From the NCBI RefSeq assembly GCF_018861005.1, contig NZ_JAHKQL010000016.1, positions 248,001 through 312,000 of the forward strand: a stretch of 64,000 nt of DNA, read 5' to 3'. The translations under genes were made by a program, and so were the position numbers. Every line of letters starts with the position of its first letter. The stretch's first letter is position 1. The notes under the pieces are model-generated. The model did no database searches. It had not been told where the DNA came from and saw only the letters and a program-made list of their open reading frames with translations. The stretch comes from Polaribacter vadi. GTDB lineage: Bacteria; Bacteroidota; Bacteroidia; Flavobacteriales; Flavobacteriaceae. Shown one piece after another: positions 1-64,000 of the stretch.

Positions 1-1
1 T

Positions 2-847
2 AGTATTTATACCGCTTTTTTTACTAATGCTTTTCTTTTTGATAATTTATTAAAAAGTGGAGCAATACTTCTTTTCTTTTTAATAATTTTTTTTCTTTTC
101 AATTTTATTAATTCTAAAAATAATTTAACATTCGATAATTCTTATGCTTATTTTCTATTTACAGGATTAATTGTTATGATTTTACCAGAATTAATTGGTT
201 ATAAAACTTTAATTTTAACAGTTATTTATTTACTTTTTTTAAGAAAAATATACAGTTTACATACAGCTAAAAGAATATTAGAAAAGCTTTTTGATAGCGG
301 GTTTTGGTTGGGTGTTTTTTTTGTTTTAGAACCACTTTCAGCTTTACTATTTATTTTGGTTTATGTAGCTATTTATGTGCATAATAAAATTACGATACAT
401 ACACTTTTAGCTCCAATTATTGGTTTTTTAGCACCATTATTAGTTTATTTTGCTTACTTTTTTTGGTTTGATAAAATTGATGAGTTTACAGACCTTTTTA
501 ATTTTAATATAAATTTTGATGTTCAGTTTTATAGTAAAATAAAATATCTGTGGATTTTATATAGCACCTTAATATTTGCAGTTTTTGCAATATTTTTAAA
601 ATCGATAAATACGCTATCAGTTAACAATAAATTTAAAAGAAGTTGGATTTTATTAATCTATAATTTCTTTGTTTTAATTCTTTTCTTGATGTTTCTACCA
701 GAAAAAAATGGTTCTGAACTAATATTTATCTTGTTTCCTACAGCAATTATTTTGGCAAATGGTATTGAGTTAATTCAGAAAAACATATTTAAAAATATGG
801 TGTTTTATTTTTTTCTAGTGAGTAGTATTGTTTGTTTTTTACTATAA
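2..847 (+). CDS. DUF6427-like integral membrane protein, 5' end outside window
   Basis: The reading frame is open from the first bases, so the gene starts upstream; an internal ATG at 176 is probably not the start. The product is almost wholly hydrophobic, with about eight or more predicted membrane segments broken by short charged loops, so it sits in the inner membrane. I recognise it from context and composition as the flavobacterial DUF6427 type, usually found beside upp; no function is known to me. Its stop codon overlaps the convergent upp stop region by 6 bp. The family call is moderate; membrane protein is nearly certain. Confidence 0.7.
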   Translation, partial: SIYTAFFTNAFLFDNLLKSGAILLFFLIIFFLFNFINSKNNLTFDNSYAYFLFTGLIVMILPELIGYKTLILTVIYLLFLRKIYSLHTAKRILEKLFDSGFWLGVFFVLEPLSALLFILVYVAIYVHNKITIHTLLAPIIGFLAPLLVYFAYFFWFDKIDEFTDLFNFNINFDVQFYSKIKYLWILYSTLIFAVFAIFLKSINTLSVNNKFKRSWILLIYNFFVLILFLMFLPEKNGSELIFILFPTAIILANGIELIQKNIFKNMVFYFFLVSSIVCFLL

Positions 848-1495
848 TTTTTCACCAAAAGCCAAATCTCCAGCATCACCTAAACCTGGTACTATATAAC
901 CTTTATTGTTTAATTCTTCATCTATAGCAGCAATCCATAAATGAGTGTTTTCTGGAAAATGTTTTTCAATAAAGTCTACACCTTCTCTAGAGCCAATTAC
1001 AACAACAATATGAATCTCTTTAGGAATTCCATGTTTTTTAATCGCTTCATAAACTGCAACTAAAGATTGTCCAGTTGCTAACATTGGGTCTGCTAGTAAT
1101 AATGTTTTGTTTTTTATTTCTGGTGATGCAAAATACTCAACAACAATTTCAAAATCAGCATCATTTTTTGGATGATGTCTATAGGCAGAAATAAAAGCAT
1201 TTTCTGCTTTATCAAAATAATTTAGTAAACCTTGATGTAAAGGTAATCCTGCTCTTAAAATTGAACATAAAACCAAATCATTATAAGATAATTGAACCTT
1301 CTTTTTACCTAAAGGTGTTTCTATATAAACACCAGAATAAGAAAGATTTTTACTTAATTCATAACCTAAAATTTCGCCTACTCTTTCTATGTTTCTACGA
1401 AAACGTAAAGCATCTTTTTGTATCTTTTTATCTCTTAATTCTGATATAAAAGTGTTTAATACAGAATTATTTTCGCCAATATAATGTATGTGCAT
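842..1495 (-). CDS. upp: Uracil phosphoribosyltransferase
   Basis: Cytoplasmic pyrimidine salvage enzyme that makes UMP from uracil and PRPP. The PRPP-binding loop DPMLATGQS is at residues 136-144, and the uracil-recognition stretch GYIVPGLGDAGD lies near the C-terminus (about 199-210). At 217 residues it has the usual length for the family. The ATG is preceded about 20 nt upstream by a TATATTTG -7 box. It is transcribed alone and convergent with the membrane protein at the left edge, overlapping it by 6 bp. Confidence 0.96.
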   Translation of the reverse strand: MHIHYIGENNSVLNTFISELRDKKIQKDALRFRRNIERVGEILGYELSKNLSYSGVYIETPLGKKKVQLSYNDLVLCSILRAGLPLHQGLLNYFDKAENAFISAYRHHPKNDADFEIVVEYFASPEIKNKTLLLADPMLATGQSLVAVYEAIKKHGIPKEIHIVVVIGSREGVDFIEKHFPENTHLWIAAIDEELNNKGYIVPGLGDAGDLAFGEKL

Positions 1496-1514
1496 TTCTT
1501 GTAAATCTTAAAAA

Positions 1515-1522
1515 CAAATATA
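1515..1522 (-). promoter_or_regulatory. -7 box of upp
   Basis: Reads TATATTTG on the minus strand, a full match to the Bacteroidota TAnnTTTG box, 19 nt before the upp ATG. Confidence 0.6.
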
Positions 1523-1663
1523 ATTTATTACTACTAAAGTTTTCTTTTGATATTTGTATTTCTCTAAAACTTTTAAAAATTGAATTATTAAAGTAATTTG
1601 TAATGCTTTTTTATATTATTATCCTCAATTTTGAAACTTAATTTTTATGAATTTATTTGTTGT

Positions 1664-2560
1664 ATGAATAAAAGAATATTAGCATTAATAGCCGTTTCTA
1701 TAGCTACATTAATTTATGGTGTAAACTATACAATTGCAAAAGAAGTTATGCCTGTTTATATAAAGCCTTTTGCTTTTATTTTATTAAGAGTTGCTGGTGG
1801 TACATTGCTTTTTTGGTTTGCTGGTTTGTTTATTAAACAACAAAAAATAGAAAAAGCAGATTATAAAAAAATAGTTTTAGCAGCCTTTTTTGGCACAGCA
1901 TTAAATATGCTAGCTTTTTTTAAAGGACTAAGTTTAACAGCGCCAATTAGTGCTTCTGTAATAATGGTAACTTCACCAATAATGGTGCTTGTTTTTTCGA
2001 GTATTATAATAAAAAAAGCAATTGGTTTACAAAGAATTTTAGGAATTTTTATAGGTTTAGCAGGTGCTATTTTATTAATAACTTATGGTAACTCTTCAAG
2101 TGCAAATGCAGCCAATAGTAATTTTGGTAATTTTTTGGTCTTTGTAAATGCTGCATCTTATGGTTTGTATTTAGTGTTGGCAAAAGATTTAATTTTAAAA
2201 TATCATCCAATAGTATTTGTAAAATGGTTGTATTTATTTGGGCTGTTTTTTGTAGTTCCTTTTTCTTTTAATGAGCTAAAAGAGGTAGTTTGGCAAGATA
2301 TACCTACAAATATTTATTGGAATATTGGTTTTGTAATTGTCTTTACCTCTTGTATTACCTATCTTTTTAATTTATATGGCTTATCAAAATTAAAACCTAC
2401 AACAGTTAGTGTTTTTATATACTTACAGCCAGTAATTGCAACAATTTATGCATTAATTGTTGGTAGTGATTCTTTAAATTTTGTTAAAATAGTAGCTACA
2501 ATTATTATCTTTTTAGGTGTGTTTTTAGTTACAAAAGAGGTTGATAAAGCAACCAAATAA
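1664..2560 (+). CDS. EamA/DMT-family transporter
   Basis: Inner-membrane drug/metabolite transporter of the EamA family, with about ten hydrophobic segments arranged as two repeated five-helix halves (residues about 5-145 and 155-290). The substrate cannot be read from sequence. The frame stays open upstream to a TTG at 1631, but the ATG at 1664 gives a normal DMT N-terminus (MNKRILALIA) and 298 residues, so I chose it. The promoter of the next gene, yicC, lies over its last codons. Confidence 0.9.
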   Translation: MNKRILALIAVSIATLIYGVNYTIAKEVMPVYIKPFAFILLRVAGGTLLFWFAGLFIKQQKIEKADYKKIVLAAFFGTALNMLAFFKGLSLTAPISASVIMVTSPIMVLVFSSIIIKKAIGLQRILGIFIGLAGAILLITYGNSSSANAANSNFGNFLVFVNAASYGLYLVLAKDLILKYHPIVFVKWLYLFGLFFVVPFSFNELKEVVWQDIPTNIYWNIGFVIVFTSCITYLFNLYGLSKLKPTTVSVFIYLQPVIATIYALIVGSDSLNFVKIVATIIIFLGVFLVTKEVDKATK

Positions 2561-2572
2561 AACTTATATTTG
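2541..2572 (+). promoter_or_regulatory. Promoter of the yicC-gmk-nadD run
   Basis: TTG at 2541-2543 and TATATTTG at 2565-2572, with 21 nt between them. This fits the Bacteroidota -33/-7 pattern. It overlaps the end of the EamA gene. Confidence 0.6.
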
Positions 2573-2596
2573 CAGTTCATTTAAAATGAAGTTTGT

Positions 2597-3463
2597 ATGA
2601 TTCAATCTATGACTGGTTATGGGAAATCTGTGTTGCAATTGCCAACTAAAAAAGTAACCATAGAAATAAAATCTTTAAACAGTAAAAACTTAGATTTAAA
2701 CGTTAGAATACCTTCTTACTACAAAGAAAAAGAATTAGCTGTTCGTAAAAAATTAGCAAAATCTTTAATAAGAGGTAAAGTAGATTTTTCAATTTTTGTT
2801 GAAATGACTGCAGATGAAACATCTACAACTGTAAATAATAGCGTTGTTAAAAAATACATAGAACAGTTAAGAAATACACTTGTTATTGATTCTGAATATG
2901 ATGTAGAATTGCTAAAAATGGCAGTTACAATGCCAGATGCTTTAAAAACTGAACGTGAAGAGTTAGATGAAAATGAGTGGAATCTGATTGATACAAGTAT
3001 AGACGAAGCTGTTAAAGAAATTGTACAATATAGAACTGATGAAGCTGCTTCTTTAGAAATAGATTTTAAAGAAAGGATTGATAATATTAAAAAATATTTA
3101 GAAGAAGTTAAAGCTTTAGATGCAGATAGAATAGAAAACGTAAAAACGCGTTTACAAAAAGCAATTAACGATTTAAAAGTAGATACAGATGAAAATCGTT
3201 TTGAGCAAGAACTAATTTATTATCTAGAAAAACTAGATATTAATGAAGAAAAAGTGCGTTTAGCAAATCATTTAGATTATTTTTTAGAAACATTAGCTAC
3301 ACCAGATTCTAATGGAAAAAAATTAGGGTTTATTGTACAAGAAATGGGTCGTGAAATAAACACAACAGGTTCTAAAGCTAATTTTGCACCAATGCAAAAA
3401 GCGGTAATTCAAATGAAAAATGAATTAGAACAGATTAAAGAACAAATTTTAAATGTGCTTTAA
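2597..3463 (+). CDS. yicC: YicC/YloC family endoribonuclease
   Basis: Begins with the family signature MIQSMTGYG and runs to 288 residues, the usual length. E. coli YicC is a hexameric endoribonuclease linked to small-RNA turnover; assigning that activity here rests on family membership. The C-terminal DUF1732-type part carries the conserved ETLATPDSNGKKLGFIVQEM-like block, with the invariant GKKLGFIVQEMGREINT stretch near residues 241-257. It is followed by gmk after a 73-nt gap that contains a hairpin; the yicC-gmk pairing is common in bacteria. Confidence 0.93.
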   Translation: MIQSMTGYGKSVLQLPTKKVTIEIKSLNSKNLDLNVRIPSYYKEKELAVRKKLAKSLIRGKVDFSIFVEMTADETSTTVNNSVVKKYIEQLRNTLVIDSEYDVELLKMAVTMPDALKTEREELDENEWNLIDTSIDEAVKEIVQYRTDEAASLEIDFKERIDNIKKYLEEVKALDADRIENVKTRLQKAINDLKVDTDENRFEQELIYYLEKLDINEEKVRLANHLDYFLETLATPDSNGKKLGFIVQEMGREINTTGSKANFAPMQKAVIQMKNELEQIKEQILNVL

Positions 3464-3467
3464 TTGG

Positions 3468-3531
3468 TTTTTAGTTGATGGTTTTAGTTAGTAGTAAAAC
3501 CCATCAACCAAAAATTAGCAACTAAAAACAA
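3468..3531. repeat. Imperfect hairpin/palindrome between yicC and gmk
   Basis: TTGATGGTTTTA is followed 9 nt later by TAAAACCCATCAA, forming a long stem with one bulge; outer T- and A-runs extend it. A partial direct echo (TAGTTGATGG / TAGCAACTAAAA) lies in the same gap. No T-run follows it in the direction of transcription, so it is not a typical terminator. It may be an RNA-processing or stabilising stem, or a degraded repeat. Confidence 0.5.
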
Positions 3532-3536
3532 AATTT

Positions 3537-4118
3537 ATGTCAGATTTTAAAGGAAAGTTATTCGTGTTTTCAGCACCTTCTGGTTCTGGTAAAACTACTA
3601 TTGTTCGTCATTTACTAAAACAAGAAAAATTTAATTTAGAGTTTTCTATTTCAGCAACTTCTAGAGCGCCAAGAGGTGAGGAAAAAGACGGGGTAGACTA
3701 TTATTTTATAGACCTTAAAGAATTTAAAACTCATATTAAAAATGATGATTTTTTAGAGTGGGAAGAAGTTTATAGAGATAATTTTTATGGTACTTTAAAA
3801 ACAGAAATAGAGCGTATTTGGGCTTTAAAAAAACATGTTATTTTTGATATTGATGTTGTTGGTGGCTTAAGAATTAAAAAGAAATTTCCAGAAGAAACTT
3901 TATCTGTTTTTGTAAAACCACCAAGTGTAGATGAACTTAAAATACGTTTAAAAAAACGATCTACAGAAAGTGAAGACAAGATTAATATGCGAATTGCAAA
4001 AGCTTCTGTAGAGTTGGCAACAGCACCTCAGTTTGATAAAATTATTAAAAACTATGAGCTAGATGTTGCTTTAAAAGAAGCAGAAGAATTAGTTGGCGAG
4101 TTTTTAGAGTTAAAATAA
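3537..4118 (+). CDS. gmk: Guanylate kinase
   Basis: Phosphorylates GMP to GDP with ATP in the cytoplasm. The P-loop APSGSGKT is at residues 13-20. The GMP-binding region with SATSRAPRGEEKDGVDYYF lies at about 39-57, and the lid and C-terminal helices complete a 193-residue protein of normal length. It follows yicC and is followed 61 nt later by nadD, so a nucleotide/cofactor run is likely. Confidence 0.96.
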   Translation: MSDFKGKLFVFSAPSGSGKTTIVRHLLKQEKFNLEFSISATSRAPRGEEKDGVDYYFIDLKEFKTHIKNDDFLEWEEVYRDNFYGTLKTEIERIWALKKHVIFDIDVVGGLRIKKKFPEETLSVFVKPPSVDELKIRLKKRSTESEDKINMRIAKASVELATAPQFDKIIKNYELDVALKEAEELVGEFLELK

Positions 4119-4179
4119 AAAAACAAGAATAAAGAAGAGCATCTATTCTCAATGCTTTTTTTCTATCATCTTAAGTAAA

Positions 4180-4761
4180 ATGAAAATTGGTTTATATTTT
4201 GGTACATTCAATCCTATACATGTTGGGCATTTGATTATTGCAAATTATATGGTAGAAAATTCAGATTTAGACGAAATTTGGATGGTTGTTACACCTCATA
4301 ATCCATTTAAAAAGAAAAGTTCTTTATTAGATAATTATCATAGATATGAGTTGGTGTATAGAGCAACCGAAAATTATTCGAAGATAAAACCATCTGATAT
4401 TGAGTTTAAATTACCACAACCCAACTATACAGTGCATACTTTAGCACATATATCAGACAAATATGCTGATAAAGAGTTTTGTTTAATTATGGGCGAAGAC
4501 AATTTAAAAAGTTTCCATAAATGGAAAAACTATGAAACCATTTTAGAGCATCATCATATTTATGTGTATCCAAGAATTGCAGAAGGCACAGTAGATCATC
4601 AATTTAAAAATAGTACTAAAATTCATAAGGTAGATGCACCAATTATTCAATTGTCATCAACAATGATTAGAAACGGAATTAAGGATAAAAAGAACATAAA
4701 ACCAATGTTAACCAAAGAAGTTTGGGAATATATAGATGAAATGAATTTTTATAAAAAATAG
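4180..4761 (+). CDS. nadD: Nicotinate-nucleotide adenylyltransferase
   Basis: Transfers AMP from ATP to nicotinate mononucleotide in NAD synthesis. The nucleotidyltransferase motif GTFNPIHVGH is at residues 8-17 (H14 and H17 are the HxGH pair), and the SSTMIR motif is near the C-terminus. Its 193 residues match the family. It probably shares a transcript with gmk. Confidence 0.95.
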   Translation: MKIGLYFGTFNPIHVGHLIIANYMVENSDLDEIWMVVTPHNPFKKKSSLLDNYHRYELVYRATENYSKIKPSDIEFKLPQPNYTVHTLAHISDKYADKEFCLIMGEDNLKSFHKWKNYETILEHHHIYVYPRIAEGTVDHQFKNSTKIHKVDAPIIQLSSTMIRNGIKDKKNIKPMLTKEVWEYIDEMNFYKK

Positions 4762-4805
4762 TTTCGTTATTTTTACGTTTAACTCATAAATACTAATATA
4801 TTTTA

Positions 4806-5672
4806 GTGGATAAAAAAGCCAAAAAAAAAGGGAAACTAAAACAAAAACTAACTGACAAATACAGATTAGTAGTTTTAAACGAAAATACTTTTGAAGAACG
4901 TTTTTCTTTAAAACTATCTCGTTTAAATGTATTTGTATTGGGTGGTGTTTTATCTTTTTTATTGATTTTAGTTACTACATTTATCATCACTTTTACGCCT
5001 ATTAAAGAATATATTCCGGGTTATTCTTCTACAGAATTAAAAATTAAAGCTACTAAATTGGCTTTTCAAACAGATTCTTTAAAAAGAAAACTAGATATTA
5101 TAAACGACTACACAAAAGCTTTACAACCTATTTTAAATGGAGAAATTGAACCAGAAATTATAGATTCTGTTGCCTTTTCTTTAGGTAAAGTAGAAATTAA
5201 AGATAGCTTATTGCATGCTACAAGAGAAGATTCTATTTTTAGAGAAAAAATAGAAAGTCAAGATCGTTTTCCTATTCAAAATAATGCAGATACTAACGTA
5301 GAAATTGTGTTTTTTGCGCCATTGAATGGTATTATTTCTCAAAGTTTCGACCCTAATACTAAACATTTAGCTGTAGATATTACTGCACCAAAAAATGCAC
5401 CAGTAAAAGCTACTGCAGATGGTACTGTAATTTTTTCTGGTTGGACCACAGAAACTGGTTATGTTCTTATCTTAAAACACGATCATGATTATATGTCTGT
5501 ATACAAACACAATGGAAATTTATTGAAACAACAAGGAGATTTTGTAAAATCTGGTGAGGTAATCGCAAGCGTGGGTTCTACAGGAGAACTATCTACTGGT
5601 CCACATTTACACTTTGAACTTTGGAGTGGTGGTTATGCAGTAAATCCTACAAATTTAATTGATTTTAGATAA
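4806..5672 (+). CDS. Membrane-anchored M23 (LytM-type) peptidase
   Basis: The start is GTG; no in-frame ATG lies nearby. The order is a basic cytoplasmic N-terminus, one membrane segment (about residues 36-58), a short coiled coil (about 70-110), then a C-terminal M23 domain outside the membrane. All zinc and catalytic positions are visible: H and D in KHLAVD, the H in VYKHNG and HLH in GPHLHFE. It is predicted to cut peptidoglycan cross-links or stem peptides during growth or division. The last base of its stop codon is the first base of the next ATG, so the two are probably translationally coupled. Confidence 0.9.
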   Translation: MDKKAKKKGKLKQKLTDKYRLVVLNENTFEERFSLKLSRLNVFVLGGVLSFLLILVTTFIITFTPIKEYIPGYSSTELKIKATKLAFQTDSLKRKLDIINDYTKALQPILNGEIEPEIIDSVAFSLGKVEIKDSLLHATREDSIFREKIESQDRFPIQNNADTNVEIVFFAPLNGIISQSFDPNTKHLAVDITAPKNAPVKATADGTVIFSGWTTETGYVLILKHDHDYMSVYKHNGNLLKQQGDFVKSGEVIASVGSTGELSTGPHLHFELWSGGYAVNPTNLIDFR

Positions 5673-7168
5673 TGAGTATAAAATCTGTATTTGCAATTCC
5701 GTTTGCTAAAATTTCTATAAAAAGAGTTTATAAATGGGCAAATAACCCTTATAAAACTCAAGATAAAGTTTTTAAAAAGTTAATATCAAAAGCTAAGAAC
5801 ACAGCCTTTGGTAAAGATCACGATTTTGAAAATATTACATCTTATGATGATTTTAAAAAACGTGTAAAAGTTTCAGATTACGAAGGTTTAAGAGGGTATG
5901 TAGATCGAATTGTAGAAGGTGAACCTGATGTGCTTTGGCCAGGTAAACCCTTATATTTTGCAAAAACTTCAGGTACAACTTCTGGGGCAAAATATATACC
6001 TATTACAAAAGATTCTATGCCAACGCATATTAAAGCTGCAAGAAACGCTTTGTTGTTTTATATCGTAGAAAAAAATGATGCTAGTTTTGTAAATGGTAAA
6101 ATGATATTTTTACAAGGTAGCCCAGTTTTAACTGATAAAAATGGAGTAAAATTAGGTAGACTTAGTGGAATTGTAGCACATTATGTGCCTAAATATTTGC
6201 TTAAAAATAGATTGCCAAGTTGGGAAACCAACTGTATTGAAGATTGGGACACCAAAGTAAATGCAATTGTAGAAGAAACTATTAATGAAGATATGTCTGT
6301 AATTAGTGGAATTCCTTCTTGGGTACAAATGTATTTCGAAAAACTGATTGAGAAAACAGGTAAAAAGGTTTCTGAATTATTCCCGAATTTTAACTTCTTT
6401 ATTTATGGAGGCGTAAATTTTGAACCTTATAAAAACAAGTTTGAAAGTTTAATTGGTAAAAAGATCGATTATATAGAATTGTATCCTGCATCAGAAGGTT
6501 TTATTGCATATCAAGATTCGCAAACAGAAAAAGGAATGTTGCTGCAATTAAACTCAGGTATGTTTTACGAATTTATACCTGCAACTGAATTTTTTGATGA
6601 AAACCCTACAAGAATATCCATCAAAGATGTAAAAATGGGTGTAAATTATGTTATCATTTTAAATACAACTGCTGGTTTGTGGGGTTATAATATTGGTGAT
6701 ACTGTAGAATTTACATCAACAAAACCTTATAGAATTAAAGTTACAGGTCGTATAAAGCATTTTATATCCGCCTTTGGCGAACACGTTATAGGTAAAGAAG
6801 TAGAAAAAGCATTAAATGATTCTATTTTAGGAACTAACATTAATATTAGTGAGTTTACTGTGGCTCCACAAGTAAATCCAGAAAGTGGTTTGCCTTTTCA
6901 CGAATGGTTTATTGAGTTTGAAAATGAGCCAGAAGATATAGAAGATTTTGCATTAAAGGTTGATGCTTCTATGCAAGAGCAAAATATTTATTATTTTGAT
7001 TTGATTGAAGGTAAAGTATTACGTCCTTTAATCATTAGAAAAGTAAAAAAAGGAGGTTTTCATAATTACATGAAATCTATTGGTAAATTTGGTGGCCAGA
7101 ATAAGATTCCGCAATTATCTGATAACAGAAAAATTGCTGATGTTTTACAAGGTTTTTTAAAGAATTAA
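5672..7168 (+). CDS. GH3-family acyl-adenylate-forming protein
   Basis: 498 residues with the GH3 fold of the ANL-like adenylating enzymes. The phosphate-loop-like stretch FAKTSGTTSGAKYIPIT is at about residues 102-118, and there is an adenylate-binding stretch YPASEGF near 272. Plant members conjugate amino acids to jasmonate or auxin; the substrate of Bacteroidota members is unknown to me. It overlaps the M23 gene by one base and is followed 4 nt later by a 27-codon gene and then a QueD-like gene, so a four-gene operon is likely. Confidence 0.85.
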   Translation: MSIKSVFAIPFAKISIKRVYKWANNPYKTQDKVFKKLISKAKNTAFGKDHDFENITSYDDFKKRVKVSDYEGLRGYVDRIVEGEPDVLWPGKPLYFAKTSGTTSGAKYIPITKDSMPTHIKAARNALLFYIVEKNDASFVNGKMIFLQGSPVLTDKNGVKLGRLSGIVAHYVPKYLLKNRLPSWETNCIEDWDTKVNAIVEETINEDMSVISGIPSWVQMYFEKLIEKTGKKVSELFPNFNFFIYGGVNFEPYKNKFESLIGKKIDYIELYPASEGFIAYQDSQTEKGMLLQLNSGMFYEFIPATEFFDENPTRISIKDVKMGVNYVIILNTTAGLWGYNIGDTVEFTSTKPYRIKVTGRIKHFISAFGEHVIGKEVEKALNDSILGTNINISEFTVAPQVNPESGLPFHEWFIEFENEPEDIEDFALKVDASMQEQNIYYFDLIEGKVLRPLIIRKVKKGGFHNYMKSIGKFGGQNKIPQLSDNRKIADVLQGFLKN

Positions 7169-7172
7169 AAAA

Positions 7173-7256
7173 ATGGGAGGAGATTATTTATTTATAGGAT
7201 TAGCAGTATTTCTAGTTATTGCATATTTTTACAACAAATTTAGAAGCAGACGTTAA
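7173..7256 (+). CDS. 27-residue single-pass membrane peptide
   Basis: An ATG 4 nt after the GH3 stop opens a 27-codon frame beginning MGGDYLFIGLAVFLVIAYFY and ending in FRSRR. It has one hydrophobic helix (about residues 5-20) and a basic tail, so it should insert with the tail in the cytoplasm. Its TAA shares its last base with the queD ATG (TAATG). Coupling on both sides and clean codon use make a real gene likely. I do not recognise a family. It could act with the GH3 protein or only carry ribosomes onward to queD. Confidence 0.65.
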   Translation: MGGDYLFIGLAVFLVIAYFYNKFRSRR

Positions 7257-7705
7257 TGAGTACAATTAGAATTACAAAACAGTTTAATTTTGAAACAGGG
7301 CACGCATTATATGGTTATGATGGAAAGTGTAAAAACGTGCATGGCCATTCTTATAAACTTTCTGTTACTGTTACTGGTACACCAATAGATGATAATACAA
7401 ATGTAAAATTTGGTATGGTTATCGATTTTGGAGATTTAAAAAAGATTGTAAATGAAGAAATTGTAGATCTTTTTGATCATGCAACTGTTTTTAATAAAAA
7501 CACACCTCATGTAGAATTAGCACATGAATTGCAAAAGAGAGGGCATCATGTTATTTTAGTAGATTATCAGCCAACTAGTGAAATGATGGTGATTGATTTT
7601 GCAAAGAAAATTAAGAAACGATTGCCAGAAAACATAAAATTACATTCTATAAAACTGCAAGAAACAGATACTAGTTTTGCAGAATGGTTTGCTAGCGAAA
7701 ACTAG
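7256..7705 (+). CDS. queD: 6-carboxytetrahydropterin synthase / PTPS-like protein
   Basis: Makes 6-carboxytetrahydropterin from dihydroneopterin triphosphate, the second step to queuosine. Zinc-binding histidines are visible in FETGHALYG and in the HGH of VHGHSYK, with the preceding Cys of the KCKN stretch as the catalytic Cys. A further His-Asp pair is in LFDHATVF. Its 149 residues match the family. It is coupled to the preceding 27-codon gene. Paralogous pyruvoyltetrahydropterin synthases share the fold, so the exact product is less certain than the family. Confidence 0.87.
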   Translation: MSTIRITKQFNFETGHALYGYDGKCKNVHGHSYKLSVTVTGTPIDDNTNVKFGMVIDFGDLKKIVNEEIVDLFDHATVFNKNTPHVELAHELQKRGHHVILVDYQPTSEMMVIDFAKKIKKRLPENIKLHSIKLQETDTSFAEWFASEN

Positions 7706-7727
7706 TTTTAGCATATTAGTAACATTA

Positions 7728-7763
7728 TAACACAATAGTGTTAGGATTTACACGTTATATTTG
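7728..7763 (+). promoter_or_regulatory. Promoter of the 178-aa lipoprotein gene with adjacent palindrome
   Basis: TATATTTG at 7756-7763 is a full -7 box. The perfect palindrome TAACAC-AATA-GTGTTA at 7728-7743 lies over the -33 region and could be an operator; no matching regulator is seen. Confidence 0.5.
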
Positions 7764-7779
7764 ACAAAAATTTATTCTT

Positions 7780-8316
7780 ATGAAAAATGTAAAATATATT
7801 TTATTACTTTTTTTATCTGCAACAATTTTAAGTTGTAGTGATACTGATAATGAACCACAATATTTATTATCGAATGCAAATATTGCAGGGACTTACGAAG
7901 TAAGTAGTTTAACTGGTAACGAAAGCGAAACTGCAACTTCCTCTTCTGGAGCTGTTGTAGATTTAGCTACATCAACAATTGTTGGTGCAAACTTTCAAAT
8001 TTCTTTTGATATTACAGCAAGCGGAACTTATGAAGTTAGTGGGTTGTTCAGAGAGATAAAAACGACCACACCAAATGGAGGAGCAACCACAACAGACGAA
8101 GAGCTTTTAACTATAGATTCAGAAGGTACATATCAAATAAATACTTTAAACAATACCATTAATTTTATTCCAACTACTGGAGATTTTTTAGAAGGTACAT
8201 TTAATATTGAAACCTTTACCGAGAATATAATAAGTATTACACAAGATAGCGAAACAGCTGAAGGTTCTAATACTATTTATAAAACGCTAAATATAGGTTT
8301 TACTAGAAACGAGTAA
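7780..8316 (+). CDS. Lipoprotein of unknown function
   Basis: 178 residues with a lipoprotein signal peptide ending in the lipobox ILSC (Cys 19), then a Thr/Ser-rich mature part that alternates polar and hydrophobic residues as in a small beta-barrel or lipocalin-like fold (inference). After export it should be anchored in the inner or outer membrane. It has its own promoter, and a bidirectional terminator follows. I do not recognise a named family. Confidence 0.8.
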   Translation: MKNVKYILLLFLSATILSCSDTDNEPQYLLSNANIAGTYEVSSLTGNESETATSSSGAVVDLATSTIVGANFQISFDITASGTYEVSGLFREIKTTTPNGGATTTDEELLTIDSEGTYQINTLNNTINFIPTTGDFLEGTFNIETFTENIISITQDSETAEGSNTIYKTLNIGFTRNE

Positions 8317-8326
8317 CAAATAACAT

Positions 8327-8367
8327 AAAAAATCAGAAAAGTTATCTGTATAGTTTTTCTGATTTTT
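8327..8367. terminator. Bidirectional terminator between the lipoprotein gene and pth
   Basis: AAAAATCAGAAAA and TTTTTCTGATTTTT form a 13-bp stem with a 13-nt loop; both strands have T-rich 3' sides and the flanking genes converge. Confidence 0.75.
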
Positions 8368-8383
8368 AGTTGATTTTAGACAA

Positions 8384-9013
8384 TTATTTTCCGTTAAAAG
8401 TATTCATTGTATTTACTAAACCAGCAGTACCAAAAGAAGTAATTACTTTGGCTGATGTTGGTAAACGCTCTATCAATTGGCTTGTTTCTTCTTTATCCCA
8501 TTCACCAAGTACAAAATCTACTTGCCTTCCTTTAGAGTAATTAGCACCTACACCAAAACGAAATCTAGGGTACTTATTGGTACCTAATTTCTCTTGGATG
8601 TCTTTAAGGCCATTGTGACCACCATCACTACCTTTTGCTTTAATTCTAATAGTACCAAAATCGATATTTAAATCATCAGTAACAACTAATATATTATCGA
8701 TTTCAATTTTTTCTTTTTGCATCCAATATTTAAGTGCTTTACCACTTAAATTCATGTAAGTACTAGGCTTTAGTAGTATAAAAGTTCTGCCTTTAAAACG
8801 AAATGTAGCAACATCGCCTAATTTTTCGGTTTCGAAAGTAACATTATGTTCTTCAGCAACTTCATCAACAATTTTAAAACCAATATTATGACGAGTGTTA
8901 GTGTATTTGTCGCCAATATTTCCTAAACCAACAATTAAAAACTTTTTCATTAATTCTTCTTTAGTTTCTTTTTTAAAGTTTAATAATTTAAAAAAGAAGT
9001 TTTTAAAATTCAT
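8384..9013 (-). CDS. pth: Peptidyl-tRNA hydrolase
   Basis: Cleaves peptidyl-tRNA released from stalled ribosomes. Family residues are visible: the Asn of GLGNIG, the catalytic His of NTRHNIGFK, the Asp pair of DDLNIDFG and the GSDGGHNGLKD loop. Two starts are possible. ATG at 9013 gives 209 residues with a short basic extension; ATG at 8950 gives 188 residues and the classic MKKFLIVGLG start after an A/G-rich stretch. I list the longer form because similar extensions occur in relatives as I remember them. It lies downstream of prs and rplY on the same strand, but a terminator separates it from rplY. Confidence 0.92.
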   Translation of the reverse strand: MNFKNFFFKLLNFKKETKEELMKKFLIVGLGNIGDKYTNTRHNIGFKIVDEVAEEHNVTFETEKLGDVATFRFKGRTFILLKPSTYMNLSGKALKYWMQKEKIEIDNILVVTDDLNIDFGTIRIKAKGSDGGHNGLKDIQEKLGTNKYPRFRFGVGANYSKGRQVDFVLGEWDKEETSQLIERLPTSAKVITSFGTAGLVNTMNTFNGK

Positions 9014-9058
9014 TTTACAAAAATAGTATAAGTTCTTGAAATAAGTTAAAGACAAGAA

Positions 9059-9085
9059 AAAAGCGTTACATTTCTGTAACGCTTT
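9059..9085 (-). terminator. Terminator after rplY
   Basis: AAAGCGTTACA and TGTAACGCTTT form an 11-bp stem with a 4-nt loop; on the minus strand it is followed by a T-run (TTTTTTC). Confidence 0.85.
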
Positions 9086-9109
9086 AAATTATATTCTATT
9101 TACAGAAAT

Positions 9110-9703
9110 TTATTCTGCAGCTGCTTCAGTTTCTTCTTCTTCATCTTCACCAACAGTTGCGTTACGAGAAGTTCTTACTTGTACAATAACTGTGTTGTCT
9201 GGATGCATGAATGTATAATCATCATTAGCTAAAGACGTTACAAATAATTTATTTCCAATTTTTAATTTAGAAATATCTGCTGTTACAAAGTCTGGTAAGT
9301 TTACTGGTAAAGCTTTTACTTTTAATTTACGGTTTGTAAAACGTAAAGCACCACCATTTAATACACCAGGAGAAGTACCTGTTAATTTTACAGGAATGTT
9401 CATTGTAATTTCTTTATCATCAAATAATTGATAGAAATCGATGTGTAAAATTTTATCAGTTACTGGGTGAAACTGAATGTCTTGTAAAATTGCGCTAATT
9501 TTTTGTCCATCAACATTAATACTTGCAGTGTATACATTTGGAGTATAAACCAAGTTTTTAAACGCTTTTTCTTCTGCTGAAAAGTGTATTGGTGTTTCTC
9601 CTCCGTATATAACGCAAGGAACCATACCAGCATTACGTAAGGCTTTAGTAGCTACTTTACCCACGCTTTCTCTTTTTGATCCTTTAATTGTAATTGATTT
9701 CAT
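9110..9703 (-). CDS. rplY: 50S ribosomal protein L25/Ctc
   Basis: 5S rRNA-binding protein of the large subunit, in the long two-domain (Ctc) form: an L25 domain at about residues 1-90, a TL5-type beta domain at about 95-175, and an acidic Glu-rich tail ([12 protein letters not shown]). Its 197 residues fit the form. It lies 17 nt downstream of prs, so the two form an operon closed by the terminator at 9059-9085. Confidence 0.95.
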
Positions 9704-9720
9704 TACTTTTTATTAAAAAT

Positions 9721-10662
9721 TTACATTAAAAATTGTCCACTAATTGAAGTGTTATCTTGCACTTTGTGCATAACATTCGCAAATAATGGGGCGCAAGATA
9801 CTACTTTTATTTTAGATGTAGCCTTTTTTAACGGTATTGTGTCAGAAACAATTAACTCTGTTAAAGCAGAGTTTTCTATTTTTTCATAAGCACCACCAGA
9901 TAAAATTGGGTGAGTACAAATAGCACGTACGCTTAAAGCTCCTTTTTCTTTCATTAAATTGGCTGCATGAGCTAGTGTTCCTCCTGTATCTATCATGTCA
10001 TCAATTAAAATAACATTTTTACCTTCTACATCACCAATTAATTCCATATGACCAATTACATTTGCCTTTTTACGTTGTTTGTAACAGATTACTACTTCAG
10101 ACAATAAGTGTTTAGAATATGCGTAAGCTCTTTTAGAACCTCCCATATCTGGAGAAGCAATTGTTAAGTTGTCTAACTGTAAGCTTTCTATGTAAGGTAG
10201 AAATATAGAAGATGCAAATAAATGATCTACTGGTTTTTCGAAGAAACCCTGAATTTGATCTGCGTGTAAATCCATTGTCATAATTCTTGTTGCCCCTGCA
10301 GATTCTAAAAGTTTTGCAACTAATTTAGCACCAATTGCAACTCTTGGTTTGTCTTTTCTGTCTTGTCTTGCCCATCCAAAATAAGGCATAACAGCAGTAA
10401 TATGTCTTGCTGATGCTCTTTTTGCAGCATCTAACATTAGTAACATTTCCATTAAGTTGTCTGCATTCGGAAAAGTAGAACCAATAATAAAAATACGTCT
10501 TCCACGAACTGATTCTTCAAAAGCGGGTTGAAATTCTCCATCACTAAAGTGTGTAATGATTACATTTCCTAAATCTGTGTTATATTCCTTTGCGATTTTT
10601 TCTGCTAAAACTGTACTTTGTCTACAACCAAATAGCTTTGGTGCAAGTTGACTATTTACCAT
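9721..10662 (-). CDS. prs: Ribose-phosphate pyrophosphokinase
   Basis: Makes PRPP from ribose 5-phosphate and ATP for nucleotide, His and Trp synthesis. Visible features are the ATP/Mg site DLHADQIQGFF (about residues 131-141), the flexible loop near KRASARH and the PRPP loop LIDDMIDTGGTL near residue 220. Its 313 residues are the family length. It is the first gene of prs-rplY. Confidence 0.96.
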   Translation of the reverse strand: MVNSQLAPKLFGCRQSTVLAEKIAKEYNTDLGNVIITHFSDGEFQPAFEESVRGRRIFIIGSTFPNADNLMEMLLMLDAAKRASARHITAVMPYFGWARQDRKDKPRVAIGAKLVAKLLESAGATRIMTMDLHADQIQGFFEKPVDHLFASSIFLPYIESLQLDNLTIASPDMGGSKRAYAYSKHLLSEVVICYKQRKKANVIGHMELIGDVEGKNVILIDDMIDTGGTLAHAANLMKEKGALSVRAICTHPILSGGAYEKIENSALTELIVSDTIPLKKATSKIKVVSCAPLFANVMHKVQDNTSISGQFLM

Positions 10663-10762
10663 GAAATAAGATTTTTTGTTGTGTTGTTGTAAGTATACAA
10701 AAGTAGATATTATTTGTTGAGTTTGAAATTAATTTTTCTATTTAAAAACTAAAAATATTTAG

Positions 10763-10770
10763 TAGATTTG
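10763..10770 (+). promoter_or_regulatory. -7 box of tRNA-Leu
   Basis: TAGATTTG, a full TAnnTTTG match, 20 nt before the mature tRNA 5' end. Confidence 0.6.
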
Positions 10771-10790
10771 CAAACTCATTTTCAAGCTTT

Positions 10791-10872
10791 GCTCAAGTGG
10801 CGGAATTGGTAGACGCGCTGGATTCAAAATCCAGTTCTTTCGAGAGTGTGGGTTCGATTCCCACCTTGAGTA
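10791..10872 (+). tRNA. tRNA-Leu(CAA)
   Basis: An 82-nt class II tRNA. The acceptor GCTCAAG pairs with CTTGAGT (one G-T pair), the anticodon arm is CTGGA-TTCAAAA-TCCAG with anticodon CAA, a short variable arm follows, and the T arm is GTGGG-TTCGATT-CCCAC. The CCA end is not encoded. It stands alone with its own promoter. Confidence 0.95.
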
Positions 10873-11026
10873 CAATAATAAAGGGTTAATTAATTGTTTT
10901 TCAATTTTTTAACCTTTTTTTTTTATTTTAAAAAACTCTAAAACAGTACCAGAAATTGTGTTTTTTGTTGTTATTTTCAATTATTTAATTCAAAGATTGT
11001 TGTATTTTGGTTAAAAGTTTACAATT

Positions 11027-11368
11027 ATGATTTTAAAGAATATTTTAATAGTTATAAATTGTTTGGGGTATAAACAATTCCCAGACGCTTACGACTTACT
11101 TATGTTTGGCCTTGGGTCTTTTATCTTAATTATAATTTTAGGCCTTTACTACAATAGAATTCCAGAAAGTAATAGAATAAAATCTGATCTTCAAAATCCA
11201 ATTTATCAATCAAAAGATGTTTTATTTCAAGCTAAGCTAAACGAAGCAAATTATTTAGTTCCAGAAAAGAGAACATCAACGGGTATAAGCTTAATGATAT
11301 GCTTAATAATTGCAGTTGTTATCTTTACACCAGTTTATAAATTATTAGGGACAGGATATTTTTTGTAA
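11027..11368 (+). CDS. Two-pass membrane protein of unknown function
   Basis: 113 residues with hydrophobic helices at about 24-42 and 88-105 joined by a charged loop of about 45 residues. I recognise no family. It is followed after 42 nt by a 95-residue gene that has its own promoter-like box, then ferritin. The gap upstream of it, from the tRNA (10873-11026), holds only AT-rich sequence in which I see no feature. Confidence 0.7.
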   Translation: MILKNILIVINCLGYKQFPDAYDLLMFGLGSFILIIILGLYYNRIPESNRIKSDLQNPIYQSKDVLFQAKLNEANYLVPEKRTSTGISLMICLIIAVVIFTPVYKLLGTGYFL

Positions 11369-11398
11369 TTTTATTTTTATTTATTCTAAATAAATACT

Positions 11399-11406
11399 TA
11401 TTTTTG
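11399..11406 (+). promoter_or_regulatory. -7 box just before the 95-residue gene
   Basis: TATTTTTG ends 4 nt before the GTG start codon, so the mRNA would have almost no leader. Confidence 0.45.
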
Positions 11407-11410
11407 TTGC

Positions 11411-11698
11411 GTGAGTATTTTTACAGACATACAATTTAATATAAAGTTACAGCAAATAACTTTTTGTAATTATCAGTTAATGATAGATGATAAAAGTATG
11501 CAACTCACTTTTCCTCAATTATTACAATTACGTAATAAAATTAATGAAATTACTTCTCCAGAAAACCTAGAGCAAATTATTCAAAACGAAAATTTTGTGT
11601 TGTTATTTATTGCTGATAGAAAACACTTGGTTTTTTTAGAAATACCTAAATTATTAGACTTACAACAAGAAATTTCTCTTTGTTTTAATAGTTACTAA
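11411..11698 (+). CDS. Small protein of unknown function beside ferritin
   Basis: 95 residues, soluble, with a GTG start followed by SIFTDIQFN. It shows an N-terminal beta-rich part, a QLLQLRNKINEI helix and a second VFLEIPKLLDLQQEI helix; the two halves look like a repeated strand-helix unit. It has two Cys and no metal motif. It is likely transcribed from the box at 11399-11406 and lies 96 nt before ferritin, which has its own promoter, so a link to iron storage is only positional. Confidence 0.65.
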   Translation: MSIFTDIQFNIKLQQITFCNYQLMIDDKSMQLTFPQLLQLRNKINEITSPENLEQIIQNENFVLLFIADRKHLVFLEIPKLLDLQQEISLCFNSY

Positions 11699-11767
11699 TT
11701 TAAGTTCCCTTTTATTTAGATTACTTTTAAATTTAGTTGTTGCAGTAATGCAGCTTTGTATTTGTTG

Positions 11768-11775
11768 TATCTTTG
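11768..11775 (+). promoter_or_regulatory. -7 box of ferritin
   Basis: TATCTTTG lies 18 nt before the ATG at 11794. It overlaps the only upstream alternative start (TTG at 11773), which rules that start out. Confidence 0.6.
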
Positions 11776-11793
11776 ATTAGAAATACACAATTT

Positions 11794-12300
11794 ATGAAAA
11801 CAGCAATAAGAAGACAAATGACTATTAATCCTGATGTAATGGATGCTTTAAATGGTCAAATAGCATTAGAAATGCACGCTTCTGCCTCTTATTTAGCAAT
11901 GGCTTCTTGGTGTGATCAGAGAGAGTTACTAAATAGTAAAGCTTTTTTTTACAAGCAAGCTGAAGAGGAAAGAGCACATGGAATGAAAATTTTCAACTTT
12001 ATAAACGAAACTGGTGGTGCAGCAATATCACCTTCTATACCAGAAGTTAATAACGATTTTGAAAGTTTAAGAGAAATTTACGAAAAATCTTTAGATCAAG
12101 AAATAGCAGTAACACAATCTATTTACAAATGTTTTAAATCTGCAAGAAATGCAGACGATTTTGCATCAGAAGTGTTTTTACAATGGTTTGTAAATGAGCA
12201 AATAGAAGAAGAAGATACTGTTAGAAGTATTCTAGATGTATTCGATTTAATGGAAGGTATGCCATTAAAAATGATAGACGAAAGATTGCCTACAGAGTAA
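11794..12300 (+). CDS. ftnA: Ferritin
   Basis: Iron-storage ferritin of the non-haem bacterial type, 168 residues forming a four-helix bundle that should assemble as a 24-mer. All ferroxidase residues of E. coli FtnA can be placed with an offset of 9: E26, E59, H62, E103, Q136 and E139. There is no Met for haem binding of the bacterioferritin type at the expected place, so this is a ferritin rather than Bfr. It is monocistronic: own -7 box upstream and a strong terminator downstream. Confidence 0.96.
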   Translation: MKTAIRRQMTINPDVMDALNGQIALEMHASASYLAMASWCDQRELLNSKAFFYKQAEEERAHGMKIFNFINETGGAAISPSIPEVNNDFESLREIYEKSLDQEIAVTQSIYKCFKSARNADDFASEVFLQWFVNEQIEEEDTVRSILDVFDLMEGMPLKMIDERLPTE

Positions 12301-12319
12301 CATAAGTCTAAAACAAAAT

Positions 12320-12355
12320 AAAAAAGCCAAAACAAATACTTGTTTTGGCTTTTTT
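12320..12355 (+). terminator. Terminator after ferritin
   Basis: AAAAAAGCCAAAACAA and TTGTTTTGGCTTTTTT form a 16-bp stem with a 4-nt loop ending in a T-run; it could work in both directions. Confidence 0.9.
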
Positions 12356-12399
12356 ATATTAGAGTGTTTTTATTAAAAAAAAATATGAATCGATTTTTG

Positions 12400-12407
12400 T
12401 ATCTTTG
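12400..12407 (+). promoter_or_regulatory. -7 box upstream of hmgA
   Basis: TATCTTTG about 205 nt before the hmgA ATG, implying a leader of about 200 nt. The leader holds an 18-codon frame (12430-12486) and the near-palindrome CTGCGTATGCAG, but nothing I can assign. Confidence 0.45.
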
Positions 12408-12611
12408 GTTTATTGCGAAATCGATTAAAATGTATATAGACTTACTAACTTTTTTAAAATTCTTAATAAAACGCAATCCAGAATAAGGCTTCTTTTTGTA
12501 AATCCTGCGTATGCAGTAATCTTAAATTAGAAAAGAATAATTATTAACAAAATTTCTGCTATAGTTTATTATCGTTAATAGGTAAAAGCAAGAAATATAA
12601 ATAATAAAAAT

Positions 12612-13769
12612 ATGCCTTTTTATCATAAATTAGGAAAAATTCCACCCAAAAGACACACCCAATTCCGTAAAAAAGACGGTAGTTTATATTACGAACAATT
12701 GTTTGGTACCATTGGTTTTGATGGTATGTCTACCAACTCATATCATGAGCACAGACCAACAATGGTCAAAGAAATCAGAAAACAATATTCTGTAAAACCA
12801 AAAATAGCCAAAGCAAATAATATTCAATCGTATCGCTTTCGCGGATTTCAAGTTCCGTCAGAAAACGATTATTTACAAAGTAGAAAAATTGTTTTAACAA
12901 ATTCTGATTGTAATATTATTTTATCAGCACCAAAACAATCAACAAAAGATTATTTTTATAAAAATACAGATGCAGATGAGGTTATTTTTATCCATAAAGG
13001 ATCAGGAAAACTAAGAACACATCTTGGAAATCTCGATTTTAAATACGGAGATTATTTAGTAATTCCACGTGGAATTATCTACAAATTAGATTTCGATGAT
13101 GAGAATAACCGTCTTTTTATAGTAGAATCTTACAGTCCAGTTTATACACCAAAACGTTACAGAAACTGGTTTGGTCAATTATTAGAACATGCACCTTTTT
13201 GCGAACGAGATTTAAGAAGACCACACGAATTAGAAACCTATAATGAGTTAGGCGAATTTTTAATCAAAGTTAAAAAACAAGGCGAAATTATAGAAATGGT
13301 CTATGCTTCTCATCCTTTTGATGTGATTGGTTACGATGGTTATAATTTTCCGTATGCATTTTCAATTCACGATTTTGAGCCAATTACAGGTCGTATTCAT
13401 CAACCACCTCCTGTGCATCAAACTTTCGAAACCAATGCCTTTGTAATTTGCAGTTTTGTACCTCGTTTATACGATTATCATCCAAATTCAATTCCTGCAC
13501 CTTATAACCATAGTAATATAGATTCAGATGAGGTTTTATATTATGTAGATGGCGATTTTATGAGCAGAAACGATATTGATCGAGGTCATATTTCCTTGCA
13601 TCCAGCAGGTATTCCTCATGGTCCACATCCAGGAACCACAGAAAAAAGTATAGGTAAAACAAAAACCGAAGAATTAGCGGTTATGGTAGACACTTTTAAA
13701 CCTTTAATGGTAACAGAAGAAGCTATGAAAATTGCTGATGAAGATTATTATAAGAGTTGGTTGGAGTAA
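12612..13769 (+). CDS. hmgA: Homogentisate 1,2-dioxygenase
   Basis: Opens the ring of homogentisate to maleylacetoacetate in tyrosine/phenylalanine breakdown. It is a double cupin; the Fe(II) ligands fall at about H300, E306 and H336, in NHSNIDSDEV and the HPAGIPHGPHPG stretch, with the same spacing as in the human enzyme. At 385 residues it is shorter than the eukaryotic enzyme (about 445) but typical of Bacteroidota members. hppD, the preceding step, lies 142 nt downstream. Confidence 0.94.
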   Translation: MPFYHKLGKIPPKRHTQFRKKDGSLYYEQLFGTIGFDGMSTNSYHEHRPTMVKEIRKQYSVKPKIAKANNIQSYRFRGFQVPSENDYLQSRKIVLTNSDCNIILSAPKQSTKDYFYKNTDADEVIFIHKGSGKLRTHLGNLDFKYGDYLVIPRGIIYKLDFDDENNRLFIVESYSPVYTPKRYRNWFGQLLEHAPFCERDLRRPHELETYNELGEFLIKVKKQGEIIEMVYASHPFDVIGYDGYNFPYAFSIHDFEPITGRIHQPPPVHQTFETNAFVICSFVPRLYDYHPNSIPAPYNHSNIDSDEVLYYVDGDFMSRNDIDRGHISLHPAGIPHGPHPGTTEKSIGKTKTEELAVMVDTFKPLMVTEEAMKIADEDYYKSWLE

Positions 13770-13782
13770 AAGAATTATTAGA

Positions 13783-13862
13783 AGCTATTTCCTGCTTTTC
13801 GCACTCGCTTTTTTTGTGAAAAACAAAAAAGAGCTCAAACAAATGCTTCAATCAGGGCTAAA
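13783..13862. repeat. Imperfect palindrome of about 80 bp between hmgA and hppD
   Basis: The inner arms are CGCTTTTTTTGT and ACAAAAAAGAGC around a GAAA-type loop; GCACTC and GCTCAAACAAATGC extend them, and an outer pair TTTCCTG / CAGGGCT closes the element. It is richer in C and G than its surroundings. It looks like a REP- or MITE-type dispersed intergenic element; I recall related palindromes in other Flavobacteriaceae but cannot check this. Confidence 0.5.
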
Positions 13863-13911
13863 CTTATTTGCTAACTATTAGCTATAACAAAATACAAAAA
13901 ACATCAAAAAG

Positions 13912-15072
13912 ATGGCAAAAGATATAAAATCAGTAAATTACGGATTAGAAAAAATATTCGAAGGCGCACAAGATTTCCTTCCATTGCTAGGTACAGATTA
14001 TGTGGAGTTTTATGTAGGTAATGCAAAACAAGCAGCACATTTTTATAAAACTGCATTTGGTTTTCAGTCACATGCTTATCGTGGATTAGAAACTGGCGCA
14101 AAAGATGCTGTGAGTTATGTATTAACGCAAGATAAAATAAAGTTAATGTTAACTACTCCACTAAACAGTAAATCACCTGTAAACGATCATATAGTAAAAC
14201 ATGGAGATGGAGTAAAAGTAGTAGCATTTTGGGTAGAAGATGCAAGGCAAGCTTATAAAGAAACAACCTCTAGAGGCGCAAAATCTTACATGGAGCCCAC
14301 AGTAGAAACAGATGAACATGGAGAAGTAGTTAGAGCTGGAATTTACACCTATGGAGAAACTGTACACATGTTTGTAGAGCGTAAAAACTACAATGGTGCA
14401 TTTTTACCAGGTTTTCAAAAATGGGAATCAGATTACAATCCGCCAATTGCTGGTTTAAAATACATAGATCATATGGTTGGTAATGTTGGTTGGAATCAAA
14501 TGGATGTTTGGGTAAAATGGTATGAAGATGTTATGGGGTTCGAAAACTTTTTGTCTTTTGATGACAAACAAATCCATACAGAATATTCAGCATTAATGAG
14601 TAAAGTAATGTCTAATGGAAATGGACGCATCAAATTCCCAATAAACGAACCAGCAGAAGGAAAAAAACGTTCTCAAATAGAAGAATATTTAGATTTTTAC
14701 GAAGGTGCAGGTGTACAGCATATTGCAGTAGCAACAGATAATATTATAAAAACAGTAACTCAATTACGTTCTAATGGAATCGAATTTTTGTCAACTCCAC
14801 CAGAAGAATATTACAAAGCTGTTCCAGGAAGATTAGAGGAGTTTAGCCATGAATTAAGAGAAGATATTGAAAAATTAAAAAGTTTGGGTATTATGATAGA
14901 TGCAGATGAAGAAGGTTATTTATTACAAATTTTTACAAAGCCAATAGAAGACAGGCCTACATTGTTTTTTGAAATTATTCAAAGAATGGGAGCCAAAGGT
15001 TTTGGAGCAGGAAACTTTAAAGCTTTGTTTGAATCTATAGAAAGAGAACAAGCAAAAAGAGGAACTTTGTAG
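13912..15072 (+). CDS. hppD: 4-hydroxyphenylpyruvate dioxygenase
   Basis: Converts 4-hydroxyphenylpyruvate to homogentisate. Two VOC/glyoxalase-like domains occur at about residues 22-160 and 180-360. The Fe(II) ligands are visible in the second: H187 (YIDHMVGNV), H269 (GVQHIAVATDN) and E353 (FFEIIQRMG). Its 386 residues match the family. It feeds hmgA upstream. Fumarylacetoacetase and maleylacetoacetate isomerase, needed to finish the pathway, are not in the window. Confidence 0.96.
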   Translation: MAKDIKSVNYGLEKIFEGAQDFLPLLGTDYVEFYVGNAKQAAHFYKTAFGFQSHAYRGLETGAKDAVSYVLTQDKIKLMLTTPLNSKSPVNDHIVKHGDGVKVVAFWVEDARQAYKETTSRGAKSYMEPTVETDEHGEVVRAGIYTYGETVHMFVERKNYNGAFLPGFQKWESDYNPPIAGLKYIDHMVGNVGWNQMDVWVKWYEDVMGFENFLSFDDKQIHTEYSALMSKVMSNGNGRIKFPINEPAEGKKRSQIEEYLDFYEGAGVQHIAVATDNIIKTVTQLRSNGIEFLSTPPEEYYKAVPGRLEEFSHELREDIEKLKSLGIMIDADEEGYLLQIFTKPIEDRPTLFFEIIQRMGAKGFGAGNFKALFESIEREQAKRGTL

Positions 15073-15159
15073 TTTTTTTGTTAAATTAGCTAAATCATTA
15101 AATTTTTTTTACTATTTTTCGTAATTCATTGAATATATTTTAATAAAAAACGAAAAAAT

Positions 15160-16278
15160 ATGAAAAAAATTACATTTTTAATTTTAATGTTGTCAGCATT
15201 TTCAGGATTTGCTCAATTTCCTGAAACTTTTGATAAAGAGTTACCTACATCTTGGGCAGTTTTTCTTGGAGATAATGGCTTAGGTGCTACAAGAACTTGG
15301 GAGTATAGTACTTACGAATATATGCTTGTGCTTTGGGATGAGGATACTAATGGAGGTACAGCAGAAAACTGGTTGGTTACACCCAAATTTAATGTTAGTT
15401 CAAGTAATTCAGTTTTAACATTTCTATTAACTGATTTAAATGAAGGAGAATATGGTTCTGATATATCAGTAAGAGTATCAACTAAAGAAAGTCAGACAAC
15501 TATTTCAGATTTTACCACAAAAACAACTATTTTAGAAAGTGATATAATAACTGCAAGTGTATTTCAAAATTTCAGCGTAGATTTATCTGAATATATTGGT
15601 TCTGATGTTTATGTTGCTTTTGTTATGACTAATAATAATGGAGATGCATGGGTTTTAGATACTGTAGATTTAGTGCCAAATGCTACTGCTCCAAATCCGG
15701 TAATTACACCAATGCCAGCTAATAAAGCAGTAGATATTTCAATAGATGCTACAGATGGTTCAGATGATGATACTGATCCAGATAATAGAGTAGATTTTAG
15801 TTGGTTGGCTGCAACAACAGGAGATGCTGCTACTTCATATGATGTGTATTTAGGAGACGCTTCAGATGCATTATCTTTATTAGGATCAACAGGTAATTTA
15901 AGTGTTGGTATTACAGGTATGGCATATTCAACCACTTATTATTGGAAAATTGTTGCTAAAAATGTTGGAGGTGAGGCAGTAGGTTCTGAAACTTGGAGCT
16001 TTACTACAGAGAGTAACCCTGCACTATCAATAGAAACTAATGAGTTGAAAAATGTTAGTATTTTTCCAAATCCTACAAAAGGTTTTATCAATATAAAATC
16101 TGATGAAAAACCAACTAAAGTTACAATTTATAATCTTTTAGGTAAAAAGGTTACAACTATTAATAAAAGTGAACTCAAAGAAGATGTTGTTGATATTTCA
16201 AATTTATCAAAAGGAATTTATTTGATGAAAATATTAATAGAAAATACTACAAAAACTATTAAAATTATTAAAGAATAG
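15160..16278 (+). CDS. T9SS type A cargo protein with choice-of-anchor and FN3-like domains
   Basis: The signal peptide ends at FSGFAQ (residue 19). A cleaved-adhesin/choice-of-anchor J domain follows (about 20-175: FPETFDKELP, then WLVTPKF), then a fibronectin-III-like domain (about 178-285) with an acidic DGSDDDTDPDN loop that could bind calcium. A C-terminal type A sorting domain (about 295-372) holds IFPNPTKGFINI and ends KTIKIIKE. It should be exported by Sec, moved across the outer membrane by T9SS and attached to the surface or released. It sits inside the aromatic catabolic block with its own terminator. Confidence 0.9.
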   Translation: MKKITFLILMLSAFSGFAQFPETFDKELPTSWAVFLGDNGLGATRTWEYSTYEYMLVLWDEDTNGGTAENWLVTPKFNVSSSNSVLTFLLTDLNEGEYGSDISVRVSTKESQTTISDFTTKTTILESDIITASVFQNFSVDLSEYIGSDVYVAFVMTNNNGDAWVLDTVDLVPNATAPNPVITPMPANKAVDISIDATDGSDDDTDPDNRVDFSWLAATTGDAATSYDVYLGDASDALSLLGSTGNLSVGITGMAYSTTYYWKIVAKNVGGEAVGSETWSFTTESNPALSIETNELKNVSIFPNPTKGFINIKSDEKPTKVTIYNLLGKKVTTINKSELKEDVVDISNLSKGIYLMKILIENTTKTIKIIKE

Positions 16279-16327
16279 TTCTGTTACTTTTTAAAATAGA
16301 AGTTAATGAATTTTAGAAATTAAATTA

Positions 16328-16370
16328 AAGAAACAAGGTTTTGAAAAAAATCTTGTTTCTTTGTTTTTAC
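16328..16370 (+). terminator. Terminator after the T9SS cargo gene
   Basis: AAAGAAACAAG and CTTGTTTCTTT form an 11-bp stem followed by GTTTTTAC. The TTG at 16341 lies in its loop, so it is not the start of the next gene. Confidence 0.75.
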
Positions 16371-16385
16371 TTAGATTTTATTAAA

Positions 16386-17303
16386 ATGAAAAGAGACGAA
16401 ATTTTAAAAGCAATAGAAGAAAAATACGAAAAATTAGGTGTTCCTGTAGATGCTATGTTAGAGGGTTTACTTCATAGTACACCAATAACTTATTGGGATT
16501 ATATTCAGACAGATGCATTGTTGGGCTTACAAACTCCAAGAACAAATCAGCCAGATGAAATGGTGTTTATTATGTATCATCAAGTAAATGAATTGTTGTT
16601 TAAAATGATTTTGTGGGAAATTGAGCAAGTTGCGAAACCAATTGAAATATCCACAGAAAAATTCTCAATGCATTTAAATAGAGTCAGTCGTTATTTTGAT
16701 ATGCTTTGTAACTCTTTTAATGTAATGACAGAAGGTATGGAAAGAGAGCAATATCTTAAATTTAGAAATACATTAACGCCTGCAAGTGGTTTTCAATCAG
16801 CTCAATATCGTAAAATTGAATTTGCATCAACAGAGCTTATTAATTTAATTGATGCGAATTACAGAGAAACCATCAATAGGCATTCTTCGTTTAGAAATGC
16901 TTATAATCATTTGTATTGGCAAGCAGCAGGTAAAAATTATACTACAGGTCAAAAATCAACTTTATTAAACCTTTTTGAGAAGAAATATAAAGGAGAATTC
17001 ATTGATTTTATGGAAGATTATAATGATATAAACCTTTCATTAAAATTTAAACAATTGCCTATAGAAGATCAACAAAATGAAGCTTTAGTAAAAGCAATGC
17101 GTCATTACGATTATACTGTAAATGTAAAATGGGTAATGGCTCATTATAATGCTGCAAGTAAATATATTGGTGGTAGCGATTCTGAATTAAAAGCTACTGG
17201 AGGCAGCAATTGGCGTAAATATATGCATCCAAAATATCAAAGAAGAATTTTTTATCCGTATTTATGGAGTAAAGAAGAATTAGAAAATTGGGGAACATTT
17301 TAA
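16386..17303 (+). CDS. kynA: Tryptophan 2,3-dioxygenase
   Basis: Haem enzyme that oxidises L-tryptophan to N-formylkynurenine, the first kynurenine-pathway step. The substrate and haem pocket stretch PASGFQSAQYRKIE and the C-terminal region with WVMAHYNAASKYIGG and ATGGSNWRKYMHP are clear; the His of VMAHY or a nearby His is the likely haem ligand. From the ATG at 16386 it is 305 residues; the in-frame TTG at 16341 lies within the upstream terminator. The next kynurenine-pathway enzymes are not in the window. Confidence 0.95.
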   Translation: MKRDEILKAIEEKYEKLGVPVDAMLEGLLHSTPITYWDYIQTDALLGLQTPRTNQPDEMVFIMYHQVNELLFKMILWEIEQVAKPIEISTEKFSMHLNRVSRYFDMLCNSFNVMTEGMEREQYLKFRNTLTPASGFQSAQYRKIEFASTELINLIDANYRETINRHSSFRNAYNHLYWQAAGKNYTTGQKSTLLNLFEKKYKGEFIDFMEDYNDINLSLKFKQLPIEDQQNEALVKAMRHYDYTVNVKWVMAHYNAASKYIGGSDSELKATGGSNWRKYMHPKYQRRIFYPYLWSKEELENWGTF

Positions 17304-17479
17304 ATCGAAAAACAATATTTTTATTTGAAAATTTTAGATTGATGGATTTTATAATATGTGAATATTATTTCCAATTTTTTGTGTATCAGTAATCTAAATA
17401 AATAGTTAAAAAGGTGTTTACAAATTGTTAGTGAATCACTTTTTTTAATTTTGGAACGGTAATTGTCATTACTTTTTTA

Positions 17480-17487
17480 TATGTTTG
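17480..17487 (+). promoter_or_regulatory. -7 box of the DUF3108 gene
   Basis: TATGTTTG, 6 nt before the ATG at 17494; it overlaps the alternative TTG at 17485, which excludes that start. Confidence 0.5.
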
Positions 17488-17493
17488 ATTTAT

Positions 17494-18261
17494 ATGAAAA
17501 AGTATATTCTTTTATTATTCGTTTTATTTTTTACCACAATAACTTTTTGTCAAGAAAAACCTGTTGCCTTTAAAAGTGGAGAATGGTTGCGTTATAAAAT
17601 GAGCTACAGTGGTTTTCTAAGAGCGGGGTCAGCAATTTTAGAAGTAGAAGAAAAAGAATTTAATGGTAAAAAAGTATTTCATACCAAAGGTACAGGTTGG
17701 ACTTCTGGAATGATTAAATGGTTTTTTGAAGTAGATGATAAGTACGAATCTTTTTTTGATAAAGATTCTGTTAAACCCTATTTATTTAAAAGAAAAATTG
17801 ATGAGGGTGGTTATAAAAAACACAGAATAACTGCTTTTAATTACGATTATAATACTGCTTATATTCAGGATTTTTCTTTGCAAAAAGATACTACAGTTGC
17901 ATTTTCTAAAGTACAAGATATGCTGTCTTCGTTTTATTATTTAAGAAATAAAGACGTATCAAAATTAAAAAATGGAGATGAAATTAAATTGGATATGTTT
18001 ATGGATTCTCAAATTTATCCTTTTAAGTTACGTTTTTTAGGTCGTGAGGTTTTAAAAACTAAGTTTGGTAAAGTAAAAACATTAATTTTTAGGCCTTTAG
18101 TGCAATCAGGTAGGGTTTTTAAAGCTCAAGAAAGTGTAACGATTTGGATTACTGATGATTTTAATAAAATACCTATTAAAATGAAAGCAGATTTAGCTGT
18201 GGGATCTTTAAGAGCAGAATTAGAACAATATAAAGGTTTAGCCAATGATTTTGGAAAATAG
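17494..18261 (+). CDS. DUF3108 domain protein, exported
   Basis: 255 residues with a signal peptide (cut after about residue 19, TFCQ) and a DUF3108-type beta-rich domain marked by KSGEWLRYKMSYSGFLRAG and FKVDDKYESFFD-like strands. Members are predicted periplasmic or outer-membrane proteins of unknown role. It is convergent with the degenerate M23 gene, 11 nt apart. Regulation appears to be from its own -7 box. Confidence 0.85.
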   Translation: MKKYILLLFVLFFTTITFCQEKPVAFKSGEWLRYKMSYSGFLRAGSAILEVEEKEFNGKKVFHTKGTGWTSGMIKWFFEVDDKYESFFDKDSVKPYLFKRKIDEGGYKKHRITAFNYDYNTAYIQDFSLQKDTTVAFSKVQDMLSSFYYLRNKDVSKLKNGDEIKLDMFMDSQIYPFKLRFLGREVLKTKFGKVKTLIFRPLVQSGRVFKAQESVTIWITDDFNKIPIKMKADLAVGSLRAELEQYKGLANDFGK

Positions 18262-18272
18262 AATTAGAAAAT

Positions 18273-19226
18273 CTACCTCTTTTTAATAAGCAAACCATTC
18301 TTTTTCCATTTTCTTTTTTCTCTTTTTGTCATTTCTAATTCAATAATTGTATTGTCAAAAGATCCTGTGTAAAATGTATTTGCTTCAAGTTTTGTGCTGT
18401 TACCATCTAAAGTGTAGAAATAAGGATTTATATAGGAATATAAATGTGTTCTATTTTTTAAATTTTCGTCTTTTCTTTTGTTAAAGTCATAATTCAAGAT
18501 TTTTTTATCTAAATAATAAATTGATAATCTAACTTGACTGTTTTCAGCAGAATCATAAGAACCTGCTAGTGCAATAGGTGTAGAAGGATAAACGATATCT
18601 CCCACATTTACCATAATACTATTTTCTTTTAAAACACTATAAGTAGCTATAGTTCCATCTTTATGTTCTATTTTAATAGAATTGGATTTAGATTTATAGC
18701 CATATTTTTTTGTATTATCTGATTTTTCTTCATCAGAAACACTAAGAACTACACCTTTTCTTATAGCTAAAACAGTATCATTAAGTTTTGTTAAGAATTG
18801 CCATGGTTTCCAGTTTTTAGGTGCTGAATTCCCGAATTTTTTCCCTAAAAAATTAAGATTACGTACTTTAACTTTTTCGCCTTTTTTAAAAGGTAAAATA
18901 TACTTAAAAGTTTCTTCTGGTTCAGATTTTACATCACCATAAAATATTTTAGATCTATAAGAAAAATTAATGTTTTCATCACTATTTAAGGGGTTTAGCG
19001 TGTAAATTTGACCACCATAACCTTTTAAAGTTTTCTTTATTACACTTGCAGAAGCATTTTCTAAGTTCGTAAAAGTTAAAATTATTAAAACACTTCCAGG
19101 AACATCAGAAGAATAATTAAATGTAATGGATTTGTCATCGTTTCTTTTGTAACTAATACTTTGAGAAAAAATAAAGTTATAACATAAAAAACAAAGGAAA
19201 GTAAGATATATTTTTTTTGATTTCAT
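18273..19226 (-). CDS. Catalytically degenerate LytM/M23-like exported protein
   Basis: 317 residues with a signal peptide (to about FSQ, residue 22). Residues about 135-255 keep the M23 frame: a VLAIRKGVVLSV strand, IKIEHKDGTIATYSVL and VNVGDIVYPSTPIALAGS all align by eye with active domains. But the HxxxD zinc motif is missing, the catalytic His of the YxHL position is Ser (TYSVL), and the HLHFE motif is replaced by VRLSIYY. It is therefore a likely pseudo-peptidase, perhaps an amidase activator like EnvC or NlpD. It is divergent from an M23 lipoprotein. Confidence 0.8.
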   Translation of the reverse strand: MKSKKIYLTFLCFLCYNFIFSQSISYKRNDDKSITFNYSSDVPGSVLIILTFTNLENASASVIKKTLKGYGGQIYTLNPLNSDENINFSYRSKIFYGDVKSEPEETFKYILPFKKGEKVKVRNLNFLGKKFGNSAPKNWKPWQFLTKLNDTVLAIRKGVVLSVSDEEKSDNTKKYGYKSKSNSIKIEHKDGTIATYSVLKENSIMVNVGDIVYPSTPIALAGSYDSAENSQVRLSIYYLDKKILNYDFNKRKDENLKNRTHLYSYINPYFYTLDGNSTKLEANTFYTGSFDNTIIELEMTKREKRKWKKNGLLIKKR

Positions 19227-19308
19227 TTTTAGTAATTTTTTTACTAAAGTAATAAAAATCGTTTTCGGAAGTTATTCTTTTAGATTAAAAAGGAATCATT
19301 TTTATTTG

Positions 19309-19316
19309 TACTTTTG
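19309..19316 (+). promoter_or_regulatory. -7 box of the M23 lipoprotein gene
   Basis: TACTTTTG, a full TAnnTTTG match, 27 nt before the TTG start codon. Confidence 0.5.
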
Positions 19317-19343
19317 ATTCTTATCTAAAACAGCATATTTTTC

Positions 19344-20612
19344 TTGAAAAAAGTATTCATCCTTTTCGCCCTTATTATATCATTTTTATCTTGTAAAAAA
19401 GAAGAAGTAAAACCAGTTGTAATTGTAAAAGAAGAACCAAAACCAGTTATTAAATTTGGTTATAATGTAGATGATTATAAAGTGATTCATGATACCATTA
19501 AAAGTGGAGAAAGTTTTGGGATAATTTTAGACAGGCATCATGTAATGTATCCTAAAATTAACCAAATTGCAGCTGTTGTAAAAGACACTTTTGATGTAAG
19601 AAGAGTGCGTGCAGGCAAACCTTACACAATTTTAGCAAGCAAAGATTCTACAGAAAAAGCACAGGTATTTATTTATAAGCACGATAAAATAAACGCTACA
19701 ATTTTAGATTTTAAAGATTCGTTAATTACTGCAAAACAATACCAAAAACCAATTAAAATAGTAGAAAAAGTAGCAAATGGTGTAATCAGTGCTAATTTTA
19801 CGTATTCTATGGATAGTTTAGGTTTAAAACCAAATTTAACTTATAAAGTTGCAGATATTTACGCTTGGACCTTAGATTTTTTAAGATTACAAAAAGGCGA
19901 TAAGTTTAAAATAGTTTACGAAGAAAAATTTATAGACGATTCTACTTTTGCTGGCTATGGTAAAGTAAAATCAGCGGTTTTTAATCACAATGGAAGAGAT
20001 TTATACGCTTTTCGATTCTTGGCAGATTCTACATTAAACATTCACGAATATTATGATGAAAATGCAAAGATGTTAAGAAGTCAGTTTTTAAAATCTCCTA
20101 TAAAGTTTCAATACAGAATATCATCAAGATATAACTTAAGAAGAAGAATTGCTTATTATGGTAATAAAATAAAACCACACAGAGGTACAGATTTTGCTGC
20201 AAAAATAGGTACACCAATTATAGCTACAGCAAGTGGTACTGTTGTAGAATCTACAAGAAGAGGTGGTAATGGAAAATTTGTAAAAATTAAACACAACAGC
20301 ACTTATTCTACTCAGTATTTACACATGAGTAATCAAGCAGTAAAAAAAGGGCAATATGTAAAACAAGGTGATGTTATTGGTTATGTAGGTATGACAGGTA
20401 ATACTGGAGGTCCACACGTTTGCTATCGTTTCTGGAAATATGGTAAACAAGTAGATCCGTTAAGAGAAAAATTACCAGCAGCAGAACCAATGAAAAAAGA
20501 GGTGAAACCAGCCTTTTTTGATTACATAAAAATGTTAAAATATCAATTAGATTATAAAAGGGTTCCTGTACAAGAACCAGAAGTAGTTAAAGAAATAATA
20601 GCACAAAATTAA
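19344..20612 (+). CDS. M23-family lipoprotein peptidase with HxC in place of HxH
   Basis: 422 residues from a TTG start; no ATG lies near. The lipobox LSCK (Cys 17) follows a hydrophobic stretch, so it is a membrane-anchored lipoprotein. The N-terminal half contains an OapA/LysM-like region (about 50-270). The M23 domain (about 285-385) has HRGTD and YLHM, but the last motif is GPHVCYRF: the second His of HxH, normally a zinc ligand, is Cys. Cys can bind zinc, so activity is possible. I believe this variant is common in Bacteroidota. pgi starts 4 nt later. Confidence 0.88.
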   Translation: MKKVFILFALIISFLSCKKEEVKPVVIVKEEPKPVIKFGYNVDDYKVIHDTIKSGESFGIILDRHHVMYPKINQIAAVVKDTFDVRRVRAGKPYTILASKDSTEKAQVFIYKHDKINATILDFKDSLITAKQYQKPIKIVEKVANGVISANFTYSMDSLGLKPNLTYKVADIYAWTLDFLRLQKGDKFKIVYEEKFIDDSTFAGYGKVKSAVFNHNGRDLYAFRFLADSTLNIHEYYDENAKMLRSQFLKSPIKFQYRISSRYNLRRRIAYYGNKIKPHRGTDFAAKIGTPIIATASGTVVESTRRGGNGKFVKIKHNSTYSTQYLHMSNQAVKKGQYVKQGDVIGYVGMTGNTGGPHVCYRFWKYGKQVDPLREKLPAAEPMKKEVKPAFFDYIKMLKYQLDYKRVPVQEPEVVKEIIAQN

Positions 20613-20616
20613 AAAA

Positions 20617-22182
20617 ATGGCTTTACCAAACAACAATCCAACAAAGACAGTTTCGTGGCAAAAACTTACAAATCATTTTAATGATATTAAAAACATCACC
20701 ATAAAAGATTTGTATAAAGATGAAAATAGAGTATCAGATTTTTCTTTAGAATTCGATGATTTATTAGTAGATTTTTCTAAAAATAGAATTACAAAAGAAA
20801 CTATTGATTTATTAGTAGAATTGGCTAAAGAAGTTGGTTTAAAAGAAGCAATCGAATGTCAGTTTAATGGAGAAGAAATCAATGTTACAGAGGGTAGAGC
20901 AGTTATGCATACTGCTTTAAGAAGCACTTCTGATGAACCAGTTTTGGTTGAAGGTAAAAATATAAAACCACAAATACAAACCGCATTAAGAAAAATTAAA
21001 AGTTTTTCTAACAAAGTAATTTCTGGTAAATGGAAAGGGTATACAGGTAAATCTATTACAGATGTTGTAAATATTGGTATTGGTGGTTCTGATTTAGGCC
21101 CAGATATGATTGTTGAATCTTTAAAGTTCTACAAAAATCAATTAAATACACACTTTGTATCTAATGTAGATGGAGATCATGTATCAGAAATTATAAAAAA
21201 CTTAAATCCAGAAACTACACTTTTTGTAATTGTGTCAAAAACATTTACAACACAAGAAACAATATCTAATGCAGAAACTATTAAGAATTGGTTTTTAAAA
21301 TCTGCTACTATTTTTGATATTCCTAAACACTTTGTAGCAGTTTCTACAAATTTAGAAGCAGTAGATAGTTTTGGTATTGATAAAAATAATGTTTTCCCAA
21401 TGTGGAACTGGGTTGGTGGTCGTTTTTCTTTATGGTCTGCAGTAGGTTTATCAATTAGTTTATCTGTTGGTTTTGATAATTACAGAGCTTTATTAGATGG
21501 TGCAGAAGAAATGGATATTCATTTTAGAAATGAAGAATTTGAGAATAATGTTCCTGTAATTTTAGCTTTAATCAGCATTTGGTACAATAATTTTTATTTA
21601 GCAGAAACAGAAGCAGTTTTACCATATTCTCAATACTTAAAGAAACTACCAGATTATTTACAGCAGGCAGTTATGGAAAGTAATGGTAAAGGTGTAGATA
21701 GAAATGGCGATAAAATAGATTACCAAACAGGTACAATTGTTTGGGGTAGTACAGGTACAAATATGCAACATGCATTTATGCAATTGGTACACCAAGGTAC
21801 AAAGTTAATTCCTGCAGATTTTATTGGTTATAAAGAGTCATTATATGGTTTGTCTGATCATCATAAAAAATTAATGGCAAATTACTATGGGCAAATGGAA
21901 GCTTTGGCTTTTGGTAAAACAAAAGAAGAGGTGCATTTAGAATTGCAATTTTCTGGTGATGAAGATAAAATTAACAAACTACTTCCTTTTAAAGTTTTTG
22001 AAGGTAATAGACCAAGTAATGCAATACTTTTCGATAAACTTACACCTAAGTCTTTAGGGAAGTTAGTTGCCTTATATGAACATAAGATTTACGCACAAGG
22101 AATTTTATGGAATATCTATAGTTATGACCAGTTTGGAGTTGAATTAGGTAAGGAATTAGCTAAAAAACTTTTAGGTAAATAA
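20617..22182 (+). CDS. pgi: Glucose-6-phosphate isomerase
   Basis: Interconverts glucose 6-phosphate and fructose 6-phosphate in glycolysis and gluconeogenesis. Family signatures are visible: VNIGIGGSDLGPDM (about residues 147-160), VSKTFTTQET (about 206-215) with the phosphate-binding Ser/Thr, the catalytic Glu region YSQYLKKLPDYLQQAVMESNGK, and GSTGTNMQHAFMQL. Its 521 residues are slightly short against the 549 of E. coli. It lies 4 nt after the M23 lipoprotein gene, so they are probably co-transcribed, and a strong terminator follows. Confidence 0.96.
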   Translation: MALPNNNPTKTVSWQKLTNHFNDIKNITIKDLYKDENRVSDFSLEFDDLLVDFSKNRITKETIDLLVELAKEVGLKEAIECQFNGEEINVTEGRAVMHTALRSTSDEPVLVEGKNIKPQIQTALRKIKSFSNKVISGKWKGYTGKSITDVVNIGIGGSDLGPDMIVESLKFYKNQLNTHFVSNVDGDHVSEIIKNLNPETTLFVIVSKTFTTQETISNAETIKNWFLKSATIFDIPKHFVAVSTNLEAVDSFGIDKNNVFPMWNWVGGRFSLWSAVGLSISLSVGFDNYRALLDGAEEMDIHFRNEEFENNVPVILALISIWYNNFYLAETEAVLPYSQYLKKLPDYLQQAVMESNGKGVDRNGDKIDYQTGTIVWGSTGTNMQHAFMQLVHQGTKLIPADFIGYKESLYGLSDHHKKLMANYYGQMEALAFGKTKEEVHLELQFSGDEDKINKLLPFKVFEGNRPSNAILFDKLTPKSLGKLVALYEHKIYAQGILWNIYSYDQFGVELGKELAKKLLGK

Positions 22183-22249
22183 AAAGAGGGCATACTTTTT
22201 AAGATTTTGTTAATTTTTTAACATAAAAAATTAACAATTACCAATAATT

Positions 22250-22298
22250 AAAAAAGCGATTAAAACACTGTTTATTAGTGTCTTAATCGCTTTTTTTT
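22250..22298 (+). terminator. Terminator after pgi
   Basis: AAAAAGCGATTAA pairs with TTAATCGCTTTTT, with the further inner pair ACACTG / TAGTGT, and ends in a run of eight T. Confidence 0.9.
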
Positions 22299-22313
22299 AC
22301 TAAGATAATACCT

Positions 22314-22321
22314 TAAATTTG
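22314..22321 (+). promoter_or_regulatory. Possible -7 box of the TonB receptor gene
   Basis: TAAATTTG, 81 nt before the ATG. A weaker CAATTTTG box lies closer, at about 22370, so which one is used is uncertain. Confidence 0.4.
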
Positions 22322-22402
22322 TGTTAAATGTTAATCTTAAATTAACATTAGAATGCAAAGAAAAATTCAATTTTGCAAAACATTTAATAAACAAATTAAA
22401 CA

Positions 22403-24940
22403 ATGAGAAATTTTAAAAACTTATTATTCGTAGCTTTACTTTTAGTGTCTGCTACAATTCTAGGACAAACTAAAATTACAGGAGTAATTGTTGATGAAAC
22501 AAACCAACCTTTACCTGGAGCAAGTGTTCTTGAAAAAGGAACAACAAATGGAGTGTCAACAGATTTTGATGGTAATTTTACATTAAACGCTAAATCTAAT
22601 GCAGGTACTCTTGTAATCTCTTTTATTGGTTACAAAACAAAAGAAGTATCGTTTACTTCAGCAAAAACAGAGCTAGGTACTATTAAATTAGTAGAAGATG
22701 CTATTTTAGATGAAATAGTTTTAACAGCTACATCTTTTGCAATTGGTAGAAAAACTCCTGTTGCAGTTTCTACTGTAAAATCTGCAGATATTGAAGCTAA
22801 ATTAGGTCTTCAAGAATTTCCAGAAATTTTAAAATCAACTCCTGGTGTATATGCTACTAAATCTGGTGGTGGTTATGGAGATGGAGAAATTAATTTACGT
22901 GGATTTAGAACTCAGAATATTGCTGTAATGATTAACGGTATTCCAGTTAATGATATGGAAAACGGAGCTGTTTATTGGTCTAACTGGGCTGGTTTATCAG
23001 ATGTAACTTCTGCAATGCAAGTACAAAGAGGTTTAGGAGCATCTAAAGTTGCTGTACCATCTATTGGAGGTACAATTAACATTATCTCTAAATCTACAGA
23101 TGCTACTAAAGGTGGTTCTATAATGATGAGTACTGGTAATGATGGTTATCAAAAATATGGTATGACATTATCTACAGGTTTAATGGATAATGGATTTGCT
23201 GTTACTGCTTCTGCTTCAAAAATTTCTGGAGAAGGATATGTAAACGGATTACAATTTGAAGGTTTTAACTATTTTTTAAATGTTTCTAACCAAGTTAACG
23301 ATAGTCATAAATTATCTTTCAATGCAATTGGTACAATACAAGAACATGGTCAAAGGTTTAATAGAAGAACTATAGAACAATATAGAGCAACAGAACAAGG
23401 TGGTCAGAGATTTAATCCAGATTGGGGTTTTAGAAATGGTAAGATAGAAAACTCTTCTTTTAATTTTTATCATAAACCACAGATTTCTTTAAATCATGAT
23501 TGGATTATTTCTGATGCTACATTTTTAACCACTTCTGCATATGTTTCTTTTGGATCAGGAGGAGGAAGAAGAACTCAAGGTACTAAGTTTGCAAATGATT
23601 CTTACAGATTAGGAGATATTGATCAACCAATTGATTTTGATCAAATAGTTGATGAAAATATTGCAAATGGAGCAAATGGTGCAACAGATATTTTTGCAGC
23701 TTCTAAAAACTCTCACGAATGGTATGGTGTTTTATCCACATTAAAAACTGATTTATCAGAAACTTTAACATTCTCAGGTGGTCTTGATGCAAGATATTAT
23801 ATAGGTTCTCACTGGTATGAAGTTACAGATCTTTTAGGTGGTGAATACTACTATAACTCAGATTTAGATGAAAGAACAGGAGGTCAAGCTTTAAAAGTAG
23901 GAGATCGTTTTAATAAAGATTACGATGGTAAAGTTGGTAGATATGGTGTATTTGGTCAGTTAGAATATAGTAAAGACGATTTATCTTTATTCGTTTCTTC
24001 TTCTGTGTCAAACTCAATATATAGCAAAGTAGACAGAATGTCTTTTGGTGATGAAACAAGAGAATCAGAAACTGCTAATTTTTATGGATACAGTATTAAA
24101 GGAGGGGCAAATTACAACTACTCAGATACACAAAACGTATTTGCAAATATTGGTTACTTCTCAAGAGCACCTATTGCAGACAACGTATTTAACAGCGATT
24201 ACGATGTAGATTTATACGAAGGAGCTTTAAACGAAAAAGTATTTAGTGTAGAGTTAGGTTATGGTTTTAAAACTCAAGTATTTTCTGCAAATGTTAACTT
24301 ATATCACACAGCTTGGATAGATAGATTTATGACATTTTCTTTACCAGGAGCAGATGGTGAGTTTATTACTTCTAACGTTACAGGATTAGATGCATTACAC
24401 CAAGGTTTAGAAATAGACTTCTTGTTTAAACCAATAGAAAAATTATCTATTACAGGTATGGCTTCTTTAGGTAACTGGAGATGGAAAGATAACGCGTCTG
24501 CAAGTACTTTTAATGAGACAACAGGTGAAATTATTGCAACATCAACAGTATATGCTAAAGATTTAAAAGTATCTGATGCTGCACAAACTACTTTTGCATT
24601 TGGTGTTCAGTATGATTTATTAGAAAGAACAAATATTTCTTTAGACTATAACTATGCAGGTGATAACTACGCTACTATGAATGTTACTTCAAGAACAGAT
24701 GAAGAAGATGCAGGTGTTGATACTTGGAAATTACCTAACTATCACTTATTTGATTTTGGTATTAGACATGGTTTCGAAATTGCAGGTTTACAATCTACAG
24801 TATCTGGTAATGTAAACAACATATTTAATGTAGAATATATTTCAGATGCTAATAACGGTTCTAATTCAAGCTATGATACTGCTCAAGTTTATTATGGTGC
24901 AGGAAGAACATTTAGTTTAGGATTAAAAGTTAAATTTTAG
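22403..24940 (+). CDS. TonB-dependent receptor with CarboxypepD-like N-terminus
   Basis: 845 residues: signal peptide (to about GQT, residue 22), a CarboxypepD_reg-like beta-sandwich (about 23-105: VIVDETNQPLPGASV), a plug domain (about 115-230: NLRGFRTQNIAVMINGIPVND, GGTINIIS) and a 22-strand-type outer-membrane barrel ending in LGLKVKF with the terminal Phe. It is predicted to import an unknown substrate using TonB energy. The next gene, 19 nt away, is a large lipoprotein that is likely its surface partner. No SusD homologue, sensor or enzyme lies beside it, so the substrate cannot be inferred. Confidence 0.92.
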   Translation: MRNFKNLLFVALLLVSATILGQTKITGVIVDETNQPLPGASVLEKGTTNGVSTDFDGNFTLNAKSNAGTLVISFIGYKTKEVSFTSAKTELGTIKLVEDAILDEIVLTATSFAIGRKTPVAVSTVKSADIEAKLGLQEFPEILKSTPGVYATKSGGGYGDGEINLRGFRTQNIAVMINGIPVNDMENGAVYWSNWAGLSDVTSAMQVQRGLGASKVAVPSIGGTINIISKSTDATKGGSIMMSTGNDGYQKYGMTLSTGLMDNGFAVTASASKISGEGYVNGLQFEGFNYFLNVSNQVNDSHKLSFNAIGTIQEHGQRFNRRTIEQYRATEQGGQRFNPDWGFRNGKIENSSFNFYHKPQISLNHDWIISDATFLTTSAYVSFGSGGGRRTQGTKFANDSYRLGDIDQPIDFDQIVDENIANGANGATDIFAASKNSHEWYGVLSTLKTDLSETLTFSGGLDARYYIGSHWYEVTDLLGGEYYYNSDLDERTGGQALKVGDRFNKDYDGKVGRYGVFGQLEYSKDDLSLFVSSSVSNSIYSKVDRMSFGDETRESETANFYGYSIKGGANYNYSDTQNVFANIGYFSRAPIADNVFNSDYDVDLYEGALNEKVFSVELGYGFKTQVFSANVNLYHTAWIDRFMTFSLPGADGEFITSNVTGLDALHQGLEIDFLFKPIEKLSITGMASLGNWRWKDNASASTFNETTGEIIATSTVYAKDLKVSDAAQTTFAFGVQYDLLERTNISLDYNYAGDNYATMNVTSRTDEEDAGVDTWKLPNYHLFDFGIRHGFEIAGLQSTVSGNVNNIFNVEYISDANNGSNSSYDTAQVYYGAGRTFSLGLKVKF

Positions 24941-24959
24941 ATAACAAATAATATACAAA

Positions 24960-26771
24960 ATGAAAAAAATACTTTTATTATTAACAGTTTTTTCAATGGT
25001 TTTCACTTCTTGTGATCCATTAGAAGATATCTATACAGAAGTAGATGCAGAATCTAATGCTGTAGTAGGAGACGTAGTTTATACATTAACCGATGATGAT
25101 TACGAAGAATTAGAATTATCTTATGGTAGTTTTAGCTCAGAAGATGATGCTAAAGCAGCTTTACCAGCGTTCTTAGCAGACAAATACCCAGTTTGGGGAA
25201 AAGGTTCTTCTGCATTAATCGAATATCAATTATATATTGGTAACGCTTTTGATTTAGATAATTATAATTTAGATCAAGATGATTATACTTTTAGTGGAAG
25301 TGATTTATTAGGTTTTGAATCTACTTCAACTCCATCAGATTATCTAGCAGATATCATTAGCGATAATTTTAGTTCTCCAAATGAAGGAGATTATGTAGCA
25401 GCTTCATATTTCCAATTCACTGGTTCAACTTACACAGTTACTCCTACAATTTCTTTTGATGAAAATTTTGATTATGGAACAACAGCAGGTGATTTAACAA
25501 CTATAAGTAGTGGTGATTGGGAAGCGCATTCAGGTGCTGGAAATGGTCCTATTGGATTTGATACAACTAGTTTATCAATGACAGATTATCCTTCTTCAGA
25601 TATAGGAGGATCTTTAACAGTTGATAGTTCTGGTTCTGAAGATGTAACAAGATATTTCACAGAAATATCTTCAGGAATTGTTTACGCAAGTACTTTAGTT
25701 AATTTAAGTGAAGTAAATGACGGAACGTATACTTTTCATTTAAGAGATAGCGATTTCGCAGTAGGATATGTAGCAAGAGTTGGTGCTAAAGATGATGGTT
25801 CTGGAAATATCTTGTTTGGTATTGGAGCAAGTTCAAGTACTTTAACTTACGGAACTACGCCTTACGCATTAAATACTACATATCTTTTAGTATCATCTTA
25901 TAATATTGAAAATGGTGAAGCTAACTTATATATTTTACCATCAGTAGAAACAACTCAACCAGTTACTCCAGAGGCTTCAAGTTCTGGTACTTCTGGAGCA
26001 ATTGTTTCTGGTGTTTCTATTCGTCAAGGTGGTGGAGGACCAACTGGTGTTTTTGATGGAATACGTATTGCAAATACTTGGTCTGCACTTATGACTAATG
26101 ATGTTTTAGCTGATGAAGTAGTTGGAGGTAAAGTTGAATCTAATGTAATATATACATTTGATGGTACTGATTGGGTTTTACCAACTAGTGATTATTATGC
26201 TGTTACAGAAGCAGATTTTACATCTATGGGAATTACGTCTTTTGGAAGTTCTACTTCTGCAGATGACTATTTACCAGCATTCTTAAATCTAAAATTTCCT
26301 TATGCACAAGAAGGTACAACTTTAGATGTAGTTTATGATTATGTTTCAAGTTCAAGTGGAGCTCAAGTTCGTGGAGATTTATATACAAAAGAATCAGGAG
26401 TTTGGTCTAGTTTCGAATCTACAATTACTGCATCTTTACAATTGGCACATGATGGTTCTTCTTGGGTACCAGATAATACAATTAAACACGAATTAAATGC
26501 AGATGATTATGCATTAATTATAAGTACTTATAAAACTGTAGCAGGTTATGAAACTTCAGTTCAAAACCTTGAAGCTTATGGTAATATTAGTACTTTTAAC
26601 TGGACAGAAGAGCAAATAGATGCTGCATTAAATACAGTTATAGTTAGCAATTATCCAGGTATGGAAGAAGGTCAAAAATTTGCAATTACTGTTTATGTAT
26701 ATGATGGTTCTTCTCATAACATAGTAATCAATTATATTTTAGAAGGTGGTGTTTACGTAAGAAACGACTAA
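24960..26771 (+). CDS. Lipoprotein with four copies of an unrecognised domain around a choice-of-anchor-like insert
   Basis: 603 residues with a lipobox TSC (Cys 18). I see four related units of about 55-90 residues at about 40-95, 100-155, 411-462 and 508-595. Each starts with a pattern like Y-x-L-x-x-x-D-Y, then a short variable part, then an LPAFL..KYP-like helix and a Y-x-x-Y strand; copies 1 and 3 match best (ALPAFLADKYP, YLPAFLNLKFP). Between units 2 and 3 lies a choice-of-anchor/laminin-G-like beta domain (about 165-395: ISFDENFDYG). It is paired with the TonB receptor 19 nt upstream, so a surface substrate-binding role is likely but unproven. It is not a SusD. Confidence 0.8.
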   Translation: MKKILLLLTVFSMVFTSCDPLEDIYTEVDAESNAVVGDVVYTLTDDDYEELELSYGSFSSEDDAKAALPAFLADKYPVWGKGSSALIEYQLYIGNAFDLDNYNLDQDDYTFSGSDLLGFESTSTPSDYLADIISDNFSSPNEGDYVAASYFQFTGSTYTVTPTISFDENFDYGTTAGDLTTISSGDWEAHSGAGNGPIGFDTTSLSMTDYPSSDIGGSLTVDSSGSEDVTRYFTEISSGIVYASTLVNLSEVNDGTYTFHLRDSDFAVGYVARVGAKDDGSGNILFGIGASSSTLTYGTTPYALNTTYLLVSSYNIENGEANLYILPSVETTQPVTPEASSSGTSGAIVSGVSIRQGGGGPTGVFDGIRIANTWSALMTNDVLADEVVGGKVESNVIYTFDGTDWVLPTSDYYAVTEADFTSMGITSFGSSTSADDYLPAFLNLKFPYAQEGTTLDVVYDYVSSSSGAQVRGDLYTKESGVWSSFESTITASLQLAHDGSSWVPDNTIKHELNADDYALIISTYKTVAGYETSVQNLEAYGNISTFNWTEEQIDAALNTVIVSNYPGMEEGQKFAITVYVYDGSSHNIVINYILEGGVYVRND

Positions 26772-26793
26772 TTCTTTAAATTATAAATATTTT

Positions 26794-26822
26794 AAAACCA
26801 CCTCAACAGAGGTGGTTTTTTT
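26794..26822 (+). terminator. Terminator after the receptor-lipoprotein operon
   Basis: AAAACCACCTC and GAGGTGGTTTT form an 11-bp stem with a 4-nt loop followed by T. Confidence 0.9.
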
Positions 26823-26835
26823 ATACATAAAATTG

Positions 26836-26843
26836 TAACTTTA
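26836..26843 (+). promoter_or_regulatory. Near-consensus -7 box of the lipid operon
   Basis: TAACTTTA, one base from TAnnTTTG, 21 nt before the ATG at 26865. Confidence 0.35.
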
Positions 26844-26864
26844 CAGCATTAAACGATACGTATT

Positions 26865-27290
26865 ATGATGAAAAATGTTCACTCTTATTGGGCTTATTTA
26901 GTGTTACTTATTTTAATTTTTGCTGTTTTAAACGCAATAATTGGTTTAGTACAAAAAAAACAATTTACAGATAAAGATTTACGAATTGGTTTATTTAGTT
27001 TAATTGTTTCTCATATTCAATTATTAATAGGTTTAGGGTGGTATTTTATGTCTCCTTGGTACAAAGCGTTAAAAAGCGATGCAGGTGAAGTTATGGCAGA
27101 TAAAACAGCAAGATTATTAGCAGTAGAACATCCTATAATGATGATTATTGCAATTGTATTAATTACCATAGGTTGGTCTAAACACAAGAAAAAAACAGAA
27201 GATTCTGCTAAATTTAAAACATTTGCAATATTTTATGGTTTGGCATTATTAATAATTCTTTCAAGAATTCCTTGGAGTAACTGGATCTAA
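26865..27290 (+). CDS. Four-helix membrane protein, cytochrome-b-like
   Basis: 141 residues with helices at about 11-29, 41-62, 88-104 and 118-134. Histidines lie in or at the helix ends (H6, H50, H89, H107); H50 and H89 are placed so that they could bind a haem b, and relatives are often named cytochrome B, but I see no decisive motif. The start may be either of two adjacent ATGs. It is 3 nt before plsC and probably shares an operon with plsC and the desaturase. Confidence 0.75.
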   Translation: MMKNVHSYWAYLVLLILIFAVLNAIIGLVQKKQFTDKDLRIGLFSLIVSHIQLLIGLGWYFMSPWYKALKSDAGEVMADKTARLLAVEHPIMMIIAIVLITIGWSKHKKKTEDSAKFKTFAIFYGLALLIILSRIPWSNWI

Positions 27291-27293
27291 TTA

Positions 27294-28022
27294 ATGAAAA
27301 TTTTAAGTTATTTTTTATCATCAATATTTACTTTAGTATTCTTTTTACTATTGTTAATTTTTCATCCTATACAATGGTTAGGTTTAAAATTAGGTGGGTT
27401 TAATGGCCACCAAAGTGTAGTAAATATTATGAATTGGTTTTTAGTAAAAAGCTTACTAATATTAGGTGTACCAGTAAAAGTTAATAATAATTATAAAATT
27501 CCAGAGGGTAAAACCATCATTTTTGTATCTAATCATCAAAGTATGTTTGATATTTCACCAATAATTTGGTATTTTAGAAAACATATTCCAAAATTTGTGT
27601 CAAAAAAGGAACTCAGTAAAGGCATACCAAGTATCTCATTTAATCTAAGAAATGGTGGTGCAGCATTAATTGATAGAAAAGATCCAAAACAAGCCATAAC
27701 AGAATTGATTAATTTTGCAAAAAACATCAATAAAAATAATTGGTCTGCAACAATTTTTCCAGAAGGTACAAGAAGTAAAACAGGTAAACCTAAAAAATTT
27801 GCACCAAATGGCTTAAATATACTTACAAAGTATAATAAAGAAGGATATGTTGTACCTTTAACCATCAATAATTCTTGGAAAGTTTTTAAATATGGTAAGT
27901 TTCCATTAGGTTTAGGCAGTCCTATTACAATAACTGTACATGAACCTATAAAGATAGATGCAATGCCATTTAAAGAATTGTTAGTAAAAACAGAGTCAGT
28001 TATTACAGCTCATATAAAATAA
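27294..28022 (+). CDS. plsC: 1-acyl-sn-glycerol-3-phosphate acyltransferase
   Basis: Adds the second acyl chain to lysophosphatidate at the inner membrane. An N-terminal hydrophobic anchor (about 5-25) is followed by the catalytic block NHQSMFD (HX4D; about residues 80-86) and the phosphate-binding block FPEGTRSK (about 155-162). Its 242 residues are normal. It lies between the cytochrome-b-like gene and the desaturase gene with gaps of 3 and 4 nt. Confidence 0.93.
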   Translation: MKILSYFLSSIFTLVFFLLLLIFHPIQWLGLKLGGFNGHQSVVNIMNWFLVKSLLILGVPVKVNNNYKIPEGKTIIFVSNHQSMFDISPIIWYFRKHIPKFVSKKELSKGIPSISFNLRNGGAALIDRKDPKQAITELINFAKNINKNNWSATIFPEGTRSKTGKPKKFAPNGLNILTKYNKEGYVVPLTINNSWKVFKYGKFPLGLGSPITITVHEPIKIDAMPFKELLVKTESVITAHIK

Positions 28023-28026
28023 AATT

Positions 28027-29010
28027 ATGTCTATAAAAAATGTAAGAAAAGAAGTTATGCTAACTTTAGAACAAAAGATGCAGAGCTTCATGGAAACCTA
28101 TTTAATACCTGCTGAAAAAATTTGGCAGCCAACCGATTTTTTACCTAATTCTCAGAGCAATTCTTTTATAACAGAAGTAGAAGAAATTAGAGAAATATCT
28201 AAAGAATTACATGACGATTTTTGGGTGGTTTTAGTAGGAGATACAATTACAGAAGAAGCATTACCAACTTACGAATCTTGGTTGTTAGATTTAGATGGTG
28301 TTACTCAAGACCCAGACAATAGTTGGGCAAAATGGGTAAGAACTTGGACAGCCGAAGAAAACAGACATGGAGATGTTTTAAACAAATACTTGTATTTATC
28401 TGGGCGTGTAAATATGCGAGAAGTAGAAATTTCTACACAGCATTTAATTGCAGATGGTTTTGATATTGGTACATCTACAGATCCATATAAAAACTTTGTA
28501 TATACTACATTTCAAGAGTTGGCTACTTATGTTTCTCATAACAATGTAGCTAAAATTGCACGTAAAAAAGGACACAAAGCCTTGGCAAAAATGTCTAAAA
28601 TTATTGCAGGAGACGAAATGCGTCATCACCAAGCTTATGCACATTTTGTAAAAGAAATTTTTCAAATAGATGCCAGTGAAATGATGTTGGCTTTTCAACA
28701 TATGATGAAACATAAAATTGTAATGCCTGCCATGCACTTAAGAGAATCTTTTGGCGAAAAAGGAAGTTTGTTCGACGATTTCTCTACAGTTGCACAAAGA
28801 ATTGGCGTTTATACAGGTTTCGATTATGTAGATATTTTAAAGAAATTGAACACAATGTGGGAGATTGATAAAATAACAAATCTAACTCCAGAAGCAGAAA
28901 AAGCACGCGATTATTTAATGAAACTTCCAGACAGAATGTATAGAATTACAGAAAGAATTAAAGTGCCAGACACAGACTTTCAGTTTAAATGGATGTTACA
29001 ACCTAGTTAG
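28027..29010 (+). CDS. Acyl-ACP desaturase (soluble di-iron type)
   Basis: Introduces a double bond into acyl-ACP using a di-iron centre, O2 and an electron donor. Both iron motifs are visible: EENRHGD (about residues 110-116) and DEMRHHQ (about 196-202). Its 327 residues match bacterial members of fatty acid desaturase family 2. Expected partner electrons come from ferredoxin; none is nearby, but a cytochrome-b-like protein starts the operon. A strong terminator follows. Confidence 0.93.
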   Translation: MSIKNVRKEVMLTLEQKMQSFMETYLIPAEKIWQPTDFLPNSQSNSFITEVEEIREISKELHDDFWVVLVGDTITEEALPTYESWLLDLDGVTQDPDNSWAKWVRTWTAEENRHGDVLNKYLYLSGRVNMREVEISTQHLIADGFDIGTSTDPYKNFVYTTFQELATYVSHNNVAKIARKKGHKALAKMSKIIAGDEMRHHQAYAHFVKEIFQIDASEMMLAFQHMMKHKIVMPAMHLRESFGEKGSLFDDFSTVAQRIGVYTGFDYVDILKKLNTMWEIDKITNLTPEAEKARDYLMKLPDRMYRITERIKVPDTDFQFKWMLQPS

Positions 29011-29066
29011 TCTCAGAAAACAATATTTATTTTTTAGTCAGGAAAGAATTAAAAAAACAAAAATTT

Positions 29067-29109
29067 AAAGACCCTTCAGGTTTCCAAAACCTGAAGGGTC
29101 TTTTTTTTA
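29067..29109 (+). terminator. Terminator after the desaturase gene
   Basis: AAAGACCCTTCAGGTTT pairs perfectly with AAACCTGAAGGGTCTTT around CCA, with a run of eight T. Confidence 0.92.
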
Positions 29110-29135
29110 TAAACTATTTAAGTTATTCTATCATT

Positions 29136-29921
29136 TTAAAGAAGAATATTAAAATCATCTTTATCATTCAAAAATCCCAATTGTTCTCTAATTTTTTGCT
29201 GATTGCTTTTTATTAAAGTCGCTTCAATTATTCCGATTTCATTTTTAGGGAGATTAGAAATTTCATCACCCAAACAATCAATAATTACAGAATTTCCAGA
29301 ATAGGCATAATTATTGGCATCAGTACCAGTTCTATTTACACCAATTGTATAGCTTATATTTTCTATGGCACGTGCTTTTAAAAGCGTATTCCAAGCTTTA
29401 ATTCTTTTTATTGGCCAATTTGCCACATAAATTAAAACATCGTAATTTTCTGTGTTTCTAGTCCAAACAGGAAAACGTAAATCATAACAAATCAAAGGAC
29501 AGATTTTCCATCCTTTATATGTTACAATTAATTTTTTATTTCCAGAAGTGTATTCTTTATCTTCACCAGCCAAAGAAAAAGAGTGTCTTTTATCATAAGT
29601 TTCTATTTTACCAGAAGGTTTAACAAAAACTAAACGATTATAATATTTTAAGTCATCTTCAATTACTAAGCTTCCAGTAATAGCTAAATCATTTTCTTTA
29701 GCCATTTTTAGCATCCAAGAAATAGTTTTCCCATTCATTTTTTCAGCTACATTTTTGGGTTCCATTGTAAAACCAGTGGTAAACATTTCTGGTAAAACCA
29801 CTAGATCTGTTTCTTTAGGTAGACTTCTAATTTTTTCATCAAAAAAGGCAAGATTTTTAGTTGGATTTTCCCAAACCAAATCTGCTTGAATACCAACAAC
29901 TCGCAATTCGTTTTTCATCAA
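29136..29921 (-). CDS. Omega-amidase/nitrilase-family amidohydrolase
   Basis: 261 residues of the nitrilase superfamily. The catalytic triad is visible at E45 (VVLPEMF), K111 (YDKRHSF) and C145 (PLICYDLRFP). It resembles YafV/Nit2-type omega-amidases, which hydrolyse 2-oxoglutaramate or 2-oxosuccinamate made by transaminases; the substrate here is inferred. It is divergent from the AddB-like nuclease gene, sharing a 66-nt promoter region. Confidence 0.9.
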   Translation of the reverse strand: MMKNELRVVGIQADLVWENPTKNLAFFDEKIRSLPKETDLVVLPEMFTTGFTMEPKNVAEKMNGKTISWMLKMAKENDLAITGSLVIEDDLKYYNRLVFVKPSGKIETYDKRHSFSLAGEDKEYTSGNKKLIVTYKGWKICPLICYDLRFPVWTRNTENYDVLIYVANWPIKRIKAWNTLLKARAIENISYTIGVNRTGTDANNYAYSGNSVIIDCLGDEISNLPKNEIGIIEATLIKSNQQKIREQLGFLNDKDDFNILL

Positions 29922-29987
29922 AATAAAATTAAAGATTAAAGAGGTATAAATGTAAGTTTTTGTAATTTAGAAAACCAAAAATTAACG

Positions 29988-32726
29988 ATGCAATCTTTTA
30001 TTTCAGAAACTTTAGATGATATTTTACAGACCACAAAATCATTTGAAAATGTGGTTTTTATACTGCCTTCACAAAGAGCAAAGGTTTTTGTAAAGCAAGA
30101 GTTTAAAGATAAAATTAGCGTTGGTTTTTTACCAGAAATGCTAAATATAGAGCAATTTATTCAGCGAATTTCTGGAGTGCAAAAAGCAGAAAGCATCCAG
30201 CTTTTGTTTCATTTTTACGGAATTTATAAAAGCGTAGAAAAAAATCCGGATTCTTTTGATATTTTTTCTTCTTGGGCAATAACAGTTTTGCAAGATTTTA
30301 ATGAAATTGATCAACATTTGGTAAACACTAAAGACATTTTTATCTATTTAAGAGATATAGAACGTTTAAGAAAATGGTCTGTAAAAGGTACTTTTAAAGA
30401 GACAGAATTAATTAAAGATCATAATTCGTTTTTAGAAAAACTAAATAATTATTACGATTCTTTTTATCAATTTTTATTGAATAAAAATATTGGTTATCAG
30501 GGTTTAATGTATAAAGAAGCTTCTAAAAAAATAGATGATTTTTTAGATGAAAATAGTAATAAAAAGTTCTTTTTTATTGGCTTTAATGCGTTAAACAATG
30601 CAGAAGAATTATTGTTTCAGAAAATTTTAGAAAGAGGCAATTCCGAAATTTATTGGGATATTGATGAGGCCTTTTACAACTCCAATCATCAAGCAGGTAA
30701 ATTTATTAGAAGGTATAAAAGCGAATGGAAGTATTACGAAAAAAATCAACTTAAATCTTTAACAAATTCGTTTACCCAACCTAAAAATATTGAGGTAATT
30801 GGTGCAGCAAAAAATACAACACAAATAAAATATATTGGTGAAATATTAGAAAAATCTACCAATTTTAAAAATACAGCTTTAGTTTTAGCAGACGAAACTT
30901 TGTTGCCAATAACTTTAAATTCTTTGCCTAAAAACATTAATGCAATTAATATTACAATGGGTTATCCTTTAAAAGATGTGCCTACAACAAGTTTGTTATT
31001 TGCTGTTTTTCAATTGTATATTTCTCAAGAAAAACTTCAAAAAAATATTGTTAATGAGTTTTATTATAAAGATGTAATTCGCTTTTTAAAGCACCAAAAT
31101 ATTTATGGATTATTAGATAATATTGATGTTTTTACAACTCAAATTGCTAAAGAAAATCAGACATTTATATCAGAAGGTCTTATTCAAGAGTTTTTAAAAG
31201 AAGAAAAAGAAGCAGTTAAAACTGTAATCTTAAATTTCTTTAAACCTTTTAGTTCTGTTGCTATTTTTATAGATTATATTTTAGACTTAATTAACCTTTT
31301 AAAAGAAGAAGTTAATACACTAGAAAAAGAATATTTATTTCGTTTTTATACCGCTTTTACACAATTAAAAACATTGCAAAATGAGTTTGAATATTTTACA
31401 GATTTAAAAACTTTATCGCAGTTTTTTAGACAATTAATTTCTTCAGAAAGTTTGTCTTTTCAAGGTGAACCTTTAAAAGGTTTACAATTAATGGGGATGT
31501 TAGAAACACGTGTTTTAGATTTTGAAAACATTATTTTAGCTTCTGCAAACGAAGGTGTTTTACCTGCAAGTAGTCAGCAAAATTCTTTTATTCCTTTTGA
31601 TGTAAAAGTTGAATTCGGTTTACCAACTTATAGAGAAAAAGATGCTATTTTTTCGTATCACTTTTTTAGATTATTACAAAGAGCAAAAAACGTTTTTATT
31701 TTATACAATACAGAACATGACGTTTTTGGAAGTGGAGAAAAAAGCCGATTTGTAACACAACTAGAAATGATGAAAACAGATATTGTGCAGAAATTAGTAT
31801 CGCCCAAAATTGTTTCTCAAAAAACTGAATTAAAAGAAATTGAAAAAAATGATTTGGTTTTTGATCGGTTAAAAGAGCTAGCAAAACAAGGCTTTTCTCC
31901 ATCATCATTAACCAATTATTTGCACAACCCTGTTTCGTTTTATAAACAGAAAATTTTAAGAATTAAAGAATTTGATGATGTAGAAGAAACAGTTGCTTAC
32001 AACACTTTGGGTACTGTAGTTCACGAAACTTTAGATGAGTTGTACAAGCCATTTATGGGTAAATTTTTAAAGTTTGATGATGTTGTAGTAATGGAAAAAT
32101 CTGCCAAAGATTTGGTGGTAAAACATTTTAAAATCCATTTTAAAAATGGAGATATTTCTACAGGTAAAAACCGTTTAATTTTTGAAGTTGCCAATCGTTT
32201 TGTGGTTAATTTTTTAGCATCAGAAAAAAGAGTTTTAAAGGATGAAAATAATCAACTAAAAATTATTGCCACAGAAGAAAATTTATCTGCAGAAATAGAA
32301 ATCGACGGAATTGATTTCCCCATAAAATTGCACGGAAATGTAGATAGGGTTGATGAGTTAAATGGAGAATTAAGAATTATTGACTACAAATCTGGAATGG
32401 TAAAATCTTCTGAATTAAAAGTATTAGATTTTGAAGAATTAAGAGCTAAAGAACAATACAAAGCCATTCAGGTTTTATTGTATGGTTATCTATTCACAAA
32501 AAGTAAAAAGTTCGATTTTTCTAAGAATTTAAAAGGCGGAATTTATTCTTTTAAGAATCTAAACTCAGGTTTTTTGAGTATCAATTTTTCATCAAATTAT
32601 AGAAACCCTGACACCAATATTACCCAAGAAAAATTAGAAGAATTTATTGAGGAATTAAAAACATACATTCAAGAGATTTACAATCCAGAAATCGATTTTA
32701 TAGAACCTGCTGATTTGAAGTATTAG
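29988..32726 (+). CDS. AddB-like PD-(D/E)XK nuclease protein
   Basis: 912 residues. The C-terminal RecB-type nuclease core is visible as H (VVHETLDELY, about 680), D in GNVDRVDE (about 785) and DYKSG (D799, K801), followed by a QVLLYGY helix. A helicase-like remnant LMGMLETRVLDFENIILASANEGVLP sits at about 504-529. No Walker A loop is present and I find no Cys, so neither an active ATPase nor the AddB iron-sulfur cluster is expected. By family it should pair with an AddA-like helicase for double-strand-break repair, which is not adjacent. Confidence 0.85.
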   Translation: MQSFISETLDDILQTTKSFENVVFILPSQRAKVFVKQEFKDKISVGFLPEMLNIEQFIQRISGVQKAESIQLLFHFYGIYKSVEKNPDSFDIFSSWAITVLQDFNEIDQHLVNTKDIFIYLRDIERLRKWSVKGTFKETELIKDHNSFLEKLNNYYDSFYQFLLNKNIGYQGLMYKEASKKIDDFLDENSNKKFFFIGFNALNNAEELLFQKILERGNSEIYWDIDEAFYNSNHQAGKFIRRYKSEWKYYEKNQLKSLTNSFTQPKNIEVIGAAKNTTQIKYIGEILEKSTNFKNTALVLADETLLPITLNSLPKNINAINITMGYPLKDVPTTSLLFAVFQLYISQEKLQKNIVNEFYYKDVIRFLKHQNIYGLLDNIDVFTTQIAKENQTFISEGLIQEFLKEEKEAVKTVILNFFKPFSSVAIFIDYILDLINLLKEEVNTLEKEYLFRFYTAFTQLKTLQNEFEYFTDLKTLSQFFRQLISSESLSFQGEPLKGLQLMGMLETRVLDFENIILASANEGVLPASSQQNSFIPFDVKVEFGLPTYREKDAIFSYHFFRLLQRAKNVFILYNTEHDVFGSGEKSRFVTQLEMMKTDIVQKLVSPKIVSQKTELKEIEKNDLVFDRLKELAKQGFSPSSLTNYLHNPVSFYKQKILRIKEFDDVEETVAYNTLGTVVHETLDELYKPFMGKFLKFDDVVVMEKSAKDLVVKHFKIHFKNGDISTGKNRLIFEVANRFVVNFLASEKRVLKDENNQLKIIATEENLSAEIEIDGIDFPIKLHGNVDRVDELNGELRIIDYKSGMVKSSELKVLDFEELRAKEQYKAIQVLLYGYLFTKSKKFDFSKNLKGGIYSFKNLNSGFLSINFSSNYRNPDTNITQEKLEEFIEELKTYIQEIYNPEIDFIEPADLKY

Positions 32727-32785
32727 GTTTTATATCATTTCAAATAGAAAGAAATTGAGTTGAGAAATTTTTAATATTTATTCTT

Positions 32786-32793
32786 TATCTTTA
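32786..32793 (+). promoter_or_regulatory. Near-consensus -7 box before the 74-residue gene
   Basis: TATCTTTA ends 4 nt before the ATG at 32798, suggesting a nearly leaderless mRNA. Confidence 0.3.
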
Positions 32794-32797
32794 TAAA

Positions 32798-33022
32798 ATG
32801 GAGTACAAACACGACCAAATTAATATTGAATATTCAGCAACAGACAAAGAATCTAACAGCGTTAGAATAATGTGTGTTTTTCTTATTTTAATTTTTGCTT
32901 TAGTTCCTTTAGCAGAAATAGTTGCAGATTTAGAGTATAACACCATAACTAGCCATTCAAGAACAACTTGTTTTATTGGTGGCTGGTCATCTGGCCCATT
33001 ATCCTTCAAAGAAATAAAATAA
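32798..33022 (+). CDS. Small membrane protein of unknown function
   Basis: 74 residues from ATG with normal flavobacterial codon use. One hydrophobic helix lies at about 24-44, followed by a polar tail with a Cys and GGWSSGPLSF. It ends 1 nt before the stop of the convergent universal stress protein gene. A near-consensus -7 box just upstream supports it, but no family is recognised, so it may be species-specific or spurious. Confidence 0.5.
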   Translation: MEYKHDQINIEYSATDKESNSVRIMCVFLILIFALVPLAEIVADLEYNTITSHSRTTCFIGGWSSGPLSFKEIK

Positions 33023-33023
33023 A

Positions 33024-33815
33024 TTACTTCCCTTTTAAAATCAATAAAGGTAAACTTGTATGGAATTCTTGTTTAAGAACTGTGTTTTTTTCCCAAAGTT
33101 TTTTGAAAAAGCCTCGTTTACGTCTAAAAACACATAACATATCTGGGTTGTGTGTCTGAAAATGTTCTAAAACTCCTTGAAAAGTAGTTGCATTTTCGGT
33201 TACTGTTAAAGTGCTTTTTAATTTTTCTAAATCTTTATTTATTACTAAATCTTCTTCAGAATAACTAGGCGTTTTTACTAAAAGTAAATTTACAGTTGTT
33301 TCAAATTTATCAACAATAAATTCTAAAGGTTTTAAAGCAGTTTTGCTTTTTACATTTCCAGATTTAAAAGCCATTAAAATACTTTTAACGGGTTTGTATT
33401 TGTAGTTTTCAGGTACTGTTAAAATAGTAATATCTGTTTGTTTTACTAAGCTACCAGCAGTTTTTCCTAAAAACACTTCTTCTTTAATAGAGTTACTTTT
33501 AGCACCAACAATAATTAAATCTATACCTAATTCTTCATCAATTGCCAAAACGCTATCTACAACAGTACCTTTTGCAGAGATTAAATTTACATCTACATTT
33601 TTATTATCTACAGACTTAACAATTGTACGCAAATATAAATTTGTTTCACGTTCAATAATCCTATTAATATTAATCATAGTTCCTGCTTTAGATTGAGCAC
33701 TGTAAGCTCTAAAAACAAAAACTTTTGCATTAATTTCATCAGCAAAATCAATAGCGTATTGTAAAGTGTTTGCTGCGCTTTCTGTAGATCCAATTGGTAC
33801 TAAAATGTGTTGCAT
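33024..33815 (-). CDS. Universal stress protein, two-domain
   Basis: 263 residues made of two USP (UspA) domains, about 1-140 and 145-263. The first begins MQHILVPIGSTESAANTLQYA and holds an ATP-binding-type motif G-x2-...-G-x-x-A-G-S (VGAKSNSIKEEVFLGKTAGS) before ILTVPE; the second is more degenerate. It is likely cytoplasmic and induced in stress or stationary phase, by family. It is divergent from the MATE gene. Confidence 0.9.
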   Translation of the reverse strand: MQHILVPIGSTESAANTLQYAIDFADEINAKVFVFRAYSAQSKAGTMININRIIERETNLYLRTIVKSVDNKNVDVNLISAKGTVVDSVLAIDEELGIDLIIVGAKSNSIKEEVFLGKTAGSLVKQTDITILTVPENYKYKPVKSILMAFKSGNVKSKTALKPLEFIVDKFETTVNLLLVKTPSYSEEDLVINKDLEKLKSTLTVTENATTFQGVLEHFQTHNPDMLCVFRRKRGFFKKLWEKNTVLKQEFHTSLPLLILKGK

Positions 33816-33835
33816 AGTAGGTGAAATTTAAGTTG

Positions 33836-33843
33836 CAAAGTTA
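33836..33843 (-). promoter_or_regulatory. -7 box of the universal stress protein gene
   Basis: Reads TAACTTTG on the minus strand, a full match, 20 nt before the ATG. Confidence 0.6.
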
Positions 33844-33865
33844 CTATTTTTTAATAAAGTAATAA

Positions 33866-33895
33866 TTGTTGAGCTTGTTAAGATACTTACCTTTG
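33866..33895 (+). promoter_or_regulatory. Promoter of the MATE gene
   Basis: TTG at 33866-33868 and TACCTTTG at 33888-33895, with 19 nt between them. It lies back to back with the stress-protein promoter. Confidence 0.6.
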
Positions 33896-33911
33896 TAAAA
33901 AAGAGAATTCA

Positions 33912-35243
33912 TTGAAAAATGACATCAGTTTTAAGCACATTAATAAATTAGCAATCCCTGCTTTAATTGCTGGTATTGCAGAACCTTTATTGTCTATAAC
34001 AGACACTGCTATTATTGGTAATATAAACGAAAATGCAACAGAAAGTTTGGCAGCAGTTGGTATTGTTGGCGCATTTATTTCTATGTTAATTTGGGTTTTT
34101 GGACAAATAAGAAGTGCAATTTCTTCTATTGTTTCTCAATATGTGGGTGCAAATAAAATAGACGAAATTAAATCGTTACCTGCACAAGCTATTGCAATTG
34201 TTGTTGGTGGTAGTTTTTTAGTTTTGGCAATTTCTTATCCGTTTGCAAAACAGATTTTTCAGTTTTATAATGCATCTGGTAGTGTTTTAGAATACTGTAT
34301 TGCTTATTTTAAAATTAGAATTTTTGGTTTTCCATTTTCACTTTTTGTATTTGCCATTTTCGGAGTTTTTAGGGGTTTACAAAACACTTATTATCCAATG
34401 ATAATTGCCATAATTGGAGCCTTGCTTAATATTGTCTTAGACTATGTTTTTGTTTATGGAGTTGATGGTTACATACCAGCAATGTATATTGAAGGTGCTG
34501 CTTATGCAAGTGTAATTGCACAATTTACAATGGCCATAATAGCTTTAATTCTGTTGATAAAAAAAACAGATATATCATTAAAAATTAGCTTTCCATTACA
34601 TCCAGAAATACCAAAATTATTAGGGATGATTGGTAATCTTTTTATTAGAACCATTGCATTAAATACAGCTTTATATTTTGCTACTTCTTATGCTACAGAT
34701 TATGGAGCTGCTTATATTGCTGCATATACAATTTGTTTAAATATTTGGTTGTTGGGCGCTTTTATGGTAGATGGTTATTCTAGTGCAGGTAATATTTTGG
34801 CGGGTAAATTATTAGGTGCAAAAGAATATAAAAAGCTAATAATTTTAAGTAATAAATTAACCAAATATGGTTTGTTTACTGGTGTTATAATTGCAATTGT
34901 TGGTTTTCTTTTTTACAATGCAATTGGCACAATATTTACAAAAGAAACTTTGGTTTTAGAAAAGTTTTATCAAGTTTTTTGGATCGTTATTATTACTCAA
35001 CCTATAAATGCGATTACTTTTATTTTTGATGGTATGTTTAAAGGTATGGGTTTTATGAAGTATTTGCGAAACGTATTAATTCTATCTACTGGATTGGTTT
35101 TTATACCAACCTTACTATTTTTTGATTGGTTAGATTACAAGTTAATTGCCATTTGGATTGCTTTTACACTTTGGATTTTAGCCAGAGGAATTCCGTTAAT
35201 TATTAAGTTTAGAAATCAGTTTTTGCCACTTGCTAATTCTTAG
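33912..35243 (+). CDS. MATE-family efflux transporter
   Basis: 443 residues with 12 hydrophobic segments in two six-helix halves; the family start (HINKLAIPALIAGIAEPLLSI) and the motif TDTAIIG are clear. It is predicted to export cationic drugs or metabolites in exchange for Na+ or H+, close to the DinF branch. The start is TTG 16 nt after a full -7 box; the nearby ATG at 33919 is out of frame. Confidence 0.92.
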   Translation: MKNDISFKHINKLAIPALIAGIAEPLLSITDTAIIGNINENATESLAAVGIVGAFISMLIWVFGQIRSAISSIVSQYVGANKIDEIKSLPAQAIAIVVGGSFLVLAISYPFAKQIFQFYNASGSVLEYCIAYFKIRIFGFPFSLFVFAIFGVFRGLQNTYYPMIIAIIGALLNIVLDYVFVYGVDGYIPAMYIEGAAYASVIAQFTMAIIALILLIKKTDISLKISFPLHPEIPKLLGMIGNLFIRTIALNTALYFATSYATDYGAAYIAAYTICLNIWLLGAFMVDGYSSAGNILAGKLLGAKEYKKLIILSNKLTKYGLFTGVIIAIVGFLFYNAIGTIFTKETLVLEKFYQVFWIVIITQPINAITFIFDGMFKGMGFMKYLRNVLILSTGLVFIPTLLFFDWLDYKLIAIWIAFTLWILARGIPLIIKFRNQFLPLANS

Positions 35244-35303
35244 CATCTCTTTTGTAGACGCTTTATTATTTACTTATCTTGTAAATCTTAAATCACTAAA
35301 AAA

Positions 35304-35768
35304 ATGAAATTAAAATATATTTTCTTTATTAGCTGTTTTGGAATACTTATTGTTGCTTGTACAAAAGAAAAAACTTTACAAGAATATATGATAGATTCTT
35401 GGCAAACTACATATTTAAAAATAGAAATGCCAACTTATGAAAAATCTGATTCTCTTGAAGTTTTTGAAGATAAATTTGATAATAACCCTGAGTTAATTGC
35501 CCAGTCTAAATACAATGCAGATGGTACTTTTAACGCTTGGTTTATCAATAAAGAAAATAAAAGAATTTCTGATTCTGAAGGAAAATGGCATGTAGAAAAT
35601 GATTCTCTTTTTGTAGAGTTTTTTTATGTTGGTAGGAATATGAAAATAAGTTATCACATTACAAAAACCAATGAAGGTTTTATTGGTAAAAGCAATTTTG
35701 ATTGGGATAATGATGGCGAATTTGATGATGCCTTAACCATGAAAACGAAACGTATTAAATTAGATTAA
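35304..35768 (+). CDS. Lipoprotein of unknown function
   Basis: 154 residues with a lipobox VACT (Cys 19). The mature part is beta-rich, with the stretch YNADGTFNAWF and W in EGKWHVENDSLFVEF, resembling lipocalin-like or DUF4488-like stress lipoproteins, which I cannot confirm. The histidine kinase starts 3 nt after its stop, so the two are co-transcribed and the lipoprotein could serve the kinase. Confidence 0.8.
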   Translation: MKLKYIFFISCFGILIVACTKEKTLQEYMIDSWQTTYLKIEMPTYEKSDSLEVFEDKFDNNPELIAQSKYNADGTFNAWFINKENKRISDSEGKWHVENDSLFVEFFYVGRNMKISYHITKTNEGFIGKSNFDWDNDGEFDDALTMKTKRIKLD

Positions 35769-35771
35769 AAA

Positions 35772-37229
35772 TTGGTTAACTTTAAAAAAATATCCTTACG
35801 AATACGTATCTTTTTATCTATGATTGTGTTGGTGATTTTAGCATCAATATTAATTTTAGTGGTTACTGTTTATCAATATGATGAGCAAACTAAAGATTAT
35901 AATATTCAGCGTTTTGAGCGTAAAGAAGCTACCACAAGATTAACAATAGATTTAGAGTTAAATATAAAAACTACATATCCTGTAAAGACAGATAATTTAT
36001 CAAAAATATTTCAAGAACGTATTTATGAAATATCATCAATCAATAAATTAAATATTTCAATTTTTGATTTACATGGTAACTTATTAGTGTCATCTAAAAC
36101 AAATGCTTTCGAAACTACAGAAATAGAGCCTTTGCCTTATGATATTTTAAATGATTTGGCACAAAATTCTAATCACAGAATTTTAATTCCGGTTGTAAAA
36201 AATGGAATGGGTTACCAAACTTCTTACACCTATATAAACGATCCTAAATTTAAACGAATTGGTATTTTAGAGCTACAGTTTACGCAAGACAATTCAGAAG
36301 TAGAGCATGAGCTAAAAGAATTTATTTCTAGATTAGGTTTAGTGTATTTGTTAATGCTATTTATTGCAATTGCAATGGCGTATTTTTTATCGAGTTATAT
36401 TACACGCTCTATAAAAACAATTTCTGATAAAATGCAACAAACTAGAATTAACGAGCGTAATGAAAAAATTATGCTAAATTCTGCAAGTTCTGAAATTGAA
36501 ATTCTAGTAGAAGCCTACAATAGTATGATAGATCAGCTAGAAGAAAGTGCTGTTAAATTAGCGAAAAGCGAACGTGAGCAAGCTTGGCGAGAAATGGCAA
36601 AACAAGTGGCGCATGAAATTAAAAATCCGCTAACACCAATGCGTTTAACAGTACAAAGTTTTGAGCGTAAATTTAATCCTGAGGATGAAAAAATTAAAGA
36701 AAAGTTGGCAGAATATAGTCAAACTTTAATTCAGCAAATAGATGTTATGAGTTCTATTGCTTCTGCTTTTTCAGATTTTGCAAAAATGCCAACCCAAAAA
36801 AGAGAAAAAATAGATGTAATTAGTGTGGTAAAATTAGCGTTAGATATTTTTAATGAAGATTTTATTTCTTACACAACAGAGTCTGCAGAGCTATTTGCAA
36901 CTTTAGATAAAACACAATTGATTAGAATTGTAACAAATCTGGTAAAAAATGCATTACAAGCAACAGAAAAAGAAGAAAACCCTGTAATTGATGTTAAAGT
37001 TGTATCAGAAAAAAATAATATAAAAATTACAGTTTCTGATAATGGTAAAGGAATATCTAAAGAAGTAAAAGATTTAATCTTTGAACCAAAATTTACGACA
37101 AAATCTAGTGGAATGGGCTTAGGTTTACCAATGATAAAAAATATTATAGAGGCTTATGATGGTATTATTTCTTTTAGTTCTAAAGAAGGAATAGGTACTG
37201 TTTTTACTGTAGTTTTACCAAAAGAATAG
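35772..37229 (+). CDS. NtrY-like sensor histidine kinase, orphan
   Basis: 485 residues from a TTG start. Order: membrane helix (about 10-32), extracytoplasmic sensor region (about 33-185), second helix (about 186-206), HAMP (about 207-262), HisKA with H281 in AHEIKNPLTPMRLTVQSF, and HATPase_c with NLVKNALQAT, DNGKGIS and GMGLGLPM. The HEIKNPLTP type is that of NtrY. No response regulator lies near, so its partner is elsewhere. It follows a lipoprotein gene by 3 nt. Confidence 0.92.
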   Translation: MVNFKKISLRIRIFLSMIVLVILASILILVVTVYQYDEQTKDYNIQRFERKEATTRLTIDLELNIKTTYPVKTDNLSKIFQERIYEISSINKLNISIFDLHGNLLVSSKTNAFETTEIEPLPYDILNDLAQNSNHRILIPVVKNGMGYQTSYTYINDPKFKRIGILELQFTQDNSEVEHELKEFISRLGLVYLLMLFIAIAMAYFLSSYITRSIKTISDKMQQTRINERNEKIMLNSASSEIEILVEAYNSMIDQLEESAVKLAKSEREQAWREMAKQVAHEIKNPLTPMRLTVQSFERKFNPEDEKIKEKLAEYSQTLIQQIDVMSSIASAFSDFAKMPTQKREKIDVISVVKLALDIFNEDFISYTTESAELFATLDKTQLIRIVTNLVKNALQATEKEENPVIDVKVVSEKNNIKITVSDNGKGISKEVKDLIFEPKFTTKSSGMGLGLPMIKNIIEAYDGIISFSSKEGIGTVFTVVLPKE

Positions 37230-37294
37230 AACATTACGTTTTATGTTTTATGCTGTTTTTATCAGTAAAAAACATGAATTTAAAATTATAAAAA

Positions 37295-38077
37295 ATGAAA
37301 TTTAATAACATATTAGTAGAAAAAAGTGATGCTTTAGCACAAATAACGATCAACAGACCTAAAAAATTAAATGCTTTAAATAAAGAAACTATTACTGAAT
37401 TAAGTAATGCTTTTAAACTTTTAGAAGAAGATGAAGTTGTTAAAGTAATAATATTAACAGGTTCTGGAGAAAAAGCATTTGTTGCTGGTGCAGATATTTC
37501 TGAATTTGCTCATTTTTCTATTGATGAAGGCCAATCTTTAGCAAAAAAAGGCCAAGAAATTTTGTTTGATTTAGTAGAAAATTTATCTATCCCTGTAATT
37601 GCTGCTGTAAATGGTTTTGCTTTAGGTGGTGGTTTAGAATTAGCAATGTCTTGCCATTTTAGAGTAGCATCTAACAATGCAAAAATGGGATTGCCAGAAG
37701 TTTCTTTAGGTGTAATACCTGGTTATGGAGGCACACAACGTTTGCCACAATTAGTTGGTAAAGGTAAAGCAATGGAAATGATTATGACTGCTGGAATGAT
37801 TTCTGCAGACGAAGCTAAAAGTTTTGGTTTGGTAAACCATGTAACAGAACAAGAAGATTTATTGCCTTTAGCAGAAAAATTGGCAGGTAAAATTATGCGT
37901 AATTCATCTGTGGCTATTGCTACTGCAATAAAAGCTGTAAATGCTAGTTTTAAAGATGGTGTAAATGGTTTTGATGTAGAAGTTAAAGGTTTTGGAGCTT
38001 GTTTTGGTACAGATGATTTTAGTGAAGGAACAACAGCTTTTTTAGAAAAAAGAAGACCAGATTTTCCAGGTAATTAA
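37295..38077 (+). CDS. Enoyl-CoA hydratase
   Basis: Crotonase-family protein, 260 residues, hydrating 2-enoyl-CoA in fatty acid or amino acid oxidation. The oxyanion-hole regions VAGADISEFA (about 67-76) and NGFALGGGLELAMSC (about 105-119) are clear, and the two catalytic Glu positions are present near LPEVSLGVIPGYGG. The exact acyl substrate cannot be read. A bidirectional terminator follows. Confidence 0.92.
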   Translation: MKFNNILVEKSDALAQITINRPKKLNALNKETITELSNAFKLLEEDEVVKVIILTGSGEKAFVAGADISEFAHFSIDEGQSLAKKGQEILFDLVENLSIPVIAAVNGFALGGGLELAMSCHFRVASNNAKMGLPEVSLGVIPGYGGTQRLPQLVGKGKAMEMIMTAGMISADEAKSFGLVNHVTEQEDLLPLAEKLAGKIMRNSSVAIATAIKAVNASFKDGVNGFDVEVKGFGACFGTDDFSEGTTAFLEKRRPDFPGN

Positions 38078-38094
38078 AAACATTAATAAATAAA

Positions 38095-38120
38095 AAAACG
38101 AGCCTATTAAGGCTCGTTTT
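38095..38120. terminator. Bidirectional terminator, enoyl-CoA hydratase / secreted paralogue 1
   Basis: AAAACGAGCC and GGCTCGTTTT around TATTAA; T-rich on both strands. Same design as the hairpins after paralogues 2 and 3. Confidence 0.85.
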
Positions 38121-38156
38121 CTTTTTAGATTTAAATCTTAATTGGGTTAAACTTTT

Positions 38157-38738
38157 TTAAATTTCAAAATCGTTGCTAAAGCTTCTACCATTATTGCGTA
38201 AAACAACAGTATAACTTCCTTTTACATCTTGGTCTAAACTGTAAACTCTATTTAGAATGTCGTCACCTTTTACAGTTTCTGAAAAAATAATCTCATCATT
38301 AAAATAGATATAAATTTCTGATGGTTTTTTATCAAAAGCAATTTTAGAAATCATTAATTTGTTTTCTTTGTTTCTAATAACTGGCTTAAAAATTACTTTC
38401 TTAGAATCTTCATTAAATGTTACAGAATCACCTTTTACAGTTAATGTTTTAATTACAATTTCAAAATCCTTTTCTAATTCTAAAGTATAATTACCATCAT
38501 TTAATTTAGAGAAATTAAAAAACTTTACAAGATTACCTGCTTTGTTTATATTTTCGAAATGAAGAACAACTCCGTTTTCATCTTTTATTGTTAATTGTTG
38601 TCCTTTCTTTGCTCCTTTAAATACTACTTTTGTTTTGTTAGCATTTAATACATTTTTCAATTCTGAATTGTTGGCGTAGTTTACTAATGTTCCGAACATA
38701 AAAACTACTACTAATACTGTTTTTTTAATTGTTTTCAT
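38157..38738 (-). CDS. Secreted 193-residue protein, paralogue 1 of a tandem trio
   Basis: Signal peptide of about 22 residues ending NYANN, then a mature part of about 170 residues rich in beta-type patterns: KVVFKGAKKGQQLTIKDENG, LNDGNYTLELEKDFEIVIKTL and VIFKPVIRN. The C-terminal NNGRSFSNDFEI motif is shared by all three paralogues. It has no Cys in the mature part, no lipobox and no T9SS sorting domain, so it is probably periplasmic. I recognise no function; DUF3244-like is possible. It has its own promoter and terminator. Confidence 0.85.
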   Translation of the reverse strand: MKTIKKTVLVVVFMFGTLVNYANNSELKNVLNANKTKVVFKGAKKGQQLTIKDENGVVLHFENINKAGNLVKFFNFSKLNDGNYTLELEKDFEIVIKTLTVKGDSVTFNEDSKKVIFKPVIRNKENKLMISKIAFDKKPSEIYIYFNDEIIFSETVKGDDILNRVYSLDQDVKGSYTVVLRNNGRSFSNDFEI

Positions 38739-38765
38739 AATATAAATTTTTTAAGATTTATACTG

Positions 38766-38808
38766 CAAAGTTATAGCAGAACTTTAGTTTATAAAACAAC
38801 ATAATTGG
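38766..38808 (-). promoter_or_regulatory. Promoter of secreted paralogue 1
   Basis: On the minus strand: CCAATTATGTTGTTTT (38793-38808), 19 nt, then the -7 box TAACTTTG (38766-38773) followed by CAG. The spacing and both blocks are repeated before paralogues 2 and 3. Confidence 0.75.
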
Positions 38809-38859
38809 CACATTTATATTCTATATTATCAAGTTAAAATACACTAAATTTTTATAGAG

Positions 38860-38895
38860 TTAATATAGTATATATTTATACTAATTTTATATACT
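38860..38895. promoter_or_regulatory. Conserved upstream element, copy 1
   Basis: Starts TTAATATAG and ends AATTTTATATACT on the plus strand, 86 nt upstream of the -7 box. It matches copy 2 at 31 of 36 positions by eye. It could be an activator site, perhaps for the AraC protein. Confidence 0.55.
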
Positions 38896-38941
38896 TTTCA
38901 AAAAGTGTGATTTATTCTAAATTTAGTTTTTAACGCAAAAA

Positions 38942-38967
38942 AAAACGAACCAATTAAGGTTCGTTTT
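38942..38967 (-). terminator. Terminator after secreted paralogue 2
   Basis: AAAACGAACC and GGTTCGTTTT around AATTAA, with a long T-run on the minus strand. Confidence 0.85.
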
Positions 38968-39010
38968 CTAGATTTATTTCTAAATCTGATAATTAACTAA
39001 AAACTATCTT

Positions 39011-39592
39011 TTATATTTTAAATTCGTTACTGTAACTTCTACCATTGTTTTGTATAACAACTTTGTAATTACCTTTAAGTTCTTCGTCTAATTTATAAAC
39101 TCTGTTTAAAATAGTATCTCCTTCTATAGTATCAGAATAAATGATTTCATTGTTATAATATAAAGCAACATCTAAAGGTTCATTATCGAAAGCAATTTTT
39201 GTAATCATTAATAAATTATCTTCATTTCTAACCACTGGTTTTAAAATTACTTTTTCAGAAGCATCATTTAAAAATACTTTTCCTGCTTCAATTTTTATTG
39301 ATTTTACAACAATTTGAAAATCTTTTTCTAATTCTAAAGTATAACTACCATCTAAAAGCTGAGAGAAATCGAATGTTTTAATAAGTTTACCTTCTTTGTC
39401 TACATTTTCAGTATAAAGTATAACTCCATCAATATCTTTTATAGTTAACTGTTGTCCTTTCTTAACCTCGTTAAAAACAACTTTTACATTTTTAGTGTTT
39501 AATACATTTTTACTATCTGTATTGTTAGCATAATTTAATAAAGTTGCTAACATAAAAACCACTACTAATACTTGTCTTTTAATCGTTATCAT
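39011..39592 (-). CDS. Secreted 193-residue protein, paralogue 2
   Basis: Same length and layout as its neighbours: a 22-residue signal peptide ending NYANN, then KVVFNEVKKGQQLTIKDIDG, LLDGSYTLELEKDFQIVVKS and a C-terminal NNGRSYSNEFKI. It is closest to paralogue 3 in the middle section (LMITKIAFDNEPL against LIMITKIAFDNQPL). The mature part is predicted beta-rich; function unknown. It is transcribed from its own copy of the shared promoter and ends at its own hairpin, so the three are separate units rather than one operon. Confidence 0.85.
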   Translation of the reverse strand: MITIKRQVLVVVFMLATLLNYANNTDSKNVLNTKNVKVVFNEVKKGQQLTIKDIDGVILYTENVDKEGKLIKTFDFSQLLDGSYTLELEKDFQIVVKSIKIEAGKVFLNDASEKVILKPVVRNEDNLLMITKIAFDNEPLDVALYYNNEIIYSDTIEGDTILNRVYKLDEELKGNYKVVIQNNGRSYSNEFKI

Positions 39593-39619
39593 AATATAAT
39601 CTCTTTAAGATTTATGCTG

Positions 39620-39662
39620 CAAAGGTATGTTAGAAGTTATGTTCTGAAAACAACACAATTGG
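39620..39662 (-). promoter_or_regulatory. Promoter of secreted paralogue 2
   Basis: On the minus strand: CCAATTGTGTTGTTTT (39647-39662), 19 nt, then TACCTTTG (39620-39627) followed by CAG. Confidence 0.75.
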
Positions 39663-39713
39663 CAACTTTATGTGTTATTTTAACTGTTATGTATTAAGGT
39701 AATATTTAGCGTG

Positions 39714-39749
39714 TTAATTTAGTATATATTTAGAGCAATTTTACATACT
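39714..39749. promoter_or_regulatory. Conserved upstream element, copy 2
   Basis: TTAATTTAG at one end and AATTTTACATACT at the other, again 86 nt upstream of the -7 box of its gene. Confidence 0.55.
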
Positions 39750-39793
39750 TCCTAAAAATCAATTTTCACCAATATTTAAAATTAGAGCAAAAA

Positions 39794-39819
39794 AAAACGA
39801 GTCTGTTAAGACTCGTTTT
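39794..39819 (-). terminator. Terminator after secreted paralogue 3
   Basis: AAAACGAGTC and GACTCGTTTT around TGTTAA, with a long T-run on the minus strand. Confidence 0.85.
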
Positions 39820-39867
39820 ATAGATTTAAACATAAAAATCTATTAATTAACTATAAACAATACTTTA

Positions 39868-40449
39868 TTATATTTTAAACTCATTACTATAATTTCTACC
39901 ATTGTTTTTTACCACAACTTTATAGTCACCTTTTTCATTAATATCTAATTTATATACTCTGTTTAAAATTTCTTCTCCTTCTAAAGTTTCAGATAAAATA
40001 ATTTCATTATTGTAATAAAGATCAACTTCTAATGGTTGGTTATCAAAAGCAATTTTGGTAATCATTATTAAGTTTTCTTTTTTTCTTATTACAGGTTTTA
40101 ATATTACCTTTTTAGTGTCTTCAGCAAAAATTACTTTATTATCTTCTATTTTTAAAGACTTAACTATAATTTGAAAATCTTTTTCTAATTCTAAAGTATA
40201 GTTACCATCTTTAAGTAAAGAAAAATCAAAAGTTTTTATAAATTTACCAGCTTGAGCAACATTCTCAGAATAAAGTACAGTACCATTAATATTTTTAATA
40301 GTTAGTTTTTGTCCTTTTTTTACTTCATTAAAAACTACTTTTACTTTGCTAGCATCTAATGTGTTTTCTGATGTTGTGTTGTTTGCATAGTTTGTAAATG
40401 TACCTAACATTAAACTTGCTACTAATACTGTTTTTTTAATTATATTCAT
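39868..40449 (-). CDS. Secreted 193-residue protein, paralogue 3
   Basis: Third member, next to the regulator: signal peptide ending NYANN, then KVVFNEVKKGQKLTIKNING, LLKDGNYTLELEKDFQIIVK and a C-terminal NNGRNYSNEFKI. It differs from the other two in having a leader of about 115 nt with two strong hairpins instead of a short one. All three keep exactly 193 codons, so selection against length change is likely. Function unknown; a secreted stress or nutrient-response protein is one possibility. Confidence 0.85.
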   Translation of the reverse strand: MNIIKKTVLVASLMLGTFTNYANNTTSENTLDASKVKVVFNEVKKGQKLTIKNINGTVLYSENVAQAGKFIKTFDFSLLKDGNYTLELEKDFQIIVKSLKIEDNKVIFAEDTKKVILKPVIRKKENLIMITKIAFDNQPLEVDLYYNNEIILSETLEGEEILNRVYKLDINEKGDYKVVVKNNGRNYSNEFKI

Positions 40450-40500
40450 TACTCTTTATTTATATACTTTTTTCTAAATTGATAAATTTATTTGTAAAAA

Positions 40501-40563
40501 ACTTTATATCAATTGTTTAATATAAAGTGTGCTTTTTATTTATCAATACTTTATTAGCACACT
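40501..40563 (-). other. Two hairpins in the leader of paralogue 3
   Basis: ACTTTATAT/ATATAAAGT (40501-40528) and AGTGTGCT/AGCACACT (40525-40563) are inverted repeats sharing a few bases, so they could be mutually exclusive RNA folds. They lie between the -7 box and the ATG and are absent from paralogues 1 and 2. Confidence 0.5.
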
Positions 40564-40564
40564 G

Positions 40565-40607
40565 CAAAGTTATACATGAAAAGAAGGTTTAAAAACAACA
40601 GAATTGG
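40565..40607 (-). promoter_or_regulatory. Promoter of secreted paralogue 3
   Basis: On the minus strand: CCAATTCTGTTGTTTT (40592-40607), 19 nt, then TAACTTTG (40565-40572) followed by CAG. Confidence 0.75.
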
Positions 40608-40658
40608 TTAATTTATGTGCTAAATTAACACTTTGAGGGGGCTTGTGTTTTAGCAGGG

Positions 40659-40694
40659 TTAATTTAGAATATAAAGATGATAATTTTATATAGA
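40659..40694. promoter_or_regulatory. Conserved upstream element, copy 3, between paralogue 3 and araC-like gene
   Basis: TTAATTTAG and AATTTTATATAG with a variable middle, 86 nt from the -7 box of paralogue 3 and about 20 nt upstream of the -7 box of the AraC-type gene; it could control both. Confidence 0.55.
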
Positions 40695-40713
40695 TAGTAT
40701 TATTTCTATGTCG

Positions 40714-40721
40714 TATTTTTG
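40714..40721 (+). promoter_or_regulatory. -7 box of the AraC-type regulator
   Basis: TATTTTTG ends 4 nt before the ATG at 40726 and lies inside the longer frame that starts at 40708, so the mRNA is probably leaderless. Confidence 0.5.
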
Positions 40722-40725
40722 CACC

Positions 40726-41598
40726 ATGATACAGAAAAAACCAACTCTAGAAAAAATCACCCCCAATTTTGGAAGTTCTTTTTTATTAAAAAAGCACGTA
40801 GAGTTTTTAAAAACAAACAGACCTTTTTGGCATTTTCATCCAGAAATAGAATTGGTGTACGTTAATAAAGGTAAGGGAAAAAGGCATATTGGTAATCATA
40901 TCAGTTATTTTAACAATAGTCAATTGGTATTAATAGGTTCTAATTTACCTCATATTGGTTATTTAGATCGTTTAACAACCAATGGTTCAGAAACATTAAT
41001 TCAGTTTTTACCAGATTTTTTAGGAAAACAATTTTTTAAAATTCCAGAAATGGCAGCTATAGATGCTCTTTTTGAGCGAGCTAAAAAAGGAATTCGTTTT
41101 AATATAGAAATTAAGCAAAGAATTGGAGCTAAAATAGAAAGATTGGTGGAATTAGAAGGCCCACATAGAATAACATCTTTTATAGAAATATTATATGATT
41201 TAGCTACAACAGACGATTATACGTTGTTAAATGCAAACGGATTTGCTTTTGAAAGTGCCCATCAAGATAGTAATAAGATAGAGGTTATATATAAACATAT
41301 TAACGAGAATTTTAAAGATCATATTAGTTTAGATGAAGTTTCTGAGTTAGTGAGTATGACTGTGCCCGCTTTTTGTAGATATTTTAAAAAATCTACAGGT
41401 AAAACTTTTACTAAATTAGTAAATGAATATAGAGTTGTACATGCAACAAAATTATTAGCAGAAAGCAATATGAATATTGCAGAAATTAGTTTTGAGTGCG
41501 GTTTTAATAATTTTTCTCATTTTAATAAATTATTTAAAGAGTTTACAGGTAAAAGTGCATCTGTATATAGGAGTGAGTTAAAAGATTTAATACAATAG
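40726..41598 (+). CDS. AraC-family regulator with N-terminal cupin
   Basis: 290 residues from the ATG at 40726; the ATG at 40708 lies before a -7 box. The N-terminal cupin ligand domain (about 20-100: FWHFHPEIELVYV, GKRHIG) and the C-terminal AraC double helix-turn-helix (about 185-285: ISLDEVSELVSMTVPAFCR, NIAEISFECGFNNFSHFNKL) are clear. The cupin His residues could bind a metal or a small ligand; the inducer is unknown. It is divergent from the trio of secreted-protein genes and is the obvious candidate to control them (inference). A terminator follows. Confidence 0.93.
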   Translation: MIQKKPTLEKITPNFGSSFLLKKHVEFLKTNRPFWHFHPEIELVYVNKGKGKRHIGNHISYFNNSQLVLIGSNLPHIGYLDRLTTNGSETLIQFLPDFLGKQFFKIPEMAAIDALFERAKKGIRFNIEIKQRIGAKIERLVELEGPHRITSFIEILYDLATTDDYTLLNANGFAFESAHQDSNKIEVIYKHINENFKDHISLDEVSELVSMTVPAFCRYFKKSTGKTFTKLVNEYRVVHATKLLAESNMNIAEISFECGFNNFSHFNKLFKEFTGKSASVYRSELKDLIQ

Positions 41599-41637
41599 AC
41601 TCAATATTAAATAACATACCTCAAAATTTAAACACAA

Positions 41638-41679
41638 AAAAACTCCTTAACAAATTATTGTATTTGTTAAGGAGTTTTT
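41638..41679. terminator. Bidirectional terminator after the AraC-type gene
   Basis: AAAACTCCTTAACAAAT pairs with ATTTGTTAAGGAGTTTT, followed by T on both strands; the HD gene converges. Confidence 0.9.
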
Positions 41680-41707
41680 GTTTATATCACCTTTTTAAAA
41701 GGTAATT

Positions 41708-42367
41708 TTAAAGTTTACCATTCCACTCATCATAAAATTGTTTTAAATAAAGTTCCATAAATTGATGTCTACTTTCTGCAATTTTTTTACCAGTTTCAGT
41801 ATTCATTTTATCTTTTAATAAAAATAGTTTTTCGTAAAAGTGATTTATAGTAGGCGATTTAGAACTTTTATATTCTTCTTTGGTCATGTTTAAATTGGGT
41901 AAAACTTCAGGGTCATACAAAGCCCTGTTTTTAAAACCACCATAATTAAAACAACGAGCAATACCAATAGCACCAATAGCATCTAAACGATCTGCATCTT
42001 GTACAACCTCTAGTTCTTTAGATGTAAATTTTTTCCCATCTTTATCCAAAGAATTTTTAAAAGAAAGATGTTTAATAATATTTACAACATGTATGCCTAT
42101 TTCTTTAGATACTTTTTGAGCAATTAAAAAATCTCTTGCCTTTTTAGGGCCTAACTTTTCATTACCATTATTAAATTTAGGATCTGCAATATCATGTAAT
42201 AAAGCAGCTAAAGAAACTACAAATAGATCTACTTGCTCTTCTTTAGCTATTAATAAAGTGTTTTTAAAAACACGCTCTATATGAAACCAATCATGGCCAC
42301 CTTCTGCACCTTTTAATTCTTCTTTTACAAATGCAATTGTATTCTCTATAATTTTTTCTGGATTCAT
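41708..42367 (-). CDS. HD-domain phosphohydrolase
   Basis: 219 residues of the HD superfamily. Metal-binding positions are visible: H25 (GGHDWFH), H58-D59 (ALLHDI) and a later Asp in VQDADRLDAIGAIG. It resembles the YpgQ/YedJ branch, which hydrolyses nucleoside triphosphates to release pyrophosphate; the substrate is inferred from family. It follows a small membrane protein gene 2 nt upstream on the same strand, so both likely form one transcript. Confidence 0.9.
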   Translation of the reverse strand: MNPEKIIENTIAFVKEELKGAEGGHDWFHIERVFKNTLLIAKEEQVDLFVVSLAALLHDIADPKFNNGNEKLGPKKARDFLIAQKVSKEIGIHVVNIIKHLSFKNSLDKDGKKFTSKELEVVQDADRLDAIGAIGIARCFNYGGFKNRALYDPEVLPNLNMTKEEYKSSKSPTINHFYEKLFLLKDKMNTETGKKIAESRHQFMELYLKQFYDEWNGKL

Positions 42368-42369
42368 AA

Positions 42370-42609
42370 TTATTTTTTTGAGGCAATTTGTTTTTTCAAT
42401 TTTTTAATATCTAAAAAGAAAAAAACTTGCATAGGAATAAAAAATAAAGGTAATAAAGACCCAAAAGAAAAGCCTTCTTGATAGGTTTTATAAAATGCTA
42501 CTATAAATAGTAAAACAATTATACAGCCATGAAAAAGAGATAGTTTGTGTTGTGTTTTCAATTTTTTAATAAGTTCTTCTTTTGTATAAGGAGTTGGTTT
42601 AAATGCCAT
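42370..42609 (-). CDS. Small two-helix membrane protein
   Basis: 79 residues: an N-terminal basic helix (TKEELIKKLKTQHKLS), hydrophobic helices at about 26-42 and 49-67, and a Lys-rich end. It has the length of small flavobacterial proteins of unknown role. It is translationally close to the HD gene (2-nt gap). I recognise no named family. Confidence 0.75.
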   Translation of the reverse strand: MAFKPTPYTKEELIKKLKTQHKLSLFHGCIIVLLFIVAFYKTYQEGFSFGSLLPLFFIPMQVFFFLDIKKLKKQIASKK

Positions 42610-42683
42610 ATTTGTTTACTGATTTATAAATATTTCTATCACTTTTTAATATTTCTAAGTTTAATCAAAAGAAATTAAATATA

Positions 42684-42710
42684 AAAAAATCCACTTAAAA
42701 AGTGGATTTT
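42684..42710 (-). terminator. Terminator after the bacilliredoxin gene
   Basis: AAAATCCACTT and AAGTGGATTTT, with a T-run on the minus strand. Confidence 0.85.
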
Positions 42711-42748
42711 AAAAAGTCTTTTACTTTAAAAGGATTTTAGATAATTTT

Positions 42749-43159
42749 TTAACAGTGCTCATCATAAGCAGCAGCCAAGTTCTGTGCAATCATCTGTGCA
42801 GAACGACCTTCAATATGATGACGCTCTAACATATGTACTAAATTTCCATCTTTAAATAAAGCTATTGCTGGTGATGAAGGTGGAAAAGGAATCATAAACT
42901 CTCTTGCTTTTTGTGTAGATTCTTTTTCTACACCAGCAAAAACAGTGGTTAAGTTTGTAGGTGTTTTCTCTGCACCTAAAGAAGCAATTGCTCCTGGTCT
43001 TGCAGTACCTGCAGCACAACCACAAACTGAATTTACCATTACTAAAGTTGTGCCTTCTTTAGCCATTGCTTTTTCTACATCTTCTGCAGTATATAATGCT
43101 TCAAAACCAGCATCAATTAACTGATTACGCATTGGTTTTACTAATTCTTCTGGATACAT
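42749..43159 (-). CDS. Bacilliredoxin (BrxA/BrxB family)
   Basis: 136-residue thioredoxin-fold protein with the active site C46-G47-C48 (NSVCGCAAG), which in Bacillus removes bacillithiol from oxidised proteins. The conserved SPAIALFKDG near residue 98 is also present. Full-length for the family. Whether this organism makes bacillithiol cannot be seen here. It has its own -7 box and terminator. Confidence 0.93.
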   Translation of the reverse strand: MYPEELVKPMRNQLIDAGFEALYTAEDVEKAMAKEGTTLVMVNSVCGCAAGTARPGAIASLGAEKTPTNLTTVFAGVEKESTQKAREFMIPFPPSSPAIALFKDGNLVHMLERHHIEGRSAQMIAQNLAAAYDEHC

Positions 43160-43180
43160 AATAATCTATTATTTAGGTTG

Positions 43181-43188
43181 CAAATATA
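43181..43188 (-). promoter_or_regulatory. -7 box of the bacilliredoxin gene
   Basis: Reads TATATTTG on the minus strand, 21 nt before the ATG. Confidence 0.6.
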
Positions 43189-43290
43189 ACTATAATAATA
43201 CAAATTTCAATTTCATTACAGATACAAGTATTGATAGATATATCAATAAAATTGATATTTTATATTCAGCTAAAAATCGCGATGATTTCT

Positions 43291-43298
43291 TATATTTG
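43291..43298 (+). promoter_or_regulatory. -7 box of the TerB-DnaJ gene
   Basis: TATATTTG, 22 nt before the ATG at 43321. Confidence 0.55.
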
Positions 43299-43320
43299 AA
43301 GCTTAAATTATATATTTTAT

Positions 43321-44082
43321 ATGGGGAATTTTACCAAATGGTTAGGTGCAGGCTTGGGTTTTACATTCGGAGGTCCAATAGGTGCTGCAATTGGTTTTGC
43401 CATTGGAAGTTTTGTAGACGGATTTGAGGCAGATGTTTTTAAACAAGAACAGATAGATTATAATAGAGATAGAACTAATAATAATTCAGAGAATTCTAAT
43501 ACACAATCTGGCGATTTTGAAATGAGTTTATTGGTTTTGGCATCTGTTGTTATAAAATCAGATGGTAAAATAGATCAACGTGAGTTAAACTTTGTGCGTT
43601 CTCAATTTTTAAGTATGTATGGTAAAGAGCGTGCTAATAATGCTTTTAAGTTATTTAAAGGTATTGTAAAAAAAGATGTTTCTGCACGTCAAGTTTGTAT
43701 TCAGATTAGAGAACATATGTCTCACGCTTCTCGTTTACAATTGCTACATTTTCTTTTTGGCATAGCAAAAGCAGATGAATTTGTTTCACAAAGTGAAGTA
43801 GATGAAATTAAAAAAATAGCAGGTTATTTATACATTAATCAAAATGATTATGAATCTATAAAGGCCATGTTTTATGATGCATCTGGTAATGCATATAAAA
43901 TCTTAGAAATAGATAAATCTGCTTCTAATGATGATGTAAAAGCAGCTTATAGAAAAATGGTAAAAAAATATCATCCAGACAAATTAAGAGATCTAGGTGA
44001 AGAGCATTTAAAAGGTGCAAAAGAAAAATTTCAAAGCATTCAAGACGCTTACGAAAAAATAAAAAGCGAAAGAGATCTTTAG
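43321..44082 (+). CDS. DjlA-like TerB/DnaJ co-chaperone
   Basis: 253 residues: a Gly-rich hydrophobic N-terminal segment (about 5-30) that could anchor it, a TerB domain (about 60-175), and a C-terminal J domain with the HPD motif at H218 (YHPDKL). This is the DjlA layout; it should stimulate DnaK ATPase at the membrane. It has its own promoter, and a 480-nt gap without a convincing gene follows. Confidence 0.92.
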   Translation: MGNFTKWLGAGLGFTFGGPIGAAIGFAIGSFVDGFEADVFKQEQIDYNRDRTNNNSENSNTQSGDFEMSLLVLASVVIKSDGKIDQRELNFVRSQFLSMYGKERANNAFKLFKGIVKKDVSARQVCIQIREHMSHASRLQLLHFLFGIAKADEFVSQSEVDEIKKIAGYLYINQNDYESIKAMFYDASGNAYKILEIDKSASNDDVKAAYRKMVKKYHPDKLRDLGEEHLKGAKEKFQSIQDAYEKIKSERDL

Positions 44083-44561
44083 GTTTTAATAAGGTTTTAA
44101 CATTTTTTTTACTGCTGATTCTTAAAAATTAAGTATTTAGGGTAATTTTTTTGTTAAAAAATTTTATTATTATAAAACTTCTTCTATATTTATAGCATAA
44201 TATAAAAATCTTATTATGATGTCCCCCCAAAAAAATCATAATTCGTTGCTATGTATTGCATACGATTTATACCTGCATTTCTTCCAAGAAAGAAAACATT
44301 TTCATTCTTTTTTAGTAAACAAACAATTTTTTAAACTAGTTAGTTCTTACAATACTGCATTATCTGTTATTGTAACAAGAACTGACTATGGAAAAAAATA
44401 TTCACTTAATTATTAATTCCAATAGTAACTCTAAAAGGTTTTAGAAAAAAGCCTAAATAATATTGGTAGATTTTTCTAAAGTAATTTTATAGTATTCATC
44501 TAGAAAGCTAATTTTTTAATTAGCAATAGCTATTAAGTGAAACTTATTAAAAAAAATAAAA
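44083..44561. other. Long intergenic region upstream of the T9SS surface module
   Basis: It contains a near -7 box (TATATTTA, 44185-44192), an unusual C6 tract at 44222-44227 just after ATGATGT, a 66-codon frame (44216-44416) with poor support, and the hairpin GCTAATT/AATTAGC (44507-44524). If the box is used, the 5' leader of the T9SS gene would be about 365 nt. I see no other feature. Confidence 0.4.
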
Positions 44562-46100
44562 ATGTATAAGAATTATAATAAACATATAATTAGAAAAGTA
44601 ATTTTCACTTTTTTAATTTTAATAAATATATCAACTACAAGTTTTGCAGTTCATAATAAGCCTTCTATAAAAGAAAGTATATTCACTTCATTAACAGTAA
44701 ATTTAGTAGCAAATAACGACGATTTTTCATCTACAGTAATTAATGGTTTAATTGGTGGTGTACCAGGTAACGTTTTTGCAAATGATACTTCAGATGGAGC
44801 TACTGCAACATCAACTTTAGTAATTCCATCAATAGTTTTAGATGGTAATTTAGCAGGTGTAACTATTTCTGCTAATGGAAATGTAAATGTACCTGCAGGT
44901 ACACCTTCTAGAGTTTTTACAGTAACCTATCAAATATGTGAAAATGGAGAACCAGCAAATTGCGAAGAAGCACTAATTATTATAGTAGTAAATGGAGATA
45001 GTGATGGGGATGGAGTTTTAGATTCTGATGACATATGTAATAATTTTGATGATACTTTAGATAACGATTCTGATGGTATACCTGATAGTTGTGATGATGA
45101 TGATGATAATGATGGCTTTTCTGATGTTAGCGAAGGCTGTACAGCACAAGTTTCTAATACATATCAAAAAATACACTTTGCAGATGGTGGTATAGATACT
45201 ACAGATGATACAGATGTAAACTTAGTATATTCTACAAACATTAATTATGTAGATAGAATTGGTGGAGAAGAATCACCAGATAATTTATTGTTTTTAACAG
45301 GTTTTGATCCTATAGGAGGTCAAGCAAAAATGGTGTTTAATGTTAGAGATCCTTATGTTATAAATGTATATGAATTTATAACATTTAAAGCTTATTTATT
45401 TGATAATAGAAGAGATTTTTCTGGTGATTATGATTTGCCCATTAGAGCTACAATAAATACGGTTTCTGCTGGTGCTTTTTCTGTAGATCAATTATTATCA
45501 ATAGCACAAACAACAGATTTAGATGCTGGTAAATGGATAGAAGTAGAATATAAAATTCCAGTTTCTGGATCAACAATAAAAGAAATAGCTATTAATAATA
45601 TAACTTTTGAGATAGAAGTAAACTCAGAAGGTGTTAAAGAGACTTTTGATGCTACAACATCCGAAGTTTTTGGAGTAATTCCTTTAGAGTTAATTTCAGA
45701 TATAGAAGGTCAAGATTGTTCTAATAGTTTAGATTGCGACTCAGATAATATACCAGATTATCAAGATAGTTCAGATTGTGGTATTATAGAACCACCAGTT
45801 TCAGATTTTATCCCCAATACATTTACACCAAATGGAGATGGTACAAATGATGTATTTGAGATCCCTGCCTTATTAAATTATCCAAATTTTAAAATAGAAA
45901 TATTTAATAGATGGGGTAATAAAGTACATGATTATAGTAATAATGGTAATGTAAATCCACTTTGGTGGGATGGTTATTCTGATGGAAGACTTACTTTAAA
46001 TAGTGATAAACCTTTACCAATTGCCACCTATTATTATATCATATATTTTAATGATGATGTAAAAGAACCAATACAAGGTTGGGTATATTTAAATAGATAA
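44562..46100 (+). CDS. T9SS type B (gliding-type C-terminal) surface protein with Ca-binding repeats
   Basis: 512 residues: a signal peptide (ending near TSFA, residue 27), a beta-sandwich domain (about 45-145), thrombospondin-type-3-like repeats (about 146-190: DSDGDGVLDSDD, DNDSDGIPDS) that should bind calcium, a middle domain (about 195-390), and a C-terminal type B sorting domain (about 420-512: PNTFTPNGDGTNDVFEIP, IEIFNRWGNKV, ending GWVYLNR). Type B cargo usually needs a PorP/SprF partner; one follows 11 nt later. Confidence 0.92.
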   Translation: MYKNYNKHIIRKVIFTFLILINISTTSFAVHNKPSIKESIFTSLTVNLVANNDDFSSTVINGLIGGVPGNVFANDTSDGATATSTLVIPSIVLDGNLAGVTISANGNVNVPAGTPSRVFTVTYQICENGEPANCEEALIIIVVNGDSDGDGVLDSDDICNNFDDTLDNDSDGIPDSCDDDDDNDGFSDVSEGCTAQVSNTYQKIHFADGGIDTTDDTDVNLVYSTNINYVDRIGGEESPDNLLFLTGFDPIGGQAKMVFNVRDPYVINVYEFITFKAYLFDNRRDFSGDYDLPIRATINTVSAGAFSVDQLLSIAQTTDLDAGKWIEVEYKIPVSGSTIKEIAINNITFEIEVNSEGVKETFDATTSEVFGVIPLELISDIEGQDCSNSLDCDSDNIPDYQDSSDCGIIEPPVSDFIPNTFTPNGDGTNDVFEIPALLNYPNFKIEIFNRWGNKVHDYSNNGNVNPLWWDGYSDGRLTLNSDKPLPIATYYYIIYFNDDVKEPIQGWVYLNR

Positions 46101-46111
46101 TGCAATAAAAG

Positions 46112-47029
46112 ATGAAAAATATTATACTAATTATTGCAGTTATTTTATGTACAGTTTCTGCAAAATCGCAACAAAATCCTCAATACACACAGTATGTGTA
46201 TAACATGAATGTTATAAACCCTGCTTATGCTGGTTCTTTAGATGGTTTAACTTTAAATTTTTTAGCAAGAACACAATGGGTGGGTATAGATGGCGCACCA
46301 CAAACTATTACAGTAGGTGCCCATAAAGCTTTAAGAAATAATCTAGGTTTAGGTTTATCTGTTATTGTAGATAAAATTGGCCCAGTACAAGAACAAAATA
46401 TTTATGCAGATATTTCTTATACAATAGATCTTAATAATAATTCAAAATTAGCATTTGGTTTAAAAGGTGGTGTTACTGCTTTTAATCTTTGTATGTCTTG
46501 TTTAAATTCTACAGACCCAGAAACTTCAGAATTTTTAAATAGAAGTGCAAATAAAACTTTGCCAAATATTGGAGCAGGTCTTTTCTATTATACAGACTCA
46601 TTTTATTTAGGTTTTGCAATGCCTAATTTATTAGAAACGTATCATTTCGAAAAAACAGGTAATCAAGTAACAAATGGTTCAGAGAAAACACATTATTTTT
46701 TAAACACAGGTTATGTGTTTGATGTTTCTAGAAATGTAAAACTAAAACCATCAATAATGGTAAAAGGAACACAAGGTGCCCCATTATCTGTCGATTTTTC
46801 TGCAAATGCATTGGTTAATGAAAAAGTAGAATTTGGGTTGTCTTATAGATTAAGCGAATCTTTATCTGCCCTAATCAACATTAAAGCTAGAGATAATTTA
46901 AGAATTGGGTATGCTTACGATCATACACTTACCAGTTTAGGTGATTTTAATTCAGGTAGTCACGAAATTTTCTTGCTATTTAATATTAATTCAGAAAGAA
47001 ATAGAATTAAATCTCCTAGATTTTTCTAG
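46112..47029 (+). CDS. PorP/SprF-family T9SS outer-membrane protein
   Basis: 305 residues with a signal peptide and the family start QQNPQYTQYVYNMNVINPAYAGS at about 21-43, followed by a beta-barrel. SprF-type proteins are needed for surface attachment of type B cargo such as SprB. It lies between its likely cargo (11-nt gap) and an OmpA-like partner (12-nt gap). Confidence 0.95.
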   Translation: MKNIILIIAVILCTVSAKSQQNPQYTQYVYNMNVINPAYAGSLDGLTLNFLARTQWVGIDGAPQTITVGAHKALRNNLGLGLSVIVDKIGPVQEQNIYADISYTIDLNNNSKLAFGLKGGVTAFNLCMSCLNSTDPETSEFLNRSANKTLPNIGAGLFYYTDSFYLGFAMPNLLETYHFEKTGNQVTNGSEKTHYFLNTGYVFDVSRNVKLKPSIMVKGTQGAPLSVDFSANALVNEKVEFGLSYRLSESLSALINIKARDNLRIGYAYDHTLTSLGDFNSGSHEIFLLFNINSERNRIKSPRFF

Positions 47030-47041
47030 CATAAAAAAAAG

Positions 47042-49108
47042 ATGATTATGAAAAAATTACAACAATTAACTTTTTTGTTTTTGCTTAGCTCAATTACTCT
47101 TTTTGGGCAATCTAATGAAACAAGATTAGCAGACAGCTATTTTGAGAACTTATCTTACGTAAATGCAATTCAAGAATATAAAATTTTAGCAGACAGAAAC
47201 CCAAATGAATATGTTTTAAAAAGGTTAGCAGATAGTTATTATGCAAGTTTAAGAATGAAAGAAGCAGCAGTAACTTATGCTAGGCTTTTTACGCTATATA
47301 ACATTAAAGACCAAGAATATATTTTTAAATATTCGCAATCTTTAAAAAGTATTGGCAGGTATGCAGATGCTTTGTATTGGATGGAAAAATATCAGAAAAC
47401 AAACAAAGAAGCTAACCCAGCAAACCATTCTGATAATAACTTAACAGATTCAGCTCAAGAAATATTTGTAAGTGAAAATAGACCATCAAAAGAAAATATT
47501 GCTTCACAAAACAACCCAAGAAATGTTGGCGTTTTTAGTGGATCATCTAGATTTACTTTACAGAATTTATATTATTTAAATACACCTTTTTCAGATTTTG
47601 GAGTTACAGAATATCAAAATACAATATTGTTTTCATCACCAAGAAAATTAAAAGCAATTTCTACGGATGTTGACGAAAGTAACAAAGCCAATTTTTTAGA
47701 CATTTATCAAGTTAACAAAGCTGATATTTTTTCAGAAGGAAAAAAACAACGCTTTTCTAACTTGGTAAATGAGAAGTTTCATGAATCTTCTATTTCTTTT
47801 TCACCAAATTATAAGGTGATGTATTTTACTAGAAATAATTATAATTACGGTAATTATAAAGTTGATGGTAGAGGTTATATTAACCTTAAGATTTACAAAG
47901 CAGAATTTATAAATAGTAGATGGCAAAACATTGTAGAATTACCTTTTTGTAGTGATAATTATTCTGTGGGTCATCCCTCTGTTAGTAAAGATGGTAAGCT
48001 TTTATATTTTGTGTCTGATATGCCAGGAAGTATAGGTGCAACAGACCTTTATGTAGTAAATATAAATGCAAATGGTAGCTTTGGTATGCCAAGAAATTTA
48101 GGAAATACCATAAATACAAAAGGTAGAGAAATGTTTCCTTTTATTGCAGATGATAATACTTTATATTTTTCTTCTGATGGACACAAAGGAGCAGGAAATT
48201 TAGATGTTTTTGAAAGTAAGATGGTGTATCAACAATTTCAAACTCCAGTAAATTTAGAAGCTCCAATAAATTCAAAGGCAGACGATTTTGCTTTTTCTAT
48301 CAATCAAAGCACTCAAAGAGGGTATTTATCATCTAATAGAGTAGGAGGTAAAGGAGATGATGATATTTATAGTTTTGAAAGAGTTTATGAAAATATGCCA
48401 GAACAAGTACCAGAAAAATGTAATGAAATCGTTACTGGAACTGTAAGAAATTTAAAATTTCAAAAATATATTTCTTTTGCTAATTTAGTTTTAAAAGATG
48501 TAAATGGTAATACCATAAAAAACACAAAAGCAGATGAATTTGGTAAATTTTCGTTAGAGTTACCTTGCAATCAAAGTTATGTAATTACAGGTTCTAAAGA
48601 ATATTACAAGCCAGATACTAAGAACTTTAAAACCAAAGAAGCTTTAATTATAGATCTAAATTTAGAAATTGTAGACGATTTTGTATACAATCTAAACAAA
48701 GAAATTATTATTAAAATAAATGATATTTATTTCGATTACAATAAATGGAATATAAGACCAGATGCAGCAAGAGAACTAGATCATATTATTGCTGTTATGA
48801 ATAAGTATCCGAGTTTAAAAGTTACTTCTACTTCTCATACAGATGCAAGAGGTACCTCTTTTTATAATAAATCATTGTCGCAAAAAAGGGCAGATGCTAC
48901 TGTAGATTATATAATTTATAGAGGTATAAGTCCAGATAGAATTACTGGTAAAGGTTATGGAGAATCTAGATTAACCAATAAATGTGTAGACAACGATTTT
49001 CATTTTAACAGAGTGTATTGTTCAGAAAACCAGCACCAAGCCAATAGAAGAACATCTTTTGTAATTCAGAATATTGATGAAATAAAAGCAACAACAAGAT
49101 ATAGGTAG
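47042..49108 (+). CDS. OmpA-family protein with TPR and PD40 repeats
   Basis: 688 residues: a signal peptide (to about FGQS), TPR-like helices (about 25-125), a PD40/WD40-like propeller (about 170-450: KLLYFVSDMPGSIGATDLY, TLYFSSDGHKGAGNLDVF), a CarboxypepD-type beta domain (about 460-550), and an OmpA C-terminal domain (about 560-680: DIYFDYNKWNIRPDA, SHTDARGTSFYN) that binds peptidoglycan. It is the third gene of a cargo-PorP-OmpA module and likely anchors the complex in the envelope. Confidence 0.93.
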   Translation: MIMKKLQQLTFLFLLSSITLFGQSNETRLADSYFENLSYVNAIQEYKILADRNPNEYVLKRLADSYYASLRMKEAAVTYARLFTLYNIKDQEYIFKYSQSLKSIGRYADALYWMEKYQKTNKEANPANHSDNNLTDSAQEIFVSENRPSKENIASQNNPRNVGVFSGSSRFTLQNLYYLNTPFSDFGVTEYQNTILFSSPRKLKAISTDVDESNKANFLDIYQVNKADIFSEGKKQRFSNLVNEKFHESSISFSPNYKVMYFTRNNYNYGNYKVDGRGYINLKIYKAEFINSRWQNIVELPFCSDNYSVGHPSVSKDGKLLYFVSDMPGSIGATDLYVVNINANGSFGMPRNLGNTINTKGREMFPFIADDNTLYFSSDGHKGAGNLDVFESKMVYQQFQTPVNLEAPINSKADDFAFSINQSTQRGYLSSNRVGGKGDDDIYSFERVYENMPEQVPEKCNEIVTGTVRNLKFQKYISFANLVLKDVNGNTIKNTKADEFGKFSLELPCNQSYVITGSKEYYKPDTKNFKTKEALIIDLNLEIVDDFVYNLNKEIIIKINDIYFDYNKWNIRPDAARELDHIIAVMNKYPSLKVTSTSHTDARGTSFYNKSLSQKRADATVDYIIYRGISPDRITGKGYGESRLTNKCVDNDFHFNRVYCSENQHQANRRTSFVIQNIDEIKATTRYR

Positions 49109-49184
49109 TTTCTATTTATTTACAAGAGAAAATCCTTTAAAGAATTGAAATTACTTTTTTTATGGCTAAAATCAAGAAAATCCT

Positions 49185-49192
49185 TAATTTCG
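49185..49192 (+). promoter_or_regulatory. Possible -7 box of ileS
   Basis: TAATTTCG, one base from TAnnTTTG, about 130 nt before ileS. I see no T-box or other riboswitch in the leader. Confidence 0.3.
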
Positions 49193-49323
49193 CAATCTTA
49201 TCAGAAAAGTGATAAAATGTAAGCGAAAACTTTAATTTTTAGAGGATTATATATTGCAAAATAAAAACTCTTTTAAAAGTTAAAGTTTACATCTGACCAT
49301 TAATTTAAATTAAAAAAATCCAG

Positions 49324-52300
49324 ATGAAATTTCCTGAATATAAAGGACTTGATTTACCAAAAGTAGCAGAAGAAATTCTAAATTATTGGCAAGAAAATAA
49401 CATTTTCGAAAAAAGTGTAACTTCTAGAGAAGGTGCTAAACCATTTGTGTTTTTCGAAGGCCCACCTTCTGCAAACGGACTTCCAGGAGTACACCACGTT
49501 TTAGCAAGAGCTATTAAAGATATTTTTCCTCGTTATAAAACGATGAAAGGATACCAAGTAAAACGTAAAGCTGGTTGGGATACTCATGGTTTACCAATAG
49601 AATTAGGTGTAGAAAAAGAATTAGGTATAACCAAAGAAGATATTGGTAAAACAATTTCTGTAGAAGATTATAATGCAGCTTGTAGAAAAGCGGTAATGCG
49701 ATATACAGATATTTGGAACGATTTAACTCAGAAAATGGGTTATTGGGTAGATATGGATGATCCATATATTACTTACGAACCAAAATATATGGAGTCAGTT
49801 TGGTGGTTATTAAAACAGATTTATAACAAAGAATTAATTTACAAAGGCTATACAATTCAGCCATATTCACCAAAAGCAGGTACAGGTTTAAGTTCTCACG
49901 AGCTTAATCAACCAGGTACTTATCAAGACGTAACAGACACTACAATTGTTGCTCAGTTTAAAGCAATTGAAAGTACATTGCCAGAATTTTTACAAAAATT
50001 TGATCATTTAAACTTTATAGCTTGGACAACAACACCTTGGACATTGCCAAGTAACACAGCTTTAACAGTTGGACCAAAAATAGATTATGTTGTTGTAGCA
50101 ACTTATAATCAATATACTTTTGAGCCAATTCACGTTATTTTAGCTAAAAACTTAGTTGGTAAACAATTTGGTGGAAAAAACAATGTTCAAGCAGAATCTG
50201 TAGAAGAATTAAGTGCTTATAATAAAGGTGATAAAAAAATACCATATTTAATCTGTACAGAATGTAAAGGAACAGATTTAGTTGGTATTAAATACGAGCA
50301 ATTGTTAGATTATGTTTTACCTAACGATAATCCTCAAGATGCTTTTAGAGTAATTTCTGGAGATTTTGTAACTACAGAAGATGGAACAGGAATCGTACAT
50401 ACAGCACCAACTTTTGGAGCAGATGATGCTTTGGTTGCAAAACAAGCAAGTCCAGAAATTCCGCCAATGTTGGTAAAAGATGCCAATGATAATTTAGTGC
50501 CTTTAGTAGATTTACAAGGTAAATTTAGACCAGAAGTTACTGAGTTTGCAGGTAAATATGTAAAGAACGAATATTATGCTGATGGTGAAGCTCCAGAAAA
50601 ATCGGTTGATGTAGAAATTGCCATCAAACTTAAAATAGAAAACAAGGCTTTTAAAGTAGAAAAATACAAGCATAGTTATCCAAATTGTTGGAGAACAGAT
50701 AAACCAATTTTATATTATCCATTAGATTCTTGGTTTATTAAAGTAACTGATGTAAAAGATAAAATGCATTCTTTAAACAAAACCATAAACTGGAAACCAG
50801 AATCTACAGGTACTGGACGTTTTGGAAACTGGTTAGCAAATGCAAACGACTGGAATTTATCACGTTCACGTTATTGGGGAATTCCATTACCAATCTGGAG
50901 AACAGAAGATGGTAAAGAAGAAATTTGCATTGGTTCTGTTAAAGAATTAAAGCAAGAAATGGCAAAAGCTGTAGAAGCTGGTGTTTTAGCAAAAGATATT
51001 TTCGAAGATTTTGAGGTTGATAACAATTCTGATGAAAATTATGCAAAATTAGATTTGCATAAAAATATTGTTGATGAAATTACTTTAGTTTCATCTACAG
51101 GACAACCCATGAAACGTGAATCAGATTTAATTGATGTTTGGTTCGATTCTGGTTCTATGCCTTATGCACAATGGCATTATCCGTTCGAAAATAAGCAGAA
51201 AATTGATGGAAACGAATCTTATCCAGCAGATTTTATTGCAGAAGGAGTAGACCAAACTCGTGGTTGGTTTTATACTTTACATGCAATTGCAACTATGGTT
51301 TTTGATTCTGTTGCCTATAAAAACGTAGTTTCTAATGGTTTAGTTTTAGATAAAAACGGACATAAAATGTCTAAACGTTTAGGTAATGCTGTAGATCCTT
51401 TTATAACGTTGTCTAAGTATGGAGCAGATGCCACAAGATGGTATATGATTTCTAATGCCAATCCTTGGGATAATTTAAAATTCGATTTAGAAGGTATAGA
51501 AGAAGTAAAACGTAAGTTTTTTGGTACACTATACAACACGTATTCTTTCTTTAGTTTATATACAAATATTGATGGTTTTTCTTATGATGAAGCAGATATT
51601 CCTCAAAACGAAAGACCAGAATTAGACAGATGGATTTTATCAGAATTACATACTTTAATCAACAAAGTAGATAAATTTTATGAAGAGTATGAACCAACAA
51701 GAGCTGCAAGAGCCATATCAGATTTTACACAAGAGTATTTAAGTAACTGGTATGTACGTTTAAGTAGAAGACGTTTTTGGAAAGGAGATTATCAAACTGA
51801 TAAAATTTCTGCATACCAAACTTTGTATACGTGTATGGTTACCATTGCAAAGTTAGCATCGCCAATTGCGCCATTTTTTATGGACAGGTTGTACCAAGAT
51901 TTAAATGCTGTAACTGGTAAAGAAACATCAGAAAGTATTCATTTATCAGAATTCCCAAAATTTGATAAAAGTTTTGTTGATCAGAGTCTAGAACGCAAAA
52001 TGGAAAATGCACAAACCATATCATCTTTAGTGTTGTCATTAAGGGCTAAAGAAAAGATAAAAGTGCGTCAGCCATTACAAAAAATTATGATTCCTGTTGA
52101 TAATCCTCAGCAAAAAGAAGAAATTTTAGCAGTGTCAGATTTAATTAAGCATGAAGTAAATATTAAAGAAATCCAATTAATGGAAGATGCTTCAGACATA
52201 TTAATTAAACAAATTAAGCCTAATTTTAAAACTTTAGGGCCTAAGTTTGGTAAAGATATGCGTTTTATTGCAGCAGCAGTTAAAGGGTTTAATCAAGAAG

Positions 52301-52725
52301 ATATTAACAAAATAGAAAAAGATAAAAACATTTCTGTTGAAATTAATGGAAAAAATATTATTTTGGGGCTCGAAGATGTAGAGATATCATCTAAGGATAT
52401 AGAAGGTTGGTTAGTGGCTAATGAGGGTTCTATAACAGTTGCTTTAGATGTTACTATTACTGAAGATTTACGTAAAGAAGGTGTTGCTAGAGAATTGGTA
52501 AACAGAATTCAGAACGCACGTAAAGACACAGGCTTAGAAGTAACAGACAAGATTAAGTTAACTGTTTTAAAATTCGAGAACTTACAACAATCTATCTCAG
52601 ATAATAAAGACTACATAATGAGTGAAACATTAACCAAAGAATTGGTTTTTGTTGATAAATTAACCAATGGAACAGAAATTGAATTCGACACCATTAAAAG
52701 TAAAATATTTATAGAAAAAGTGTAG
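49324..52725 (+). CDS. ileS: Isoleucyl-tRNA synthetase
   Basis: Class I synthetase that charges tRNA-Ile, 1133 residues. The HIGH-type motif is GVHHVLA (about residues 57-63), the editing CP1 domain follows (TTPWTLPSN), and KMSKR is at 681-685. The length and the anticodon-binding end are of the long (IleRS2-like) type, which has no C-terminal zinc motif that I can see. The long type is often resistant to mupirocin by family; that is inference. It is co-transcribed with dksA 4 nt later. Confidence 0.95.
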   Translation: MKFPEYKGLDLPKVAEEILNYWQENNIFEKSVTSREGAKPFVFFEGPPSANGLPGVHHVLARAIKDIFPRYKTMKGYQVKRKAGWDTHGLPIELGVEKELGITKEDIGKTISVEDYNAACRKAVMRYTDIWNDLTQKMGYWVDMDDPYITYEPKYMESVWWLLKQIYNKELIYKGYTIQPYSPKAGTGLSSHELNQPGTYQDVTDTTIVAQFKAIESTLPEFLQKFDHLNFIAWTTTPWTLPSNTALTVGPKIDYVVVATYNQYTFEPIHVILAKNLVGKQFGGKNNVQAESVEELSAYNKGDKKIPYLICTECKGTDLVGIKYEQLLDYVLPNDNPQDAFRVISGDFVTTEDGTGIVHTAPTFGADDALVAKQASPEIPPMLVKDANDNLVPLVDLQGKFRPEVTEFAGKYVKNEYYADGEAPEKSVDVEIAIKLKIENKAFKVEKYKHSYPNCWRTDKPILYYPLDSWFIKVTDVKDKMHSLNKTINWKPESTGTGRFGNWLANANDWNLSRSRYWGIPLPIWRTEDGKEEICIGSVKELKQEMAKAVEAGVLAKDIFEDFEVDNNSDENYAKLDLHKNIVDEITLVSSTGQPMKRESDLIDVWFDSGSMPYAQWHYPFENKQKIDGNESYPADFIAEGVDQTRGWFYTLHAIATMVFDSVAYKNVVSNGLVLDKNGHKMSKRLGNAVDPFITLSKYGADATRWYMISNANPWDNLKFDLEGIEEVKRKFFGTLYNTYSFFSLYTNIDGFSYDEADIPQNERPELDRWILSELHTLINKVDKFYEEYEPTRAARAISDFTQEYLSNWYVRLSRRRFWKGDYQTDKISAYQTLYTCMVTIAKLASPIAPFFMDRLYQDLNAVTGKETSESIHLSEFPKFDKSFVDQSLERKMENAQTISSLVLSLRAKEKIKVRQPLQKIMIPVDNPQQKEEILAVSDLIKHEVNIKEIQLMEDASDILIKQIKPNFKTLGPKFGKDMRFIAAAVKGFNQEDINKIEKDKNISVEINGKNIILGLEDVEISSKDIEGWLVANEGSITVALDVTITEDLRKEGVARELVNRIQNARKDTGLEVTDKIKLTVLKFENLQQSISDNKDYIMSETLTKELVFVDKLTNGTEIEFDTIKSKIFIEKV

Positions 52726-52729
52726 TACT

Positions 52730-53107
52730 ATGTCAGAAGTTAAGGTAAAATATACAGAAGAAGATTTACAAGAGTTTAAAGCGATAATCGAAAAAAAAAT
52801 AGCTAGAGCTAAAGAAGATTTAGCTTTATTGGAAGCATCTTATAAAAATGATGCAAACAATGGTACAGACGATACTCTGTCATCTTTTAAATCTTTTGAT
52901 GAAGGTTCTGAAGTAATGAGTAAAGAAGCAAACGTTCAATTAGCAATAAGACAAGAAAAATTTATAAGAGATCTTAAAAATGCTTTAATGCGTATAGAAA
53001 ATGGTACGTATGGTGTTTGTAGAGTTACAGGTAAGTTAATTCAAAAAGAGCGTTTAAAATTAGTGCCTCATGCTACTTTAAGTATAGAAGCAAAGCGTAA
53101 GCAATAA
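52730..53107 (+). CDS. TraR/DksA-family regulator with a degenerate zinc finger
   Basis: 125 residues. The N-terminal coiled coil (about 5-80) and the C-terminal globular end (GTYGVCRVTGKLIQKERL, then VPHATLS) fit the DksA family, which binds the RNA polymerase secondary channel with ppGpp. The usual four Cys are reduced to one (position about 101); the others are Thr, Pro/His and Ser. Pseudomonas DksA2 also lacks a full zinc finger, so function is possible. It lies between ileS and two secreted-protein genes before lspA. Confidence 0.9.
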   Translation: MSEVKVKYTEEDLQEFKAIIEKKIARAKEDLALLEASYKNDANNGTDDTLSSFKSFDEGSEVMSKEANVQLAIRQEKFIRDLKNALMRIENGTYGVCRVTGKLIQKERLKLVPHATLSIEAKRKQ

Positions 53108-53130
53108 ACTTCTGCCCAAACAAAATAAAG

Positions 53131-53169
53131 AGTCCGGATTTTAATATTTTTAGTATTAAAATTCGGACT
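53131..53169 (+). terminator. Terminator after the DksA-like gene
   Basis: AGTCCGGATTTTAATA pairs with TATTAAAATTCGGACT (one G-T) followed by TTTCTTTTT. Confidence 0.85.
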
Positions 53170-53215
53170 TTCTTTTTCTATACTTCTTATCTTCTATTAA
53201 ACAAGATGATTTTCT

Positions 53216-53223
53216 TATTTTTG
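53216..53223 (+). promoter_or_regulatory. -7 box of the large T9SS cargo gene
   Basis: TATTTTTG ends 5 nt before the ATG, so the mRNA is probably leaderless. Confidence 0.5.
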
Positions 53224-53228
53224 ATTTT

Positions 53229-56200
53229 ATGAAAAAGATTAACTATTTGTTTATTTTCTTTGTTTTAGGTTTTTTAATTTACCATTCTTTTTTTAAGAAA
53301 CTTGAAATTGAGAAAATACAAGAACATCATTCTAAGTTAGTAAAAGACCATCCATTTAATACAAAAAAACATCTTTCAAAAGAAGAAAGAATATCTGCTG
53401 ATTTGCCACCAAATGCATATTTTGCAGATCAATACTTACTAAATATAAACCCACATACAGGAAGAACACACCCTGAAAATATTTATAACCTTCAGCAAGA
53501 ATTAAAGAAAAAAAGAGCAAATCTACAAAGAACTCCTGGAGATGCAATTGATAATAATTGGGTAGAAAGAGGCCCCAATAATGTTGGTGGTAGAACTCGT
53601 ATGGTAATGTTCGATCCAAATGATGTTACTCACAAACGTGTTTTTGCAGGTGGAGTAAGTGGAGGTCTTTGGGTAAATGATGATATTACTGATGAAAATT
53701 CATCTTGGATTCAAGTTGGTATATCAGATAATCTTGCTGTAACTTGTATGGCAGTAGATCCTAACAATTCGCAAATAATGTATTTAGGTACAGGAGAATT
53801 GTATAGCCCACAACAAGCCTTAGGAAATGGAATCTGGAAATCTACTGATGGTGGTGCAACTTGGAATAATGTTTATCAAATAAAAGGTACAACTTCTGTA
53901 ACAAGTTACATTAATGTTCCTGGAACCTATTTTATGACAGATATAATTGTTAGAGATAAAGATGGAAATTCAGCTACAACAAACGATTCTGAAGTTTTTG
54001 CAGCAATTGGGGGTAGTTTTTACAGTTCTAACCCTATTAGTACTTGGATTGGTTTAAATAATTATGGGATTTATAAATCTACGGATGAAGGTTCTAACTG
54101 GTCTAAATTAGCTTTAGATGTTAATGGCAATTCAGTAGCGCCAAATGATTTTGAATTAGGTACAGACAATACACTTTGGTTAAGTACAACAAGAAACGCT
54201 TATTCAGATGGTGGAGGCAGAATTTATAGCAGTTCAGATGGAACATCGTTTACATTAAAACATACCATTACAAATGGCAGAAGAACAGAAATTGCAGTTT
54301 CTAAAACAAATGCAAACACAGTTTATGTTTTGGGAGAAATTGGTACATTAAGTGGGTCTAATTTAGTGGCTCCTTTTATATCACTTTTAAAAACGGATGA
54401 TGCTTTTACAACAACACCAACAGTACTTTCTTTACCAAATGATGCAACAAGTAGTATTCCTGCAGAAGATTTTACAAGAGGTCAAGCATTTTACGATTTA
54501 GTAGTAGAAGTAGATCCGACAAATGATGCAATTGCTTATGTAGGAGGTATAAATTTATTTAGAACTACAGATAGTGGAGTTTCTTGGCAGCAAATTTCAA
54601 AGAATTCACCAACAGGCAGTTTGCCAGGCATAACTGTTTCTTATGTGCATTCAGATCAACAGAGTTGGACTTTTCATCCAACAGATGCAAATATTGCAGT
54701 TTTAGGTTGTGATGGAGGTGTGTTTTATGCCAACTCACTGTCAGCAGCTTCCTCAAGTTCATCAGCAATAGAAGAAAGAAACAAAGATTATAATACAATT
54801 CAGTTTTACAATGCTGCAATTAGTCAAACTACAGATCCAGAATATATTATTGGTGGTACTCAAGATAATGGAAATCTATTTTTTGATGAAGCTTCAAGTG
54901 GAATAAATTCAGCAATAAAAACTAATAGAGGAGATGGTACACATTGTTTTATAGACAAAGAAGGTTCTTATATGATTATCTCTAATTTGTACAATAACAT
55001 CACTAGGTATAATTTACCTTATACTGGTTCTGGCGTTTCAATTTCATCAGATAGTGATTCTGGTACTTTTGTAAATGCCATGGCTTTAGACGATTATTTA
55101 GATGTTTTATATACAAATGGTTACGATGCTGAAAATGAAATTGGTTATTTAACAAGATTTACAAATATAACAACTGCATCATCTACAAGAACAGATATTT
55201 CAGATCCATTAATAACCAATATTTCTGCTCTAAAAGTATCGCCCTTTACAACAACATCCTCAAAAGTGTTTTTAGGTACAAGATCTGGTAAATTGATAAA
55301 AGTTGAAAACGCAAATACAGAAAATCCTACAATTACAGACATTTCTTCATCATCATTTTTAGGGAATATTTCATCCATAGAATTTGGAGTATCAGAAAAT
55401 GAAATTATGGTTACTTTTTACAATTTTGGAGTAGAAAGTATTTGGTATACAGATAATGGAGGAACAACTTGGGCAAATAAAGAAGGTAATTTTCCTGATA
55501 TAAATGTACGCTGCATTTTAATGAATCCTTTAAATAATGATGAGGTTATTGTGGGTTCAGAATTAGGTGTTTGGAATACTTCAAACTTTAAAGATCCATC
55601 ACCAAATTGGCAACAATCTTACAATGGCATGTCTAATGTTGTGGTTACTTCTTTTAGTTTAAGAACTGCAGATAATACCATTTTAGCAAGTACTTTTGGT
55701 AGAGGTTTTTATACTGGTCAATTTAAAGGTAATGATTTAACAACTTGGTTGGGTACTATAGATTCAGACTTTACAAATGTAAATAATTGGTCTAATGGTT
55801 TACCAACAAATGCTGTTGATGTTAAAATACCTACAACTTCAAATCATCCAATTATTAACACAACTGTTTCTGTAGCAAATATTTCTATTGATGAAAATGC
55901 GAATTTATTAATTACAGAATCTGGAGCCTTAACAATCGAAGAGAATTGTACAAATCAAGGGGCGTTTACCATAAACTCAACTTTAGCAACCTCAGGAAGT
56001 TTAATAGTTAAAGGAACATCCACAGGAAAAATTACTTATAATAGGTATGCTTCTAATAATTGGCATTTAAAAAGTGCGCCTTTATTAAATGATGTGTATG
56101 ATAATGATTGGGTTGCTGAAAACTCCATTCAATCTAGTTCAGTGAATCCAAACTCTAGAGCTATTGGAACTTATAATAATGATTCTGGTAATTGGGAATA

Positions 56201-57296
56201 TATGCAGGTAAATGATTCAGAAAATTTTACTGTGGGTAAAGGTTTTTCTATAAAAAGAACCACTGCAGGAAATTATATCTTTTTGGGTGATGTAGCAACA
56301 GAAACTGTAAATGTTACTATTGATAAAGGCTCAGCAACTTCTTACAATTTATTAGGAAACCCATTTCCATCATATTTAGCAATAAATGAAACTGCCGATT
56401 TTTCAAATAACTTTTTAAACGAAAATGAAACTGTTTTAGAAGAAAAGACCATTTATGTTTGGAATGGAAGCGATTATGAAACCAAAAACCAAGCTTCTTC
56501 TGCTGTAAATTTAGCTCCAGGTCAAGCATTTTTTGTGATTTCTAATTCAGAAGGAGGTTCTGCAACTTTTACAGAAAATTTACAAAAACATCAATCAGAA
56601 ACTTTTTTAAAGCAGCAATCGAGACCAGAAATAAGACTTTTTTGTAAAAACGGAACGCAAGAAAAATACACAGATATTTTTTACATAGCTTCTGCTACAA
56701 CTAATTTTGATAATGGTTATGACAGTTCTTTATATGCAGATAGCTCATCAAATTTTGAAGTTTATACACAACTTATCACTGGCGATAATGATAAAAAACT
56801 AGCCATACAATCTATACCAACAGATTTTTCTACAATTATTCCTGTAGGTATTTTTGCTGATAAAAATTCCGATTTAGAAATTAGTGTAAATACCAAAAAT
56901 ATACCTGCAGATTTAAACGTTTATTTAGAGGATAAACAGTTGGACACATTTACACTTTTACATGATGAAAACAGTACTTATCAAGTAACAACAACTGAAT
57001 CTTTAAACGGTTCTGGCCGATTTTTTTTACATACATCATCAGAAGTACTAAGTATATTAAATCCTGTTTTTAATAAAATTGGTTTATATGTTTTAGATGA
57101 TGAAATTAAGATTCAAAATTTGAATTCTGTACCAAGTTTAATCAAGGTTTATGATATAAATGGCAAATTAATATTACTTAAAAAGTTAAACAAAAATCAA
57201 GATAAAGTTGCTGTAAATGATTTTTATAAAGGAGTTTATGTGGTTGTTGTTGAGAAAGATAATAGTACTTTTACAAAGAAAATAATTATTCAGTAA
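53229..57296 (+). CDS. Large T9SS type A cargo protein with a BNR/sortilin-like propeller
   Basis: 1355 residues: an N-terminal membrane/signal segment (about 5-22), a propeller-type region (about 110-840) with repeated Asp-box-like units (GIWKSTDGGATWNNV, GIYKSTDEGSNWSKL, LFRTTDSGVSWQQI, SIWYTDNGGTTWANK), a WLGTIDSDFTNVNNWSNGLP domain (about 837-1000), a further beta part, and a C-terminal type A sorting domain (about 1280-1355) ending TFTKKIIIQ. It is probably exported to the surface; the propeller resembles sialidase/VPS10-type folds but no enzyme residues are evident. It is inserted between dksA and lspA. Confidence 0.9.
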   Translation: MKKINYLFIFFVLGFLIYHSFFKKLEIEKIQEHHSKLVKDHPFNTKKHLSKEERISADLPPNAYFADQYLLNINPHTGRTHPENIYNLQQELKKKRANLQRTPGDAIDNNWVERGPNNVGGRTRMVMFDPNDVTHKRVFAGGVSGGLWVNDDITDENSSWIQVGISDNLAVTCMAVDPNNSQIMYLGTGELYSPQQALGNGIWKSTDGGATWNNVYQIKGTTSVTSYINVPGTYFMTDIIVRDKDGNSATTNDSEVFAAIGGSFYSSNPISTWIGLNNYGIYKSTDEGSNWSKLALDVNGNSVAPNDFELGTDNTLWLSTTRNAYSDGGGRIYSSSDGTSFTLKHTITNGRRTEIAVSKTNANTVYVLGEIGTLSGSNLVAPFISLLKTDDAFTTTPTVLSLPNDATSSIPAEDFTRGQAFYDLVVEVDPTNDAIAYVGGINLFRTTDSGVSWQQISKNSPTGSLPGITVSYVHSDQQSWTFHPTDANIAVLGCDGGVFYANSLSAASSSSSAIEERNKDYNTIQFYNAAISQTTDPEYIIGGTQDNGNLFFDEASSGINSAIKTNRGDGTHCFIDKEGSYMIISNLYNNITRYNLPYTGSGVSISSDSDSGTFVNAMALDDYLDVLYTNGYDAENEIGYLTRFTNITTASSTRTDISDPLITNISALKVSPFTTTSSKVFLGTRSGKLIKVENANTENPTITDISSSSFLGNISSIEFGVSENEIMVTFYNFGVESIWYTDNGGTTWANKEGNFPDINVRCILMNPLNNDEVIVGSELGVWNTSNFKDPSPNWQQSYNGMSNVVVTSFSLRTADNTILASTFGRGFYTGQFKGNDLTTWLGTIDSDFTNVNNWSNGLPTNAVDVKIPTTSNHPIINTTVSVANISIDENANLLITESGALTIEENCTNQGAFTINSTLATSGSLIVKGTSTGKITYNRYASNNWHLKSAPLLNDVYDNDWVAENSIQSSSVNPNSRAIGTYNNDSGNWEYMQVNDSENFTVGKGFSIKRTTAGNYIFLGDVATETVNVTIDKGSATSYNLLGNPFPSYLAINETADFSNNFLNENETVLEEKTIYVWNGSDYETKNQASSAVNLAPGQAFFVISNSEGGSATFTENLQKHQSETFLKQQSRPEIRLFCKNGTQEKYTDIFYIASATTNFDNGYDSSLYADSSSNFEVYTQLITGDNDKKLAIQSIPTDFSTIIPVGIFADKNSDLEISVNTKNIPADLNVYLEDKQLDTFTLLHDENSTYQVTTTESLNGSGRFFLHTSSEVLSILNPVFNKIGLYVLDDEIKIQNLNSVPSLIKVYDINGKLILLKKLNKNQDKVAVNDFYKGVYVVVVEKDNSTFTKKIIIQ

Positions 57297-57304
57297 TAAG
57301 AACA

Positions 57305-57949
57305 ATGAAGTATAAGTTTGTTTTATTTTTTTTAATGAATTCAGTGGTTCTTTTTGCTCAAAAAAAAGTGTCTAAGCAATTTCAAACATTTGCAAATGAG
57401 GTTAATATTTTTACATCAGGTTTAGATAATTTGGTGTTAGAAAACTCAAACTCTAACTTTGTAGAAGTGTATTTGTATGCAGAAAGTTACGATGATCAAT
57501 TGATTATTATTGATGAAAAAAGCAAAGAAGTAAACATAAAATTTGCGTTCGAAGGTACACAAACAAGAGAAGTTGTGTTTAGAAAATTTATTACCAAAAG
57601 ACTACAAAGAGCCAATGTTATTGTAAAAATTCCGAAAGGAAAAAAAGTATTCGTTTTTGGAGAAAATGTAGATTTAGAAGCAAAAAACCTTAAAAATGAA
57701 TTGGCTATTTATATAGAAAACGGAATTGTAAAACTAAATAAAATACAGGTAAATACAATCTTAAAACTGTATTCTGGTAATGTATATGCATCTGTAAAAG
57801 GCACAAATTTAGACTTAGTTTCTAAAAATGGTAAAATTAAAATTGATGATGATTTTTATGAAGAAAAACATAAAAGAGAGTTAGAAAATTCAAATAAAAA
57901 ACTCTCAATAAACTCTATAAAAGCTAATATTTATCTATCAAGTAATTAA
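57305..57949 (+). CDS. Exported adhesin-like (GIN/DUF2807-type) protein
   Basis: 214 residues with a signal peptide (ending LFAQ, residue 19) and a run of short beta-strand repeats (VNIFTSGLDNLVLENSNS, VIVKIPKGKKVFVFGENVDLEAKNL, ILKLYSGNVYASVKG) typical of right-handed beta-helix or DUF2807 head-GIN-type proteins. It starts 8 nt after the large cargo gene and is probably co-expressed with it. It has no sorting domain, so it is likely periplasmic. Confidence 0.78.
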   Translation: MKYKFVLFFLMNSVVLFAQKKVSKQFQTFANEVNIFTSGLDNLVLENSNSNFVEVYLYAESYDDQLIIIDEKSKEVNIKFAFEGTQTREVVFRKFITKRLQRANVIVKIPKGKKVFVFGENVDLEAKNLKNELAIYIENGIVKLNKIQVNTILKLYSGNVYASVKGTNLDLVSKNGKIKIDDDFYEEKHKRELENSNKKLSINSIKANIYLSSN

Positions 57950-57964
57950 ACACAATAATATTCT

Positions 57965-57972
57965 TATTTTTG
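57965..57972 (+). promoter_or_regulatory. -7 box of lspA
   Basis: TATTTTTG, 19 nt before the lspA ATG. Confidence 0.5.
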
Positions 57973-57991
57973 TGACTTCAAAATTAAAAAA

Positions 57992-58636
57992 ATGTCAAAA
58001 AAGAACATTGCAATTCTTACTATTTTAATAGCAATTATTTTAGATCAAGTTATAAAAATATACATTAAAACAAACTATATTTTAGGTGATGGTTTTGAGG
58101 TTTTTAGTTGGTTTAAAATTCATTTTGTAGAAAATAACGGAATGGCAATGGGTTTTGAATTTGGTGGTAAAGCTGGTAAGTTGTTTTTAACTCTTTTTAG
58201 AATTGTTGCAGTTGGCGCCATTATTTATTGGTTGGCAGGTAATATAAAACGTAAAGTACACAATGCAGTAATTATTGGTATTTCTTTAATTTTTTCTGGT
58301 GCTGTTGGTAATATTATAGATTCAATTTTTTACGGAGTTATTTTTGATTCTTCAGAGCATAAAGTAGCCACGCTTTTTGCAGACAAACCTTATGGAGAGC
58401 TGTTTTATGGTAAAGTAGTAGATATGTTTTATTTTCCTATTTGGTCTGGTAATTTACCAGAATGGATTCCGTTTGTAGGTGGAGATTTATTTACTTTTTT
58501 TCAATATATATTTAACCCTGCAGACTCTTACATAACCATTGGTGTAGCAATTCTTTTTATTTTTAGCAAACAAGCTTTTCCTAAAGAAGACAAAAAATCT
58601 GACAAGAAAATAACAGAAACTTTTTCAGAACTTTAA
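57992..58636 (+). CDS. lspA: Lipoprotein signal peptidase
   Basis: Removes signal peptides from prolipoproteins at the inner membrane. 214 residues with four membrane helices. The catalytic Asp residues are visible in GNIIDSIFYG and KVVDMFYFPIW, and the conserved VENNGMAMG is at about 47-55. It is longer than the roughly 165 residues of E. coli because of extra loop residues before VVDMF, as in other Bacteroidota. Confidence 0.94.
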   Translation: MSKKNIAILTILIAIILDQVIKIYIKTNYILGDGFEVFSWFKIHFVENNGMAMGFEFGGKAGKLFLTLFRIVAVGAIIYWLAGNIKRKVHNAVIIGISLIFSGAVGNIIDSIFYGVIFDSSEHKVATLFADKPYGELFYGKVVDMFYFPIWSGNLPEWIPFVGGDLFTFFQYIFNPADSYITIGVAILFIFSKQAFPKEDKKSDKKITETFSEL

Positions 58637-58712
58637 AATTTCTTAAAATAAACTATCGTATTTTTTACTAACTTGTGTTGGGTTTAGAGTTAAATTTCTA
58701 ACTTGCATAAGT

Positions 58713-59318
58713 ATGAAGATTTCAAGATATATTCTCATTTTTTTTATTGGTTTTTTTATTGCCAAATTTTGGTATCAAAAAGACAATAAACATCAGCAAA
58801 AAGAAGAAATAAAAGTTGTTTTAAACTCCATTAAAAACATGAGTAAGCTGGTTGTTTCAAGTGCTAGTTTCTCTGAAGTTTACAATTTTAAAGATTCAAA
58901 AAAATATTTTTATGATTATGTTTCTTTTGATAAAGAAGCAATTGTTACAGTAAACGCTAATGTTGAGGTTGGGTATGATTTATCTAAATTAGAAATACAA
59001 ATAGATTCTGTTGGTAAAAAAGTCATCATTAATAAAATACCTAAAGAAACCATTTCTATTGCACCAGATGTAAAGTATTTCGATTTAAAACAGAGTCAAT
59101 TTAACACATTCTCTAAAGAAGAGTTGAATAAAATTAACGAAAAAAGTATCGATAAAATTAAAGAAACCATTGGTTTAACTGACTTAAAAAAAGATGCAAA
59201 AACACGTTTTTTCGAAGAAATTTCTAAGATTTATCAGTTATCAGCCATATATGGTTGGCAAGTTGTAGATAATACAAAATCTGATTTTTTATCGGCATTA
59301 GACAAGCAATTAGATTAA
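58713..59318 (+). CDS. DUF4230 domain protein
   Basis: 201 residues with one N-terminal membrane helix (about 5-20, then Trp-Tyr) and a beta-rich DUF4230 domain (about 40-175: FSEVYNFKDSKKYFYDY, GYDLSKLEIQIDS). Members are membrane-anchored proteins of unknown role. It lies 76 nt after lspA and 31 nt before uvrC. Confidence 0.85.
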   Translation: MKISRYILIFFIGFFIAKFWYQKDNKHQQKEEIKVVLNSIKNMSKLVVSSASFSEVYNFKDSKKYFYDYVSFDKEAIVTVNANVEVGYDLSKLEIQIDSVGKKVIINKIPKETISIAPDVKYFDLKQSQFNTFSKEELNKINEKSIDKIKETIGLTDLKKDAKTRFFEEISKIYQLSAIYGWQVVDNTKSDFLSALDKQLD

Positions 59319-59349
59319 CTAAAATCATACAAAAAAAATATTTTTGAGA

Positions 59350-61155
59350 ATGCCAACTTCTTTAGAACTTCAAATAAAAACCTTACCAAATTCACCAGGA
59401 GTTTATCAATATTTTGATAAAGAGGATGTAATTATATATGTTGGTAAAGCTAAAAACTTAAAAAAAAGAGTTGCTTCTTATTTTACAAAAACACATGAAA
59501 ATGGTAAAACTCGTGTTTTAGTAAAAAAAATAGTTCGTATAAAACACATTGTTGTAAATACAGAAACAGACGCGTTATTATTAGAAAATAACCTTATTAA
59601 AAAATACAAACCACGTTACAATGTGCTTTTAAAAGACGATAAAAGTTATCCTTGGTTGTGTATTAAAAAAGAACGTTTTCCGAGAATTTTTATGACAAGA
59701 AGAGTTATTAAAGATGGCTCAGAATATTTTGGACCTTATACTTCTGTAAGAACAGTAAGGGTTTTGTTAGATTTAATTAAAGAACTCTACCAATTAAGAA
59801 CCTGCAATTACGATTTAAGTCCGCAAAATATTAGCGAAGGCAAATATAAAGTCTGTTTAGAATATCATTTAAAAAACTGTAAAGGGCCTTGTGAAGCTTT
59901 AGAAACTGAAGCACATTACAACGAATCTATCAAAGAAATTCGAAATATTATTAAAGGAAACTTTAAAGAAAGTTTAGAGAAATTTAATAAAATGATGATG
60001 GATTTTGCAACAAAAATGGAGTTTGAAGAAGCGCAAAAAATTAAAGAAAAATTAGATTTATTAGGTAATTATCAAGCAAAATCTACCATTATAAATCCGT
60101 CTATTAATAATGTAGACGTGTTTACTATTATTTCTGATGAAACACATGGTTATGCAAATTTCTTAAAAATTTCTAATGGATCTATTATTCAATCGCACAC
60201 TACAGAAATAAAGAAAAAGTTAGATGAAACAGACAAAGAATTACTAGAACTTTTTATTGTAGAAATTAGGCAACGTTTCGATTCGCAATCGCCAGAAATT
60301 TATGTGCCTTTTAAAGTTGATATTGGCGAGAATATAAAAGTAACCATTCCTAAATTAGGTGATAAAAAACGAATTGTAGAACTCTCTGAAAGAAATGCAA
60401 AGTATTACAGACAAGAGCAGTTTAAGCAAATAAAAATTGTAGATCCAGACAGGCATGTAAAACGAATTATGGCGCAAATGAAAAAAGATTTGCGTTTAAA
60501 AGAAGAACCAAGGCATATAGAGTGTTTTGATAACTCTAACATTCAAGGTACAAACCCAGTTGCAGCTTGTGTAGTTTTTAAAGATGGTAAGCCAAGTAAA
60601 AAAGATTACAGACATTATAACATTAAAACTGTAGAAGGTCCAGATGATTTTGCGTCTATGGAAGAAGTAGTGTATAGAAGATACAAACGCCTACTTTTTG
60701 AAGGCCAATCTTTACCTCAATTAATAATTATTGATGGTGGTAAAGGGCAATTATCATCAGCATTAAAAAGTTTAGATATTTTAGGTTTACGAGGTAAAAT
60801 TGCAATAATTGGTATTGCAAAACGTTTAGAAGAAATCTATTATCCAGATGATCCTATACCTTTGTATTTAGATAAAAAGTCAGAAACTTTAAAGATTACA
60901 CAATATTTAAGAAACGAAGCACATAGATTTGGTATTACATTTCACAGAAACAAGCGTAGTAAAAGTGCCATACAAAGTGAGTTAGAGCAAATTCCTGATG
61001 TTGGTAAACAAACAATTACAACTTTATTACGTAAATTTAAGTCGGCAAAACGAGTTAAAGAAGCTTCTTTGACAGATTTAAAAGAAGCAATTGGTAATGC
61101 AAGAGCTGTAAAAGTGCATCAATATTTTCATAAACAAATAAAAAATGAAAAGTAA
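59350..61155 (+). CDS. uvrC: UvrABC nuclease subunit C
   Basis: Nucleotide-excision repair endonuclease making both incisions with UvrB. Domains: GIY-YIG (about 12-92: PGVYQYF, IIYVGKAKNL), a Cys cluster (CNYDL..C...C), a UVR motif (about 200-235), a UvrC RNase-H-like domain (about 375-530: HIECFDNSNIQGTNPVA, IIDGGKGQL) and a helix-hairpin-helix end. It has 601 residues from the ATG at 59350; the TTG at 59344 adds only two residues. The patatin gene starts inside its last codons. Confidence 0.95.
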   Translation: MPTSLELQIKTLPNSPGVYQYFDKEDVIIYVGKAKNLKKRVASYFTKTHENGKTRVLVKKIVRIKHIVVNTETDALLLENNLIKKYKPRYNVLLKDDKSYPWLCIKKERFPRIFMTRRVIKDGSEYFGPYTSVRTVRVLLDLIKELYQLRTCNYDLSPQNISEGKYKVCLEYHLKNCKGPCEALETEAHYNESIKEIRNIIKGNFKESLEKFNKMMMDFATKMEFEEAQKIKEKLDLLGNYQAKSTIINPSINNVDVFTIISDETHGYANFLKISNGSIIQSHTTEIKKKLDETDKELLELFIVEIRQRFDSQSPEIYVPFKVDIGENIKVTIPKLGDKKRIVELSERNAKYYRQEQFKQIKIVDPDRHVKRIMAQMKKDLRLKEEPRHIECFDNSNIQGTNPVAACVVFKDGKPSKKDYRHYNIKTVEGPDDFASMEEVVYRRYKRLLFEGQSLPQLIIIDGGKGQLSSALKSLDILGLRGKIAIIGIAKRLEEIYYPDDPIPLYLDKKSETLKITQYLRNEAHRFGITFHRNKRSKSAIQSELEQIPDVGKQTITTLLRKFKSAKRVKEASLTDLKEAIGNARAVKVHQYFHKQIKNEK

Positions 61156-63343
61156 AATTTTTCTTCTAATTTTAATGTTTCCTTTGTTTGTTTTTGGGCA
61201 ACAAAAGCAGCCAAAAATTGGTTTAGTTTTAAGTGGTGGTGGGGCTAAAGGTTTTGCGCATATAGGTGTTTTAAAAGAAATAGATGCAGCAGGTATACAG
61301 TTAGATTATATTGGTGGTACAAGTATGGGAGCTATTGTAGGTGGTTTGTATGCTTTAGGTTATTCTGGTATTGAAATAGAAAAAATTGTAAAAAATACCG
61401 ATTTTATGTCTTTATTAAGAGATAAATTACCACGAAGTTCTTCTCCTTTTTTTGATAAAGAAAATGCCGAAAAAACCAAGTTAACTTTACCTGTTTCTAA
61501 AGGTAAATTGGGTTTGCCTAAAGGTATTTCTAAAGGGCAGAATGTATTAAATTTATTGTACGAACTTATTGGTTCTTCAGAAGAAATAGAAGATTTCTCC
61601 AGATTAACAATTCCATTTTTTTGTATTGCTACAGATGTAGAAACAGGTAAGGGAGTTATGATAGAAAGCGGTTCATTACCAGCAGCTTTAAGAGCAAGTG
61701 GCTCTTTCCCAACCTTATTAAATCCAGTTGTTTTAAACGATAAATTATTAGTTGATGGAGGTATAGCAAATAATTTTCCTGTAACTTTTATGAAATCAAA
61801 AGGAATAGATATTGTTATTGGTGTAGATGTAGAAGGTAAGTTAATTGATAGAGATAAGTTAACTTCTGCAATTGCTATTTTAAATCAGATTGTTAGTTAT
61901 CAAATGTACGATCAAAGTAAAGAAGAAAAAGAAAAGTTAGATGTTTATTTGCATCCAGAAATATTTAATTACACTGTTGTAGATTTTGATAAAAAGGATG
62001 AAATTATTGAAAAAGGAGAAATTGAAGCTAAAAAGTTTAGAGAAGTTTTTAAAGAATTAGCAGCAAAACAGATCAATAATAAAAAGAGAACATTTTTAAA
62101 GATAGATACTCAAAAAAAATATATTTCTAAGATTGATGTAAAAAGATCAGAAAACTATACAATTGCCTATGTTTTAGGTAAGTTAGATATTAGAGAAGGA
62201 GATAGTATTTCTAGGCAAGAAATTACCAAAAGAATAGGTCTATTATCTGCCACTAAAAACTATGATAGAATAGATTATGCTTTAATAAAGCAGAGGGATA
62301 ATTCTTATCATTTAAACTTTATTATAAAAGAATCTATAGAGAATGCTACTTTAAGTTTAGGTGCACATTATGATGATTTATACAAATCTGGAGTTTTAGT
62401 AAATTACAGTCACAAGCACGCTTTTTTTAGTAATGATTTACTTTCTTTAGATTTAGTTTTAGGCGATAATTTAAGATATGATTTAAACTATTTTGTAGAT
62501 AATGGGTTTTATTTGAGTGTGGGTTTTAAATCTAGATATAATCACTTTAGGGCAAATTCTAAATACGGCCCTATTATTTCTCAATTTCCTAATATTAGCA
62601 GTGTAAATATTAAATACACAGATATTACAAATCAGCTATACTTACAAACAACTTTCGATAGAAAATTTGCTTTAGGACTAGGTGTTGAGCATAAATATTT
62701 AAAAGCTAGTACAGAAACTATAACTAATAATAACAATGAAACTAATATTGATAATAGCGAATATTACAACGCTTTTGCCTATTTAAAGTTAGATACTTAC
62801 GATAAAAAGTATTTTGTAACAAAAGGATATTTTGCTGATTTAAATTTAAAATGGTATTTAAACTCAACCGATTTTAATAACAATTTTAAAAGTTTTGCAC
62901 AAGCACAAGGTACTTTAGGTTTTGCAACACCTTTATCAGATAAAATAACTTTTCAAAATACTAATGAAGCTGGTTTTACTTTTAATACTAATGAAACTGG
63001 TATTTTTGAATTTTATTTAGGTGGTTATAACCAAAACTTTATTAACACGTTTGTGCCTTTTTATGGTTATGATTTTGGTGAGCTTTCAGATGTTTCGTTC
63101 TTAAAAACAGAGTTCCATTTAAGATATGCTTTTTTAGATAAGCATTATGCAAGTTTTATTGCTAATTATGCACGTTTAGATAATAATGTCTTTAAAGATA
63201 TAGATATTTTTAAAGACATTAAATCTGGTTATGCATTAGGTTATAGTTTTGATAGCCTAATAGGTCCTATAGAATTAAAGTACAGTTGGTCTCCAGATCA
63301 TAGAGATCGCTATTGGTTGTTTAATTTAGGATTCTGGTTTTAA
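61145..63343 (+). CDS. Patatin-like phospholipase with outer-membrane barrel
   Basis: 732 residues: signal peptide (to FGQ, residue 19), patatin domain (about 25-250) with GGGAKGFAHIG (31-41), the Ser of GTSMG at S60 and the Asp of DGG at about D204, then a POTRA-like segment (about 320-400) and a C-terminal Omp85-type barrel ending WLFNLGFWF. This is the PlpD layout of type Vd autotransporters. It overlaps uvrC by 11 bp. Confidence 0.93.
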   Translation: MKSKIFLLILMFPLFVFGQQKQPKIGLVLSGGGAKGFAHIGVLKEIDAAGIQLDYIGGTSMGAIVGGLYALGYSGIEIEKIVKNTDFMSLLRDKLPRSSSPFFDKENAEKTKLTLPVSKGKLGLPKGISKGQNVLNLLYELIGSSEEIEDFSRLTIPFFCIATDVETGKGVMIESGSLPAALRASGSFPTLLNPVVLNDKLLVDGGIANNFPVTFMKSKGIDIVIGVDVEGKLIDRDKLTSAIAILNQIVSYQMYDQSKEEKEKLDVYLHPEIFNYTVVDFDKKDEIIEKGEIEAKKFREVFKELAAKQINNKKRTFLKIDTQKKYISKIDVKRSENYTIAYVLGKLDIREGDSISRQEITKRIGLLSATKNYDRIDYALIKQRDNSYHLNFIIKESIENATLSLGAHYDDLYKSGVLVNYSHKHAFFSNDLLSLDLVLGDNLRYDLNYFVDNGFYLSVGFKSRYNHFRANSKYGPIISQFPNISSVNIKYTDITNQLYLQTTFDRKFALGLGVEHKYLKASTETITNNNNETNIDNSEYYNAFAYLKLDTYDKKYFVTKGYFADLNLKWYLNSTDFNNNFKSFAQAQGTLGFATPLSDKITFQNTNEAGFTFNTNETGIFEFYLGGYNQNFINTFVPFYGYDFGELSDVSFLKTEFHLRYAFLDKHYASFIANYARLDNNVFKDIDIFKDIKSGYALGYSFDSLIGPIELKYSWSPDHRDRYWLFNLGFWF

Positions 63344-63367
63344 TCATTTTTAAATAATGATAAACTT

Positions 63368-64000
63368 TTATTTAGTACTCAAATAAAACTCTTCGTAAAT
63401 TTCTAATAGATTCATTAAAGCTTTCATTAAATCTTTGGTTTCTAGAAGAATACTAAAGTAAAGTGTAGAGTTTTTAGGGCTAGTTTCATCTGTTCTAATT
63501 CTACTAACTTGTTTTTCTACAGATAATGAGACGTTCTTTAGCAACTCACGTTTTTCTATTAAAATAGGATTTAAACTATCAAATTCTCTAGATTTAAAAA
63601 CGTCGCTTACATTGTTTAAAATTTCTGTAAGTTGGTTGTTAATACCTTTTAAATCTTTTAATTGACCCTTTTTTAAGTTTTTATGATTGTTATTTACGTG
63701 TTTAAAACTTGCTCTAGAAATATAACTAATAGACTGAGCAGCATCTTGTAAATAGCCTAAAACAGATATATAAAATCTACTTGCTTGCACAGAAGTTTCA
63801 TCTAAAGATTTAATAAAATAAAAAACGTTGTCTTTTAGTTCATCTATTTCTTCATTTAATTTTTCTACGTGTTTATCTGTTTTACGAAGTTTATTTAAAT
63901 CGTGATTAGCTAAATCATCTACAACATTTGTGTACAATTTATTTATTCTGTCTGCAACACCAGAAATATGATCAGAACTTTCTTCTATAACACCATTAAT
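63368..64000 (-). CDS. Inorganic phosphate transporter, C-terminal PhoU-like part (5' end outside window)
   Basis: The frame is open through the right edge: reading on the minus strand, in-frame codons continue beyond the TTG at 63937, so the gene starts outside. The visible part of about 210 residues is all alpha-helical with heptad-like patterns (LNEEIDELKDNVFYFIKSLDE, RFYISVLGYLQDAAQSISYISR), matching the PhoU-like tail that Bacteroidota PiT-type phosphate transporters carry after their membrane domain. The transporter domain itself is not seen, so the call rests on this tail. Confidence 0.75.
   Translation of the reverse strand: MNGVIEESSDHISGVADRINKLYTNVVDDLANHDLNKLRKTDKHVEKLNEEIDELKDNVFYFIKSLDETSVQASRFYISVLGYLQDAAQSISYISRASFKHVNNNHKNLKKGQLKDLKGINNQLTEILNNVSDVFKSREFDSLNPILIEKRELLKNVSLSVEKQVSRIRTDETSPKNSTLYFSILLETKDLMKALMNLLEIYEEFYLSTK

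Follow-up and report, generated by a model that had tools for sequence, protein, structure and literature searches.

Three tandem genes for putatively exported proteins and a divergent regulator gene

The window analysed here, a stretch of 64,000 nucleotides from Polaribacter vadi, contains three consecutive genes (copies 1 to 3) and, divergent from them, a gene for an AraC-type regulator (Table 1). The presence of three same-strand paralogues of 193 residues with related C-termini, as described in the original prediction, agrees with the open reading frames and with a gap-free alignment, in which the copies are 60–69% identical to one another (relative to copy 3, 68% for copy 2 and 60% for copy 1). 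No full-length members of the family beyond copies 1 to 3 were found in the 3.93-Mb genome. The N-terminus of the proteins, with a basic start, a hydrophobic stretch and YAN/N, suggests that they are exported. The genes had also been regarded as separate transcription units, and indeed each has its own promoter block (see below) and its own terminator, alike in design for the three copies; eight terminator-like sites were counted in a region of 5 kb, as against 0.8 ± 0.9 in shuffled sequences. In codon adaptation the copies rank 4th, 5th and 12th among the 52 genes of the window, which says little about their expression because the ribosomal genes do not stand out either.

Table 1. Genes, terminators and promoter elements of the locus, in window positions
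Feature	Position	Strand	Remarks
Copy 1, exported tandem-DUF3244-like protein, 193 aa (export predicted)	38157..38738	-	PF11589 22.6 bits, cut-off 25 not reached
Copy 2, exported tandem-DUF3244-like protein, 193 aa (export predicted)	39011..39592	-	PF11589 29.1 bits, over cut-off 25
Copy 3, exported tandem-DUF3244-like protein, 193 aa (export predicted)	39868..40449	-	PF11589 27.5 bits, over cut-off 25; structure predicted
Terminator of copy 1	38092..38123	-	Hairpin-plus-T; bidirectional, common to the converging echA-like gene
Terminator of copy 2	38940..38969	-	Hairpin-plus-T
Terminator of copy 3	39794..39819	-	Hairpin-plus-T
AraC-type regulator, 290 aa	40726..41598	+	N-terminal cupin-like domain (HxHx3Ex6G), C-terminal HTH_18
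Operator D of copy 3	40602..40630	-	TGTTAATTTAGCACATAAATTAACCAATT
Operator U of copy 3, inverted	40657..40685	+	55 bp upstream of D; 28 bp before the regulator TAnnTTTG
-7 element of the regulator	40714..40721	+	TATTTTTG
-7 element of copy 3	40565..40572	-	TAACTTTG; TTG at 40596-40598
Operator D of copy 2	39657..39685	-	
Operator U of copy 2, inverted	39712..39740	+	
-7 element of copy 2	39620..39627	-	TACCTTTG; TTG at 39651-39653
Operator D of copy 1	38803..38831	-	
Operator U of copy 1, inverted	38858..38886	+	
-7 element of copy 1	38766..38773	-	TAACTTTG; TTG at 38797-38799

The C-terminal double helix-turn-helix of the regulator matches PF12833 with 73.9 bits (cut-off 33.6). In the N-terminal half, the HxHx3Ex6G motif is invariant among 28 regulator homologues; the profiles PF02311 and PF07883 scored under their cut-offs, and the structural model is of low confidence in this cupin-like region. 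In the window genome, a search with the regulator gave no second full-length relative. A start codon at 40708 was considered and set aside in favour of 40726: the homologues begin at the same Met, and the -7 element sits at 40714-40721. This element ends 4 bases 5′ of the ATG (40714-40726), and the regulator mRNA may therefore be leaderless or nearly so. Downstream, the regulator gene and a converging HD-domain gene are parted by a bidirectional terminator with an 18-bp stem (41638-41679).

A putative paired operator, private and with fixed spacing

A box of 29 bp, termed D (consensus rGTTAAwwTAGcAyAyAAAtntaCCAATT), is found 5′ of every copy and ends 29 bp ahead of TAnnTTTG. A second box, U, in inverted orientation, sits exactly 55 bp upstream of D (56 bp in some cases). 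When scored with a profile made from D alone, U on the reverse strand at -55 gave a mean of 2.5 bits, the best mean of 50 shuffles being about -30 to -29; a reading of the pair as a direct repeat was dropped, as the inverted reading scores far better. The box plus the -33 pattern, with up to three mismatches, has three matches in the 3.9-Mb genome, one per copy, and the reversed control had none in the same genome. Across 97 genomes of the same genus, all operator matches with up to two mismatches lie at the unit formed by the regulator and the exported protein (hereafter the effector), with one exception, in genome G067. The 29-bp and -55 spacings are kept in other genera, and the arrangement D-29-TAnnTTTG is present in most loci of other families.

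At the copy that adjoins the regulator gene, U also lies 27–29 bp before the regulator TAnnTTTG, in 46 of 48 loci; at inner copies it hardly ever does so. The mirrored arrangement of U and the -7 element thus indicates one symmetric divergent promoter, used by the first copy as well as by the regulator gene. At inner copies U is kept with no gene behind it, a sign that it may matter for the effector promoter too. The operator box is kept by dispersed copies at two loci (L257 and L259); two diverged orphan copies (L252 and L254) are without an operator. In G067, the locus L086 (4075-6860) has two successive regulator genes, and a second operator-like site (G067:C45:245574) has no recognised effector behind it.

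The effector is a tandem DUF3244-like protein

Copies 2 and 3 belong to DUF3244 (PF11589) by the Pfam cut-off of 25, copy 1 falling just short, and 44 of 60 relatives match this family at E <= 0.01. An AlphaFold2 model of copy 3, made from 60 aligned sequences, has a mean pLDDT of 80 and predicts two consecutive Ig-like sandwiches, with strands in residues ~35-108 and ~114-192. With VIA-align, the top solved match is a DUF3244 structure, 3SD2 (Z 9.9 over 82 residues, rmsd 3.1), a second one, 4G5A, is also matched (Z 8.4), and the remaining matches are mostly generic Ig/Fn3 folds (Foldseek rows with a TM of ~0.3 and an rmsd > 12 were left out). A search of solved structures by sequence, with the effector as query, returned nothing significant. 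The two halves of the effector are homologous (profile–profile probability 94.6), and the protein therefore looks like an internal duplication.

The original prediction could assign no function to the proteins. The profile searches and structure prediction that had been proposed as a check name a family, DUF3244, in the form of tandem Ig-like sandwiches, so that the proteins are not orphans; DUF3244 itself has no function in the databases searched. Literature searches for the solved DUF3244 members, for AraC in Polaribacter and for Flavobacterium gave nothing usable, and DUF3244 appears in an iron-response paper as table entries only.

Regulator and effector are inherited together

Single-sequence searches of the genome contigs found no close relatives, which were found with the family alignment as query. 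Of 50 loci in the same genus, 48 have an AraC-type gene next to the effector gene or array and in divergent orientation, and the other two are contig ends. Thus, the clustering with the regulator that the original prediction had proposed to look for in relatives is conserved. The regulator is also present at 61 of the 64 loci in the genome collection, which include Polaribacter, Winogradskyella, Psychroserpens, Lacinutrix, Algibacter, Aureibaculum, Tamlana and others. Among the 97 genomes of the genus, the effector was found in 51 and the regulator in 53, the surplus being at contig ends; for the good genomes of the genus, the figures are 39/69 for the effector and 39/69 for the regulator. The genes that flank the unit are conserved, and in 13 of 18 genomes that lack it only 71-779 bp, without any part of the unit, separate the echA-like gene from the HD-domain gene. 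Such clean empty sites imply that the unit is gained or lost as a whole. One locus, L261 (G110), has four tandem copies and one apart, all with operator D, and no regulator in the 16.5 kb around them.

In a phylum-wide sample, homologues of the regulator were detected in 44 of 395 genomes, and of 20 distant ones that were inspected, in other genera and families, 19 are accompanied by a divergent homologue of the effector. The latter is a single-domain protein of ~120-134 aa in one genus, again in tandem copies. In another genome, G669, which has three more distant regulator paralogues, one of them (L251) is without a DUF3244-like neighbour.

The copies are old and under purifying selection

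The arrays hold one to five copies in the same genus, and more in other genera. A tree places separate duplications in the window lineage, in G051, in Aureibaculum, Winogradskyella and Algibacter and in others. For each window copy there is a separate orthologue in G047, the nearest relative (77-88% identity), so that the trio predates the split between the window lineage and G047, and a recent dosage amplification in the window genome is ruled out. The dN/dS ratios (NG86) are 0.23-0.30 among the copies, 0.15-0.26 between effector orthologues and 0.04 for the regulator; these ratios are rough because synonymous distances among the copies are near saturation, and they point to purifying selection on both copies and regulator, looser on the effector. 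The effector diverges to ~30% identity, and the regulator is very conserved. Hence, of the proposal that the trio reflects dosage or specialised variants under selection, the element of selection is borne out by the dN/dS values among the copies, and a recent dosage event is not.

A proposed role for the unit, and alternatives

The regulator and the effector are linked and co-inherited, with operators of exact geometry that are private to the unit and with two DUF3244-like domains in the effector, and we think it probable that they make up an inherited regulator–effector unit in which a private one-component switch turns on one to several genes for an exported protein with a structural or binding role. 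The cupin-type AraC regulator would sense a small molecule and bind the 29-bp operator, which each copy has twice, in opposite orientations and with a spacing of 55 bp. The same operator geometry precedes its own gene, and autoregulation is probable. We assume activation rather than repression; as operators are present at the regulator gene and at each copy, activation would raise the regulator and, independently, every copy. The sole conserved output would be the one exported protein, with its two Ig-type sandwiches resembling DUF3244 or sorting domains. Because the unit has no enzyme or transporter, this protein most likely has a stoichiometric role, be it structural, shielding or binding, in the periplasm, at the surface or in the matrix; such a role would also fit the recurrent tandem amplification and the fast evolution of the effector beside a very conserved regulator.

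The likeness to sorting domains invites another reading, namely that the effector is a miniature substrate of type IX secretion, with domain 2 as sorting domain and domain 1 as cargo, or that both domains are free-standing sorting domains in competition with genuine cargo for the type IX machinery. The type IX sorting domain (PF18962/TIGR04183) is likewise a short sandwich with a GxY motif; 35 of 60 relatives match the profile Por_Secre_tail weakly, three distant effectors exceed its cut-off (L234, L245 and L250, at the C-terminus in L234 and L250), and the C-terminal domain of the effector aligns with that of RgpB (Z 7.8). However, many unrelated Ig folds align as well, the window copies reach at most 17.9 bits against PF18962 (cut-off 27) and 14.7 bits against TIGR04183 (cut-off 23), the match covers residues 34-100 of 193, in domain 1 and not at the C-terminus, and there is no large cargo; we therefore regard this reading as unlikely. 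Quite improbable, in our view, is a broader form, a class-wide, undescribed signalling unit of the Bacteroidota whose one-component sensor controls only free-standing sorting-domain-like sandwiches, so as to tune type IX export traffic or to form a surface layer by way of type IX export.

Sugars are common ligands of cupin domains in the AraC family, and the unit could be the output of a sugar response, in which the regulator senses a sugar, for example galactose or a hexuronate, while the exported proteins bind surface glycans. At three loci of another family (L246, L247 and L249) the pair lies between GH43-GH67 and galK-galT genes, with galactokinase and galT downstream of the regulator and on the same strand. 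Elsewhere, however, the neighbours are housekeeping genes, no sugar genes adjoin the window locus, and the low-confidence model of the regulator has ToxT/Rns as its best whole-chain folds, so that a sugar response does not seem likely to us. The fast divergence of the effector under a very conserved regulator, and the patchy, all-or-nothing presence of the unit, would also suit a competition or protection module, with immunity-like or shielding proteins in an arms race. Yet no anti-phage defence profile of PADLOC is matched at E <= 0.01, no linked toxin was seen, the effector is absent from the phage and plasmid records searched, and dN/dS is well under 1, which makes such a module very improbable.

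The switch with an exported structural or binding protein as output, which we favour, differs from the known systems that it resembles. 3SD2 (BT_3571) and 4G5A (BT_1867), the best solved folds for a protein of which two copies match the DUF3244 profile, are single-domain chains of 86 and 99 residues, whereas the window proteins have two domains in 193 aa and a private AraC regulator. With AraC, ToxT and Rns (AraC/XylS) the regulator shares HTH_18 and a putative cupin-like domain, paired operators by the promoter and probable autoregulation from a divergent promoter; unlike theirs, its control appears to be confined to the copies of one exported protein, and has an exact 29 bp/55 bp geometry on a Bacteroidota TAnnTTTG promoter. 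RbmA, a biofilm scaffold of Vibrio cholerae with two Fn3 domains, is likewise small, exported and built of two Ig/Fn3-type domains, and illustrates by analogy what a role in the matrix might be, but it has no sequence relation to the window proteins and its Z of 7.5 lies in the generic background.

The components thus belong to known families, and their combination and geometry, of which we found no description in the sources searched, are apparently undescribed. The suggestion that the trio and the adjacent regulator form an undescribed system gains support from the linkage, the co-inheritance and the private operators. A tight private unit over much of a bacterial class would mark a real, unnamed physiological response, in which a base-exact promoter geometry is kept while the effector diverges and multiplies. 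The unit places the DUF3244 proteins in a genetic context, and with it comes a well-defined operator of the AraC type on a non-standard Bacteroidota promoter.

At several loci, although not at that of the window, a conserved ORF of ~40 aa follows the promoter and precedes the secreted gene that adjoins the regulator (L084, L060, L059, L081, L054, L087, L098 and L072); its product, which has one hydrophobic helix, is possibly an accessory membrane peptide.
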